NCBI GenBank assembly: GCA_021813325.1
Contig: JAKALA010000020.1
Location: forward strand, 1 to 57,133
Length of the DNA: 57,133 nt
Direction: 5' to 3'
From: a bacterium
Lineage (GTDB): Bacteria; Verrucomicrobiota; Verrucomicrobiia; Limisphaerales; UBA11358
Positions 1 through 57,133 of this stretch are shown piece by piece. A model generated the notes under the pieces. The model was given only the letters and a program-made list of their open reading frames with translations, did no database searches and was not told the DNA's origin. The number at the start of each line of letters is the position of its first letter. Position 1 is the first letter of the stretch. The position numbers and the translations under genes were made by a program.

Positions 1-4
1 CACT

Positions 5-40
5 GTTTTGACTTCACCCCCCGGAGAGGTCAGCTACAAT
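5..40 (+). CRISPR. Terminal CRISPR repeat of a type II-C array (array continues left of the window)
   Basis: This 36-nt unit starts GTTTTGAC and ends GCTACAAT, the length and end pattern of type II-C repeats such as that of Neisseria meningitidis. It is recognised mainly because a near-complete reverse complement lies at 72-106, as expected for a repeat and a tracrRNA anti-repeat; 15 bases (10-24 against 87-101) pair perfectly. Only one repeat is inside the window. Bases 1-4 would be the end of a spacer. Without a second repeat copy the call rests on the anti-repeat, the length and the neighbouring cas operon. Confidence 0.8.
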
Positions 41-44
41 AGGT

Positions 45-72
45 TTGACGGAAGCGACTGATATGGTATGAA
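45..72 (+). promoter_or_regulatory. Candidate tracrRNA promoter
   Basis: A -35-like TTGACG (45-50) is followed after 16 bases by a -10-like TATGAA (67-72), which would start RNA near base 79, inside the anti-repeat. A second possibility is the TACAAT at 35-40, the last six bases of the CRISPR repeat, which would start RNA near base 47 and include the full anti-repeat. The sequence alone does not decide between the two. Confidence 0.4.
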
Positions 73-190
73 TTGAACAGACTTTTCCGGGGGGTGAAGT
101 CTTAACTGATTAAGCGGCGTTGAAACCACTGCCTGGCACGTTTCAACGCCGCTTGTTTATTCCCAAAAGTCCACCTGGTTGGGAATTTTT
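72..190 (+). ncRNA. tracrRNA for the type II-C Cas9 system
   Basis: Bases 72-106 match the reverse complement of the adjacent CRISPR repeat along its whole length, with one missing base and a few mismatches. The block CCGGGGGGTGAAGTC is perfect, and an AA/TT mismatch near the repeat start would give an internal bulge as in known crRNA:tracrRNA duplexes. A perfect 15-bp hairpin follows (arms 112-126 and 140-154, 13-nt loop), then an 8-bp hairpin (159-166 with 179-186) ending in a T run. Anti-repeat, tail hairpins and terminator is the usual tracrRNA layout; it pairs with pre-crRNA and is bound by Cas9. It lies between the array and cas2, points toward the cas operon, and its last ~30 bases are antisense to the end of cas2. 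The 5' end is uncertain (47 to 79). Confidence 0.82.
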
Positions 191-513
191 GGATCTTTTG
201 ACCGGTTATCGTCCTTGTAGTTTTCGCCAATCACGGTGTAAGCACGCTTCCACTGCTCATCCGTCAAAAACATCAGTCGCACGTTGCCAGCCGTGGGAAT
301 GATGGCCTTGATGCGGGCAATGTGCGTGTCCATCTGCTCGTAGCTCACACAGGGCCGGGCATAGACTGAAAACTGAATCATCAAATAGCCGTTATCCAGC
401 AGATCATTGCGAAACTTGGTGGCCGCTTTGCGCTCCTTGTCTGTCATCACCGGCAGATCAAACATGGTGAGAATCCAGCCCATGCGGAACGAACTTTGCT
501 TCTCGATTTTCAT
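157..513 (-). CDS. cas2: CRISPR-associated endonuclease Cas2
   Basis: The product is 118 residues, slightly longer than the family norm of about 90-110. It has the ferredoxin-like Cas2 start, here WILTMFDLPV with the conserved Asp at residue 19, and the C-terminal tail ending NQVDFWE found in type II Cas2 proteins. Cas2 forms the dimer at the centre of the Cas1-Cas2 integrase that inserts new spacers. It is the last gene of the cas9-cas1-cas2 operon, 79 bases after cas1. That gap holds a long inverted repeat, and no clear ribosome binding site precedes the ATG. The 3' end overlaps the tracrRNA terminator on the other strand. Confidence 0.95.
   Translation of the reverse strand: MKIEKQSSFRMGWILTMFDLPVMTDKERKAATKFRNDLLDNGYLMIQFSVYARPCVSYEQMDTHIARIKAIIPTAGNVRLMFLTDEQWKRAYTVIGENYKDDNRSKDPKIPNQVDFWE
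159..190 (+). terminator. Intrinsic terminator of the tracrRNA, inside the cas2 3' end
   Basis: The stem ATTCCCAA (159-166) pairs with TTGGGAAT (179-186) over a 12-nt loop and runs into TTTT at 187-190. The opposite strand encodes the last residues of Cas2, so the terminator and the Cas2 C-terminus share the same DNA. Confidence 0.7.
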
Positions 514-518
514 TGGTT

Positions 519-593
519 GGAGACGAAGTGACGAGTCTCATAATTTCAAATTTTACATTTAAATTTTGTCCAGAGACTCCTCACGTCGTCTCC
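519..593. repeat. 21-bp-arm inverted repeat between cas1 and cas2
   Basis: The left arm at 519-539 (GGAGACGAAGTGACGAGTCTC reading, 21 bases) and the right arm at 573-593 are reverse complements with two mismatches, around an AT-rich 33-base centre. The right arm ends at the cas1 stop codon and the left arm ends about 5 bases before the cas2 start, so the hairpin fills the whole space between the genes. It could be a mobile palindromic repeat or an mRNA stem-loop that lowers cas2 translation. Confidence 0.8.
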
Positions 594-1477
594 TACGATA
601 ATTGCGGCACCCAGAATAACTCGGATGATTTTTCCGCATAACTTCGCGCCAGCGAAGCGGCGGAAGCATCAATGGCGTCCATCAACTTCAGCGAGTAACG
701 GTCATGCGTCACGCGCTGTTCCCGCAGTTCCGTGCCCACTTTTTTGCACCACGCTTTCATGCTGATGTCTTCCCCCACCATGAATTCTGCCATCATCAAA
801 TCCACCAACGGGCGATACGGCTCCATCATGTCATAAACCAGCGGATCGGAATGAAAACGGGGCACGTGTTTGATGCCCAGCAGCGGCGATAATCCATGAA
901 CGAGCAACCCGCGATGACACAGCGCCGCCAGCACGGCGTAGCCATAATTCAACATCTTGTTCGGGGCGTTATCCAGCTTGCGATCTCGCGATGACGACAC
1001 CCAGCCAATCGAGGGAAAATACAACTGCCAATAGCGCCGGGCGCAATTGCCCTCGTCAAACGTGTCTTGCTTGATGGCCAGTTCCAAATGCGGCGATTTT
1101 AATTGGCGTTTCTTCAGCACCTTCAATTGATTCACCGTCTTGCCCCGGATCAGGTGCTGCCACAGTCGGTTATTCAATCGTGCCGGGCGCTCCGCCTGGT
1201 GCAAATACGCGCGCAGGTCCGTCACCCGAGGCAACGGCGCGGTAATGCCGCAAGGCTGATAACTCTCGTTGCAATGCAGAATGATGCCGTCCGAGTCCAA
1301 AATGGCAGAAATAAAATGGGACGTAAGCGTGACGCCCCGGGCCGCGATGATTACCGCCCGCACATCCTCATGTGGAATCCGGTTTTCCGTCTTGTCTTCC
1401 CCACGGCAAACCAAAAAACCGCGATCTTTGGAAAGCACACAACCATGCTTCAAAACATGGAGAAGATGATGGCTCAT
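593..1477 (-). CDS. cas1: CRISPR-associated endonuclease Cas1 (type II-C)
   Basis: At 294 residues it has the usual length of type II Cas1. The N-terminal beta domain is followed by the alpha-helical catalytic domain. The expected metal-binding positions are visible: Glu142 in DEGNCARRYW, His204 in GIKHVPRF, and Asp216/Glu219 in the YDMMEPYRP block. Cas1 is the spacer integrase and acts as a Cas1-Cas2 complex. It starts 19 bases after the cas9 stop, so it is co-transcribed with cas9. No cas4 or csn2 is present, which with the gene order points to subtype II-C. Confidence 0.96.
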   Translation of the reverse strand: MSHHLLHVLKHGCVLSKDRGFLVCRGEDKTENRIPHEDVRAVIIAARGVTLTSHFISAILDSDGIILHCNESYQPCGITAPLPRVTDLRAYLHQAERPARLNNRLWQHLIRGKTVNQLKVLKKRQLKSPHLELAIKQDTFDEGNCARRYWQLYFPSIGWVSSSRDRKLDNAPNKMLNYGYAVLAALCHRGLLVHGLSPLLGIKHVPRFHSDPLVYDMMEPYRPLVDLMMAEFMVGEDISMKAWCKKVGTELREQRVTHDRYSLKLMDAIDASAASLARSYAEKSSELFWVPQLS

Positions 1478-1496
1478 AACATTGGTTTAAGGTCAT

Positions 1497-4400
1497 TTAA
1501 ATTGCCCGGCGAAATCCGACTTTTACCAGATGCTCAAGATTCGTCGCCACCTTTGTGCCGTTTGGCAAACTCATTTCAACGTCGAGTGATTTTGTAATTA
1601 TCGTGTTCAGAATAAACTTGCCCGGAGCCAAAGGTTTGTCTGAAGAAACGCGCCGTTTTTGCTTCGCTTCGTTTTTTACAACGAGCTTGTAACAAGCTAG
1701 AGGCAGTTCCTTCTCGGTAATAACGGTGCAATCAGATCGGAAAAATCCGTAAAATTTTGACTTTCTGCCGAGGCGTTCGATTGCAGCTCGTTCATTGTGA
1801 ACCGACCCATGAGCATATACTGGTTTGACAGACAGATTTCCATCCTTATCCCAAAACACAATCTGTCCCTTGTGCGGTTCCCCACGACGATAGCCTTTGC
1901 CATCAGAGGACATCGGCAAGTATTCGTCTGGACTGCCGCGATCTAGCAGTAGTCGTTTTATTTGCGGACCGTTCGTTCCGTCCTTCCGCTTGATAAAAAA
2001 GCCTCCGTCGCACATTGCCTTCCACTGCTGTTCGTTGGGTTTATCGGCAAATATGTTCTGAAACATTTCACGAACCGTGACGTCGCGGATGTTTTCGATG
2101 CGCTTGTGGACGGTCTTGAAAGAGATGTCATAGACCTTCCTCATGTTCTCCATTTTATACGGAAGTTCCCTGACATCTTCCAAGCGTCTGACCATTTTTG
2201 ACTTGCCACCAGCCTCATTCCTTATGCCGTAAATTTTTTCCTCCAGCGCGGGCTTTTTGAAGGCTATTGGCTCTGGAACTACATCTGCGATTTCACTTTC
2301 AAAAAACGCCTTTGCGTTTTTATGGATTGGGTCGGGAAAGCGGAAAAAATTTTCTTTCTTCTCATCGCGTAGCCAATGGGGCAAAAAGCTGATAACCATT
2401 GCATCCAACGCATGATGGCGGTTATCGCTACGATTCTTCTCAGCTTTTGATTCCCATTCAACGAGGTTGGTTGTTCCGGGCGGTGGAGGATTTAAAATGC
2501 TGTTGAGTCGATATTTTCGGCGCACACGGCCTGTGAGACCGCCAGAAATGACAACTACTCGTTTCACTGGAGCTTTCTCGGCGTAATCAATTCCATTCCG
2601 CCAGCCAAATTGAAGTGAAACGATTTTTTGAGCAAGCTTTGCAACCCATGCAGTTTCGGCTAGCGCTGTGTAGCGCCCCGCAAGTTCCGGCGCATCCTGC
2701 CGAGTTAGCAGTTGAACTTTCTTCTTTCCCAGTGTCGTTATCCGTTTTTCCACCCGTTCTACATATGCGGGCCAAAGCTCTGGCAAATCTTGATGAAACC
2801 ACTCAAAAGGTGTGCGGCATTTTTTCATCTGCTCATTCACATGTCGAGTGGTCACCACTTTGTTTAGAAAAGAGTCTGGCCCATTGTAGCCACCTTGTCT
2901 TGGAACAATGTGATCAATCACAAGGTCATCAATGTTGGTTACTCCAATCTGTTGGTTTGTATAAGGGCATTCCGTGTCGGCGAGTTTGGAGCGTGTCGCC
3001 TTCGTATCCAATGAACCGTTTGGAAAGTAAATGCATTCAAATCCTTGTGCCTTTAGCAGTTGAAATTTAAGAATTGCGTCGCGCCCCGTTGCTCCGAGTT
3101 GACTCACCATTTCCCGCGACTCTTTTCGAGCTTTTTCGTTGTCGCGAACCCACTGGCCATAATCGCGTTGAGCAATCTGGCTTAAAAAGCTTTCAGGGAG
3201 ATTGTCTCGAACAAATTCGATAACGACAGTGGCTGGTATTCCAAAAGCTTGGTTTGTTTTGCTGCCATTTTGAAGTTGCTTGAGGCGGTTAGCAAAAATG
3301 CCGAGTCGGTGGCGCACGATCGGGTCATTGATATTGCCAAGGAGTTCTCTGATGGCGGCATCTTTATTTACTTCGCCATTCTCGACCGCGTGTCGTGCTT
3401 CAAGGACATCAAGCCGCTGCTCCGGAATGTAAATCGCCTCCCAAGTGTTGTTTGTGCGGATAAGGTCTTCCAAGAATTTGAGATGCTTAACGAGAATCCA
3501 CGGTCGCGGCTGTTTGATGAATTTTTTTGCGCCGTTGACTTGGCGGGTGGGTTCGTTATCGAGAACATCCATCCTAAGTTCGTCAAGCAATGCTTTGTCG
3601 CGAGCCATTAGGCGAGCATGAAATTCGCTCGGTTTTTGTCCTTCCAAAATAAGGGCGCGAATTAGCTTTAACGCTGGTCTGCTAAAGCGGCTTCTTCCCT
3701 CGAATTTTGGCGATTTGATAACTGCCTGTCCAGGCAGCGGGCGCAAACCAAGTTCTTTGATTCCCTTTTTGCTACCCCATGCTTTTTCAGTTAGTGCGAA
3801 TCGTTCAACAAATTTTTTTGACCAATCCTTTACATCTGGCGGAATTGCCAAAGCTTCCTCCTTCACGAGATTAAAAATTTTCCGTATCTCGTCTGCACTA
3901 AGTTTTCGCTGTCCGTTTCCGTCTTCAACAAGCGTGTTCTTCAGCTTCATCAGAAACGTGACTTCAGATGGGAGAATGGAATCGGAAAAAGGCCGCTTGC
4001 TCTTTGCATCGTAACGAACGGTGACGTTGCATACTTGCAAACCATCCAACAGGGCGCAGTCATTGATTATGCGATTGTCAAAACGGGGAATCTTTTGCGC
4101 GGTAGCGCCCATCCAATCATCCACGCTACCCGAATGAATGTCGTGGTCTTTGCGAAAATCCAGATATTTGCCGAAATCTTCTTTCGCATCCTTCGGTGGT
4201 TCTCCCGCCGGGCCGTGAACGAGGAACTCCCCGAAATCTTTTGCGGCTACGAAAAAATGTTTCCCGCGTTTGGTCTTTTCATTCCACTGGGTCCACCCCT
4301 TTGCCTTGATGGTTTCAAATGCCGCTTTTATTTGTGGCATCTGTTCAGCGGCTTGGCGGGCGAGTGCGGCGATTTCCTTTTCCACGTCGTCACGTTCAAA

Positions 4401-5147
4401 CCGCACGCGCCGGGTGCTCTGTGCCTGACAATCAATACGCTCTTGGATAACGTCGGGTTTCCACAAGCCCATTTTCATTGCATCGTAATAGCATGGAAAA
4501 TGAAAGCGGTCGTCTTTGATTTCCCCTTTGAACTTCGGCCACGCTTCCACGGCAGCTTTGTAGGCTGGGTCTTTCTTTGCCAATTCCTTGTCCATTTCCT
4601 CGTCTGACTTGCCAGTGCGCTTTTGTTCGCGAGCCGCCCACGGGACTTTGCCATAACCCCGCTTCTGAATAGCCGAATGCAGTGCCTTGTAGATTTGCCA
4701 GGGTTCAGGCTTCTCGCCCCGCAGCAGTTTGATGCGCAGCAGACAGGACGTGTAGCAGGTGGGATCGCCCGGTTTGGCAAATTCGCGTTCCAGCAGTTCA
4801 CGATTGCGCCGTTGGTCCTCGGTTTCCGGCGCGGGCTGCCATTTGCCCTTTTTGCTTTTCCATTCAGATTGCGGAATCTGGTTTCTCTTTTCGTCCACCT
4901 TCACGAGTCGCCGGCCCGGCAATGGTTCAATGCCGGCCTGTCGCATGACGTCGTCCAGCCATCGTTCACGGGCTTTGTGGGCTTCCCGGGTGCGAGCCAT
5001 CAGGCGGCGACCGGCGGCGGTTTTGGTTTCCGCAAAATCTGCGGGGATGAGTAATGAGGCTTTGTGCAGGAATTGATTATTGAGCCGCACGGCTTCGCCA
5101 ATGGAGCCTTTGCCCAAATCAAATGCCCAGATGGTCCCGGTTTTCAT
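1497..5147 (-). CDS. cas9: Cas9 RNA-guided DNA endonuclease (type II-C)
   Basis: The 1216-residue protein has all nuclease motifs: RuvC-I with Asp10 (WAFDLGKGSIG), an Arg-rich bridge helix around residues 47-70, RuvC-II with Glu644 (VVIEFVRDN), an HNH domain around 720-790 with His746 (DDLVIDHIVP) and Asn762, and RuvC-III with His912 and Asp915 (NRHHALDAMVI). The PAM-interacting part should fill about residues 985-1216. It is longer than the small II-C enzymes of about 980-1080 residues. It cuts DNA matching the crRNA, guided by the crRNA:tracrRNA pair. The operon order cas9-cas1-cas2 without csn2 supports II-C. The middle of the gene reads visibly richer in A/T than the flanking genes, which hints at acquisition from elsewhere. 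All catalytic residues are intact, so it should be active. Confidence 0.97.
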   Translation of the reverse strand: MKTGTIWAFDLGKGSIGEAVRLNNQFLHKASLLIPADFAETKTAAGRRLMARTREAHKARERWLDDVMRQAGIEPLPGRRLVKVDEKRNQIPQSEWKSKKGKWQPAPETEDQRRNRELLEREFAKPGDPTCYTSCLLRIKLLRGEKPEPWQIYKALHSAIQKRGYGKVPWAAREQKRTGKSDEEMDKELAKKDPAYKAAVEAWPKFKGEIKDDRFHFPCYYDAMKMGLWKPDVIQERIDCQAQSTRRVRFERDDVEKEIAALARQAAEQMPQIKAAFETIKAKGWTQWNEKTKRGKHFFVAAKDFGEFLVHGPAGEPPKDAKEDFGKYLDFRKDHDIHSGSVDDWMGATAQKIPRFDNRIINDCALLDGLQVCNVTVRYDAKSKRPFSDSILPSEVTFLMKLKNTLVEDGNGQRKLSADEIRKIFNLVKEEALAIPPDVKDWSKKFVERFALTEKAWGSKKGIKELGLRPLPGQAVIKSPKFEGRSRFSRPALKLIRALILEGQKPSEFHARLMARDKALLDELRMDVLDNEPTRQVNGAKKFIKQPRPWILVKHLKFLEDLIRTNNTWEAIYIPEQRLDVLEARHAVENGEVNKDAAIRELLGNINDPIVRHRLGIFANRLKQLQNGSKTNQAFGIPATVVIEFVRDNLPESFLSQIAQRDYGQWVRDNEKARKESREMVSQLGATGRDAILKFQLLKAQGFECIYFPNGSLDTKATRSKLADTECPYTNQQIGVTNIDDLVIDHIVPRQGGYNGPDSFLNKVVTTRHVNEQMKKCRTPFEWFHQDLPELWPAYVERVEKRITTLGKKKVQLLTRQDAPELAGRYTALAETAWVAKLAQKIVSLQFGWRNGIDYAEKAPVKRVVVISGGLTGRVRRKYRLNSILNPPPPGTTNLVEWESKAEKNRSDNRHHALDAMVISFLPHWLRDEKKENFFRFPDPIHKNAKAFFESEIADVVPEPIAFKKPALEEKIYGIRNEAGGKSKMVRRLEDVRELPYKMENMRKVYDISFKTVHKRIENIRDVTVREMFQNIFADKPNEQQWKAMCDGGFFIKRKDGTNGPQIKRLLLDRGSPDEYLPMSSDGKGYRRGEPHKGQIVFWDKDGNLSVKPVYAHGSVHNERAAIERLGRKSKFYGFFRSDCTVITEKELPLACYKLVVKNEAKQKRRVSSDKPLAPGKFILNTIITKSLDVEMSLPNGTKVATNLEHLVKVGFRRAI

Positions 5148-5166
5148 AATTTATTGGAACAGGGAG

Positions 5167-5195
5167 ATTTAAAGTCCCGCGCATCATTTTTGCAA
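5167..5195 (-). promoter_or_regulatory. Candidate promoter of the cas9-cas1-cas2 operon
   Basis: On the - strand a TTGCAA box (5190-5195) is separated by 17 bases from a TTAAAT box (5167-5172). Each matches four of six consensus positions. Transcription would start near 5160, about 12 bases before the cas9 ATG, giving a short leader. Confidence 0.4.
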
Positions 5196-5480
5196 GCCGG
5201 TTTTATCGTCCGGCCTCGGCCTGCAAGCCGGCGCTCCGGGGCGGTAGTCCGCCGGATCGGCAAGGATTGATTAGTCCAGGTCAGCTCTGGTCAGCCGTTT
5301 TTGTCCGGTTTTTAAACGGTCGCGGGACAGGAAGTGTCCTGTCTTGGCGACGCGCCAGAGGGATTGAGGGTGAGCAAGAACATCACGCAGACAAATCCGG
5401 CTAAAGATTTTTCTGAAACGCTCTAGCGGGGTGGAAATAGGCCCGTTTCTGTTTTTTTACAAAATAACATGGTGATGCGC

Positions 5481-5544
5481 TGTAGAAAAGATGGCTGGCG
5501 AAGTGGCGGCGACGCCACCATTCCGACATGTTTTCCACAAAGCA
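5481..5544. repeat. Palindromic dispersed repeat, short copy
   Basis: This copy shares about 32 bases starting AAAGATGGCTGGCGAAG with the copy at 7819-7934, and also the outer end ATTCCGACATGTTT...ACAAAGCAA. The central part present in the other copy is missing here, so this looks like a deleted derivative. Confidence 0.75.
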
Positions 5545-5600
5545 ACATGATGATCAAAACTCCTTTCGGCGCTGATGGAGTTTAATAAATGTTTAACCAA

Positions 5601-5768
5601 CCTTGGTTGGCGTTCCATGGAAATGGGTTGGCGGCCAATCAAATTTTGTCCGGCTTGAACGGAGTCAATTCAACGGTCGATAAACCTTGGCCGGTCTTCG
5701 GCGGACATTGGTTGGCGGCCAATGAAATTCTGTCCGGCGGCAACGGGATTAAAGGCATCACCAGGCCA
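5601..5768. repeat. Two 84-bp imperfect tandem units
   Basis: Units 5601-5684 and 5685-5768 align without gaps. Both start CCTTGG and share GGTTGGCGGCCAAT, GAAATT/CAAATT and TGTCCGGC blocks. The unit is 28 codons, so the repeat keeps the reading frame of a 66-codon open frame (5589-5789, +) and also of the opposite strand. I could not tell which strand, if either, was once translated. Confidence 0.65.
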
Positions 5769-6041
5769 TCTCCGACGAACGGCAATTGACCTCAATGGAG
5801 CGCCCATACGACTCCTTTGACCGCACCGTTGAAGTCGATTAATAAATCCAGGGTCCCGGCCCTGAAAAATATTTTGCCGTTCAGCCCGGCATTTCGCGCG
5901 CCGGGGGCATTTGAAACCGCGAATGACGCCAAACCCGCGAACGGGGATGGCAGGGAGGCGGGGCAAACAAAAGGAAACTTCCTATTTTCGCGGGGTTCGC
6001 GGGGCGTTCCAATGTGCGGAGTTTGGTGGGGTGGAAATAGG

Positions 6042-6072
6042 TTGCGGGACGGGCGGCACGCCTGTCCCGCAA
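6042..6072. repeat. Strong hairpin of the GGGAC...GTCCC type
   Basis: TTGCGGGAC (6042-6050) pairs with GTCCCGCAA (6064-6072), and the inner bases extend the stem to about 14 pairs over a 3-base loop. Weaker relatives lie at 5326-5343 and 7947-7965. Confidence 0.65.
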
Positions 6073-6141
6073 CGAAAACAGCCTTGGTTCCGATGGCGAC
6101 GCGGTGTCGCGGCCACCCTTCAGGCCGGAGATTGTGCCGGG

Positions 6142-6161
6142 GCCAACGAAGCTTCGTTGGC
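6142..6161. repeat. Perfect 20-bp palindrome
   Basis: GCCAACGAAG (6142-6151) is followed directly by its reverse complement CTTCGTTGGC. It has no loop, so it could be a dimeric protein-binding site or a residue of the local repeat family. It lies about 140 bases before the FN3-domain gene. Confidence 0.6.
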
Positions 6162-6304
6162 GGGCGGGCGAACCGAATCGCCGCGCCGGAATTTAATCGG
6201 AAAACGCATTGGCATTAGCAATGCTAATTTAAGATCGCCACTGGGTTGGACGTCTGGCTGAGGCGGTCAGGCGGGTTGTATTGCTTCTAAAACAGGGCAT
6301 TTAA

Positions 6305-6946
6305 ATGGATAAACAAATCATGAACATTAACATCAGCAACTATCGGGTGAACCTTGGATTCGCGAGCTATTCGGATGCGGATCTGGGGGATTTCACGGAC
6401 AATATCATCGCCGGGCTGACGGGAAACGCCAGTTTTCCCACGCCCACCGTGCCGCTGGCGGATCTGACCGCCCAACGCGCGGCCTTTGGCACGGCGGTGG
6501 TCAATGCCATGCAGGGCGGCAAGCAGTTGACCGCCGCGAAAAACGCGGCGCGCAAGACGCTGATCTCGACCTTGCGCAAGGAGGCGGCGTATGTGCAGAG
6601 TCTCGCCGGCGAGAATGTGGCCATGCTGCTCGCTTCCGGTTTCCAGGCCAACAGCACCAACCGCACCCGCGCGCCGCTGGCCATCCCGGCCATTTTGGCC
6701 ATTCTGAACGAAATGACCACCACACTGACGGTGCGGCTACAGCCGGTGGATAATGCGCGGGCATATCAGGTGCGTTACAATGTGAACGGCGGACCGTGGT
6801 TGACAACGGTGGATTCCACCCAGACGCGCCGCATTGTTCTGGACAGCCTCACGCCGGGCGCCACTTACACGGTGCAATCGCGGGCGGTGGGCGGTTCCAC
6901 CGGTTACAGCGACTGGAGCGACCCGGTCGCGCACATGGCCATGTAA
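6305..6946 (+). CDS. FN3-domain protein of unknown function
   Basis: The 213-residue product has an N-terminal region of about 120 residues that is mostly helical and rich in Ala. A C-terminal fibronectin type III domain follows (about residues 138-213), with the typical pattern ARAYQVRYNVNGGPW and the YTVQSRAVGGSTGYSDWS end. There is no signal peptide and no membrane segment. The start could also be the second Met, six codons in (6320). The gene is monocistronic: a strong hairpin terminator follows at once. Similar two-part proteins occur in Verrucomicrobia but I know no assigned role. It may be a structural or binding protein. Confidence 0.8.
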   Translation: MDKQIMNINISNYRVNLGFASYSDADLGDFTDNIIAGLTGNASFPTPTVPLADLTAQRAAFGTAVVNAMQGGKQLTAAKNAARKTLISTLRKEAAYVQSLAGENVAMLLASGFQANSTNRTRAPLAIPAILAILNEMTTTLTVRLQPVDNARAYQVRYNVNGGPWLTTVDSTQTRRIVLDSLTPGATYTVQSRAVGGSTGYSDWSDPVAHMAM

Positions 6947-6968
6947 AACCAGGAGCCAGCAGGTGGAA

Positions 6969-7005
6969 ACAGCCGGAACGCGGCCCCGCGTTCCGGCTGT
7001 GTTTT
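6969..7005 (+). terminator. Intrinsic terminator after the FN3 gene
   Basis: A perfect 15-bp stem (6969-6983 with 6986-7000) formed by ACAGCCGGAACGCGG and its complement is followed by GTTTTG. It lies 22 bases after the stop codon. Confidence 0.75.
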
Positions 7006-7075
7006 GAAGCAAAAATCGCGGCATGATTTTTCACAAACACTTGCCGTCAATTGCCCGCTGACATAGCTTTCCGCC

Positions 7076-7708
7076 GTGAAAAAAGCCGGGCGCCCCATCA
7101 TCCCGCGAAAGACCATTTACCGGCTTTCGATTTATTTGCGTTGCCTGGCGCGGCTGCGCGAAAACGCCATCAACACCGTGTCCAGCGAGGCATTGGCCCA
7201 GGCGGCGGGCGTAAAGCCCACCCAACTGCGCAAGGATCTGGCCTATTTTGGCGCCTTCGGCACGCGCGGTCTGGGCTATGAGGTGAACGCGCTTTCCAAG
7301 CGCATTTCCGATGAATTGGGCACCTCCAGCCTGCAACCGGTCATCCTGGTGGGCGTGGGCAACCTGGGGCTGGCGTTGCTCTCCTACCGCGGTTTTGAAA
7401 AAGAGGGTTTTGAAATTGTGGCCGCCTTTGACGCGGCCCCCAAGCGGAAACGCGACAAACAGATTCACCTGCCCATTTGGGGCATGGAAAAATTGAAAAA
7501 TTTTGTTCACGAAAAGAACGTCAAAATGGCGATTCTTTCGGTGCCCGCCGCCGCCGCCCAAACCGTGGCCAATGAGTTGATGGCCGCCGGCATCATGGGC
7601 ATTTTGAATTTTTCCCCCATCGTGCTGGCGGTGCCGGAGGATGTCATGGTCAACAACGTCAATCTGGCGATTGAACTGGAAAACCTCAGCTATTTCATCC
7701 AAGGCTGA
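7076..7708 (+). CDS. rex: Redox-sensing transcriptional repressor Rex
   Basis: The 210-residue protein matches the Rex family in length. It has an N-terminal winged helix (about 12-61, with the block QLRKDLAYFGAFGTRG) and a Rossmann fold whose dinucleotide-binding motif GVGNLG lies at residues 93-98. Rex senses the NADH/NAD+ ratio and represses respiratory and fermentative genes when NADH is low. The start is a GTG; upstream in-frame starts are absent. It sits 310 bases from the end of the cbb3 oxidase cluster and points toward it. That fits a role in respiration control, but I could not find a full Rex operator near either one. Confidence 0.95.
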   Translation: MKKAGRPIIPRKTIYRLSIYLRCLARLRENAINTVSSEALAQAAGVKPTQLRKDLAYFGAFGTRGLGYEVNALSKRISDELGTSSLQPVILVGVGNLGLALLSYRGFEKEGFEIVAAFDAAPKRKRDKQIHLPIWGMEKLKNFVHEKNVKMAILSVPAAAAQTVANELMAAGIMGILNFSPIVLAVPEDVMVNNVNLAIELENLSYFIQG

Positions 7709-7818
7709 ACCGTTTTTTAAAGCAACGAGGCCGAAGGCACACGTTGATTTAGAGCGGTTTTTTAAAAAAATACAACCGCGTAACAATCGAAAAATTGTGG
7801 CAGAGCGGCAGCTTGCTC

Positions 7819-7934
7819 GGTAGCAAAGATGGCTGGCGAAGTGGCGGCGACGCCCTCGTCGCCGTGCGGATTGGATATTTCCAACTGCGACGCGGCGGCG
7901 CCGCCACTATTCCGACATGTTTGCTACAAAGCAA
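7819..7934. repeat. Palindromic dispersed repeat, long copy
   Basis: The left end GTAGCAAAGATG and the right end CATGTTTGCTAC are nearly perfect inverted repeats. The complementarity continues inward through the GTGGCGGC...GCCGCCAC blocks. The element therefore folds into a long imperfect hairpin, like REP or MITE-type palindromes. It lies between the convergent rex and TauE/SafE-like genes. The shorter relative is at 5481-5544. Confidence 0.8.
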
Positions 7935-8018
7935 TTCCGAAAGAGAGACAGGCGAGACGGCTGTCCTGCGACGGTATTGATTTGGATGCGGCAAACATTT
8001 CTCCCCTGCCCTGCCCGA

Positions 8019-8705
8019 TTAATTGGCGCAGCAATTGGCCGCTCCTGAAGTCAAATCCGGGCTGAGATAAGGAATGCCCAAGGCCATTCCGCGCAGAATC
8101 AACAATGCCGCCACCACGCAAATCCCGGCGGGAATCATGGCCCGCAGCCGCAAGCGCAGTTGCGGCGGAAATATTTTTCCCGACAGGCTGATGGCGAGCA
8201 TCATCGGCAGCGTGCCCAATCCAAAGACCGCCATGCAGGCCATTCCCCGGACCAATGAGCCGGCGGCAACGGCTCCCGCCATGGCCACATAAACCAGGCC
8301 GCACGGCAACAGGCCATTCAACAAGCCCAGCAGCGTCAGCGAACGGAAACCGCGCTGGCGCAATTGAGCGGACATGGCGGATTTCAGCGCCATCACAAGT
8401 TTTACCGCGGGAACCGAGAGCGCCACTTTTTTTGAAACCAGGAGGCCCCCCAAAATGGCGACGCCCAGGCCGATGGACAACGCGCGTTGCATCCCCGCAA
8501 AGGCGATGGCATGGCCGAGCCAGCCGGCCACCGCGCCCAGCAAACAGTAGGTGGTGATGCGTCCGCCTTGATACAGCAACCGCCCGGCGATGATCCGCCC
8601 GGCCCCGCCGGCGGGAATGGGCAAGGCCAGTTGCAGTGGCCCGCACATGGCCGCGCAGTGCAGACTGCCGATCAAGCCCAGGGCGAAAGCGATGGTGAAA
8701 TCCAT
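8019..8705 (-). CDS. TauE/SafE-like (UreH_2-type) membrane protein of the cbb3 cluster
   Basis: The product is a six- to seven-helix membrane protein of 228 residues starting MDFTIAFALGLIG. Near the N-terminus is the HCAAMCGP motif (residues 16-23), typical of the sulfite exporter TauE/SafE-like family members that sit beside cbb3 assembly genes. A second helix pair has the LLPCGLVY motif. In other bacteria this protein follows ccoGHIS and is thought to help with copper handling or oxidase maturation. I chose this ATG because it comes one base after the fixH stop (TAA-C-ATG), which suggests translational coupling. An ATG six codons upstream would overlap fixH by 17 bases. It is the last gene of the cluster. 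Confidence 0.85.
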   Translation of the reverse strand: MDFTIAFALGLIGSLHCAAMCGPLQLALPIPAGGAGRIIAGRLLYQGGRITTYCLLGAVAGWLGHAIAFAGMQRALSIGLGVAILGGLLVSKKVALSVPAVKLVMALKSAMSAQLRQRGFRSLTLLGLLNGLLPCGLVYVAMAGAVAAGSLVRGMACMAVFGLGTLPMMLAISLSGKIFPPQLRLRLRAMIPAGICVVAALLILRGMALGIPYLSPDLTSGAANCCAN

Positions 8706-8706
8706 G

Positions 8707-9171
8707 TTAATTGGAAACGACAAATTCCAATTCCAGAAAATAGTCCACGGAATCAGATTGCCAACTGGCCCGCACCTGCCAGGGGCCGGGTTTCAAATCG
8801 GAAACACTCAGCCGTTGCCGTCCGTCAGCCGCGGGCTTGAGGGGAACCTGCCGGTCCAAATCCGAGGATGACGGCCGATAAAACACCAGATTACCGGAGA
8901 AATTCCGCGCCAGTTGGGCGCTCGGAACGGCCAGCTCGATCTGGCCGGCGCCAGCCAGATAGGCAAGCGTGGCGCCGCAGCTTTGGGCGCGCGCGGTGGC
9001 ATCGATCTGCTGTTGAAACTTCAACTCGCTCTCGTAGTAATTCGGGGTGACCAGCGAGTCCTGATGCGTGACGGCGATATAGATGGCGGTGGTGATGCCG
9101 GCCAGCAGGAGGACGAAGGCCATGGTGATGCCCAAGGGCCAATAGTTGCGGGTGGGGGTGGTCGTGGTCAT
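8707..9171 (-). CDS. ccoH: FixH/CcoH-type cbb3 oxidase assembly protein
   Basis: The 154-residue protein has one N-terminal membrane segment (about 13-32) followed by the FixH signature: a VTHQDSLVTPNYYESELKF stretch and a periplasmic beta domain ending GPWQVRASWQSDSVDYFLE. FixH/CcoH is needed for assembly or stability of the cbb3 oxidase in the inner membrane. It starts 4 bases after the ccoG stop and is followed at once by the TauE/SafE-like gene, so the three are one transcriptional unit. Confidence 0.88.
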   Translation of the reverse strand: MTTTTPTRNYWPLGITMAFVLLLAGITTAIYIAVTHQDSLVTPNYYESELKFQQQIDATARAQSCGATLAYLAGAGQIELAVPSAQLARNFSGNLVFYRPSSSDLDRQVPLKPAADGRQRLSVSDLKPGPWQVRASWQSDSVDYFLELEFVVSN

Positions 9172-9175
9172 CAGA

Positions 9176-10621
9176 TTAATTTCGCGGGCCGATAAAAGCC
9201 GTTTTCACAGTTTGCAATTTTTGGTCATGGGAATAAACGCCCATGACAATGGGCGTGGTGCCGGACTTCAGGGATGCCGGGTCCAGCTCCACGAGCACGG
9301 AATTTTCCAGGAGCTTTTGCGCGGGCACCACGAGCGCGCCGCCCATGACCCGCAGCGAGCCGGAGACGTTTTCGAGCCGCAGTTCCACCGGCAGTTCGCG
9401 GGAAGTTTTGTTGACCACGCGGATGGTGTATAGGTTGCTGAAACGGCCATCGTCCATTTTTTGAAACAGCGAACCCGGCGCGCGCAGGACGGTGGCCTCC
9501 ACATCCGCCCGGGTGAACAGCATGAAGGCGAGAACCACGGCCAGCGCAGCCAGCACGACCAGATAGCCCAGGAGGCGGGGCGTCATTTTAAGCCGTTCGC
9601 CGCGTTCGATGCCATTGAGCGACGCGTAGCGGATCAAGCCGCGTTCGTTGCCCACCTTGGTCATAACGGTGTCACAGGCGTCCATGCAGGCGGTGCAATG
9701 CACACATTCCATCTGCGTGCCATTCCGAATGTCGATGCCGGTGGGACACACGGAGACGCATTGGTTGCACGCCACACAATCCCCGAAACCGGCATCCCGG
9801 CGGTCGCCATAATTTTGACCGCGCTGGCGCGGGCCGCGCTTTTCGCCGCGCTTGTGATCATAGGCCACCACGATGGAATTTTCGTCCAACAACACGGATT
9901 GAAAACGGCCATAGGGACAAATGAAGGTGCAGGCTTGCTCGCGAAAACGCGCAAAAATCCCGTAGAACAAAAGCGAAAACGCGATCATGAACATCAATCC
10001 CGTCAGATGCTGGCCGGGCGGATCGAGGATGATCTGATAAAGCGGGCGCCAGCCGATGATACAGCTCAACAGCACGTTGCCCACGACGAAGGAAAGACCG
10101 AAGAACACCCCATGTTTCAAGAGTTTCTTTGCGATTTTCCCGGCGGTCCACGGCGCCCGGTTGAGCGCCTTCTGACGATCCGCATCGCCTTCGATGAGAT
10201 ATTCGATTTTGCGGAAAACCATCTCCATCATGACGGTTTGCGGACACGCCCAGCCGCACCAGACCCGGCCAAACGCGGCGGTGAAAATCACGATCCCGAT
10301 CACAAAGACGAGGGTGGCCAGGGCAAAGATGATCATGTCCTGCGGCCAAAACACCTGCCCGAGCACGACGAACTTGCGTTCCACGATGTTCATCAGCAAC
10401 AGCGGGTTTCCGTTGATGGTGATGAACGGCCCGGCAAACATGATGAGCAGCAGCAACCAGCTAAACCAGGTGCGCCAGCGGTAAAACCGGCCGGAAACCT
10501 TGCGGGGATAGATCCATTGCCGGCGGCCTTCCTGGTCCGCCGTGGCAATGTGATCGCGGAAGTCCGCCCAATTCACTGGCTGGGCGGGCGATTCAGGCTT
10601 GTCTTTTGGCGTGGTGCTCAC
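9176..10621 (-). CDS. ccoG: CcoG (FixG/RdxA) cytochrome c oxidase accessory protein
   Basis: The 481-residue membrane iron-sulfur protein has several membrane helices (about 50-120, 170-220 and 345-365). A CGWACPQTVMMEM motif lies at 122-134. Two 4Fe-4S ferredoxin sets follow (Cys282/285/288/292 and Cys306/309/312/316), and an IgFixG-type beta domain ends the protein. CcoG is a cupric reductase in studied bacteria and supplies Cu(I) for the cbb3 active site. It lies 89 bases after ccoP and directly before fixH, the classical ccoNOQP-ccoGH order. Confidence 0.95.
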   Translation of the reverse strand: MSTTPKDKPESPAQPVNWADFRDHIATADQEGRRQWIYPRKVSGRFYRWRTWFSWLLLLIMFAGPFITINGNPLLLMNIVERKFVVLGQVFWPQDMIIFALATLVFVIGIVIFTAAFGRVWCGWACPQTVMMEMVFRKIEYLIEGDADRQKALNRAPWTAGKIAKKLLKHGVFFGLSFVVGNVLLSCIIGWRPLYQIILDPPGQHLTGLMFMIAFSLLFYGIFARFREQACTFICPYGRFQSVLLDENSIVVAYDHKRGEKRGPRQRGQNYGDRRDAGFGDCVACNQCVSVCPTGIDIRNGTQMECVHCTACMDACDTVMTKVGNERGLIRYASLNGIERGERLKMTPRLLGYLVVLAALAVVLAFMLFTRADVEATVLRAPGSLFQKMDDGRFSNLYTIRVVNKTSRELPVELRLENVSGSLRVMGGALVVPAQKLLENSVLVELDPASLKSGTTPIVMGVYSHDQKLQTVKTAFIGPRN

Positions 10622-10710
10622 AGCGCGAATCTGGATTGGGAGCGCAAAGCCTTCAACCCAGCCGGGATGATAATCCGGCTGAGTGAGGGTTGGCTTCGCT
10701 TTTTTTGCTT

Positions 10711-11304
10711 TTACTCGAATTCACTCGGACCGGACGGCTTCGCCGGCTGCTGGTTTTCCGGCAACTTGCCGGGCGTGGCCAGTTTGGCTCCACGAAGCGT
10801 GTAAATGTAACTGGCGACCGCGTTGATTTCTTCCGGTTTCAAAATGGCTTTCCAGGTGATCATGCCCTTGGCGGGCACGCCGTCCCAGATCACTTTGACG
10901 GTGTCGGCATACTTGCCGCCATGAATCCAATAATCGTCGGTGAGATTGGGGCCGACCAGGCCGCCGCCATCGGTGCGATGGCAGGGAGCGCAGTATTTCC
11001 CGTAAATCACCTGGCCGCTGGCGATCACGGTGGCATCGGCGGAAGGTTGGAGGTTGGGTATGCCCGCCTCAAATTGGCTCATGGCGGCATTTTTAACGGC
11101 CGCGCCGGCTTTCATTTCCTTTTCGTATTCCGCCGCCTGTAGATCGCCGGCATGGGCCACGTGATAATAAATCAGGTAGATCGCGGAGAAAATGATGGTG
11201 AGGTAAAACAGCCAGACCCACCAGCGCGGCAATTTGTTGTCCAGTTCTTGAATGCCGTCGTATTCGTGGTCGAGCAGCAATGGCTCTTGGGGATCGTTGC
11301 TCAT
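10711..11304 (-). CDS. ccoP: cbb3 oxidase subunit III, mono-haem CcoP
   Basis: The 197-residue protein begins with the FixP N-terminal region and one membrane helix (LPRWWVWLFYLTIIFSAIY, 25-43). It has a single cytochrome c domain with CAPCH at 105-109 and distal Met in VPAKGMITW. Proteobacterial CcoP has about 300 residues and two haem c groups, so one haem domain is absent here. Such short forms occur in Bacteroidetes and Verrucomicrobia. It passes electrons from soluble cytochrome c toward CcoO. Its ATG overlaps the ccoQ stop (ATGA), so the two are translationally coupled. Confidence 0.93.
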   Translation of the reverse strand: MSNDPQEPLLLDHEYDGIQELDNKLPRWWVWLFYLTIIFSAIYLIYYHVAHAGDLQAAEYEKEMKAGAAVKNAAMSQFEAGIPNLQPSADATVIASGQVIYGKYCAPCHRTDGGGLVGPNLTDDYWIHGGKYADTVKVIWDGVPAKGMITWKAILKPEEINAVASYIYTLRGAKLATPGKLPENQQPAKPSGPSEFE

Positions 11305-11513
11305 AGGGTTCCAGATTGAATTTTGTCGGGTGCTTCCTTTTCACCGCCATCCAGCGGCAGACTGCCCATGTGGTTCAAATGGTTTTTCTTCAGCCCCAGC
11401 GCCCAGACGAGCATGCCGGTGAAAAAACCGAAAAACAGCAGGATGGAAACAATGCCGTAGGTATTGATGTCCTCCGCTTCGTGCATCATGGAGCGAACGA
11501 GATGGGATAACAT
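11301..11513 (-). CDS. ccoQ: cbb3 oxidase small subunit CcoQ
   Basis: This 70-residue protein has one membrane helix (about 20-42, YGIVSILLFFGFFTGML) followed by a charged tail. That is the normal plan of CcoQ, the small subunit that stabilises the cbb3 complex. Position supports the call: it lies between ccoNO (11 bases upstream) and ccoP (4-base overlap). The start may be Met9 or Met10 rather than Met1. Confidence 0.85.
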   Translation of the reverse strand: MLSHLVRSMMHEAEDINTYGIVSILLFFGFFTGMLVWALGLKKNHLNHMGSLPLDGGEKEAPDKIQSGTL

Positions 11514-11524
11514 GGGAATTCAGG

Positions 11525-13684
11525 TTATTTGGCGGCCGTGGTGGACGGCGCGGATTTAATGTCGGTGCCGAGCCGTTGCAGGTAGGCGATCAGCGCGATG
11601 ATTTCATTATCCGGCTCCGAGGTGATGGAACCCTGCTTCAGGTCGGTCACAATCTTGGCGGCCTGGGCTTCCAGGTCTTTTTGCGCGGGGCCGTTTTCGT
11701 ATCCGGCCGGGTAAGGCACGCCCACCTTGCGCAAGGCCGCCAGCCGGGCCGGCAGCGAGGCGAGATCCAGTTTTTGCGTCAGCAGCCAGGAATAGCGCGG
11801 CATGATGGAACCGGGCGAGGTGGAACGCGGATCATCCATGTGATTGTAATGCCAGGCAGCGGGATATTTGCCGCCTTCGCGGGCCAGGTCGGGACCTTTG
11901 CGTTCCGATCCCCACAGGAACGGATGATCATAGACAAATTCACCGGCCTTGGAATATTCGCCGTAACGCTCCGTTTCCGAGCGGAACGGGCGGATCATTT
12001 GCGAGTGGCAGCCCAAACAGCCTTCGCGGATGTAAATATCCCGGCCCAAAACTTCCAGCGGCGTGTAGGGCTTGACGCTGGCAATCGTCGGCACATTCGC
12101 CTTGATGAGGAACATGGGAATTATTTCAACGAGGCCGCCCACCAGAATGGCAATCACGGTCAGCACGGTGAAAAAGAGCGGTTTGCCTTCGAGGAGCCGG
12201 TGCGGCGACAGTTTACCATGGGCAGCGGGAGCTTTTTCCAGCGCGGCGGCCGACGCCTCGGTTTCCGGCTCGAACTCGCCGGATTTGGCGGTCTGGTAAA
12301 GGTTATAAACCATCAGGAACGCGCCCACGATGTAAAGCGTTCCGCCGATGGCGCGCAGCTTGAACATCGGCACCACCTGCACAATGGTTTCCAGAAAATT
12401 GGGATATTGCAGGAAGCCATCTTTGGTGAATTGCTTCCACATCAGACCTTCCGTGATGCCGGCCACGTAAATGGGGATGACGTAGAAAATCATGCCCATC
12501 AAGCCGATCCAGAAATGATAATTCGCCAGTTTGACGGACCACAACTTGGTTTTGTAAAGACGGGGCCACAGCCAATACAGCATGGAGAACGTCAAAAAGC
12601 CGTTCCAACCCAGCGCCCCGGTATGCACATGGGCAATCGTCCAGTCGGTGTAGTGCGACAAGGAATTGACGGTTTTGATGGACAGCACCGGACCTTCCAA
12701 CGTGCTCATGCCATAGGCCGTCACCGCCACCACCATGAATTTCAGCATGGGATCCTGCCGCACTTTGTCCCAAGCGCCGCGAAGCGTTAACAACCCGTTC
12801 AACATGCCGCCCCAGCTCGGCGCGATGAGCATCAGGGAGAACACCATGCCGAGGGATTGCGCCCAATCGGGCAGCGCCGAATACAGCAAATGATGCGGAC
12901 CGGCCCAAATATAGATGAAAATGAGCGCCCAAAAATGGATGATGGAAAGCCGGTAACTGAAAATCGGCCGGTTGGCGGCCTTGGGCAGGAAATAATACAT
13001 CAGCCCGAGATACGGCGTGGTCAGGAAGAATGCCACCGCGTTGTGGCCATACCACCATTGCACCAGGGCGTCCTGCACGCCGGCATACATGGAGTAGCTT
13101 TTAAACCAGCCCGCCGGCATCTCCATCGAATTGGTGATGTGCAAAACGGCGATGGTCACCGCCGTGGCGATGTAGAACCAGATGGCCACATACATGTGCT
13201 TTTCCCGGCGCTTGACAATGGTGCCGAGCAGGTTGACCGAAAACGCCACCCAGACGATGGCGATGGCAATGTCGATGGGCCATTCCAATTCCGCGTATTC
13301 CTTGCTGGTGGTCATGCCCAACGGCAGGGTGATGGCCGCCGCGACAATGATCAGTTGCCAGCCCCAGAAATTGAACCAGCTTAAAAAATCACTGAACATT
13401 CTGGCTTTGCAGAGCCGTTGCAGCGAGTAATAGATGCCGGTGAACATGCCGTTGCCCACGAAAGCAAAGATAACCGCGTTGGTATGGAGCGGGCGGAGGC
13501 GGCCAAAGGTGATGAATTGAAAATTCAGATTCGCGTCCGGGTAAAAGAGCTGCACCGCCGCCAGCAGGCCCGCCAACATGCCGACAATGCCCCAAACCAC
13601 GGTGGCGATGCCAAACGCCCGCACCACCCGGTTATCATATTTGAATGTTTCAATGTTCATATTATTCGTTGCGAAATTTGCCAA
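11525..13684 (-). CDS. ccoNO: Fused cbb3 oxidase subunits I and II (CcoN-CcoO)
   Basis: At 719 residues this gene joins CcoN (about 1-470) and CcoO (about 500-719). The CcoN part has the expected His ligands: His67, His214 (WWYGHNAV), His264/265 (AGPHH) and His352/354 (AHVHTGALGW). The CcoO part has a membrane anchor at about 503-526 and one haem c site, CLGCH at 556-560, followed by SQMIRPF. The enzyme reduces O2 with high affinity and pumps protons. Fusions of this type are known in Bacteroidetes, Verrucomicrobia and Bdellovibrio. A 154-base gap separates it from ccoS and may hold its own promoter, though I see no clear one. Confidence 0.96.
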   Translation of the reverse strand: MANFATNNMNIETFKYDNRVVRAFGIATVVWGIVGMLAGLLAAVQLFYPDANLNFQFITFGRLRPLHTNAVIFAFVGNGMFTGIYYSLQRLCKARMFSDFLSWFNFWGWQLIIVAAAITLPLGMTTSKEYAELEWPIDIAIAIVWVAFSVNLLGTIVKRREKHMYVAIWFYIATAVTIAVLHITNSMEMPAGWFKSYSMYAGVQDALVQWWYGHNAVAFFLTTPYLGLMYYFLPKAANRPIFSYRLSIIHFWALIFIYIWAGPHHLLYSALPDWAQSLGMVFSLMLIAPSWGGMLNGLLTLRGAWDKVRQDPMLKFMVVAVTAYGMSTLEGPVLSIKTVNSLSHYTDWTIAHVHTGALGWNGFLTFSMLYWLWPRLYKTKLWSVKLANYHFWIGLMGMIFYVIPIYVAGITEGLMWKQFTKDGFLQYPNFLETIVQVVPMFKLRAIGGTLYIVGAFLMVYNLYQTAKSGEFEPETEASAAALEKAPAAHGKLSPHRLLEGKPLFFTVLTVIAILVGGLVEIIPMFLIKANVPTIASVKPYTPLEVLGRDIYIREGCLGCHSQMIRPFRSETERYGEYSKAGEFVYDHPFLWGSERKGPDLAREGGKYPAAWHYNHMDDPRSTSPGSIMPRYSWLLTQKLDLASLPARLAALRKVGVPYPAGYENGPAQKDLEAQAAKIVTDLKQGSITSEPDNEIIALIAYLQRLGTDIKSAPSTTAAK

Positions 13685-13838
13685 ACTTCCACTTAAACCG
13701 CCAAATCAGCTCCACCGGCAAACGACTGGCAAAAATGCCCGCGGGTTCCACCACCCCAACATCATCAGCCAATCCCCAATCCACGCTCCGGGTCAGGCGC
13801 GAACGCCGGCCCCCGCCAAGCGGGTCTGCCCGGCGAGT

Positions 13839-14063
13839 TTAACCGGGGCTTTCATTTTGCCGCGGAGTCTGTCCTGCATGGATTTGCCGGGCTTGATCAC
13901 GGCCGGCGCTGACTTCGGCCCTGCCGTCATCCTCAGCCAGCACCCGCAGGGCCGGCGTGAGCGTGTCTTCATATTGACCGCTGCGCACCGACCAGACAAA
14001 GGCCCCCACAAACAACACGCCCACGGCGAGACTCGCCAAAATCAGCAGGATAATGACGCTCAT
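13839..14063 (-). CDS. ccoS: CcoS-type cbb3 oxidase assembly protein
   Basis: The 74-residue product starts MSVIILLILASLAVGV, then FVWSVRSGQYEDTLTPALRVL. This is the CcoS pattern of one N-terminal membrane helix followed by the WSVRSGQYED block. CcoS is needed for haem and copper insertion into cbb3 oxidases. The tail past residue 45 is longer than in most family members and is not recognisable. It lies between the PocR/AraC regulator and ccoNO. Confidence 0.85.
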   Translation of the reverse strand: MSVIILLILASLAVGVLFVGAFVWSVRSGQYEDTLTPALRVLAEDDGRAEVSAGRDQARQIHAGQTPRQNESPG

Positions 14064-14131
14064 GCGGATTTGATGTTTTGGGGTGTTGGCATGACTGACG
14101 CCAGCTCATCCGGGAGACCGGCGTTTATGAG

Positions 14132-15079
14132 CTAATTATTGAACCGTCCCGCCCCGTTTATCGCTACGCTTGGTTTGGGATTTTCTTGACCTGGATTTTG
14201 ATCCGGCAACCGGTTGCGGTATTGTGAGGGAGAGCAGCCAAACGCCCGCCGAAATGCCCGGTTGAAATAGGGAATGGATTCAAACCCCGCGTCAAAAGCC
14301 ACGTCGCTCACCCGCCGTTCCGGGTCGTCCAGCAACTCGCGGGCTTTTTCCAAACGCTGCCGGGTGCGGTATTGGCTGAAGGTTTGCCCCGTCTGCTTTT
14401 TAAACACCGAGCAAAAATGGCAGGGACTGAGATTCACCCGGGCCGCGACATCTTTCAGCGAAACGGGGTCGTTCCGGCACGCGGCCAAAAACGCCTCGAT
14501 TTTCTGGAGCAAGCTGGAGGGGTGCTTCTTCCGGGCCAGCTGCAATTGCTGCTGGCCGCATTCCTGCAAATATTTGCCAAACATCTGCAATAAAGTGCCC
14601 GCCGCCCGGCATTTGGCGGAAGTCAATCGCGGCGTGTATCGCCAGGTGGTCTGCAATTGATTGGCCCGATCCCCCAAACCCAAGCGTTCGAGGCGGCCCA
14701 CCAGCAACTCCAGATGATCGACATCCAAGGCGCGCAACGCAAACGGGCCGGCCAGCAAACTGCCGACATGCGTTCCCTGAATAAAAACCGGAACCAAAAT
14801 CTTCACCAGGCCGGCCGGACAACTATATTGCACAGGCGCCGTCCGGCTCACAGCGCGCTTCTCCGCCTGCAACAATTTCTGCCGGCAACGGGCGCCGCTG
14901 GGATTTCCCATGCAGCCTTGCACACAGAACGTGCCGGCGGCGAGGGCATACAGGCTGGCCGGCGCGAGCGTCAAAGGCACCCCCGTGGCACAAGTGAATG
15001 CCACCTGTTGCTCACGGACGGCGGCGGAGGCCACCAAAGCCTGCCAGGCTTCCTGCTCGGGAGAAGGGTTGTCGCGCAT
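14132..15079 (-). CDS. AraC-family regulator with PocR sensory domain
   Basis: The 315-residue protein has an N-terminal PocR-type ligand domain (about 8-155) with Cys52, Cys56, Cys65 and Cys87, and a C-terminal AraC double helix-turn-helix domain (about 192-292; VSLKDVAARVNLSPCHF and RRVSDVAFDAGFESIPYFNRAF). PocR domains sense small ligands in known cases such as propanediol or glycerol use. Here the gene is wedged between ccoI (2 bases from its stop) and ccoS, so it probably acts on the oxidase genes. The cysteine set might carry a metal or redox function. That is inference; C52 and C65 are also common in other PocR domains. Confidence 0.85.
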   Translation of the reverse strand: MRDNPSPEQEAWQALVASAAVREQQVAFTCATGVPLTLAPASLYALAAGTFCVQGCMGNPSGARCRQKLLQAEKRAVSRTAPVQYSCPAGLVKILVPVFIQGTHVGSLLAGPFALRALDVDHLELLVGRLERLGLGDRANQLQTTWRYTPRLTSAKCRAAGTLLQMFGKYLQECGQQQLQLARKKHPSSLLQKIEAFLAACRNDPVSLKDVAARVNLSPCHFCSVFKKQTGQTFSQYRTRQRLEKARELLDDPERRVSDVAFDAGFESIPYFNRAFRRAFGCSPSQYRNRLPDQNPGQENPKPSVAINGAGRFNN

Positions 15080-15081
15080 TG

Positions 15082-17604
15082 TTAATTTGGGATATTAAAG
15101 CCGGTTTTGGTCTTCGACGCCAGCCCCGTCCGTCGCGCCTGCCAGACCGTCGCAAAAATGGCAAACAGCACCACCGTCACCGAACTGGCCGGCATGAGCA
15201 ACGCGCAGACAATCGGCGCCAGCAGGCCTGCGGCCGCGATGCCGACGCCAATCACGTTATAACACGTCGAGATGGCAAACCCGGCTTTGACCACGCCCAC
15301 AGACCGGCGGGCAAACGTCAGCACCCGGGCCAACTGCGGCAATCGAACCGCATCCAAAATCACATCGCTTGCCGGTGAAAAAATGCCGATGCGCTCCACC
15401 ACGGCCACGCCCACCTCGGCTTGGCGCAAAGCCCCCGCGTCGTTCAAGCCATCGCCCACCATCATGACTTTGCGACCGCGTTGTTGCCATTGGCGGATAA
15501 ATTCAAGCTTGTCGGCCGGACTTTGGTTGAAACGCAAAATGGCTTGCCCGTTGAAAATCTTCTCGAAACGCGCGGCTTCCCGTTCGTTGTCGCCGCTGAG
15601 CAATGCCAGTTGATACCGCCCGCTCAGTTGCCGGATCAATGCTCGCACTTCGGGCCGCAAAGTATTGTCCAATACGAAAGCGCCGCGGCCCACGCCATCA
15701 ATGGCCACATAAACAAGACTGCCGGATTGATCCGGCGGCAAAAATGCCGGCGCCAAACCTTCGACCCGGTGGGCTTCCATCCAAACCCGGGAACCCATGA
15801 GCAACTTGCGTCCGCCGACTTCGCCGACAATTCCCTGACCGGGCGTTTCAGCAAAACCGGCGACGGGCAATTGATCGCCGCCCAGAGCTTTGGCAATGCG
15901 GAGGGAATGCGGATGCGCTGATTGACGGGCCACCGAAACCATCCATGTCCTTTCTTCAGGGCTAAAGTTTGCGTTGGCCGAAGCCGTGACGGAGATTCCC
16001 GCGCCGGCTGGATAAAAGGCAACGCCTTGGGCATCCGTCGAAGTCAGCGTCCCCGTTTTATCCAGCACGAGAGTGTCGATTTCGGCCATGCGCTCAAGAA
16101 CGGCGGCGTTGCGCAAAAATATTTTCAAACGCGCCAGAATCCGTTGCGCCGTGCCCTGCGTCAGCGGCGCCGCCAGCGCCAGCGCACAGGGACACGCCAC
16201 AATCAGCACAGCGGTGAAAACATTCAGGGCTTTGCCCGCGTCCCGGAACAGCCAGTAAAAGGCCGCGCCCACCGCGACGCTCGCGATGAGTTGCGTGAAA
16301 TATTTGCTGTAACGATTGGTCAGCGAATCCAGATCGTTGTCCCGGTTTTTACGAAACGCTTCATTGTCCCACAAAGACGCGAGGTAACTTTGCGCGACGG
16401 GTTTGATCGTTTCCACCTCAATGGCGCCGCCGGTTTGTCGTCCGCCCGCATACAAGCGCGCCCCGGCGAGTCGTTCCACCGGCTCGGATTCACCCGTCAC
16501 AAAACTATAATCAATCCACGCTTCACCATGAATCAGCCGGGCATCGGCGGGCAACAATTCCCCATTGCGCAGGATAATGTGATTGCCCGGCTCCAGCCGC
16601 GAAATCGGAATGCATTCCTCGCCGCAGGCCGTTTTGCGCGTGACTGACAACGGGAAAAATCCTTTGTAATCACGGTCAAAAACCAGCCGTTCGTGGGTTT
16701 TGCGCTGAAACACGCGTCCGCACAGCAAAAAGAAAATCAACCCGCAAAGCGAATCGCAGTAACCAGGGCCGCGATGAGAAAAGACTTCCACCGCGCTGGC
16801 CGCATAGAGTGAAGCCAGCCCAAGTGCAATGGGCACTTCCATGGTCAATACGCTTTGCCGCAAACTGATCCAAGCCCCGCGCCAAAAATCCGAGGCACTG
16901 AAGGTGACCACGGGAAACGCCAGCGCCAGCCCCAACCAGCCAGCCATGGCTTTAAACCATGGGCCGCTGAAGCTGTCGAGGCCAAGATAGAACGGCAGCG
17001 ACATCAGCATGATGTTGCCAAAACTGAAACCCGCCAGACCGATCTGCAGCCAGGTTTTCTTTCCCAAGCCGCTGGGTTTGGCTTTGTCCGTGGCGCCCAG
17101 GGTGAATTCAGGTTCATAGCCAAGGGACTCCAGCAACGCGGCCAGCTCGCTCAGTTTGATTTTGTCGGGGGCGAAAGTTATGGCGGCTTCCCGCCGGGAA
17201 AAGTTGACTTGTGAACTGCCGACGCCGGGATGCAATTTGAACAGGTTTTCCAGCAACCAGACACAGGCAACACAATGGATGCCCGGGAGGTGCATTGTGA
17301 TTTTTGCCTGCGATTGATCCGCGAAATCCAAAAGCTGCTCCGCCAGCAGCGGATCATCGAGATATGTCCATTTGCCAGCCGAAGCGGCATTCCGAATTCG
17401 TATTCCCGGACGCGAATTCAGGGCATAAAACTGTTCCAGCCCATTTTCCCGCAGCAAGGTGAAAACGGTCTGGCAACCGAGACAACAAAAGGATTTCCCG
17501 GCCAAGGCAAAAGCCCCGCTGGCACAGGGTTCGCCACAATGATAACACCGATCTGCCGAAGTTATATTCGGCGGCTCCAAGGTGGCTGGCGCAGGACGAG
17601 ACAT
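15082..17604 (-). CDS. ccoI: CcoI-type copper-transporting P1B ATPase
   Basis: The 840-residue protein has an N-terminal Cys-rich metal-binding domain (CYHCGEPC and FCCLGC, about 20-44), a heavy-metal domain with Cys111/Cys114 (GIHCVACVW), a CPC membrane motif at 471-473, the phosphorylation motif DKTGT with Asp515, and the hinge GDGLNDAGAL. It exports copper across the inner membrane for insertion into the cbb3 oxidase. It is the first gene of the cluster; the PocR/AraC gene follows after 2 bases. The region upstream (17605-17716) holds GAAGCTTC but no FNR-type site that I can see. Confidence 0.95.
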   Translation of the reverse strand: MSRPAPATLEPPNITSADRCYHCGEPCASGAFALAGKSFCCLGCQTVFTLLRENGLEQFYALNSRPGIRIRNAASAGKWTYLDDPLLAEQLLDFADQSQAKITMHLPGIHCVACVWLLENLFKLHPGVGSSQVNFSRREAAITFAPDKIKLSELAALLESLGYEPEFTLGATDKAKPSGLGKKTWLQIGLAGFSFGNIMLMSLPFYLGLDSFSGPWFKAMAGWLGLALAFPVVTFSASDFWRGAWISLRQSVLTMEVPIALGLASLYAASAVEVFSHRGPGYCDSLCGLIFFLLCGRVFQRKTHERLVFDRDYKGFFPLSVTRKTACGEECIPISRLEPGNHIILRNGELLPADARLIHGEAWIDYSFVTGESEPVERLAGARLYAGGRQTGGAIEVETIKPVAQSYLASLWDNEAFRKNRDNDLDSLTNRYSKYFTQLIASVAVGAAFYWLFRDAGKALNVFTAVLIVACPCALALAAPLTQGTAQRILARLKIFLRNAAVLERMAEIDTLVLDKTGTLTSTDAQGVAFYPAGAGISVTASANANFSPEERTWMVSVARQSAHPHSLRIAKALGGDQLPVAGFAETPGQGIVGEVGGRKLLMGSRVWMEAHRVEGLAPAFLPPDQSGSLVYVAIDGVGRGAFVLDNTLRPEVRALIRQLSGRYQLALLSGDNEREAARFEKIFNGQAILRFNQSPADKLEFIRQWQQRGRKVMMVGDGLNDAGALRQAEVGVAVVERIGIFSPASDVILDAVRLPQLARVLTFARRSVGVVKAGFAISTCYNVIGVGIAAAGLLAPIVCALLMPASSVTVVLFAIFATVWQARRTGLASKTKTGFNIPN

Positions 17605-17716
17605 GAATCACCGGCGCATCCGCGCGAAACACTGAAGCTTCAAGCGCACGTGGCGCCGGGTAAGAACTGCTGGCAACATCAAGCCACAGTGTAGGCGAAT
17701 CGCCGCGCAAAGTCCA

Positions 17717-19207
17717 TTATTCCGCCTGGCCGGACAATTCCGGCCACCGGGTCGGGCCAAATGCCACATTGCTTTCAGCGGTCAAGCTCACTTTGTCGCC
17801 GGCGAATTTGAGCGTCAGCATCAAGTGATACGGGGTTTCGTAGGCGCAAAGTTTGAGGGCGCAAGTGCTGTCGTCCAGCCAGGCAAACGTCCCGGCGGTC
17901 GGCTCATCCGGAAAATCACCCAACGCTCCGGTGAACAGCGGCGCCGTTCCCCTTTCCCAGTGCTGATAACCGCAGGGAATGGCAACGTCGCGACCGCCAA
18001 GCTGGAGTTTGAGCAGCAACGTTTTCACGTTGTCCGTCGAGACCAAACTGAGACCGGTCAACTGTTTGTCGTTGGCGATGAATTTGTATTGGCGATTGAG
18101 CAAGTGTCTGGCATTGGCAGGCAGTGGATTTCCGGCCGCCGGCCTGACCGCCAGACGAGCGAGCGTTGCCTTCAGGTCGGCATCGCCGGCGGCATTCGGC
18201 GGCAATGACCGCGCTTGAAACGCGGGCAGCAGTTTGTCCCAGATCACATTCAACACGGCTTGCATGTCTTTGACGCCGCTGTTGATGGCCACCACCGCAT
18301 CTTGATCCGGCATCACCACACAATATTGACCGAACGCGCCGTCACCGCGATACGCGTTGTGCCGACAGCGCCAAAACTGGAAGCCGTAACCTTGATTCCA
18401 ATCGCTGTTGGGATTGCTGCCATTTGAAGTCTGGCGCGATGTGGCCTGATTTACCCAAGCCGCCGGCAACAACGGCTGGCCATGCCAACTGCCACGCTGC
18501 AGATAGAGTTGCCCAAATTTGGCGAGATCTTCAGTGCGGACCCTCAATCCGTAGCCGCCGAGCGAAATGCCCTGATAATTGGTTTCCCAAACCGGCGACT
18601 GAATATCCAAGGGCGCAAACAAACGGGGACGAAGATAATCCAACACCGTTTCGCCCGTGACCTTTTGGACGATGGCCGAAAGCATAAACGTGGCCGCCGT
18701 ATTGTATTTGAAATGGGTGCCCGGCAAGTGCGGCACCGGCTGGGCCAGGAAAGTTTTGGCGGAAATGACCTCCGGCGCAATCGGCGGCTCGTCCTGGTGG
18801 CCGGTGGACATGATCAGCAAATCACGCACGCGCATGGCGCGAAGGTTGTCGCTGATGTGTTCCGGCGCGTCGTCCGGAAAAAAGTTGAGCACTTCATCAT
18901 CCAAACTGAGCTTGCCATCGGCAATGGCCAGGCCCACGGCGGTGGACGTGAAACTTTTACTCAAGGAATACAACATGTGTTCATGTTGCGCGGCATACGG
19001 ATTCCACCATCCTTCAGCGATCACCTGGCCGTGACGCGCGACGACAACCCCGTGCAGACCGTCGATTTGGTTGAGTGACGTGACGAATTCCCGCAACGCC
19101 GCAGAGGAAACACCCTGGGCTTCGGGCGTGCCGCGCGGCAACGGCTGGGCATTGACAATGATCCCGGCGAGGAAAAACAAACCAAGAATGCGGGCGATGG
19201 TTTTCAT
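17717..19207 (-). CDS. Secreted serine hydrolase (beta-lactamase/class C esterase family)
   Basis: The 496-residue protein starts with a signal peptide (about 1-20, ILGLFFLAGIIVNA). The SxxK catalytic motif is Ser81-Leu-Ser-Lys84. The second motif Tyr168-Asn169 lies in HFKYNTAATF. The C-terminal part, from about residue 340, is a separate beta domain. The family includes esterases, D-amino-acid peptidases and beta-lactamases. The substrate is not predictable from the sequence. It follows the ccoI gene in the same direction, with 112 bases between them, but is transcribed first, so a link with the oxidase cluster is not implied. Confidence 0.85.
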   Translation of the reverse strand: MKTIARILGLFFLAGIIVNAQPLPRGTPEAQGVSSAALREFVTSLNQIDGLHGVVVARHGQVIAEGWWNPYAAQHEHMLYSLSKSFTSTAVGLAIADGKLSLDDEVLNFFPDDAPEHISDNLRAMRVRDLLIMSTGHQDEPPIAPEVISAKTFLAQPVPHLPGTHFKYNTAATFMLSAIVQKVTGETVLDYLRPRLFAPLDIQSPVWETNYQGISLGGYGLRVRTEDLAKFGQLYLQRGSWHGQPLLPAAWVNQATSRQTSNGSNPNSDWNQGYGFQFWRCRHNAYRGDGAFGQYCVVMPDQDAVVAINSGVKDMQAVLNVIWDKLLPAFQARSLPPNAAGDADLKATLARLAVRPAAGNPLPANARHLLNRQYKFIANDKQLTGLSLVSTDNVKTLLLKLQLGGRDVAIPCGYQHWERGTAPLFTGALGDFPDEPTAGTFAWLDDSTCALKLCAYETPYHLMLTLKFAGDKVSLTAESNVAFGPTRWPELSGQAE

Positions 19208-19418
19208 GGAAGCTGACGAGTTTTACCGCATCCCGAGCGGACAGTCACGAACCGAATCCTGGCCGAAACCATGCAGTAGCGGTTGATTTTGCAGGCGATG
19301 GAAACAGATTGCTAATCTTCCCTGTGTTTCGCGATGGTCGGCTTTTGGAAATATGTCAACGAATCTGCACGGCCGGTGATGCTATGCTGTTGGCACCTTC
19401 GCAGGGGAAAATCGTTGC

Positions 19419-20324
19419 TCATGGCGACAACTTTGGCCCCGGGTTTGAGGCGGTCGAATTCGATCCTGTCTTGAACTGAAGCTCAGAACGCATGTGGTCG
19501 AGATATTTCCCATGCGCCGCTCTTTTCTCCAAGTCGCTGCCCGGTAATTCCCAGGGCATTTGCCGGTCGCGTTCTTGAAGGAACTCTGCCAGCAGTTTGT
19601 CTTCCATCACCGATCGCATATCCTTAAAAGCAGTCTTCTGGTCCAAACCGTCCTTCCGCGCCTTGGCTTCCAATGCGCGCATGTCCAGATAACTGTTCAA
19701 CAGCCTTTTGCGCGCGCCGGATTGGCCAAACACATAGGGGCGCTGCTCCGGACGGAAGGCATCCTTCAAAAACCATCGAAAATCTGATTCCAAAATGGGT
19801 TTTCCCCCGAGCGTGGCCAGCAACGCATTCGTCTTGATGAGCCAGGTAAAAACGAGCGGAGCGTCGTTGGTAATAGCCAGATCGGTTGGTTTCAAACCCA
19901 CCTCCGCTTTGATGGCATCCATGTAGCTTGATTGATTGGTATCGCCAGAGCTTCTGGCCGACGCCATCAGTTTGGCACGATCCCGATCGGTGATGGCCTT
20001 GACCAGAAGTTTCATTTCCATCAACTGGGATGCCTTTTGAAATGTGGGGTTCCGGTCAATGCCCTCCTGCCGGGCTTTTGTCGCCATTACCTTCAAGTCA
20101 AAGAAGGTTTCCAAGGCGGCTTTGCGTGCGGACTGATTCGTTCGAATTTCGTCCAGGTTCGCACCGGCAAAACCGCTTCGAACAAATTGCTCAAACTCGG
20201 CTTGAGTAATGGGAACATCCCCCATGGTGGCAAGCACGGCATTTCCTCCGCGCTCCAAGTATGCACAGCCCGAAAGCAGCGCGATAACAACAATCAATAC
20301 CAGTGATCCAAATGGTCGAAACAC
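19419..20324 (-). CDS. Lipoprotein with two SurA_N-like chaperone repeats
   Basis: I start at a GTG because it gives a short signal peptide ending in the lipobox LLSGC, with GAGAAG about ten bases upstream. A longer frame begins at 20408. The 301-residue protein has two homologous halves of about 90-110 residues. Each goes from a PI...EF/DF start through SARK/GARK, then a KAR.(E/D)G(I/L)D block, and ends in a KLL....(D/E)RDR block. The pattern resembles the N-terminal region of SurA/PrsA-type chaperones, but no parvulin rotamase domain is present. It follows the secreted HEGIH protein gene after 93 bases, so it may help that protein fold or cross the envelope. Confidence 0.6.
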   Translation of the reverse strand: MFRPFGSLVLIVVIALLSGCAYLERGGNAVLATMGDVPITQAEFEQFVRSGFAGANLDEIRTNQSARKAALETFFDLKVMATKARQEGIDRNPTFQKASQLMEMKLLVKAITDRDRAKLMASARSSGDTNQSSYMDAIKAEVGLKPTDLAITNDAPLVFTWLIKTNALLATLGGKPILESDFRWFLKDAFRPEQRPYVFGQSGARKRLLNSYLDMRALEAKARKDGLDQKTAFKDMRSVMEDKLLAEFLQERDRQMPWELPGSDLEKRAAHGKYLDHMRSELQFKTGSNSTASNPGPKLSP

Positions 20325-20417
20325 GATGGCGTCTTCTCGGTGAAAGTTCGGCTCAAGTTTTGGCCATGAGAAGCGCCGCAGCCACACAGCGGCCGCCGCC
20401 CTCTCCAAACTGCTTCA

Positions 20418-23400
20418 TCAGAACCCGAACTTGCTTCGGATGAAGCTCTCCAACTGCTGCCTGTCCGTCAAGGACAGGGCCGAAGTATAAACATACACAT
20501 CCCCGATGTTGCCATTAAACGTAGTCCAACCGTCGTAACCGCGGCCAACGTTTATGTCGTGCATAAATACCTGACCTCCGGGTGTTATCTGCGTGTAGCC
20601 CCCGGAAACAGCGGTTCCGAAATAAACCTGTGAACCATTCGCATATAAGATGAAGGATCCGCTGCTCTGGACCACCAAGGAGAGGACGGTGCGCTGTCCG
20701 TCTGGAATGATGACTCCCGTGTTATATCGGGTTCCTTTGCGGAACACGATCAGTTCGCCGGTGTCATTTCTCATTCCCAACACCAGATTGTTGTAGAAGC
20801 AATCCACGATGGACGTCCAATCCGCCCAAAGACCATTGCGGGTCGGTTTGACCGCCACGACAATGGTGGCGCCGTTACAGGGTATCGGGGTGGTGGTGGA
20901 TTTGATGCCGAATCCATCACCGTCGCTGTAAAGGTTTTGGGTCCACTTCGCGCCGTTGATCATTTGCACCGTTGGAGAAGCTATGCCGAACGCCGAAAAT
21001 CCTCCCGGCGCATACGCATCCCACGTGTTGATGATCCCGTTCGTAGCCAAGGTCTCCGTTGAGAGCGCGAACAACAAATTCCCCGACTGCGGCACCGACG
21101 GATTATTCCCGTAGTAGCTGACCTTGATGTTGTGATCTGCCTGCACATCGTTGAACGTGTAAGACGTCAGCGGACCTTGATCAATCCCATTCACGGCCAG
21201 CGAATAAACACTCCAACCAGTGTTCGGACTCACCGCATACCCCTGGCTCGCGCCCGGATTGACCGTGGTAAATCCAGCGGGCGTGATACTTCCTGCCCCA
21301 CTGCTCTTGGCGTAGATGCGATATGTCTTCAGGCCAAATTGCGCCTTGATCGACACATTCCCCCGCACGTTGTGGAATGTATAATTGGTGACCGCTCCCA
21401 CCGGAACGCCGCCGGCCAGCACTTCCAATATGTCATAACCCGGATTAGGCGTGATAGTGAAGCCAATGTTGCCGCCCGCCGCTAAGGTGTTCGTTCCCGC
21501 CGGACTGATGCGGCCAGGACCGTCGGCCACAGCCGCCACATTATAGGTCGCCGGGTTATAGAGAAACCACTGCGTATGGATGTTTGCTGTCCCGGTCACT
21601 CCCGTGCCCAGCGTCAGCGTGTAATTAAACTTGTTCGTCCGGGAATATTCCCCTTGGTAGGCGTAATCCGTGTTGCACACCACCGCAATTACCACATGGT
21701 TCAGCACGTTTTGCAATGGAATGCTGCATGCCCCGCTCGAAACCGGATAGCTGTAGCGCACCTGGCCGCTGGTATCCCGATAGACCAACTGGCAGCTCAT
21801 ATTCGCCCCTTGTGGATTGAAGGTAACACTGGCCGTGCTGCCGCTGGCGATGAGTGGAATCTGATTGGCACCCGACCAAGCCGGCAGGGTGCGTTGCTCA
21901 GGATACAACGTCCTGCTCACGTTCGTTGTCGCCACATAACACGTCGCATACCACACCGGCACGGCCATCCAATATGGCGAATATTCCTGCTGAATGGCGG
22001 TGTTCCATGTCCCAACCAACAGTTGCTGGTAGGCGTAGGATTTTCGACGAAAATCGCACATCGCCGCCCGGCCACGAAACTCCTGGATCAGCCGGCGTGT
22101 CTGATCCGCCCCCAGTCCGCCCGTCTGCTCGGCCAGGTCCTGCAGCAACCGCCCGCTCTTGTTGCAGTTCCGAAACGCCCACGCCACGCTCTGGTAACCC
22201 AGAATCGTGTCCAGGCAATACGCGAAGCATTCACCGTATTGTGTTCCACCCAATAAATTCCGCCACGTGCAAAGCGTGTTCGTTCCATCGGTTTGATAGA
22301 CGCCTTCCGCGCTGGGTCCGCCAAAGCTGCCATCCTGCAACCAGCCTGAATAGCATTCGATCGGCATGAACTGCGCGATCGCGGCGGCCGCACTCAACCA
22401 GCCCATGCCGCTAAAATCACCCGACCGCTGGCTCGCCATCGTCCCCTGCAACCAGGTATTGCCGGCCTCACCGGTCCAGGCGGAGTTGTAGCATCCAGGC
22501 ATGCCCGCCAGGATGCAGTGAATCCCCTCATGCACTGCGGCGCCTTGGGAAGACACCGCATCCGAATAGGGGCAGGCGGGATCAAAACAATAAACCGGAT
22601 AATAGGATAACAATGCCATCGGCCACGCCTTGCCCCGATAGGTGGTGGCACTCTGCCAGCCGCCCAAATCCGTGTTGGCGGCACCATCCGTGCTCAACCC
22701 TGAACCGAACAAATAGATCGCGCTGTAATAGCCATTTTGCACCCGCAGATCATGCGGCCAGCGCAGCACGTCGGCAATGTAGCTGAAATCCGCGTTGAAC
22801 CGTTGCACCATCGGAACCCACGCGTTCGCCGTCACCAGCGAATTGGCATTGGTCCCATACACAAAACTCCACCAATTGCTGGCATAAATTCCCGCCACAC
22901 CAGTCGTGCCATCCGGCAACGGTTCTGCCGGCGGACTCATGATTCCAAACTCGTTCACATAGTCATACGCCACATCTGGATCATACGCCGGCCACGTGTA
23001 GAAGCCTGAGTTTTGAAGCAAACGATAAAACTTCTGCGACCCGCTTGGGGTGAACTGATAAGGCGACGTCTGCGAATTGGTGATCCAAGGTCCATCGAGG
23101 CTCGAGGCCTCAAGCAGCGCGCCGGATGTCCAGGTCAACGCGATCTCCGAACCAACGCGCTGAATATTGAGCGCGCCCTCCGGCCGCGCTGCGGGAGTTG
23201 CATTGGAAACGACTTGAAACCCGGATATCCCGCCCCATAACGGAACATTGACGCTGATTGTCTGAGTCGCACCGGCCAGATTGGTGAACACCGCGTAGTC
23301 CGCACTCGGATTGGCACCCGAAGTCGAGGTGGTTTGCACAAACGAAGCGTTCGCACCGCTGATCGCAGCCGATCCCATTGTCAAAAAATCATAGGTGCTG

Positions 23401-23867
23401 CTGGCAACGCCAACTGTTCCGGTTCGACCTGCCGTGTCAGAGCTGAAATAGACATAGATGCTGTAGTTGGCGTAAGGAATCTGGGTCAGGGTGAGGCTTG
23501 ACGAATTGCCCGCTCCCTGGTTCAAATAGCCATTCAGCATGCGCTTGTTGTAATTGCCGTCACCATCGACCGGGGGCGTGCCTCCAATATGCCAGAGAAT
23601 CTGCGAGCTAAAACGGATGTCAAGGGTCGTCGCAATCCCCACGTTATTGATCAGATTAGTCATGGAACCGGAACCTCCTGGCGTGAGGCTTGTGTTCCAA
23701 TTTGCGGCAGGAACAACCCCCGCCGCATTGCTGCCGGCGAGCGGGACACTGTAATCTTCCGGGGTCCAACTAATTATTTGCGCCTGCGCCAAGTTGACAA
23801 ACGTAAAGAAACCAAACCATACGGCGATAGACTTGACGGCTGATTTGAGACGACTGCTGATGATCAT
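20418..23867 (-). CDS. Secreted multidomain protein with HEGIH zinc-protease-like centre
   Basis: The 1149-residue protein has a signal peptide (1-29, ending AQA). An N-terminal beta domain (about 30-222) is followed by a short ALLEAS..GPW domain (about 232-283). The central domain (about 290-690) contains His446-Glu-Gly-Ile-His450, a HExxH motif, with Glu467 in GEAGNTW as a possible third ligand as in gluzincins. Two bacterial repeat domains follow (about 780-940), and the end is a LamG-like domain (about 950-1149). It is probably a cell-surface or secreted metallopeptidase. It resembles DUF6055-like proteins, but the assignment is mine, from the motif. The next gene downstream is a chaperone-like lipoprotein. 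Confidence 0.65.
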   Translation of the reverse strand: MIISSRLKSAVKSIAVWFGFFTFVNLAQAQIISWTPEDYSVPLAGSNAAGVVPAANWNTSLTPGGSGSMTNLINNVGIATTLDIRFSSQILWHIGGTPPVDGDGNYNKRMLNGYLNQGAGNSSSLTLTQIPYANYSIYVYFSSDTAGRTGTVGVASSTYDFLTMGSAAISGANASFVQTTSTSGANPSADYAVFTNLAGATQTISVNVPLWGGISGFQVVSNATPAARPEGALNIQRVGSEIALTWTSGALLEASSLDGPWITNSQTSPYQFTPSGSQKFYRLLQNSGFYTWPAYDPDVAYDYVNEFGIMSPPAEPLPDGTTGVAGIYASNWWSFVYGTNANSLVTANAWVPMVQRFNADFSYIADVLRWPHDLRVQNGYYSAIYLFGSGLSTDGAANTDLGGWQSATTYRGKAWPMALLSYYPVYCFDPACPYSDAVSSQGAAVHEGIHCILAGMPGCYNSAWTGEAGNTWLQGTMASQRSGDFSGMGWLSAAAAIAQFMPIECYSGWLQDGSFGGPSAEGVYQTDGTNTLCTWRNLLGGTQYGECFAYCLDTILGYQSVAWAFRNCNKSGRLLQDLAEQTGGLGADQTRRLIQEFRGRAAMCDFRRKSYAYQQLLVGTWNTAIQQEYSPYWMAVPVWYATCYVATTNVSRTLYPEQRTLPAWSGANQIPLIASGSTASVTFNPQGANMSCQLVYRDTSGQVRYSYPVSSGACSIPLQNVLNHVVIAVVCNTDYAYQGEYSRTNKFNYTLTLGTGVTGTANIHTQWFLYNPATYNVAAVADGPGRISPAGTNTLAAGGNIGFTITPNPGYDILEVLAGGVPVGAVTNYTFHNVRGNVSIKAQFGLKTYRIYAKSSGAGSITPAGFTTVNPGASQGYAVSPNTGWSVYSLAVNGIDQGPLTSYTFNDVQADHNIKVSYYGNNPSVPQSGNLLFALSTETLATNGIINTWDAYAPGGFSAFGIASPTVQMINGAKWTQNLYSDGDGFGIKSTTTPIPCNGATIVVAVKPTRNGLWADWTSIVDCFYNNLVLGMRNDTGELIVFRKGTRYNTGVIIPDGQRTVLSLVVQSSGSFILYANGSQVYFGTAVSGGYTQITPGGQVFMHDINVGRGYDGWTTFNGNIGDVYVYTSALSLTDRQQLESFIRSKFGF

Positions 23868-24045
23868 ATTTTATTTAACAAGCCTCCACCTCGCATGGTG
23901 TAAACACGTCCCGTGGATAGACCCAGCAACGATAACAGCAGACCAGCCCAATCTAAATATGTAAAAAGCACCTGGCCATATCTTAGCTCAACCAATTGAC
24001 AATCCCCGGCAGGATATCGCCAACCGCGCAGCTTTAGATTGTTTA

Positions 24046-24091
24046 TGCCGGGATGTTGTCTTTGATTGATTTGACAGCAGACATCCCGGCA
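24046..24091. repeat. Inverted repeat in the divergent promoter region
   Basis: TGCCGGGATGT (24046-24056) and ACATCCCGGCA (24081-24091) pair perfectly, with TGTC/GACA also able to pair inside. It lies between the divergent secreted-protease-like gene and the cupin gene, about 50 bases before the latter, and has no T run after it. It could be an operator or an RNA stem in the leader. Confidence 0.55.
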
Positions 24092-24143
24092 AAAGCCTGG
24101 AATTGTGATTTGAACAGGAACAATGAAAATGGAGAATAGAGTT

Positions 24144-24542
24144 ATGCAAATCAAACGAGTTGGTTCACAAGCATCCCTAAAAGGTCCGCAAGATTGGTTC
24201 ACCGGCACCGTGCGGATTGATCCGTTGTTTCAGGCGGACGCTCCGGCACATGGCGGTGGCGCAAATGTCACCTTCGAGCCTGGTGCGCGAACGGCTTGGC
24301 ACACTCATCCGCTGGGGCAAACCCTCATTGTTATTTCCGGCTGCGGCTGGGCGCAATGTGAAGGCGGACCGATTGAAGAAATTCATCCGGGCGACGTGAT
24401 TTGGTTTCCCCCTGGCGTGAAACACTGGCACGGGGCCACGCCGACCACCGCCATGACCCACACCGCCATCCAGGAATACCTTGATGGCAAAGCCGTGGAC
24501 TGGATGGAAAAGGTCGGCGATCAACAATACCGCAAAAGCTGA
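24144..24542 (+). CDS. Cupin-domain protein of the (R)-mandelonitrile lyase-like group
   Basis: The 132-residue product starting MQIKRVGSQ is a single cupin barrel. Motif 1 has the metal ligands in [10 protein letters not shown] and motif 2 has [17 protein letters not shown]. The start is taken at 24144 because GGAG lies nine bases before it and because relatives begin there; an in-frame ATG seven codons upstream is possible. It is followed after 11 bases by a tautomerase-like gene. Cupin and tautomerase pairs of this kind are common, but the substrate here is not known. Confidence 0.85.
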
Positions 24543-24553
24543 GGGAGATATTC

Positions 24554-24782
24554 ATGCCCCAGGTCATCGTGAAACTCTGGCCGGGGAAATCGGAGCCCCC
24601 AGAAGAATCAACTCGCTGAAGCCATCGCCAGAGACGTGATGGATGTTCTTCACTACGGCGAAGAGTCGGTGTCAGTCGCGATCGAGGAAATTGGACCGCA
24701 AGATTGGGCTGAGAAAGTTTACCAGCCGGATATTGTGAACACCACGGCCAGGCTTTATAAAAAACCGGGATACACGATGTAA
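24554..24782 (+). pseudogene. 4-oxalocrotonate tautomerase-family gene, frameshifted
   Basis: The first frame reads [14 protein letters not shown] and soon stops. The rest of a typical tautomerase lies in the next frame: [20 protein letters not shown], then PQDWAEKVY and a KKPGYTM end. The catalytic Pro of this family is residue 2, which is intact. Removing one C from the run of five at 24596-24600 joins the two parts into one protein of about 75 residues. A good ribosome site (GGGAG) precedes the ATG. It is either a real frameshift or an assembly error in the C run. Confidence 0.8.
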
Positions 24783-24908
24783 GTAAACAAGCTGGCATTG
24801 CCACATAACAATATCGTAGTTGCAAAAGTATTGTGCTTGCCGCAGGAAGAAAACCGTGGCGGGGAGAAATATTCCGCCAAAACCGGCGACAACAATTCGC
24901 AAAATGTT

Positions 24909-27900
24909 CTAAGCATTGATCTGTTCCCAAAACTGATCCAGTCGCTTGGGCGAAACCGGCGTGGCCGTGCCCAGTTCCTGCGCAAACACCGAAACTTTGT
25001 ATTCCTCCAGCAACCAGCGAAACTCCTCCAATCGCCGGCGCGCATCCATGGGCTTGGGCCGATTTGCCTTGGCCGCTGCAAACTTCGTCAGATACGGCGC
25101 AATCAGTTGTGCCCGTTCCTTGTCTTTGACAGGATTCAGCCGGGCGCGCTCCATGCGGATGCTCAACGCTTTCAGGTAGCGCGGAATTTGCGGCAACTGG
25201 CTGAACGGAATTTCCCTCAGAAAATGGCGCGGCAACAGGCTTTCCAATTCGTCCGCCCCGGGATTGCCGGGCTTTGCCGCGTCCTTGGTGGCCAGACTTA
25301 ATTGGCTGAGCGAGGAAAAAGTTTTGGCACCAGAACCGTGCAAAACCGGCGACGGGCCACAGCGCTGTTCCACTTCGCGCCGCGACTTGAGGATTGTTCC
25401 CACCAGATCAATCAGTTGTTGGGCGACACCGGGAATTTGCAATCGAGTTTGCTGCACAGCGGCGCGAAAGTGTGCTTCCGTCAAGGTTGGAAAAACTTCA
25501 GCCGGCAACAAATGACGCCTTAAGTTGGCATAGGCATCCTCCTGCAATTCATTGAGCGGACACAAATTGGCTGTCAATGCATCGAATCGGTTTAGCGCCC
25601 GCAAATCGCGATGAAGCCAGGCGAAATCCTTGGATAACGCCAACTCCACCAGTTTTTGAATGCCATCCAAGCTCGCTTCATTCGCGAGATCGTCCGTGCG
25701 AAATAATCGCAGGGCGACGCGATTTTTTTCAACCGGCAGCCCCGGCCACGCATAAACCGGCACCGGGCCAGCTTCACTCACCGTGATGCGTTCCGGCAAA
25801 TCGCCAAAATCCCAAGCCGTGACATGCGGACGTTCCCATTGTTTTGCGGCGCGATTCCAGGCCGAATTATCCGGTGGCGGCTTGACCTGCACCTGCTCCA
25901 ATTTCTCGCGGATCTGGCTTAAGTCTCGTCCCGCGCCGATCGGTTTTTGATCGTTGCCGATCACTTCGATGCGCGGACGCAGATGCGCCGGAACAGCCGT
26001 GATGCCCCAAGTGCCGCCGGGAATTTCCACGCCATAGCGGGTTTGAATAAATCGCGCGAGGTCTTGCTCTAGTGAATCGGCCCCGGGTTTAAAATCGCGG
26101 AGAATTTCCGTCACTTTTGGCGGGAACGGCATCAAGTCACGGCGAATGCTTTTCGGCAGCGCGCGGAGCAATTCATTCACCAGCTCCTCGCGCAGACCCG
26201 GCACCGCCCATTCCACGCTGGATTGGGACACGCTCTGAGCCAGGCTGAAACCCAGCTTTACCGTCACGCCATCGTGATCGTCGCCGGGCGAATAGGCGTA
26301 ACTCAGCGCCACGGGTTGACCGCCCAGCGGCACGGCATCGGGGAATGCGTCTTGATCAAATGTCAACTCGCGTCCGCCCGTCAAATCGGCTTCCGCAGCG
26401 AAGAGAAATTGCGGGCCGCCGCAATCGCGAATGATCCGATTCAACTCCGCCAAGGACGAAACCCGCGGCAGGTGTTTGGCATAAAATTCAAAGAGCTTGT
26501 CGTCCAAGTTTCCCAGATCATGCCGGCGCACGCGGGTCTGCCAGACCTCGATTTTCTGACGGACTTTATGGTTGTGTTCGAGAAAGGCGTATTGCGGCGG
26601 CAAAACGGATTTTTTGTGGGCGGAGCGGTAAATGCGGGTGTCATCGGCATCATTATCCTCACCGGCAGCGCCGCAGCGTGAGGTCAGCAGGTCATCCTCC
26701 ACCAATGCCGACCGAATAAAAATTTCCGTCGCCTCCGGCGGGTTGATATTCCCATGCGACACTTTGACCTTCCGCACTTCCAGTCCGTAAAAGGTGGTGC
26801 GCTCTTCCACCAGCACATTTCCCGCGGACACGCTCCATTGGGGATTTTGATAAGTCTTTTTGCACAGGTGCGGCGCGAGTTGCACGATCCACAGCGGGTC
26901 GATGCCCGCCACCGTGCGGGCAAACAATTGTGATGTCTCCACGATTTCGCCGGCGACAACCCATGCCGGCTGCTGCACCGACGCCGGTTTTGTGGCCGGC
27001 GAAGGCGCGTTGCGCGCCGCGGGTTTGGGCGGACGCTCATTGCGGTCATACAAAGCCGAGCCGGGAAACATGGCCAACTGCCGGTTGCCGGTGCCCTGAT
27101 ATTGGTTGCGTTCCTTGCGCATCGCCACATGACTGAGCAAGCCAGTCAAAATGGAACGATGTATGGCGGCGTAGTCGGCGCTGCTTTCATTGAGCTTGAA
27201 CCGTCCCAAATCTTCCAGCGCGCCGAGCAATTGGGCGTGTAAATCCTGCCATTCCCGCATCCGCAGATAGGACAGAAAGTTTGCCTTGCAGAATTTTCGC
27301 CGCTGCCCCTGCGACCGCAACCGCTCCCATTCGTCATGCACGGCATCCCAAATCTTCAGCAACGTGAGAAAATCCGACTGCGGATCGGTAAAGCGCTTGT
27401 GCGCCGCCGCCGCCGCGTCTTTTTTGTCCATCGGGCGTTCACGCGGATCTTGAATGCTCAAGCCCGCGGCAATGATGAGCAGTTCGTGCACGGCATGTTC
27501 GTGCTGCGATTGCAGCAGCATCCGCCCGAGCGTTGGATCAATCGGCAGACGCGACAAATCGAAGCCCAATTGCGTCAACTGACGTTTTTCGTCCAGCGCG
27601 CCGATTTCTTGCAGCAATTTGTAGCCGCCATCAATGGCCGAAGGCGGCGGCGGGTTCACGAATGGAAAGGTTTCCACGTCACCCAGCCGGTGGGCTTTCA
27701 TGCGCAAAATCACTTCCGCCAGGTTGGCGCGTTGAATCTCGGGCTGGGTGTATTGCGGGCGCTCGTTGAAATCTTCCTCGGCATAGAGCCGGATACAGAC
27801 GCCGTCCCGCACGCGCCCGGCCCGGCCTTTGCGCTGGTTGGCGCTGCTTTGGGAAATCGGCTCCACCGGCAGCCGCTTGGTCCGGGTGCGCGGATTGTAG

Positions 27901-29018
27901 CGGCTGATACGCGCCAGACCGGCATCAATCACATAGCGGATGCCGGGAATGGTGAGCGACGTTTCGGCAATATTGGTGGCCACCACAATCTTGCGGCGGT
28001 CGGACGGCGCAAAGACACGCTGCTGATCGCCGGCGCTGAGCAGACCAAACAGCGGGATAATTTCCGCTTCACGACCGAATCGGCCATCCAGCAAATCGCT
28101 GGTTTCGCGAATATCCCGTTCGCCGGGCATGAAAATCAAAATGTCGCCTTCACCCGGTTCGCACAGCGCGGTTTCCGCTGCGCGCACCGCGGCATCCACG
28201 TAAGTGATGTCGCCACTTTCCTCGGATTCCGCATCAAACGGCGCGTAGATGGTTTCGACAGGATACAACCGTCCGGAAACTTCGATGATCGGGGCATGGT
28301 TAAACGCTCGGGAGAATGTTTGCGTGTCGATGGTGGCCGAAGTGATGATCAATTTCAGATCGTTTCGTTTGGCCAGCAGCGTCTTGAGATAACCCAGCAG
28401 AAAATCAATGTTCAGGCTGCGCTCGTGGGCTTCATCGATAATGAGGCAATTATATTCCGACAACAGCGGATCACTCTGTGTTTCCGCCAGCAAAATCCCG
28501 TCAGTCATCAATTTGATGTAAGTGTGCGGACTGCTGCGATCATCAAAGCGGATGGTGCAACCGACTTCGCGGCCCCAGTTGACGTTTAATTCTTCCGCGA
28601 TACGCCGTGAAATGGAAAGGGCCGCGACTCGACGCGGCTGGGTGCAGCCGATTTTGGCTTCGATACCCAAACCCGCCTCCAAACACATTTTGGGAATTTG
28701 CGTCGTTTTTCCGGAGCCGGTTTCGCCGGCAATCACCACTATTTGATGCGAGCGAATGGCGGCAACGATGTCGTCTTTGCGGGCGGTAATCGGCAATTCC
28801 GGCGGATACGTGACCCGTGGCACTTGCGAATGGCGTTCCGTTCGTAAAGCCACCGAAGCACGCACCTGGGCGAGGAGACGATCCAAAACGGCATCGTGCT
28901 GTTTGGGGTGAAGCTGGTCACGCAAAAGCCGGACCATCCGGCCACCGAGCCGCACCCAGTCGGGCAACATGGCTTGGGGCAGGAGTTCTCGGATTTCCTC
29001 TACGCGGGCGTCATTCAT
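24909..29018 (-). CDS. hrpA: ATP-dependent RNA helicase HrpA
   Basis: The product is 1369 residues from the chosen ATG, close to the usual 1300. Helicase motifs are Walker A GETGSGKT (about 98-105), DEAH (195-198), SATID and QRKGRAGR. The C-terminal half has the domains typical of HrpA, including a long DUF3418-type region up to residue 1369. HrpA is a DEAH-box helicase tied to mRNA processing and to rescue of stalled ribosomes. A start 34 codons upstream is possible but that extension has no homology features. The neighbours are unrelated. Confidence 0.93.
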   Translation of the reverse strand: MNDARVEEIRELLPQAMLPDWVRLGGRMVRLLRDQLHPKQHDAVLDRLLAQVRASVALRTERHSQVPRVTYPPELPITARKDDIVAAIRSHQIVVIAGETGSGKTTQIPKMCLEAGLGIEAKIGCTQPRRVAALSISRRIAEELNVNWGREVGCTIRFDDRSSPHTYIKLMTDGILLAETQSDPLLSEYNCLIIDEAHERSLNIDFLLGYLKTLLAKRNDLKLIITSATIDTQTFSRAFNHAPIIEVSGRLYPVETIYAPFDAESEESGDITYVDAAVRAAETALCEPGEGDILIFMPGERDIRETSDLLDGRFGREAEIIPLFGLLSAGDQQRVFAPSDRRKIVVATNIAETSLTIPGIRYVIDAGLARISRYNPRTRTKRLPVEPISQSSANQRKGRAGRVRDGVCIRLYAEEDFNERPQYTQPEIQRANLAEVILRMKAHRLGDVETFPFVNPPPPSAIDGGYKLLQEIGALDEKRQLTQLGFDLSRLPIDPTLGRMLLQSQHEHAVHELLIIAAGLSIQDPRERPMDKKDAAAAAHKRFTDPQSDFLTLLKIWDAVHDEWERLRSQGQRRKFCKANFLSYLRMREWQDLHAQLLGALEDLGRFKLNESSADYAAIHRSILTGLLSHVAMRKERNQYQGTGNRQLAMFPGSALYDRNERPPKPAARNAPSPATKPASVQQPAWVVAGEIVETSQLFARTVAGIDPLWIVQLAPHLCKKTYQNPQWSVSAGNVLVEERTTFYGLEVRKVKVSHGNINPPEATEIFIRSALVEDDLLTSRCGAAGEDNDADDTRIYRSAHKKSVLPPQYAFLEHNHKVRQKIEVWQTRVRRHDLGNLDDKLFEFYAKHLPRVSSLAELNRIIRDCGGPQFLFAAEADLTGGRELTFDQDAFPDAVPLGGQPVALSYAYSPGDDHDGVTVKLGFSLAQSVSQSSVEWAVPGLREELVNELLRALPKSIRRDLMPFPPKVTEILRDFKPGADSLEQDLARFIQTRYGVEIPGGTWGITAVPAHLRPRIEVIGNDQKPIGAGRDLSQIREKLEQVQVKPPPDNSAWNRAAKQWERPHVTAWDFGDLPERITVSEAGPVPVYAWPGLPVEKNRVALRLFRTDDLANEASLDGIQKLVELALSKDFAWLHRDLRALNRFDALTANLCPLNELQEDAYANLRRHLLPAEVFPTLTEAHFRAAVQQTRLQIPGVAQQLIDLVGTILKSRREVEQRCGPSPVLHGSGAKTFSSLSQLSLATKDAAKPGNPGADELESLLPRHFLREIPFSQLPQIPRYLKALSIRMERARLNPVKDKERAQLIAPYLTKFAAAKANRPKPMDARRRLEEFRWLLEEYKVSVFAQELGTATPVSPKRLDQFWEQINA

Positions 29019-29211
29019 GCCGGGTTGCGTAGTATAGCAAATCGATGGGAAATGGGAAAAACGAAATTGCGCCTGATCGGTATTGGTTCTCGGCAGAGGT
29101 GGCCGCGCACTGGCAGACAAAGATTGGACTTTGCTCCATCAATGAACTGCCCGCAGCCGTAACGAATGCTTCTGTCACGGCCTCGGAACCCAGCGGATGT
29201 TGCGGGGAAAG

Positions 29212-32200
29212 TTAAGGTGCCGCCAGTTGCTTTTGAACCTCCACCTGCAATTCAGCCACGCTGCCAAAGGGACGGCCGTTTTGCTCGCTCAACATCATGA
29301 ATTTTAAATAGCGCGCCCGCACCGGCGACGACAGGTGAATGGTTTCTTCCATGCTGGAGCGATGAAACCTTCCCCGAGCCACCGGATCACCCCAATTCGA
29401 GCCATCCAGACTGGCGTAGAGTTCATAATCTTTCACATGGCCGTTTTCACTGTCGCTGCGCGCCGTGTAAACCAACCCGGTGATGTCCAGCGGATGCCCA
29501 TAATCGATCACCAGATAATGCGGCGGCTTGGCCTCGTCGTGGCTCCAGCGGCTGTGCCAAAAAGTATCCGCATCGCCATCCACCGCGTGATCGGGGTCAC
29601 CTTCGCCGGGTTCGAAGCTGCTCTCGGCAATCACTTTTCCGGGAATGAATGCCGATGGTTCAGCGGTGGGCATGACCGGCTTTACGCGGTCCTGCGGCGC
29701 CCCCAGTCTTCCCTTCGCCGGCAAATCCTGTCGGCCCGCCGGCAGCAGCCGCAAGACATACGAAAAGGTGTCCGGCGTGGACCAGACCAAATATTGATCC
29801 AGCGGACGCGGCCCGCAGCCATTGGAGCCAACGCCCTGGGTATGATGAGCCACATTCAAAACGGTGCTGGCGCTGGCCGGCAAATCCACGGAGTATTCGA
29901 TCGGCGTCATCACTTCATCCGTGTAGGGCAACGCCGAGACTTGCAGCACATCATCGTCCGACTGCACCATCAAGGTGGGCAGCCCTTTTCCCGTCAGCGC
30001 CGCCCAGTGAACGTCCTCGTGATTGCCGCATTCCATGGGCTTGGCATAAGGCGTCATCTGCGCGCGAACCGAACTGGAATAAAGGCCAAAATCAGAACCG
30101 CGTTTGCGGTCGGAATAATTTTCCATCGGCCCGCGCCCCAGATAGGCGAACTCGTCCAACGCTTTGTTCAATTGCAGACGAACGCCCATGCGTGCCAGGG
30201 GAATTTTGCGGCCCTGCGGCAACACGGCATTATCCACCGCAATGGAGCCATCGCCATAAACGGTGTAGGTGGCGGCATGCAGGACGCTGAAATGATTCTT
30301 GCCGGCGCCTTTCACCCTGGCTTCCACTTGCACCGCCGAGTTCAGGGATTGCGTCGCGGTGAGACTCGTCACGGACCATTGCAAATTGTCCAAACCATAG
30401 TTATGCCAACTGCGGTAGGCCCACATGTCATCCGTCTGATGCGGCGCCCGCCAGAGATTCAGCCGGGGTCCGCCACCAGCGACGAGCAATTCTTTTCCAT
30501 CGCGCGCCAGTTGCGAAATCGTTCCGGTCGTTTTGTCAAAACTCACCGAGAAGCCGTCGCCCGTGACGGTGATGGTGTGATCATCTTCGGCGAGGTGAAC
30601 CGGCGGCATGCTTGCGGGCGGCGCGGCCAGTGCCGGCGCCTGCACGGGCAGCTTGAATTGTCCGGCGGCAATTTCGTAGCCGGCCTTGGCCCACAGTTCG
30701 CGGTGTTTGAGCGTGAACGCCACGCGCAAGTCGTATTCCGCTCCCGGTTTCGGGGTAAATTTCTTGAAAGGAATGGACACGACCTGTTCCGCTCCAGGCG
30801 CCAGGTTCAACGTCCCGAGTTCGCCCTGTTCCATGGTCTTTCCATCCTCGGCAATCGTCCAGTGTCCCGCAAATTGGTTGAGATTGAGGAACGCGTATTT
30901 GTTCCGAATGCTCACCAGGCCATTGGTCAGGTCGGCGGCGGAAATCCCGATCCACTGATAAACCCGTTTCATTTCCGGATAATGCGGCTTGGGGGACCGG
31001 TCTGAAAACACCACGCCTTTGTGGATGAAATAGTGGTCGTTGGGATAATCGCCAAAGCCGCCACCGTAAGCGAGAAACTGCCGCTTGGGATCGCGCCGGT
31101 TCCAGAGACCCTGGTCTTCCCATTCCCAAATCGCTCCGCCCATGAGCGAAGGATATTTGTCAAAAACATCATTGTAGTCGCCCAGCGATCCCATGGAGTT
31201 GAACATCGCATGGGCGTATTCGCACATGTAAAACGGCTTGGTGTAATTCGTGTCCTGCGCAATCCTCGCCACCTCGGCAATGCCCGTATACATCCGGCTG
31301 TCCACATCCGCCGGATTGTCCTTCCCGATGCCAAACGCCTCGTAATGGACCGGGCGAGTCAAATCAATTCCTTTGATCGCCTTGAGCGCCAACACAAAAT
31401 TTTCGCCCCCGCCGCATTCGTTGCCGAGCGACCACATGATGACCGAGGCATGGTTCTTGAAATTTTCCACGTTGGCGACGCTGCGATCCACAATCGCCAG
31501 TTTCCATTTTGGCTCATGGCCGAGCACGCCGTAATAACCGTGGCACTCACAATTTGCCTCGGAGTTTAGATAAATGCCGTATTCGTCGCAGAGTTCATAC
31601 CAGCGCGGATCATCCGAGTAATGACAGGTGCGCACATGATTCACATTGCCCTGTTTGAGGACCTCGAGGTCGCGGATCATGTCCGCTTCCGTCACGTAAT
31701 GGCCCGTGTCCGGCCAATTTTCATGGCGATTCACGCCCTTGAGTTTCACCGGCACGCCATTGACCATGAACACACGGCCTTTAATTTCAACTTTTCGAAA
31801 ACCAGTCTTGGTGGAAATAATTTCACCCTGCCGGCCGCCGGAAAGCGAGAGCACCGTCGTATAAAGATTGGGCGTTTCCGCCGTCCATTTGGCTGGAGCA
31901 GAGACCGGGAAATTGATTTCAACCGGTTTTTCCTCATCCGGGCCGAGCGCCGGAACTTCCGCCCGGCCTTTCGCCACGACCCGCCCGCCTCGATCAAACA
32001 AGGCCACTTGCAATTCACGCGCCGCAACCGGTTGAGCGGAATAATTGTGAATCCTGGCGGTGGCCGACAAGGTGGCGTCTCGATATTGCGCATCCAAATC
32101 GGTTTTCACAAAGAAATCGCGGATGTGAACCGCCGGCGCGCTCCACAGCGTCACGTTGCGGAAAATGCCGCTCAAACGCCACATGTCCTGATCCTCAAGG

Positions 32201-32886
32201 TAGCTGCCGGCGGAATAGCGGTAAACCTCCACCGCCAGCAGATTGCTGCCCGGCTGCAAAAACGGGGTGATGTCAAACTCGGCGGCGTTGCGGCTGTTGA
32301 CGCTGTAGCCTACTTTCTCGCCGTTGATCCACAGAAAGAACGCCGAATCCACCCCGTCAAATGTCAGAAAAACCCGCCGGCCTTGCCAGGCTTTCGGCAC
32401 TTCAAATTCGCGCCGATAACTGCCCACCGGATCGCGCGCCGTGTAAGCCGTGTAATTCTTCGGCGGCTCGGTCAAAACGCGCGGCCAGTCTTTCTGAAAC
32501 GTGTAGCCGTTGTTGCGATAGATCGGCGTGCCGTAGCCTTCCATCTGCCAGCACGATGGAACCGGAATCGTCTTCCAGGCGTGGTCATCGAAATTCGTTT
32601 GGTAAAAATCCAGCGGGCGCACCGACGGCTCCGGCACCCAGTTAAACTTCCACTGCCCGTTCAAGCTGCGGCAGAACGAAGAAGCGTCCCGTCGCGCGGC
32701 CAGCGCCTCCTTCAGACTCGCATACGGCATCAGCGTCGCATGCGCCGCTTGCTTGTTCACTCCGAGACATTCAGGATTTTCCAACTCGGCCGGCAAGGGC
32801 GCCTGGGCGAACAAGCGGGAATCGGCACCCATGAGCAGCAGGCCGAGCAATGCGCATTTACAAAATGAATAGGCAGGTTTTAACAT
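29212..32886 (-). CDS. Secreted GH2 beta-galactosidase with C-terminal F5/8C domain
   Basis: The start at 32886 gives a signal peptide (LLGLLLMGADSRLFA). The 1224-residue protein has the LacZ plan: sugar-binding jelly roll, two Ig-like domains, TIM barrel, then the Bgal_small_N-type domain. The acid/base residue Glu490 lies in MWSLGNE and the nucleophile Glu556 in YMCEYAHAM (numbered from this start). The last about 150 residues form an F5/8 type C (discoidin-like) carbohydrate-binding module (DGDADTFWHSRW). It should remove beta-linked galactose outside the cytoplasm. An ATG 17 codons upstream lacks a better ribosome site. It follows another GH2 gene in the same direction, 173 bases after a small open frame. 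Confidence 0.92.
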   Translation of the reverse strand: MLKPAYSFCKCALLGLLLMGADSRLFAQAPLPAELENPECLGVNKQAAHATLMPYASLKEALAARRDASSFCRSLNGQWKFNWVPEPSVRPLDFYQTNFDDHAWKTIPVPSCWQMEGYGTPIYRNNGYTFQKDWPRVLTEPPKNYTAYTARDPVGSYRREFEVPKAWQGRRVFLTFDGVDSAFFLWINGEKVGYSVNSRNAAEFDITPFLQPGSNLLAVEVYRYSAGSYLEDQDMWRLSGIFRNVTLWSAPAVHIRDFFVKTDLDAQYRDATLSATARIHNYSAQPVAARELQVALFDRGGRVVAKGRAEVPALGPDEEKPVEINFPVSAPAKWTAETPNLYTTVLSLSGGRQGEIISTKTGFRKVEIKGRVFMVNGVPVKLKGVNRHENWPDTGHYVTEADMIRDLEVLKQGNVNHVRTCHYSDDPRWYELCDEYGIYLNSEANCECHGYYGVLGHEPKWKLAIVDRSVANVENFKNHASVIMWSLGNECGGGENFVLALKAIKGIDLTRPVHYEAFGIGKDNPADVDSRMYTGIAEVARIAQDTNYTKPFYMCEYAHAMFNSMGSLGDYNDVFDKYPSLMGGAIWEWEDQGLWNRRDPKRQFLAYGGGFGDYPNDHYFIHKGVVFSDRSPKPHYPEMKRVYQWIGISAADLTNGLVSIRNKYAFLNLNQFAGHWTIAEDGKTMEQGELGTLNLAPGAEQVVSIPFKKFTPKPGAEYDLRVAFTLKHRELWAKAGYEIAAGQFKLPVQAPALAAPPASMPPVHLAEDDHTITVTGDGFSVSFDKTTGTISQLARDGKELLVAGGGPRLNLWRAPHQTDDMWAYRSWHNYGLDNLQWSVTSLTATQSLNSAVQVEARVKGAGKNHFSVLHAATYTVYGDGSIAVDNAVLPQGRKIPLARMGVRLQLNKALDEFAYLGRGPMENYSDRKRGSDFGLYSSSVRAQMTPYAKPMECGNHEDVHWAALTGKGLPTLMVQSDDDVLQVSALPYTDEVMTPIEYSVDLPASASTVLNVAHHTQGVGSNGCGPRPLDQYLVWSTPDTFSYVLRLLPAGRQDLPAKGRLGAPQDRVKPVMPTAEPSAFIPGKVIAESSFEPGEGDPDHAVDGDADTFWHSRWSHDEAKPPHYLVIDYGHPLDITGLVYTARSDSENGHVKDYELYASLDGSNWGDPVARGRFHRSSMEETIHLSSPVRARYLKFMMLSEQNGRPFGSVAELQVEVQKQLAAP

Positions 32887-33059
32887 AAGTTGAGCGGCAA
32901 TAAATTTACCGTTAGCCAAACCGCAAGCAATAGGCAACTTGGCTATAATTTGAGTTTTCCAGAAAAGGGCCGGGCGGAGAATGAAAAATCCCGGAATTCA
33001 CCAGCCGGCAAAAAGCCGGCCCCACCGGCTTGCCTTTGCTCGCAATTTGAGTCCAGCGA

Positions 33060-33215
33060 TCAACGAATGACCACTTCATCAGGCGACTCACTCCGGGCCG
33101 CGAGGCCGGTATTTTGGGCACACGATTGTTTCATAAAAATCCGGCGAAAGACTTCGTTGAGAATTCGGGCGTCTTCCAGCCCAATGTTGCGAGGCTTCCG
33201 CTTCATTGCCGTCAT
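33060..33215 (-). CDS. Possible 51-residue small protein
   Basis: A 51-codon frame starts MTAMKRKPRNIGLED and ends ESPDEVVIR. Its ATG overlaps the stop codon of the upstream GH2 gene as ATGA, the typical geometry of translational coupling. The product is basic at the start and has no membrane segment. I recognise no family. The overlap could be chance, so the call is tentative. Confidence 0.3.
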   Translation of the reverse strand: MTAMKRKPRNIGLEDARILNEVFRRIFMKQSCAQNTGLAARSESPDEVVIR

Positions 33216-36200
33216 GGCCCCATTTGAATCTGATAGAATCGCGACAAATAATTAGTCGAACCCAGATCCTTGAAATCCACCGGCATGAACGGTTGATTCG
33301 TGGTGTTTAAGACCCGCCAGTCCACCAGATTGGTGGAACCCAACAGGCTGTAATCCGGCCCGAAATCACCCGACACCCGGCAGAGAAAAGATCCATTGGT
33401 CAGGACGCATGAACTGAATTGCGGCCGGGCCGGACTGAGCACATTCACCACCCATGTTTGCGTGGCCGACAGCGCGGGCAAACCATCATCAGTCACCGCC
33501 ACCGACAATGAACCGGCCATCCCGCCCTGGGCCATGGAAGGCCGCCAGAACACCACTCCATTGGTCTCATTGATGGTGGCTCCGGCCGGCGCCGACACCA
33601 GTTCGAATTTCAAGGTTTGCGCGGGCAAATCGGCATCGCTGGCATGGTTCGTAACCAGCACGGTCTGGCCGGCGATCAATTGCCCATCCGCAACCGGATC
33701 CAGCACCGGGGCGACATTCAACAGCGCCAGCGAACCGCTGATCGAGGCGGATGGTTCGGATGAACCGCACGCATTAACCGCTTGGATTGCGTAGTTATAA
33801 GTGGCCTTGTTGGTCACGGTGGCATCCACATAAACCGTGTCCGTAACATGGGTCGCCAGAACCGCGAACGATCCATTGCTGCCCGTGGCGCGCAAGACCG
33901 TGTAACTGGAAACACCTGAAACCGGAGACCAGACCAGTTTCATCCGGCCATTTTCGGCCGTGACCGACAAACCCGTTGGCGGCACCGGCGGCGAGCAGTC
34001 AAGCGACACCATGGCTTCGGCGGAATTGGCGCTTTCGCCGGCGGCGTTGACGGCGGAAACAACGTAAAAAAACGTGCCAAACGGCAGGCCGGCATCCATG
34101 TGAACCGTGGCCGTTCGATTCACAATGTTGGTGTAGGGTCCGCCGCTGACGGTCCCGCGTTTCACGTTGTAGGTCACGGCACCCGCGCTGGCGTTCCAGG
34201 CGAGACCCACCAAGCCATTTCCGGGGGTGGCGACCAGCCCGCCGGGAACCGCCGGCGAGACCAAGCTGACCGGCGAACTGGTGAAAAACTGCAATTCCGC
34301 CACGTCCCCATACGAGCCTGCGGGCGACAGGTAACGCAAATACCGGAACGCGTTTGTTCCATTGATGGCTTGAGCGGTCAGGGTCGATTCGGGGGGCGTG
34401 CCGGCCACCGGCCCCAAATTCACCGCTTCGGCGAAATCCGACGTGTTCGCGCCCTGAAACACGCCTCCCACCATGCGGGCGGCGTTTCCGGTTGCCGGAC
34501 AATACCGGACGGCGGTAATGACGGCCGGGCTGCCCGCATCCACGCCCGCCCAATTGCCATCCGGAGCGGCGGCTTCAAAGTAGGAATCGAGATTCCCATC
34601 GAATGCGTTGGTAAGGTTGTTGCCGCTGGTTCCCGTCGTGCCGACGATTGAGCCTGAAACTTTGCTGATGTGCGGACCCGGACTGTAAAATTCTACCTCA
34701 GCCACATTTCCCCAACCACCCGAAGGTGACAGATAACGCACATAGCGAAAGGGCGTCGGATTGGCATTCAGCAATGTCGTCCAGCCGCCTTCCGTCGGCT
34801 GCGTGGTGATGGAGAACAAAGTCACCGCATCACTGAAGTCCGCGACATTGGCACCTTGAAAGCCTCCGCCCACCATGCGGCTGGCGAAGGTGGCTCGGGG
34901 ATAGAATCGAATTTTGCTGATCACTCTGGCCCCGTTCGGCCCCAGATCCAGACCCGCCCAGGCATTGCTCCCGATGGGCGCGTCAAAAAAAGTGTTTACA
35001 TCGCCGTCAAAGGCCTTTTCCCGCGTGTTGCCGGTATTACTCCAGGAGCCGGCGGTTCCCGTAATGGTGCCGACGAGATAACTCATGCTGACGGGCGTCG
35101 CGCTGATGGGCATTGAATTCGTGCTTTCAAAACCGTTGATCAAGGCGGACACAACGTAGTAATAGGTCGCGCCATTGGTCAGTCCGACATCGGTAAACGT
35201 CGTTTGCGCGGTTACAGCCACATCCACATAAGGCCCGCCCAACAACGTCGCGCGCTGGACCCGATAGCTGGTCGCCCCGGAATTCGTATTCCATTGCAAG
35301 CCGATTTGACCGTCATCCGGCAAAGCCACCAAACCACCCGGCGCAGCGATGGCTTGCGACGCAACCGCCTGAACACTGGTTTCCTTTGAATTTGGACTTT
35401 CCCCGTTCGGGTTCACGGCCGAGACGACGTAATAATACGTGGTCCCTGGGATCACGGTGGGGTCCCAAAAACTGATGGCCGTGTAATTGGCGATGGTCGT
35501 GTATGGCCCGCCCGGAGCGGTGGCGCGTTTGACGTTATAACTGTCCGCCCCGAGCACAATGGGCCAGGCCAGTTGGACTCCGCCGTTCAGCGTGGTGGCC
35601 GAAAGATTTGTCGGCGCCACGGGGGGAGCATTCGTCGGCGAGACTTGGAAATTCAAAGCGGCGGAGGTCAATCCCGGCGAAGTCGCCGTTAGGATCATTG
35701 AGCCGGACCAATTGGTAGCGCCCAGGAGCGCCATGCACCAGCCGTTGAACGCGTATCGCTGCGAACTATGATCCGGCTGATGATTCACCGGGTCGCCATT
35801 GCCCGAGCCAATCACCCGACCGGCTCCAAAGGCGGAGAAGTTCACCAAATTGGTGGCCGTCGGCACCACCCGGCCTTGGGCATCGACGATGGCAGCATAA
35901 ACCACGGTGACATCCTGGCCATCGGCGGTGAGCGTTGTTCGATCCGTAGTCAGCCGGATGCCGGCCGGCGAACCTGTGGTCGCCACCTGATCTGTGGCCA
36001 CGATATTGCCGTTGGCATCGTAGCCCCGAGCCAGCAAGGTGCCCGGCGCGTAGGTCACATTCCATTGCAGATGACCGTAGGCCGGCATGGTCTGTTTTCC
36101 CTGGCTGACTCCGTTCAGAAACAATTCCACACTCGCGGTATTGCCGTAGCACCACACGGAAACATTCTGGCCGGCGGTCCAATTCCAATGCGGAAGGATA

Positions 36201-39200
36201 TGGACGAGCGGGGCATTGTCCCACCAGGCCTTGAAATAGTAGGCCATGTCCTTGGGCACGCCGCACGTGTCCAAAATTCCAAACTTGGAACTCACGCAGG
36301 GCCAGCTTGCCGGCGACGGCTCGCCCTTGTAATCAAAGCCGGTCCAGGTGAACGATCCCGCCATAAACGGACGCAGCACGACCGATTGCCAGGAACCTTC
36401 CGGGCTGCTGTATGAACTGAGATAGTTTACATCGTTGATCTCGTAAACTCCGCGATCCGCCTCCGCCGAAGAGGTTTCGCTGCCGTAAATCGGTTGCTGC
36501 GGATAGGTTTGGTGGAACTTGTCGTAGTCGCCGGAATTGTAATTGAACCCCATGATGTCCTCGACCAGCGGAATGCCGTGAAAATCATCAAACAAATCGG
36601 CGCTGGTCACTGGCCGGCTGGAATCAAACAGCCGCACGCGCTGCCTCATGGCGTAGAACAGGTCCGCCCCGTGCTGCGTCCCGGAGATGCTCTCTTCGTT
36701 GCACATGGACCACATGATGATACTGGGGTGATTCCGATCCCGCAGAATCAGGCTATCCAGCGCCGAGGAATCGGTAAAAGTGGTGTCTTGCGAAGCCGCC
36801 GAATAGCCGCCGGTTGAATTGCCAAGGTTCCGGTTCTCGTCCATCACCAGCATGCCCAGCCGGTCGCAGGCGTCCAACAAGGCCGGGGCCGGCGGATTGT
36901 GCGAACAACGCCAGGCGTTGACGCCGAATTCCTTCAGCTTTTTGACACGCCAGTAATAAAGATTGTCGGGAATGCCGATGCCCACGCCGGGAAAATCCTG
37001 ATGATTGCACATGCCCTGCAGCTCCACGCGTTTGCCGTTCAGGAAAAAGCCATTATCGGCATCATAACGCAGCGTGCGAATGCCGAAACTGGTTTCCTGA
37101 TCGTCAATGGCCGCGCCCGCCTGCTGGAGGGTGGTGTGCAAGGTGTAAAGCTGCGGCGTTTCCAACGACCACAGGTGCGCGTTGGCCACCGCCATCATTT
37201 GCACCACGTTGGTCCCCTGCCCGCCCGCGAGTTGAATCGTCGAGGTGGCCGTGCCGGCCGTGGTGCCGTCCGGACCGGCCGCCTGAGAAATGACCGTGCA
37301 ATTCTGCGTCTGGTCCGCGGCATTGGTCACGGTGGTGGTGATGGTCAGAGTTGCCGGGCTGATGCCGCTGGCATCCGGCCCGGTCACATCGGAGGTCACG
37401 AAAGTCCCCCACGGGGCGATATGCAGTCGGTTGGCGACATTGAGCCACACATGCCGGTAAATCCCGGCTCCTTCATAAAACCAGCCTTCGTTGATCGTCG
37501 GATCAATATGCACGGCCAACACATTCGTTCCCCCGGGAATCATGTAGTCGCTGATGTCGTAGCGAAAGCTGGCGTAGCCGCTATACCAGTTGCCGAGATA
37601 ATGGCCGTTCAGCCACATGTCCGAGTCATGATAAACGCCATCGAAATCCAGCCAAACGCTCTGGCCCTGGACGGAGGACGGCAGGGTGAACGTCTTCCGA
37701 TACCACGCTTTGGTCTGCGGCAGATAGCCATGCCCTTTGTCCGCCGTGTTGGTGTAAGCCCCTTCGATCAGATAATCATGCGGCAATTGCACGATCCGCC
37801 AGGCGCTGTCGTCAAACGCCGGTGAGACCGGGGCCTGACTTCCATCCGCCATGGATTGCAGCAGCACCGGCTTCAACAGGCCGCCCGCGCCGCCGGTATT
37901 GGCCACCGCCACCGCGAGCACATTGGAACCTCCCGGAATCCAGCCGGGCAATGAACCGATGGTAAACGGCTCGGAACCGCCGGCGTGTTGCCCGAGCAGT
38001 TGGCCGTTTAAATACACCGTGGCGTTGTCATCGGCCCCGAGAAAATGCAGCGCCACCGGCAGGGTGTTGGAACTGAGGCCGCCGACCGTGGAGCGATACC
38101 AAACCGCGCCGATACGTCCCTTGAAAACATCCTGCCCGATGGCCGCCGTCGGCCAGCCGCTGGTGTTGAGACTGGAGGCCGCCATCGTTGCCGCGTCGTT
38201 GGGAGCATTGTCATCCGCCAGCCATTGCCATTGGAAGATGGGGGTTCCCGGCGGTTGCGGATCCGCGCCGCATTCGAAAGTCACCGGACCGGCCAGCCCG
38301 CCGCCGCCCGACGTGTTTTCCACGAGCACCGTCAAGATGTTGGGGCCGTTCGTGGCCCAGGCGTAATCAAAGGCGGTCAGGTCAAAGGGCTGGGAAACTC
38401 CTGTGTGCTGACCAATCAGAATACCATTCAAATAAACGCGGGCATTGTCGTCCACGCAGAGAAAATGCAGCTTCAAAGGCCGCCCCGACGAAGCCAGCGC
38501 ATCCAGCGATGTGCGGAACCACGCAAACCCAACGTGACCGTTGAACACATCCTGGCCGATCACCGCCGGCGGCCAGACGGCCGTGTCCAGATTCGTGGCC
38601 GTCATGGCCGCCACATGGTTTGTGGCATTGTCATCCGGGAAATAAACCCATTGATTGATCAGAATGCCCGGCGGCTGGATGGCCGGCCCTGATTTCACCA
38701 GCACACTTCCATAAATGCCGCCGGGGCTGCCCGTGTTCTGGACCGCCACCGCGAGAATGTTGGTGCCGTTGGCAATCCACGCCGGGTCCATCGCCAGTTC
38801 AAACGCGCTGGACCAGCCGGCGTGCCGGCCCACCAGATGGCCGTTCAAATAAACCGTCGCGTTGTCATCGACGCTCGCAAACCAGACGGATAGCGGGCGC
38901 GGCAACGAAGCGAGGTTGGTGATGGCGGATCGAAACCAGGCATAACCGACGCGCCCCTGAAACACATCGGTGCCCAGCGTGACCCCGGCCCACGCGGAGA
39001 CATCCAAGCCGGGAGCCGCCATGGTCGCGGCGTCATTCGGCGCATTGTCGTCAGCGATCCAACGCCACTGGGTGACCGGCACGCCGTCGCTGACCGTGGC
39101 GCTGCTGTTCGTATCCAACTGAAATCGCCAGTCCGCATCGAACAATTGCCGTTGCCGGGCAGTTTGCGATTGGGCCGGCAGCCGGACCCCGAAAAACAAA

Positions 39201-39295
39201 ACCGCAACCATCAGCCAGCCGATGACGTTTCGGGTTCGGCAAGGTTGTGGTCCGGCTTGGCGCCGCCGCGAATTTTCAAAACGGGAGTTGGGCAT
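33212..39295 (-). CDS. Giant secreted GH2 beta-galactosidase-like enzyme with triplicated domain
   Basis: The 2027-residue protein begins with a signal peptide whose hydrophobic core is about 24-40. Three homologous units of about 140 residues follow (starting near 76, 215 and 355; each with a W..(A/P)DDNA start and DDNA.VYLNG core). The GH2 catalytic part runs from about 490 to 1010, with acid/base Glu867 (WSMCNEE) and probable nucleophile Glu940 (IYGSETS). After a GH2 C-terminal region (to about 1217) come FN3 domains (about 1224-1403), two F5/8C domains (1406-1538, 1543-1673), two more FN3, an Ig/cadherin-like domain (about 1862-1953) and a short TNL..W end domain. It likely attacks galactosides of a polysaccharide at the cell surface. 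The leader has no clear Shine-Dalgarno sequence. Confidence 0.88.
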   Translation of the reverse strand: MPNSRFENSRRRQAGPQPCRTRNVIGWLMVAVLFFGVRLPAQSQTARQRQLFDADWRFQLDTNSSATVSDGVPVTQWRWIADDNAPNDAATMAAPGLDVSAWAGVTLGTDVFQGRVGYAWFRSAITNLASLPRPLSVWFASVDDNATVYLNGHLVGRHAGWSSAFELAMDPAWIANGTNILAVAVQNTGSPGGIYGSVLVKSGPAIQPPGILINQWVYFPDDNATNHVAAMTATNLDTAVWPPAVIGQDVFNGHVGFAWFRTSLDALASSGRPLKLHFLCVDDNARVYLNGILIGQHTGVSQPFDLTAFDYAWATNGPNILTVLVENTSGGGGLAGPVTFECGADPQPPGTPIFQWQWLADDNAPNDAATMAASSLNTSGWPTAAIGQDVFKGRIGAVWYRSTVGGLSSNTLPVALHFLGADDNATVYLNGQLLGQHAGGSEPFTIGSLPGWIPGGSNVLAVAVANTGGAGGLLKPVLLQSMADGSQAPVSPAFDDSAWRIVQLPHDYLIEGAYTNTADKGHGYLPQTKAWYRKTFTLPSSVQGQSVWLDFDGVYHDSDMWLNGHYLGNWYSGYASFRYDISDYMIPGGTNVLAVHIDPTINEGWFYEGAGIYRHVWLNVANRLHIAPWGTFVTSDVTGPDASGISPATLTITTTVTNAADQTQNCTVISQAAGPDGTTAGTATSTIQLAGGQGTNVVQMMAVANAHLWSLETPQLYTLHTTLQQAGAAIDDQETSFGIRTLRYDADNGFFLNGKRVELQGMCNHQDFPGVGIGIPDNLYYWRVKKLKEFGVNAWRCSHNPPAPALLDACDRLGMLVMDENRNLGNSTGGYSAASQDTTFTDSSALDSLILRDRNHPSIIMWSMCNEESISGTQHGADLFYAMRQRVRLFDSSRPVTSADLFDDFHGIPLVEDIMGFNYNSGDYDKFHQTYPQQPIYGSETSSAEADRGVYEINDVNYLSSYSSPEGSWQSVVLRPFMAGSFTWTGFDYKGEPSPASWPCVSSKFGILDTCGVPKDMAYYFKAWWDNAPLVHILPHWNWTAGQNVSVWCYGNTASVELFLNGVSQGKQTMPAYGHLQWNVTYAPGTLLARGYDANGNIVATDQVATTGSPAGIRLTTDRTTLTADGQDVTVVYAAIVDAQGRVVPTATNLVNFSAFGAGRVIGSGNGDPVNHQPDHSSQRYAFNGWCMALLGATNWSGSMILTATSPGLTSAALNFQVSPTNAPPVAPTNLSATTLNGGVQLAWPIVLGADSYNVKRATAPGGPYTTIANYTAISFWDPTVIPGTTYYYVVSAVNPNGESPNSKETSVQAVASQAIAAPGGLVALPDDGQIGLQWNTNSGATSYRVQRATLLGGPYVDVAVTAQTTFTDVGLTNGATYYYVVSALINGFESTNSMPISATPVSMSYLVGTITGTAGSWSNTGNTREKAFDGDVNTFFDAPIGSNAWAGLDLGPNGARVISKIRFYPRATFASRMVGGGFQGANVADFSDAVTLFSITTQPTEGGWTTLLNANPTPFRYVRYLSPSGGWGNVAEVEFYSPGPHISKVSGSIVGTTGTSGNNLTNAFDGNLDSYFEAAAPDGNWAGVDAGSPAVITAVRYCPATGNAARMVGGVFQGANTSDFAEAVNLGPVAGTPPESTLTAQAINGTNAFRYLRYLSPAGSYGDVAELQFFTSSPVSLVSPAVPGGLVATPGNGLVGLAWNASAGAVTYNVKRGTVSGGPYTNIVNRTATVHMDAGLPFGTFFYVVSAVNAAGESANSAEAMVSLDCSPPVPPTGLSVTAENGRMKLVWSPVSGVSSYTVLRATGSNGSFAVLATHVTDTVYVDATVTNKATYNYAIQAVNACGSSEPSASISGSLALLNVAPVLDPVADGQLIAGQTVLVTNHASDADLPAQTLKFELVSAPAGATINETNGVVFWRPSMAQGGMAGSLSVAVTDDGLPALSATQTWVVNVLSPARPQFSSCVLTNGSFLCRVSGDFGPDYSLLGSTNLVDWRVLNTTNQPFMPVDFKDLGSTNYLSRFYQIQMGP

Positions 39296-39343
39296 TTTTA
39301 TGAACGTTTATTTAACGACTTTTTGAACTGGCAGCCAGCGAAT

Positions 39344-40210
39344 TTACGGCACCAGATTCGGATTCCAGTTCTTGTGCCAGGTATAGTTCCAGAGCGTGGG
39401 CAGCTTGGCGTATTCCGAATGACCGTCGAACATTCCAATGTTTACCCCGCCGCCGGGCAACGTCTTTCGGGTTGGCGGCGGAAACATGTTTCGAGGCGCC
39501 GTGTTGGCGCCTTTGCCGCCGTGCCGCGGGATCGTGCAGCGGCCAATGGTGGGCGGATTCGCCAAACCCTGGCCTGAATACAGATTCGGATAGGGTTTGT
39601 CGGTTTCCCACGGAAAGGTGTCCCAAATATAGGAATCGACGATGACCGGGGTATCCGCCGCCCTGGAAATGCCGGCCTCTTTCATGAACGAATAACTGTC
39701 CGCGTTCGGCACATCGGTTCGCCACGTTGATGCGGTGCTGGTATAGAGCCAGCCGTTAAACGCATAACTGCCCGTGAGCGCGGCTCCGGACGTGCCCTGA
39801 TGGCTCCAAGCCACGTCACAGGCCCCCGGAACAGTGCCTCCCGGAGCGGGGTCCGGAGCGGGAGCGGCGGGACAAATGCGCACCTTGTTTACGGCCGCGT
39901 AATTATTTTCCAAGGTGGCCATCCAAAGATTGCCCGAGGTGCTGTTGGTCGGCCCGACCATGAAACCGTTGTTGTCGTTCACATACAAAATGGCGGAAAG
40001 CACCAGTTGCTTGCTGTTGTTCAGACAATTAATGGCCTGGGCTTTTCGTTTGGCGCTGGACAGTGCGGGCAGCAGCATCGCCGCCAGAATGGCGATGATG
40101 GCGATGACCACCAGGAGTTCGATCAACGTGAAACCGGCAACATCGCGAGTGCGCGGCAAACGCGTTTTACCAACCGGTTCCGATGGGCTTGAAGTTTGTA
40201 TTTCATTCAT
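39344..40210 (-). CDS. Pseudopilin-like protein with prepilin-type N-terminus
   Basis: The 288-residue protein has a basic leader followed by [20 protein letters not shown] at 26-45, the type IV pilin/type II secretion pseudopilin signal, with cleavage expected after Gly26. The C-terminal part contains FDGHSEYAK, a block typical of the H-X9-DG-type tails of Planctomycetes-Verrucomicrobia pseudopilin families. No assembly genes lie nearby; such lone pseudopilins are found beside secreted enzymes in this group. It is 48 bases upstream of the giant GH2 gene in the same direction. Confidence 0.88.
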
Positions 40211-40490
40211 AATTTTAGGGGGGGCGTTTTGTTAAGACTCATTCAATCGACCAAAGCATCCGGGCTGGCAGGCGGTGACCAGCCGCGGCAATCAGCTCGG
40301 CGAATCCCGCACCGGCAAACAAATCAGTTCCTAAACATTTGAGCGCCACTCTGAACCTGAACCCCGTTCAACCGAGACAGGCAAATGAACGACGGCTGCA
40401 CAATAGTGTTGAGCCACAGCCAACCGGTGGCGGATTTGAAGTTTTCAAACCCCAGGGTTTTGGTCGGCTCAAACAGGCTTGCGGCCTTGA

Positions 40491-40516
40491 GGAGGGGCGA
40501 CCCACGTCACCCCTCC
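40491..40516. terminator. Hairpin after the Ig/LamG protein gene
   Basis: GGAGGGGCGAC (40491-40501) pairs with GTCACCCCTCC (40506-40516) with one mismatch. It lies 12 bases past the stop codon of the - strand gene. No T run follows, so it may slow rather than end transcription, or protect the 3' end of the mRNA. Confidence 0.5.
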
Positions 40517-40527
40517 CCGGCGGCTGA

Positions 40528-42810
40528 CTATTCGGAGCGATAGAACATCTGCGGTTGCGTTGGCGACACCGTCAGCGGCGAAGCTCCAGTAGTGTTCGTT
40601 ACCCAAGGTCCGTTCAAGTTCGTGGATTCGAGCAAGGTTCCCGTCCAGGTAATTTTTAAAGTTGAACCCGACGGTTCAATGCTAATGGTGGGCGGTTCGA
40701 CAACCGGCGGCACCACCTGGGTTCCCGAGGCAATGCTCACCTGCCCGGCGATTTGGGCCGGCGTCAAAGCCCGGTTGAAAACCGCGACCTCGTCAATAAA
40801 TCCGTCAAAGGCACGAACCATGGGATCAAACGCATCAACCCCAATGTCCAGCGGGCCGGCAAACTTGGCGCTGGCATTGGCCAGGGCAAGGCTTGAATTG
40901 GTCCAGGTTTCCGCATTATACAGGTAAATGGTCGCCTTGCTTGGCGAAACCACCAGCGCGACATAGGACCATTCGTTGATCGGCAGCGTCAACCCGGAAT
41001 CCCAACCCCAGGACGCGGCGGTGTCGTTCCAGTTGAAACCAAGATTTCCGTTTCCGCCCAGGTTCAAGCCCGCCACTCCGTTGTTCCGTTGAAACACAAT
41101 CCCGGCGTTGGGCACGAGCGCATTCTGTGGATTCACCCAGGCGGTGATCGTCACCGTGTTGGTGTTCAGGTTCAACGCCTCGCTGGCGGGAATTTCCACA
41201 TACGAATTCGTATAACCCGGGAAAACCTGGAGCGCATAGTTCGCCGACTCAAACCCAGGCCAGGCCGGGCTGTCCGGCCCCATGATCTGGTAGTAGCCAT
41301 TCAAGGTGAACGTGCCATACATCCCGGCGTGACCACCGATCAAGTCGTAGGCCCACGCCATGCCGCCCATCGGATCCGCACCGGTTTCATTCATGCGCCA
41401 GTGGGCAACGGCCCCGTTGGTTTTTAGGCATTCCGCGTAGCTTCCGGCCACGGGCGCAGGCGCCACATCGAATGCCGCCGGGGCACTCGTGACTGAATCA
41501 AACACGTTCGTTACCACGACATCATACGAACCCGCCTCGCTGGCTGACGCGTTGGAAATCACCAGCGTGTTGCTGTTCGCGCCGAAAAGGTGCGCGCCAT
41601 CCTGGATCGCAACGCCGTTCTTTCGCCATTGATAAGTCAACGGCTCGGAACCGCCGACCGACACTTTAAATACGGACGATTCCCCGGGATAAACTTCGGA
41701 GCTGGCCGGGACCGGATCGCTGACAAACATCGGGGCCACCGACAACGTGGTCGGCACGGCACTGGTCACGGAACCCGCCGAGTTGGTGATCACCACGATG
41801 TAATCACCGACGTTGAGCGGCGTAAAATTGCTGATGACCAGCGTGGCATTGGTCACGCCCGAAAACTGGCCGCCATTGATCAAATTGGTGTAAACGCCAC
41901 TGCCTTCCGCCCCCGCCATCCACTGAAAATTGAGCGGCGTGCCTTCCGCCACGACCTGCACCTGAATCGTGGTGCCGGCGTAGTTGGTGGAGGACGGCGT
42001 CTGCGCATCAATGACCGGCGGAATCGCCTGCGTTTCCAAAACCAGTTCAAAACCGTCCAGCGGCGAACGCCACGATTGATTGCTCTGCTGCGCCACAAAG
42101 GTGATCGTGCCGTTCACCGGTTTAACGCTGTTGATCTCCAAATAATTGCCGAAGTCATTGGTGTCGGGAACGGGCGTGTTGAAATTCACCAGAGTCGCCT
42201 TCGCCCTTTTCCAGCCGGTAAAGTCTCCGCCAACAGGAACCGCATCCGCGTTCCATGTCGTCGTATTCTTGCCAAACTGCGGGGCATAATACGTGATGCC
42301 GTTCACGGAATAATTCGGCAGGTAATCGCCGCCGTTGCCCGGATGCGAGGCGTCGCTGTAATTGTAGATGTAAAGCGTGTAGGAATTGCCGCTCAGGCCG
42401 CTGATGACGTTGGTTTCGGCGCCGCCAATGTTCGCCCCCAAATCAAGATAGCCGTTGGCCAGCGAGCCGTCCGCGCCGTCGCTGGGCGCACCGCTCTGCC
42501 AGCCGCCGCTGTTGCCCTGCCCATGCGTCGTGCCGGAAATGGTCAACGTCGCGCTCGCCGATCCGTCGCTCGACCAGATGGGGCCGGTGGTAAATCCATA
42601 GCCGGTGGCATCCTGATAATTGGTGATGTTGTTCCAGCCGGGAATCGGCACGACCCCGGCGGTGCCGGTGACCAAATCCGGGCCGGCGGTGTAATTGGTG
42701 GAGGTGGTTCGGCCCAGAAACTTGATTCCCCACGATTCAGCGTGCGCGACACCGGCGCCGCAAATCAGGGTTCCAAGAACGGGCAATGTTATGGTTTTAA
42801 GCAATTTCAT
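40528..42810 (-). CDS. Secreted Ig-like and LamG domain protein
   Basis: The 760-residue protein has a signal peptide (MKLLKTITLPVLGTLICGAGVA). Its N-terminal beta domain (about 25-263) shares features with the N-terminus of the 20418-23867 protein: AGVVP...WNN, LANGYLDLG, SGNSYTLYIYNY. Two Ig-like domains follow (about 268-450, with LTYQWRKNGVAI) and then a LamG/concanavalin-like domain (about 480-690, FDGFIDEVAVFNRALTPAQI). The C-terminus LLESTNLNGPWVTN...MFYRSE repeats a short domain found in the other secreted proteins. It is probably a surface-exposed adhesin or carbohydrate-binding protein. No catalytic motif is visible. It is oriented like the pseudopilin and GH2 genes. Confidence 0.75.
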   Translation of the reverse strand: MKLLKTITLPVLGTLICGAGVAHAESWGIKFLGRTTSTNYTAGPDLVTGTAGVVPIPGWNNITNYQDATGYGFTTGPIWSSDGSASATLTISGTTHGQGNSGGWQSGAPSDGADGSLANGYLDLGANIGGAETNVISGLSGNSYTLYIYNYSDASHPGNGGDYLPNYSVNGITYYAPQFGKNTTTWNADAVPVGGDFTGWKRAKATLVNFNTPVPDTNDFGNYLEINSVKPVNGTITFVAQQSNQSWRSPLDGFELVLETQAIPPVIDAQTPSSTNYAGTTIQVQVVAEGTPLNFQWMAGAEGSGVYTNLINGGQFSGVTNATLVISNFTPLNVGDYIVVITNSAGSVTSAVPTTLSVAPMFVSDPVPASSEVYPGESSVFKVSVGGSEPLTYQWRKNGVAIQDGAHLFGANSNTLVISNASASEAGSYDVVVTNVFDSVTSAPAAFDVAPAPVAGSYAECLKTNGAVAHWRMNETGADPMGGMAWAYDLIGGHAGMYGTFTLNGYYQIMGPDSPAWPGFESANYALQVFPGYTNSYVEIPASEALNLNTNTVTITAWVNPQNALVPNAGIVFQRNNGVAGLNLGGNGNLGFNWNDTAASWGWDSGLTLPINEWSYVALVVSPSKATIYLYNAETWTNSSLALANASAKFAGPLDIGVDAFDPMVRAFDGFIDEVAVFNRALTPAQIAGQVSIASGTQVVPPVVEPPTISIEPSGSTLKITWTGTLLESTNLNGPWVTNTTGASPLTVSPTQPQMFYRSE

Positions 42811-43353
42811 CTTCAGTTTGGTTTAGGGGTTGAACAAAATCCAAGCAGCCAGCCGGCCCGGCGGAACACTTCACCCAATGTCCAAGCGGCCGGTCCAGGC
42901 GCCTTTCAGGCCACACGCCCGGACAACAACCAAGCAACCCATGAGCGCGCCGGAAGCCTCCGACACCTCGCGGCTCATGGCGCTTAAACTCGGAAATCCC
43001 ATCGAACCCCCGCAGCCATTCATCGAGCCGAACCTTCCTTGGACGCCGCTGAAAACATCTCCAATCGTCCGGCCCAATGCCGGCGCATCAAAAACATTTC
43101 GACGTGGCGCTTTGAAATCATGGGTTGCTTTATTGAAGCAGACAATGGCAGGTTCAAAAATTCCCCTCAATAGGCAGAATGGCCTAATCCCAACCCGCGT
43201 TTCCAATTCGGAAATAGCGCGGTGAAGTTTTGAAAGCAAACCCGCAACGAAAGCCGCGGAACAATACGGTTCAGTGTTCACTGCCCGCGTGGAAGCAAAT
43301 GGGCTTCGCAGTTCGCTGCCGCCAATGCGTGCGGCCGCCGGCCCCCGCACCTC
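42811..43353. other. Gene-free stretch between the Ig/LamG gene and the histidine kinase
   Basis: These 543 bases contain only weak frames on both strands with no family features. The end near 43330-43360 is GC-rich and could hold an RNA stem after the kinase stop (GCGGCCGCCGGC). Otherwise I see nothing of note. Confidence 0.5.
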
Positions 43354-46300
43354 TCAGGCTGACGGCGGTAACGGCAGTTCCAGCCAGACCGAAGTGCCCT
43401 GATCGCGCGAAGATTCGATCCGGCATGATCCGCCCAATTTTTCCATTCGCTCCCGGAGATTGGCAACGCCGTTGCCTTTGAATTGTTCGTGGCTGAAACC
43501 GCACCCGTCGTCCTGAATTAGAATTTCCAGACGGCTTTCTGAAAGGGCCATCCGCAACCGCACCGCTTTCGGCCGGCCATGCCGCACGGCGTTGTTGACG
43601 GCTTCCCGCACGGCCAGCATCACGTTGTGCCGGATTTCCGCCTCGATGATGCGCTCGTCATATTCGCGGGGCAGTTCAATGCGGCAGGCGATTTGCGCCT
43701 GGTTCAAAAACTCCTCCGCGTTGCTGGCCAGATACTCGATCAATGAAGACAAGGTGTCGTTTTTGGAACTCACCACCCAAACGACCCCGTCCAGGGCGGA
43801 AATCATTGAACGCGATTTGTCCGCGATTTCCCGCAGCCGTTCCGTGGCCGCGCCGGAATCGAGTCTCAATCCCGGTCCGGCCGTCGCCATCATGCTGATC
43901 TCCGTCAAATCGCTGCCCAGATCGTCATGCAGATCACGGGCGATCCGCGCGCGTTCCTCTTGAACGGCACGAATGCGTTCCGTCTGCTCGCGGGCGCTGA
44001 TTTCACGCTTCAATTGATCCGTGCGATGCTCCACCTGCCGGCGCAGCGAGGTGATCCAGAAAAATGCCAGCACCAGCCCGGCCAGCAGAATCACCGCCAG
44101 CACCAGCAGACGGCGCAGAGTCCACCACGGCGGCAACGCCAGCACCGTCACGTCCGCCGGCGAGTTCAACCGCAATTCAAAGGAATTCACATCATGACCG
44201 GGCGATGCATTGCCATCCAACACACAGAACACGCCCGTCAGTTGCAAACGACTGCCAACGCGCCACGGCGTCACGCTGCCCGGGGCGGAATCAACCCGCG
44301 CCACAAATCGTTTGACGCCCACCTGCATTTCCAGCACCGGTTTTCCGTTCCGGCTTTCAGCATTGACCAGGATTCCCTCAAGACTCACGCGCGTCGCATC
44401 AAAACTGCGGTTTAAAGACTCGAGGTTCAATTCGCGCGGGCGCGGCAATTTCCGGCGGCCGGTCACGCGGGCGGACGCTTGATGCAGCACGACGGAACTG
44501 CCGTCGAGTTCGACCAGCCCCACCGTTTCCACTTCATCGCCGGGCTTTAAGTCGGCAGCCTGGGCCAGCCGAACGCGCAAGCCCACGCCATCCTCCATCA
44601 GATAATCCTGACCGATCCCGGCATGGATGATTTGCCCGCAGATTCTGACGCGGCGGAGCGGATCAAATCGGGCATCAAATTGCAGCAAATCCTTGACGCG
44701 AACGAGGTCGGCCTTGAACAAATCCGCCGGCGGGGGCGAATCAATCGAGACGGCCGCGCTCAACAGCCGGATCGGCTGGTCGGGCGTGACGCTGTGGGTC
44801 TCCGGATCCCAGCTTGCCTGCAAACAACCCCGCACCCGGACGATTGAATTTATAAACGCATTCCAGCTTTCACCCGGAGGAAGGTCGATGGAAAAATTGA
44901 AGGTGCCCTCCGGGGTCAACAACGTGACATAACGCGCGTTGACAGCAATCACCATTCCGCGAATCTCCACATATTGAGCATCCAGACTGCCGTTGCATAA
45001 TTGGTCGTGCTTGGGAATTACCGGCACGGGAAACTGGCCATGCCCCAAGACGGTGGCCCGGTGCAACACCACCACCGGCGAAAAATCCGCCGGTCGGCTG
45101 ATCCCTTCAATTTTGCAGTAATCGCCCATCCGGGGAAGCACGCCGGAAAATTTTTCGCCGATCCAGACAAACACCGCGCGGGTGGAATCCTGGATCAGCA
45201 GACTTTTGAAATCGGGCGAAACCGCCGTTACCACGCCGTCGATGACCACGGAATATTCATTGGATGCCGCGGCCCGCGTGAGTTGCTGAACCTGCAGCGC
45301 GGTGGTCAGCACGGGAAGTTGGTTGTGTTTGCCCGTGCTTGGACGGTTTGCCCCGGCGACGACGGCGGCGTGCAGCACGATGTTCGTTCCCTCTCGCGCC
45401 CAGCAACTCAAGCAGCCGAGCGTGGCATTCGTTTGGGCCGGCACGGGACTTAACAGGTCCAGCGGGGCGGCGGCGGTTCCGTCATCAAGGAACATTCCTT
45501 GCGAGCGTGGATCCACCTGCAATCGGCCATGCAAACAGACAATCCCGCCGGCGTTGGCGGCGCCCGCAGACCGCAAATCCCGCAGCGTCGCCGAGGGATA
45601 GGCCCGCCACTGGTCCGCCGCCACTTCCAGCACTTGAACGTCATGCCAGTTGGCCACCAGCAACGCGCCGGCGCAGATTTGTCCGATGGCATTGTTGACT
45701 GCCGGGCAGATTCCGGTCACCCGCACCTGGCCATGCAGCAAATACCACGGAATTTCACGCACGGGAGCCAGCACTTTTACTTGCATCCGGTTTCCGCCGG
45801 CGGACAGTTCAAATTCAACGTGATCCTCATGGCGACTCAGATAGCTGATGCGGCCTTCCACCTGCGACCAGACTCCCTCCTGCGCCGCCCCCAGCGGTTG
45901 AGCGATCGCCATCGGCTGCGCCTCGGGCGGCGCGGTTTCCGTGATTAAATCGACTTTCGGCGGTTCATCATCCAAATACAACCGGCTGCCATCATCCGAT
46001 TCCAAATGGAAAACATAGCCGCCGCTGGCGGGCACCTGCCAAAGCCCGCTGAATTCCAACCCCACATTCTCATCCCGCGTTCTGACTGAAACATCAAAGC
46101 CGGGAACGGTTCCCGTCCGCTGCGGCACCAGCGCATTGAAATCAGGCAGCTTTTCCCACAAGCCCTGGAAACATCGATAGCGGAGGCCGGGCCGCAATCG
46201 GTCCGGATCGGCCTTTTCCTGGTGAAACAGATTCGCCGCCGGAATGGCCTGCGTTGGAATTCCCGGTCCGGAACAGGCGACTTTCAGCGAGTATTTGGAA

Positions 46301-46803
46301 TCCTTGTTGAACCAAAGAACTTTTATGGGATGCAGACCGGCCCGCAGCCGGATTGCCGCCGATCGTTCAATCGCCGAATGCAAATTATCCGCGTCCACCA
46401 CCGGCTCCAGGCCCAGGCCCAGGCCCGTGGGGGAAACGGCCACGTAATTGGTGCCACGCAGGCGGATCATTTGGCCCGGGGAAAATTGTTGTCCGGACAA
46501 ATCCACTTCGAGCACCGTGGCTTCGGTCGCATCCTGGAAAAAAATCAAATGGTGCGCGCGCTCCTGGCGCAGCACCGTCCCGCTCAAATCATAGGCACAG
46601 ATGCGCCCGGCCTGCGGCGAAATGACCTTGCGCAAACTGGTCAAATTGGTCGCAAACGGCATCGGCGCGTCGTCCGTTTTCAATTGATCGGCGCGCAAAG
46701 GCAGGCCCCAAAACGCCAGCCAAAGCAACGTCATCAGCGTCTTCCCGGAACGGTTGAAATGGATGAATCTGTTCACGCGAGAAAAATTGGCGGGCAGGAG
46801 CAT
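43354..46803 (-). CDS. PA14-domain sensor histidine kinase (NarL-type, HisKA_3)
   Basis: The 1149-residue protein has an N-terminal signal/anchor (about 20-38), a PA14-like ectodomain (about 203-280, FHLESDDGSRLYLDDE), then several domains of OB-fold-like beta character (about 310-870), one membrane helix (898-917), a HisKA_3 dimer domain with His959 in ARDLHDDLG, and an HATPase_c domain (about 1040-1145; N box near 1070, DDGCGF). PA14 modules bind carbohydrates in other proteins. The kinase is divergent from a LuxR-type regulator gene (231 bases apart), so the two form a pair. It may sense polysaccharide fragments outside the cell and control the nearby enzyme genes. Confidence 0.85.
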   Translation of the reverse strand: MLLPANFSRVNRFIHFNRSGKTLMTLLWLAFWGLPLRADQLKTDDAPMPFATNLTSLRKVISPQAGRICAYDLSGTVLRQERAHHLIFFQDATEATVLEVDLSGQQFSPGQMIRLRGTNYVAVSPTGLGLGLEPVVDADNLHSAIERSAAIRLRAGLHPIKVLWFNKDSKYSLKVACSGPGIPTQAIPAANLFHQEKADPDRLRPGLRYRCFQGLWEKLPDFNALVPQRTGTVPGFDVSVRTRDENVGLEFSGLWQVPASGGYVFHLESDDGSRLYLDDEPPKVDLITETAPPEAQPMAIAQPLGAAQEGVWSQVEGRISYLSRHEDHVEFELSAGGNRMQVKVLAPVREIPWYLLHGQVRVTGICPAVNNAIGQICAGALLVANWHDVQVLEVAADQWRAYPSATLRDLRSAGAANAGGIVCLHGRLQVDPRSQGMFLDDGTAAAPLDLLSPVPAQTNATLGCLSCWAREGTNIVLHAAVVAGANRPSTGKHNQLPVLTTALQVQQLTRAAASNEYSVVIDGVVTAVSPDFKSLLIQDSTRAVFVWIGEKFSGVLPRMGDYCKIEGISRPADFSPVVVLHRATVLGHGQFPVPVIPKHDQLCNGSLDAQYVEIRGMVIAVNARYVTLLTPEGTFNFSIDLPPGESWNAFINSIVRVRGCLQASWDPETHSVTPDQPIRLLSAAVSIDSPPPADLFKADLVRVKDLLQFDARFDPLRRVRICGQIIHAGIGQDYLMEDGVGLRVRLAQAADLKPGDEVETVGLVELDGSSVVLHQASARVTGRRKLPRPRELNLESLNRSFDATRVSLEGILVNAESRNGKPVLEMQVGVKRFVARVDSAPGSVTPWRVGSRLQLTGVFCVLDGNASPGHDVNSFELRLNSPADVTVLALPPWWTLRRLLVLAVILLAGLVLAFFWITSLRRQVEHRTDQLKREISAREQTERIRAVQEERARIARDLHDDLGSDLTEISMMATAGPGLRLDSGAATERLREIADKSRSMISALDGVVWVVSSKNDTLSSLIEYLASNAEEFLNQAQIACRIELPREYDERIIEAEIRHNVMLAVREAVNNAVRHGRPKAVRLRMALSESRLEILIQDDGCGFSHEQFKGNGVANLRERMEKLGGSCRIESSRDQGTSVWLELPLPPSA

Positions 46804-46996
46804 GGCAAACTCAAACGCGCATTGCAGCAGGAATTTATTGAATCAACGCGCGACGTTTTCCCCTGGGAAATCTCCGCAAAATGCCGTTCTGCGATTGGAG
46901 CGCGGCTCATGGCTCCAGGTGCGGAGCCTACTATTGGATTATTTTGACCGCGCAAAAAAACATCGGAGGCCAGACGGGAAAACTGCTTCAGCAACA

Positions 46997-47024
46997 TTGA
47001 TCTTTTGCCGGAAAACCATATTAC
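46997..47024 (+). promoter_or_regulatory. Candidate promoter of the response-regulator gene
   Basis: TTGATC (46997-47002) and TATTAC (47019-47024) are separated by 16 bases and lie about ten bases before the ATG, giving an almost leaderless mRNA. Match to consensus is only moderate. Confidence 0.3.
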
Positions 47025-47034
47025 TTTCTGAAAC

Positions 47035-47679
47035 ATGATGACATCGATCGCCATTGTAGAGGATAATCCCAGCATCCGCCGTTCCCTGCAAGAATGGGTA
47101 AACTCAGCCCCCGACTACCGCTGCATCAGCACCTTTGGAGATGCCGAAACCGCCTTGCAGGAAATACCCAAACTGAAGCCGGATGTCGTGCTGATGGACA
47201 TTCAGTTGCCGGGAAAGTCCGGCATCGCCTGCACCGCCCGCCTGAAAAGCGTTTTGCCCGAACTCCAGATCATCGTCGTCACCGTTTACCGGGATCGCGA
47301 CCTGCTGTTCCAAGCCCTCAAGGCCGGCGCGTGCGGGTATTTGCTGAAGCGCTCTTCGCCCGAAGAAATTCTGCGAGCCATCTCTGAAGTGCGCTCCGGC
47401 GGCGCCCCCATGACCGGAGAAATCGCCCGCATGGTCGTGGAAACCTTCCAGAAGCCGGCGACGGAAGCTTTGCCACCGGCGGAACTTTCAGCCCGGGAAA
47501 CGGAAATTTTGGACCTCGTCGCCAAGGGCCTCACCAACAAGGAAATCGGCCCCAAACTCAACATCGGCTACGACACGGTGCGCGCTCATCTGCGCCGGAT
47601 TTACGAAAAACTGCACGTGCGCTGCCGCACTGAAGCCGTGATGAAATATTCGCAAACCTTCGCCGGCCCGCCCAAATAA
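47035..47679 (+). CDS. NarL/LuxR-family response regulator
   Basis: The 214-residue protein has a receiver domain with the phospho-acceptor Asp55 (VVLMDIQLPG) and Lys105 (YLLKRSS), and a LuxR-type helix-turn-helix (about 146-205, LSARETEILDLVAKGLTNKE). It is the probable partner of the divergent PA14 kinase. HisKA_3 kinases normally pair with NarL-type regulators. The gene could also start at the next Met codon. Confidence 0.93.
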   Translation: MMTSIAIVEDNPSIRRSLQEWVNSAPDYRCISTFGDAETALQEIPKLKPDVVLMDIQLPGKSGIACTARLKSVLPELQIIVVTVYRDRDLLFQALKAGACGYLLKRSSPEEILRAISEVRSGGAPMTGEIARMVVETFQKPATEALPPAELSARETEILDLVAKGLTNKEIGPKLNIGYDTVRAHLRRIYEKLHVRCRTEAVMKYSQTFAGPPK

Positions 47680-47710
47680 GCCACGGCTTCAAAGCCGGCC
47701 CGGCGGTTCA

Positions 47711-47745
47711 AAGTGCCGGTGGCGGGTGGCAGGCCGGCGGCACTT
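47711..47745. terminator. Weak hairpin after the response-regulator gene
   Basis: AAGTGCCG (47711-47718) pairs with CGGCACTT (47738-47745). It lies 32 bases after the stop codon, without a T run, so it is a weak terminator candidate. Confidence 0.35.
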
Positions 47746-47873
47746 GCTGAGTGTTCCCGTTCCTCGCCGCTCACATCGGGTCGCCGGATATTTTGCTGCG
47801 AAACGGGCAATTGACATTCAGCCATCCAATTTCAAGTGTAACAACAAAATCAACTTCGGCGTCTGCTCAATTT

Positions 47874-48674
47874 ATGAAACGCAGCCGCGGGTTCACGCTG
47901 ATCGAGTTGCTGGTGGTAATCGCCATCATCGCCATTCTCGCCGCCCTGCTGCTGCCGGCGCTCGCCAGCGCCAAGGAACAGGCCAAAGCCGTTCAATGCG
48001 TCAATAACCAGCGGCAAATCAGCCTGGCGGCAAAACTGTATCTTGATGATTACAACGGCGTCATGGTGCCCTTGTGGGTGGAACAAGGCGCTCCCGGCTG
48101 GCCCGGCTGGAACTACGATGCTTCGACCTTTGTCGTGCAATCCGCCAACTTTCTCTGGTGGCAGGACAAACTTCGCTTGGGCAATGTCGCTCCTTCTCTT
48201 TCGCTCTTCAGTTGCCCCAGCCTCACCCAGCCGGCCACGGGAAGTTTCGGCGGTTCTGTCAGCACCAACCATCCCCTGGGCATCGGCATGAATTATCCCG
48301 AATACGGCTGGATCGCGCCCCAAGCGGGATTTGGGTCGCCGGTCTATGCGACCAGCAAGGATAACCAAGTGACTGTCCCGAGCCATTCCATCGTGTTTGC
48401 GGACGCCGCCGCCATTACGAGTCCCGCTCAGATCGATCCAGATCTATGGCAGGAAGTGCCCGGCACCGGCTGTTCCTATTTTCGCGTGCCGAGCGACGTC
48501 GCTGATTACGTCGTGGGCGATTCCCGCTCCGTTCCCCGTCACGGCCACAGAGTCAACAGCGCCTACTTCGATGGGCACGTGGAACGCATCCGCAACCGCG
48601 GCATCCGCTACGATCTGCCACGAATTGACAGCCGCATTCTCTGGGCAAAAAACCATAACGGCGACACTCCGTAA
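47874..48674 (+). CDS. Second pseudopilin-like protein (H-X9-DG type)
   Basis: The start at 47874 places the prepilin signal at the N-terminus: [20 protein letters not shown], with cleavage after Gly6. The 266-residue product ends with an H-X9-DG type block ([18 protein letters not shown]). The middle, with [14 protein letters not shown] and a Cys in LFSCPSL, matches other members of this family, which have DUF1559-like domains. No other type II/IV secretion gene is nearby. The gene follows the response regulator but starts 194 bases later and could have its own promoter. Confidence 0.88.
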
Positions 48675-49036
48675 GCAAAATTTGCGTTGCGGATTCAATT
48701 TCCGGTCGTCCTTGGGAAAGCGATGACGGCAGCGTGGTTGCGCCGGCTGAAACAGCGCGGGCCAAAATTGAATTTGCCGGCAACAACGCCACCGGCGGCA
48801 TCTGGTTTGAAAACGCCAGTTTCACCGCCGCTCCGGAACCCGCCAATTTTTCTCTTCTGAGTTTGGGTTTGACGCTCCCCGTCAGTCGCTGGCAATGCAG
48901 GAAACCGTTCCGTTGTTTAGCCCGATCCGGTCAAAAGGCCAAATCGGGTTTAATAATTTCCCCAAGTTCCTCCGGCAAAAGTCAAAAAATTGCCGCCGCT
49001 CTAACGGGGGGCGGGGAGCGGCGAAAGCAGTGGTAA
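48659..49036 (+). pseudogene. C-terminal remnant of a secreted PEP-CTERM protein
   Basis: An open frame without a proper start reads IEFAGNNATGGIWFENASFT, a pattern seen at the end of carbohydrate-binding domains. It continues with APEPANFSLLSLGLTLPV and SRWQCRK, which matches the PEP-CTERM layout: Pro-Glu-Pro, a hydrophobic stretch, then basic residues. It overlaps the end of the pseudopilin gene in another frame, and its upstream part is missing. I take it as the tail of a deleted gene. Sequence past about 48905 is not coherent. Confidence 0.55.
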
Positions 49037-49443
49037 CTTGAGTCGAAGTATGGACATCAACCGGCACCTTGAAAATACGACATTTGACTGATTGAGAGAA
49101 GTCCGAGCTTTTCAAATAATGAGCTGAATTATGCGTCGGCATTTTCCAAAGCGCGGGCTTCCACTTGAACCTTGGGATTGCCGCCATCCTTTTCGACCGC
49201 TCAGGGAAGTCTGTTGTCGGATTGGAAATTTCGGTGAAGGCTGGATCCGCAAGCCAAGTTTGCCACAAATCTGTGCCGGTCAATTTAACAAGCCAATGAA
49301 TCCAGATCATTTTTTGCCGTTGATTTTAAAAGCTCGGTCACCAATGGCATTAAAATCATTCTTCGATACGAGGCGTGACTACTTGCTTCCAATCCGTTGA
49401 CGACTTGGCCATCGTATAACCATACCAGCTTCAAAGTTGTGCC
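49037..49443. other. Gene-free stretch before the xylan operon
   Basis: These 407 bases have no frame I would support. They must contain the promoter of the GH3 operon, but no convincing -35/-10 pair stands out and the GH3 ATG lacks a clear ribosome binding site. Confidence 0.5.
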
Positions 49444-51759
49444 ATGAAATCATCCCGCCCAAAATACAAAGATGCCAAAGTGGCCGCCGCCCGGCGCGTC
49501 AAAGACTTGTTATCGCGCATGACGCTGGCGGAAAAAGCGGCGCAAATGATGTGTGTCTGGCAACAAAAAGCGCAGAAGCTGGTCGATGAAAAAGGCGAAT
49601 TTGATTTGGCCAAGGCCAAAAAAGCTTTCAAGCAGGGGCACGGATTAGGCCAAGTCGGCCGGCCGAGCGACGCCGGGGCACCGGCGACAACGCTGTGGCT
49701 CGGACGCACTGCCCGCCAGATGGCGGAGCTCACCAACGCCATTCAAAAGTTTTTCATCGAAGAATCGCGCCTGGGTATTCCGGTCATTTTCCATGAGGAA
49801 TGTCTGCACGGCCACGCCGCCAACGAAGGCACGAGTTTTCCCCAACCCATTGGTCTGGGGGCCACATTCAATCCCGATTTGGTCGAAGCGCTTTACGCCC
49901 TGACCGCCCACGAAGCCCGGGCGCGCGGCACGCATCAGGCGCTCACACCGGTGGTGGACGTGGCGCGCGATGCGCGCTGGGGGCGCGTGGAGGAAACTTA
50001 CGGCGAAGATCCGCATCTGAACACCCAGCTCGGCATCGCCGCCGTGCGCGGGTTTCAAGGGGACGCCACATTCAAGGACAAAAAGCGCGTCATCGCCACG
50101 CTCAAACACTTTGCCGCGCACGGCCAGCCGGAATCCGGCCAGAACTGCGCGCCAGTGAACGTGTCTGAACGTGTCCTGCGCGAAACGTTTTTACATCCGT
50201 TCAAAGACTGTTTGCAAAAGGCCGGTTGCATCAGTGTAATGGCCAGCTACAACGAAATTGACGGCGTGCCGTCCCATGCCAGCAAATGGCTGCTCCGCGA
50301 CGTATTGCGCAAGGAATGGGGGTTCAAAGGTTTTGTTGTTTCCGATTACTACGCCATTTGGGAACTCAGCTATCGCCCGGATACGCATGGCCACGCCGTT
50401 GCCGCCGACAAAAAGGAAGCGTGCAAACTCGCTGTGGAAGCGGGCGTGAACATCGAGCTGCCCGAACCGGATTGTTATCTGCATCTCGTCGAACTCGTCC
50501 GCAAAGGAGTCCTCAAAGAAAAGCAACTGGACGACCTGATCGCTCCGATGCTGCTGTGGAAGTTCAAGCTGGGCTTGTTTGACGATCCTTACGTGGATCC
50601 TGCCGAAGCCGAGCGTATCGTCAGTTGTGAAGCTCATCGCGAACTGGCGCGACAAGCGGCCCGCGAAGTCATTACTTTGCTCAAAAATGAAAACAATTTG
50701 CTCCCGCTCAACCCGGCCAAGTTAAAAACGGTCGCCGTGATCGGCCCCAATGCGAACCGTCCGTTGCTCGGCGGCTACAGCGGTGCGCCCCGGCAAAATG
50801 TCACCGTGCTGGAAGGCATCAAAGCCAGATTGGGTGATGAGGTGAAAGTGCTTCACTCGGAAGGCTGCAAAATTACCGTGGGCGGATCGTGGCAACAGGA
50901 TGCCGTGGTCGCCAGCGACCCGGTTGAAGACCGCCAGCAAATTGCCGAAGCCATTCAAGTTGCCCGGCAGGCCGACGTCATTCTGCTGGCCATCGGTGGC
51001 AACGAGCAGACCTCACGCGAAGCGTGGTCGCTGACCCACATGGGCGATCGCGCCAGTCTGGATTTGATCGGGCACCAGGATGAATTGTTGGACGCAATGG
51101 TGGCCACCGGCAAGCCCGTGGTCGCTTTGATTTTCAACGGTCGTCCGCTGGCCATCAATCATGTGGCCCAAAAAGCGAGCGCCATTTTGGAGTGCTGGTA
51201 TCTCGGCCAGGAATGTGGACACGCTGTGGCCGACGTGGTTTTCGGCGACTACAATCCCGGCGGCAAACTGCCAATCAGCATTCCCCGTTCCGTCGGCCAG
51301 CTCCCCATTTTCTACAACCACAAACCATCTGCCCGCCGCGGCTTTTTGTGGGACGATGCGAAGCCGCTGTTCCCCTTTGGCTTCGGACTCAGCTATACAA
51401 CGTTTACCGTGAACAACGCGCGGCTGGCCAGGAAGAAGATTCGACGTGATGATTCAACCCGTGTCTTCGTGGACGTCACCAACACCGGCAAACGCACCGG
51501 CTCGGAAGTGGTTCAACTTTACATCCGGGATCTCGTAAGTTCTGTGACGCGGCCCGTGAAGGAGTTGAAAGGATTCAAGAAAATCGAATTGCCACCGGGC
51601 GAAACCCAGACCGTGGCGCTGGACATCACGCCGGAATCGCTGGCGTTTTATGACATCCACATGGATTACGTCGTCGAGCCGGGCGAATTTGAAATCATGG
51701 TCGGCACCTCGTCGCGCGACATGGATTTGCAGAAGCTCATTCTGAAGGTGACCCAATAA
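49444..51759 (+). CDS. GH3 beta-glucosidase/beta-xylosidase, cytoplasmic
   Basis: The 771-residue protein has no signal peptide. The GH3 N-terminal barrel contains RWGRVEETYGEDP and LKHFAAHG (Lys221-His222), and the nucleophile is Asp301 in FVVSDYYAIW. The C-terminal alpha/beta domain and a final FN3-like domain (about 660-770, VQLYIRDLVSSVTRPVKELK) complete the family plan. It hydrolyses terminal beta-glucosyl or beta-xylosyl units. The place beside a sugar transporter and a GH10 xylanase makes xylo-oligosaccharides the likely substrate. The next gene starts 7 bases after the stop. Confidence 0.92.
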   Translation: MKSSRPKYKDAKVAAARRVKDLLSRMTLAEKAAQMMCVWQQKAQKLVDEKGEFDLAKAKKAFKQGHGLGQVGRPSDAGAPATTLWLGRTARQMAELTNAIQKFFIEESRLGIPVIFHEECLHGHAANEGTSFPQPIGLGATFNPDLVEALYALTAHEARARGTHQALTPVVDVARDARWGRVEETYGEDPHLNTQLGIAAVRGFQGDATFKDKKRVIATLKHFAAHGQPESGQNCAPVNVSERVLRETFLHPFKDCLQKAGCISVMASYNEIDGVPSHASKWLLRDVLRKEWGFKGFVVSDYYAIWELSYRPDTHGHAVAADKKEACKLAVEAGVNIELPEPDCYLHLVELVRKGVLKEKQLDDLIAPMLLWKFKLGLFDDPYVDPAEAERIVSCEAHRELARQAAREVITLLKNENNLLPLNPAKLKTVAVIGPNANRPLLGGYSGAPRQNVTVLEGIKARLGDEVKVLHSEGCKITVGGSWQQDAVVASDPVEDRQQIAEAIQVARQADVILLAIGGNEQTSREAWSLTHMGDRASLDLIGHQDELLDAMVATGKPVVALIFNGRPLAINHVAQKASAILECWYLGQECGHAVADVVFGDYNPGGKLPISIPRSVGQLPIFYNHKPSARRGFLWDDAKPLFPFGFGLSYTTFTVNNARLARKKIRRDDSTRVFVDVTNTGKRTGSEVVQLYIRDLVSSVTRPVKELKGFKKIELPPGETQTVALDITPESLAFYDIHMDYVVEPGEFEIMVGTSSRDMDLQKLILKVTQ

Positions 51760-51766
51760 AACCAAT

Positions 51767-53284
51767 ATGGCTGAAACGCATTTTCACCAAAAAATTCCGT
51801 TCTACGAGAAGGCCGGTTACAGCGCCGCCGATGCCGCGGCGAACTTCGTCTTCATGACGATGATCCTGTTCCAGCTGAATTTCTACACGGACACGTTCGG
51901 CCTGACCGCCAGTGCCGCCGCGGCCATTCTACTCTGGCCGCGCCTGTGGGATGCGATTTTTGATCCGATCATGGGTGTGCTGGCCGACCGCACCAACACG
52001 CGCTGGGGCAAGTTTCGTCCGTGGATTTTGTGGACCGCCGTGCCGTGGGCCGTGGTCATGGTGCTGGCTTACACCACGCCCACCGGCTGGAGCGCCGCGG
52101 CATTGATCGCCTATGCCTGCATTACGAATTCGCTGCTCATGACGTTGTATTCGATGAACAACATGCCGTATTCCGCGCTGGGCGGCGTGATCACGGCAGA
52201 CTTGGATGAACGCGCCCGGCTGAATTCCTTCCGCTTCATCGCCGTCAATATCGCTCAATTCATTGTGGGTGGATTTACTTTGCCGCTCGTGGCTAAATTC
52301 GCTGCCGGCCACGACCGCGCGTATGGCTGGCGCATGACGATGACTATTTGGGCCACGCTCTGTCTGGGGCTGTTCCTGATCACCTTCCTTACCACCAAGG
52401 AACGCATCAAACCAGTCGTGGAAACCAAGTCATCGCCGAAACAGGATTTTCTCGATCTGCTCCAGAACGGGCCGTGGCGGGTGATGGCGCTGATGACCTT
52501 GGTGCATTTCGGCATCCTGTCATTCCGCGGCGGCGCGCTCTACAATTATTACCATCATTACGCCGACCCGGCGGCGATGTTTGATTTTGTGCAAAAGCTG
52601 GGACTCACCGCGCCACCGCTGCTGGAGGGCGCGCCCAAGCCGGGCGGACTGCTGGAATGGCTGGGCTACATCGTGCATGGCACGCGGGACAATCTTGCCG
52701 CTTCGAATGTGGCGGACGTTTTCAACAGCATTGTGAACATGGCCGGCACGCTGACGATCCTCATCGTGATCCTGCTTTCAGCTTCACTCGCCAGACGCTT
52801 CGGCAAAAAGGCCGTGGGCGTGGCGGGATTCTTTCTGTCCACACTTTGCGCGTTTGCATTCTATCTGCTCAAGCCCACGGATGTGAATGCGATGGTGGGA
52901 TTGACCGTTCTCGGCTCGGCCGTCTATGCGCCGACCATTCCTCTGGTCTGGGCCATCTTTGCCGATGTGGCCGATTACTCGGAATGGAAGACCGGACGCC
53001 GGTTCACCGGCATGGTCTTTGCCACGATTGGGTTCGCCTTGAAAGCCGGACTGGCGCTTGGCTCGGCGTCGTTCCTGTGGCTGATGGCCGGACTGTTCCA
53101 TTACGACACCAAGTTTCCTGCCGCTCCGGAAGCCGTGGCCGGTTACCGCGCCTGTGTGGGCATTGCCGTGGGCATTCTCTTCGCCGTCTGTACCGGATTG
53201 TTGTTGAGCTACAAGCTGGACAAACAAGTCACGATCCAAATGTCCGACGAACTGGCCGCCCGAAGAAGAAAAGTTACCGTATGA
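51767..53284 (+). CDS. GPH-family sugar:cation symporter
   Basis: The 505-residue membrane protein has about 12 helices and the GPH (MelB-type) signatures: RLWDAIFDPIMGVLADRTNT, RWGKFRPWI and the ERARLNSFRF block. Family members import beta-xylosides, melibiose or glucuronides with Na+ or H+. Between a cytoplasmic GH3 and a secreted GH10 it most likely imports xylo-oligosaccharides. Its stop codon overlaps the GH10 start (ATGA). Confidence 0.93.
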   Translation: MAETHFHQKIPFYEKAGYSAADAAANFVFMTMILFQLNFYTDTFGLTASAAAAILLWPRLWDAIFDPIMGVLADRTNTRWGKFRPWILWTAVPWAVVMVLAYTTPTGWSAAALIAYACITNSLLMTLYSMNNMPYSALGGVITADLDERARLNSFRFIAVNIAQFIVGGFTLPLVAKFAAGHDRAYGWRMTMTIWATLCLGLFLITFLTTKERIKPVVETKSSPKQDFLDLLQNGPWRVMALMTLVHFGILSFRGGALYNYYHHYADPAAMFDFVQKLGLTAPPLLEGAPKPGGLLEWLGYIVHGTRDNLAASNVADVFNSIVNMAGTLTILIVILLSASLARRFGKKAVGVAGFFLSTLCAFAFYLLKPTDVNAMVGLTVLGSAVYAPTIPLVWAIFADVADYSEWKTGRRFTGMVFATIGFALKAGLALGSASFLWLMAGLFHYDTKFPAAPEAVAGYRACVGIAVGILFAVCTGLLLSYKLDKQVTIQMSDELAARRRKVTV

Positions 53285-54423
53285 AATCATTCCCCCGCTC
53301 CATCACCTGCCTGCTGGCTCTGACCTTGGTTTCCAGCGGTCAGACGCAAACCCAACCCACGCTAAAAGCGGCTTTCAGCCGGGATTTCCCCATCGGCGTG
53401 GCCGTCAACGAACGCCAGTTTACCGGACGCGACACCCATGGCGTGGCCATCATCACCAATCAGTTCAATTCCATTTCGCCGGAAAACGCGTTGAAATGGG
53501 AAAGCGTGCATCCGCGTCCCGGAACCAACGGCTATGATTTTTCCGCCGCCGATGCGTATGTAGATTTCGGCGAAAAGCACCACATGCTGATCGTCGGCCA
53601 CACCCTGGCGTGGCACAGCCAGACCCCGCGCTGGGTTTTTGAGGATGAGAATGGCCGTCCTCTCCGGGGAACCAATGCCGCCGACCGGGCGTTGTTGTTG
53701 GAACGTCTGCATGATCATATTCTGACCGTGGTGGGCCGCTACAAAGGCCGCATCAAAATTTGGGACGTGGTGAATGAAGCGTTGAGCGATGGCGATACTT
53801 TCAATGACCGCGTCATTCTTCGCCAATGGTCGCCCTGGGTGCGCGTTCTGGGCGACGAATTCATCAGCAAAGCCTTTGAATGGGCGCACGAAGCGGATCC
53901 GGATGCGATCCTGCGTTACAACGATTACTCCGTCGAAAACGAGGCCAAGCGCAAACGGCTCATTGTATTGATCAAAAAACTTCAGGAAAAACACGTTCCC
54001 GTCATGGCCATCGGCCTGCAAACGCACGCCAATTTGACCTGGCCCAGTCCGGCGTTGGAAGACGAGGCGCTCACCGACATTGCAAAGCTGGGTTTGCCCA
54101 TGCACATCACGGAATTGGATGTCAATGCGTCCGCCGCCGGCCAGCGCACGCAAAGCGCCGATGTGGCCGAAAACGCGCGGGCCAGCCGCGATGGCGCCGC
54201 CGCCAGCGCTGAGGCGCAGGCGCAACTGGCCACGCAATACACCAATCTTTTCAAGGTGTTTTTAAAACACCGGGACAAAATCAAGCTGGTCACCTTCTGG
54301 GGTGTGACCGACGCGGATTCCTGGCGGCGTGATGGGCGCCCGCTCCTGTTCGACCTGGAAGGCAATCCCAAACCCGCGCTTGCAGACGTGCTCAAAATCG
54401 CCCAAGCCAGCGGTTCGCCATAA
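53281..54423 (+). CDS. Secreted GH10 endo-1,4-beta-xylanase
   Basis: The 380-residue protein has a signal peptide (1-19, LLALTLVSSG) and one GH10 barrel. The acid/base residue is Glu166 in WDVVNEAL and the nucleophile Glu278 in HITELDVN. Substrate-binding motifs GHTLAWHSQTP and FWGVTDADSW are intact. It cuts xylan chains inside, outside the cytoplasm. The ATG overlaps the transporter stop. A far longer frame from 52657 only reads through the transporter gene in another frame. It closes the operon: the enzyme makes oligomers, the symporter imports them, the GH3 enzyme ends the job. Confidence 0.95.
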   Translation: MKSFPRSITCLLALTLVSSGQTQTQPTLKAAFSRDFPIGVAVNERQFTGRDTHGVAIITNQFNSISPENALKWESVHPRPGTNGYDFSAADAYVDFGEKHHMLIVGHTLAWHSQTPRWVFEDENGRPLRGTNAADRALLLERLHDHILTVVGRYKGRIKIWDVVNEALSDGDTFNDRVILRQWSPWVRVLGDEFISKAFEWAHEADPDAILRYNDYSVENEAKRKRLIVLIKKLQEKHVPVMAIGLQTHANLTWPSPALEDEALTDIAKLGLPMHITELDVNASAAGQRTQSADVAENARASRDGAAASAEAQAQLATQYTNLFKVFLKHRDKIKLVTFWGVTDADSWRRDGRPLLFDLEGNPKPALADVLKIAQASGSP

Positions 54424-54642
54424 GGCGGAGAACCATTCATCCCGAAACCGAATCTACGGATTACTGCGATGTCCCGGCGCCATACGCAATGCGTCAATAC
54501 CGTTCGTTTAACCAACCCGTGTCACCGACAGCAAAGATCGACCTGTTCTGCGAACACAAATTTTGAACCTTTGACCAACTTTCACGCTTAAATCTGCTTC
54601 GTTCTCTATCAACTTGGAAAGCGAAAGGATCACTAAACAAAA

Positions 54643-54674
54643 CCGGGCGTGTTCACACTTTGAAGCACGCCCGG
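54643..54674 (-). terminator. Intrinsic terminator of the galM-galT unit
   Basis: CCGGGCGTG (54643-54651) pairs perfectly with CACGCCCGG (54666-54674). Read on the - strand, TTTTGTTTAG follows, giving a clear T-rich tail about 25 bases past the galT stop. Read on the + strand the tail is poor, so it serves galT rather than the xylan operon. Confidence 0.75.
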
Positions 54675-54698
54675 CTTGAGATTGAATTTCGATTCGCT

Positions 54699-56904
<2,206 letters not shown>

Positions 56905-57133
56905 AATTCGATTTGGTTCAACGGCGAGCCTGGACACCAGCGGTGTCGGTTCATTGATTGTGAGGGCGCAGTCTGCCTGCCGGAAAAAATCCTGTCAAGC
57001 GACCGCCCGGGCTTGTATACTTAACAAACGCATGGACCGCAAATGTCCAAGTGAATACGCTAGGCTTGTTCCGCATGAATACCTATCCAAAGAAAGCGGA
57101 CGTGTTGGTTTTAACCGGGTTGGTGCAGGCGTA
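56905..57133. other. Upstream region of galM to the window end
   Basis: No gene can be supported in the last 229 bases. They should hold the galM promoter on the - strand, but I cannot point to a clear one. Confidence 0.4.

Follow-up and report, generated by a model that had tools for sequence, protein, structure and literature searches.

The window analysed here, a stretch of 57,133 nucleotides whose first letter is base 1 of contig C111 in a 4.28-Mb genome assembled in 123 contigs, very likely contains, at positions ~79-163 of the plus strand, the tracrRNA gene belonging to the Cas9 system whose genes occupy 157-5147 on the minus strand. The anti-repeat, a conserved core and hairpin, and the occurrence together with Cas9 all agree with the identification of a tracrRNA gene beside the CRISPR repeat that was made in an initial annotation of this DNA, and related bacteria have a conserved tracrRNA at the corresponding position. 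As deduced from the sequence, the most likely ends of the RNA are near 79 and near 163, and it is most likely the helper RNA needed by a large, little-studied Cas9 family. The order array, tracrRNA, cas2, cas1, cas9 given in the initial annotation is borne out, and the features of the locus are the following.

5-40, plus strand: last, cas-proximal CRISPR repeat, from identity to 12 copies on contig C16.
41-60, plus strand: conserved leader element AGGTTTGACGGAAGCGACTG right behind the last repeat, from the information content of 14 loci.
45-72, plus strand: candidate tracrRNA promoter TTGACG-16-TATGAA, read from the sequence, with a conserved TTGAC part.
79-163, plus strand: predicted tracrRNA gene, from the match of a leave-out covariance model (77-164) and the fold z-score, with probable ends.
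80-106, plus strand: anti-repeat, from the duplex energy compared to shuffles and from cofolding.
101-109, plus strand: conserved core CTTAACTGA, invariant or nearly so in alignments of 11 and 14 sequences.
112-154, plus strand: tracrRNA hairpin with a 15-bp stem, the loop CACTGCCTGGCAC and inner TGC/GCA pairs, from covariation and T-run counts.
159-190, plus strand: second hairpin (arms 159-166 and 179-186, -9.1 kcal/mol) and T run (186-190), both of which fall within cas2, at its 3' end.
157-513, minus strand: cas2 (TIGR01573, 64.4 bits, cut-off 24.5; PADLOC Cas2_II).
593-1477, minus strand: type II cas1 (TIGR03639, 145.6 bits, cut-off 120).
1497-5147, minus strand: cas9, encoding 1216 aa (NF049971 'Cas9d', 817.4 bits, cut-off 375; TIGR01865, 166.8 bits, cut-off 100).

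The 36-nt repeat, which only 4 nt precede in the window, has 12 further identical copies, which follow one another every 66 nt where contig C16 of this genome ends; there the array contains 11 complete spacers of 30 nt each and the contig stops 8 nt into the following spacer. A genome-wide search listed the repeat on no contig other than C16 and that of the window. Because identical repeats end C16, we consider this to be one array split by the assembly, with the window holding the cas-side end; the join of C16 to the window is deduced from the common repeats. The description of the window copy as a terminal repeat is correct in that the other copies sit on C16 and, with the rest of the genome checked, this copy is the one that adjoins the cas genes, and the search for more repeats to the left, which had been set as a refutation test, yielded the 12 extra exact copies on C16.

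Type II-C arrays have a promoter inside every repeat and take up new spacers at the last repeat (PMC12080349, in excerpt). Among the array of the window and its relatives, the first repeats are worn or odd in 6 of the 10 with the far end in view, although two of the six are weak calls (16 mismatches in 36 positions for C16 and 15 mismatches for L044). The last listed repeat matches the reference, which was chosen by hand, in 13 of 13 arrays (L072, L079 and L096 being outside the count), and this is true by construction for L076 and L077, each of which contains a single full repeat copy that is its own reference. Since worn first repeats and sound last ones fit type II-C, the leader most likely lies at the array end that adjoins the tracrRNA. 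As a separate observation, L076 and L077 have one full repeat per array, yet the tracrRNA beside it is intact.

Within the region between the repeat and the anti-repeat, the initial annotation had passed over the conserved leader stretch at 41-60. In 14 loci, the information content of these 20 positions amounts to 19.0 bits, compared to at most 4.8 bits in 1000 shuffles, a count made without L045 and L046, in which the leader is different; the consensus is AGG-Y-TTGAC-N-GAA, and its TTGAC part resembles a -35 box. The corresponding candidate -10 box, TATGAA, is weak, is not conserved and is absent from the promoter scan listing. We tentatively propose that a single stretch of ~20-30 bp could be both the CRISPR leader, at which Cas1-Cas2 insert spacers, and the tracrRNA promoter, aided by the -10 box of the last repeat. 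If this is the case, every spacer addition would occur at the tracrRNA promoter, so that the growth of immune memory would be coupled to the supply of guide RNA; the leader role would further imply that spacers are inserted at 40/41, depending on the leader motif AGGTTTGAC.

A variant to which we assign a fairly low probability dispenses with a dedicated tracrRNA promoter: transcription would be driven by TACAAT, the 3' six bases of the last repeat (35-40), and start near 47, with subsequent trimming by RNase III. TACAAT resembles a -10 box and is a better one than the TATGAA of the leader; the promoter scan lists the TACAAT site alone (TTCACC-16-TACAAT, one site, with 0.6 expected by chance), and a -10-like hexamer, with a best score of 4 or 5 of 6, is found at the 3' end of 16 of 16 repeats, that of the window included, a tally that comes with no chance control. 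However, copy b of the tracrRNA in L079 retains TTGACAGAA with no repeat in front of it, in favour of a promoter role for this element; L045 and L046, with their different leader, have TTGCAA-17-TATATT immediately before the anti-repeat, which also argues against transcription from the repeat.

The initial annotation described a nearly complete reverse complement of the repeat at 72-106. The inverted copy is indeed there, matching the repeat at 27 of 36 positions without gaps (71-106), but the pairing is uneven: in the cofold, 80-101 pair with repeat bases 6-27 (22 bp), a 2x2 U/U internal loop follows, and a second helix joins 104-106 to repeat bases 1-3. The 27-nt core arms, 5-31 and 80-106, match at 23 of 27 positions, whereas the best 27-nt arms in 60 random 160-nt windows taken from the same contig from position 6000 onward reach at most 19 of 27. 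The repeat/anti-repeat duplex has an energy of -46.7 kcal/mol, compared to -13.7 kcal/mol (sd 3.5) for 200 shuffled anti-repeats, and the duplex is stronger than all 200 shuffles in each of the 16 tracrRNA copies from 15 genomes (window included). Among the repeats tried as partners, the own repeat ranks best for 10 of the 16 copies, second for four, third for one and fourth for one; that of the window ranks second, 0.3 kcal/mol behind the repeat of L072.

It is highly improbable that the inverted copy is nothing but a worn, inverted CRISPR repeat at the end of the array, followed by a hairpin that is an unrelated terminator, with no tracrRNA function. The similarity of the copy to the whole repeat (the 27 of 36 positions) and the gap of ~31 nt to the last repeat, near the 30-nt spacer length, are what one would expect of such a remnant, but not the fit of the anti-repeats to their repeats, which surpasses that of the shuffles by a wide margin in 16 of 16 copies, nor the conservation of the core and the loop and the covariation of the stem. 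In 15 copies, moreover, the core lies 57 to 88 nt from the repeat, and in copy b of L079 it lies 348 nt away, so the spacer-like spacing is not general. We also considered an inverted repeat unit that continues the period of the array (a 31-nt gap against 30-nt spacers), and rejected it because the spacing varies among the copies. The gene may nevertheless have originated from an inverted repeat unit.

Downstream of the anti-repeat, the reading as a tracrRNA gene is supported by a conserved RNA structure. The 79-165 segment folds with -39 kcal/mol (z-score -5.18), the core CTTAACTGA is nearly invariant in 11 relatives aligned without the window, and the arms of the first hairpin, 112-126 and 140-154, are complementary at 15 of 15 positions. 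An RNAalifold analysis of the 11 relatives, again without the window, recovered the stem, and 14 of its 16 pairs vary on both sides. In the 14-sequence alignment that includes the window (L045 and L046, with unalignable inner loops, are outside it), 85.7% of the cells are paired and 13 of the 16 pairs change on both sides, namely all 13 pairs of the outer stem; the three inner TGC/GCA pairs carry little information on pairing because they are almost invariant. The covariation score was reached by none of 500 shuffles, and sliding one arm reduced pairing to 24-44%. The loop of the hairpin itself is conserved as well.

In known tracrRNAs, the anti-repeat and the core come before the hairpin. That the RNA is read from the opposite strand, starting on the cas2 side, is extremely unlikely given that, although hairpins and complementarity are by themselves strand-neutral, a run of at least four T within 12 nt of the stem is found in 14 of 17 copies on the plus strand and in 0 of 17 on the minus strand, 13 G-U pairs on the plus strand stand against five A-C pairs that would be G-U on the minus strand, and the order of parts just described would be found solely in an RNA read from the plus strand. 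The initial annotation had the tracrRNA pointing at the operon, which is right with respect to the plus strand; more precisely, the gene is convergent, tail to tail, with cas2. The same arrangement is found in the relatives, with a convergent open frame downstream of the tracrRNA in 16 of 16 loci and a cas2-like [ED]FW end in 15 of the 16.

The hairpin and the T-rich stretch behind it are likely a terminator. The window is among the three exceptions to the T-run pattern, with a longest run of three T and 7 T among the 12 bases behind the stem, and a terminator scan of window positions 1-600 reported no site. The initial annotation had assigned two hairpins and a T run to the tracrRNA, of which the first hairpin stands; the second hairpin and the T run belong to the 3' end of cas2, being derived from its end codons (...IPNQVDFWE-stop), and are not conserved together in relatives. 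Accordingly, we do not accept a tracrRNA with two hairpins as a conserved trait, given that the second hairpin consists of cas2 codons and that its pairing or the T run is lost in relatives. In this genome, it may act as a back-up terminator. A search of the window against Rfam found no family at the gathering score.

As a leave-out test, we used a covariance model (R1) built from 11 relatives, leaving out the window along with L072, L073 and L075, which have a nearly identical stem, and keeping L074, with a similar stem, as well as L069 and L070 from the genus of the window. In the 4.28-Mb genome to which the window belongs, the sole strong match of R1, with 150 of 469 first-look candidates scored, was to positions 77-164 (E 2.7e-18), the next ones having E-values of 2.7 and 8.6. 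The model also recovers the left-out L072, L073 and L075, and both copies of L079, of which copy a is a training sequence. In L079, the two tracrRNA copies are in tandem (139-226 and 428-515) with one array, and the second has TTGACAGAA and no repeat before it.

Across the order, R1 detects the RNA in 11 of 313 genomes at E 0.001, six of which are sources of the model and five are not. All 11 fall among the 17 of 320 genomes of the order that encode a relative of the Cas9 (the RNA search and the Cas9 search covered draws of 313 and 320 genomes, which differ in membership); in G422, the RNA and a piece of cas9 are on separate contigs. In six of the 17 Cas9-bearing genomes, there is no RNA match: in five of these (G419, G514, G520, G637 and G657), no more than 0.75 kb separates the cas9 match from a contig end, and in the sixth, G489, the only listed cas9 match is a fragment with a stop. 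An RNA may lie on a missing or different contig in these genomes. A weak R1 match (18.7 bits), not included in the count, was seen together with this cas9 fragment with an in-frame stop on contig C365 of G489 (L081:6419-6448), perhaps a decayed locus. In the phylum, 10 of 387 genomes have matches at E 0.01, of which six are those with a Cas9 over the Cas9d cut-off (five model sources and the genome of the window). The other four (G150, G204, G211 and G218) have weak matches of 23-28 bits (E 4e-4 to 7e-3) that we take to be due to chance.

In addition to the cas operon, the genome contains a gene for RNase III (245.8 bits, cut-off 166.25). In a tree of 41 Cas9 proteins, the 17 members of the family form one group, with support of 100/100, to the exclusion of 24 others from the phylum; the tree contains no II-D references, and a program warning points to the meeting of two long branches, one of the 17 and the other of L026, L036 and L042. 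Six of the 17 come from genomes with scores over the NF049971 cut-off, and the remaining eleven were found by protein search and carry no NF049971 score.

The fit to the NCBIfam family NF049971 'Cas9d' links the Cas9 of the window to type II-D, whereas several other features set it apart. According to excerpts of PMC9755519, Cas9d proteins comprise about 600-1050 aa and contain a zinc finger of the pattern C-x2-4-C-x27-31-C-x2-4-[CH]; the Cas9 described here is, at 1216 aa, outside this size range, and it contains neither the published zinc finger pattern nor RRXRR; single ribbon-like motifs are found at residue 131 and at residue 216. The adaptation module of type II-D includes cas4 (PMC12669027, in excerpt), whereas there is no cas4 in this locus; the sole Cas4-domain match of the genome is in a 726-aa frame on contig C32. 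The published guide RNA of Cas9d, moreover, has four paired regions, P1-P4, in the excerpted text of the group PMC9755519, PMC11706934 and PMC12669027, in which it differs from the RNA found here. The size, the missing cas4 and the missing zinc finger make filing under II-D doubtful despite NF049971.

Comparison with solved structures, using a 7-row family profile, identified Cas9 chains of about 1055-1154 aa as the best relatives; the 747-aa chain of the solved Cas9d (PMC11706934, in excerpt) is absent among the 47 profile matches, with the caveat that deposited lengths can differ. A phmmer search of the solved structures with the single Cas9 found nothing at 0.001, and a structure prediction for Cas9 from a two-row alignment was discarded, having a pLDDT of 30. 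The locus resembles type II-C, as described in excerpts of PMC12080349, in the -10-like 3' ends of the repeats, in the complement of cas9, cas1 and cas2 without cas4, and in the state of the arrays, 6 of 10 of which have worn first repeats while the last ones are sound, as would fit spacer addition at the last repeat. It differs from type II-C in that this Cas9 belongs to a group separate from the 24 Cas9 proteins of the phylum and bears the NCBIfam name Cas9d. The subtype may be II-C or II-D; the array layout looks like that of II-C.

Taken together with what has been described for type II-C, the locus suggests a mode of action that would include the following steps. The tracrRNA would be transcribed from the leader promoter, or from the -10 box of the last repeat itself, and would end at the hairpin beside the cas2 stop, while the crRNAs would be transcribed from promoters within each repeat, as in type II-C. 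The crRNA and tracrRNA are predicted to pair over about 22 bp and through a short second helix, and RNase III would trim the duplex. The parts of the RNA pair gripped by Cas9 would be the repeat duplex, the CUUAACUGA core and the hairpin; the enzyme would then cut matching DNA. New spacers would be inserted at the leader, which separates the last repeat from the tracrRNA. Searches for protospacers yielded nothing convincing: four records in phages at E 10 and 15 in plasmids, all of which involve one spacer (query 237-266), with 92-93% identity over 26-28 nt and a best E-value of 0.7. In viral contigs, there was no exact match for one of the 11 complete spacers, and the repeat pattern also had no match.

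The tracrRNAs of type II systems fall into seven clusters (PMC7606464, in excerpt). Compared in general layout, the RNA described here resembles type II tracrRNAs in the succession of an anti-repeat and a structured 3' part and in its position beside cas9 and the array, and is distinguished by the core CTTAACTGA and by having one 3' hairpin, the loop of which is CACTGCCTGGCAC. Among the matches listed in a search of PubMed Central titles and abstract beginnings, there was no description of this tracrRNA and no study of the family of large Cas9 proteins. The tracrRNA would complete the guide RNA of the large Cas9 family, and the covariance-supported model detects such RNAs from sequence. With the repeat, the tracrRNA and Cas9 identified, the activity and the PAM become testable. 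Should the common leader/promoter stretch prove real, the addition of spacers would be tied to tracrRNA supply.

Several other features were noticed in and around these loci. In one relative, an ORF of the 23S rRNA-intervening-sequence-protein family (PF05635) lies between cas1 and cas2 (L010:10583-11086). In the window, two imperfect 84-nt tandem copies (71%) at 5577-5744 overlap a small plus-strand frame (5589-5789) that is divergent from cas9 and has no Pfam match; a search of related loci for homologues gave nothing convincing. Further upstream of cas9, at 6305-9171, there are four frames, none of which matches a Pfam defence family: an ORF with an fn3 domain, a DNA-binding/CoA-binding regulator, which we take to be Rex-like, and genes of the DsbD_2 and FixH families.
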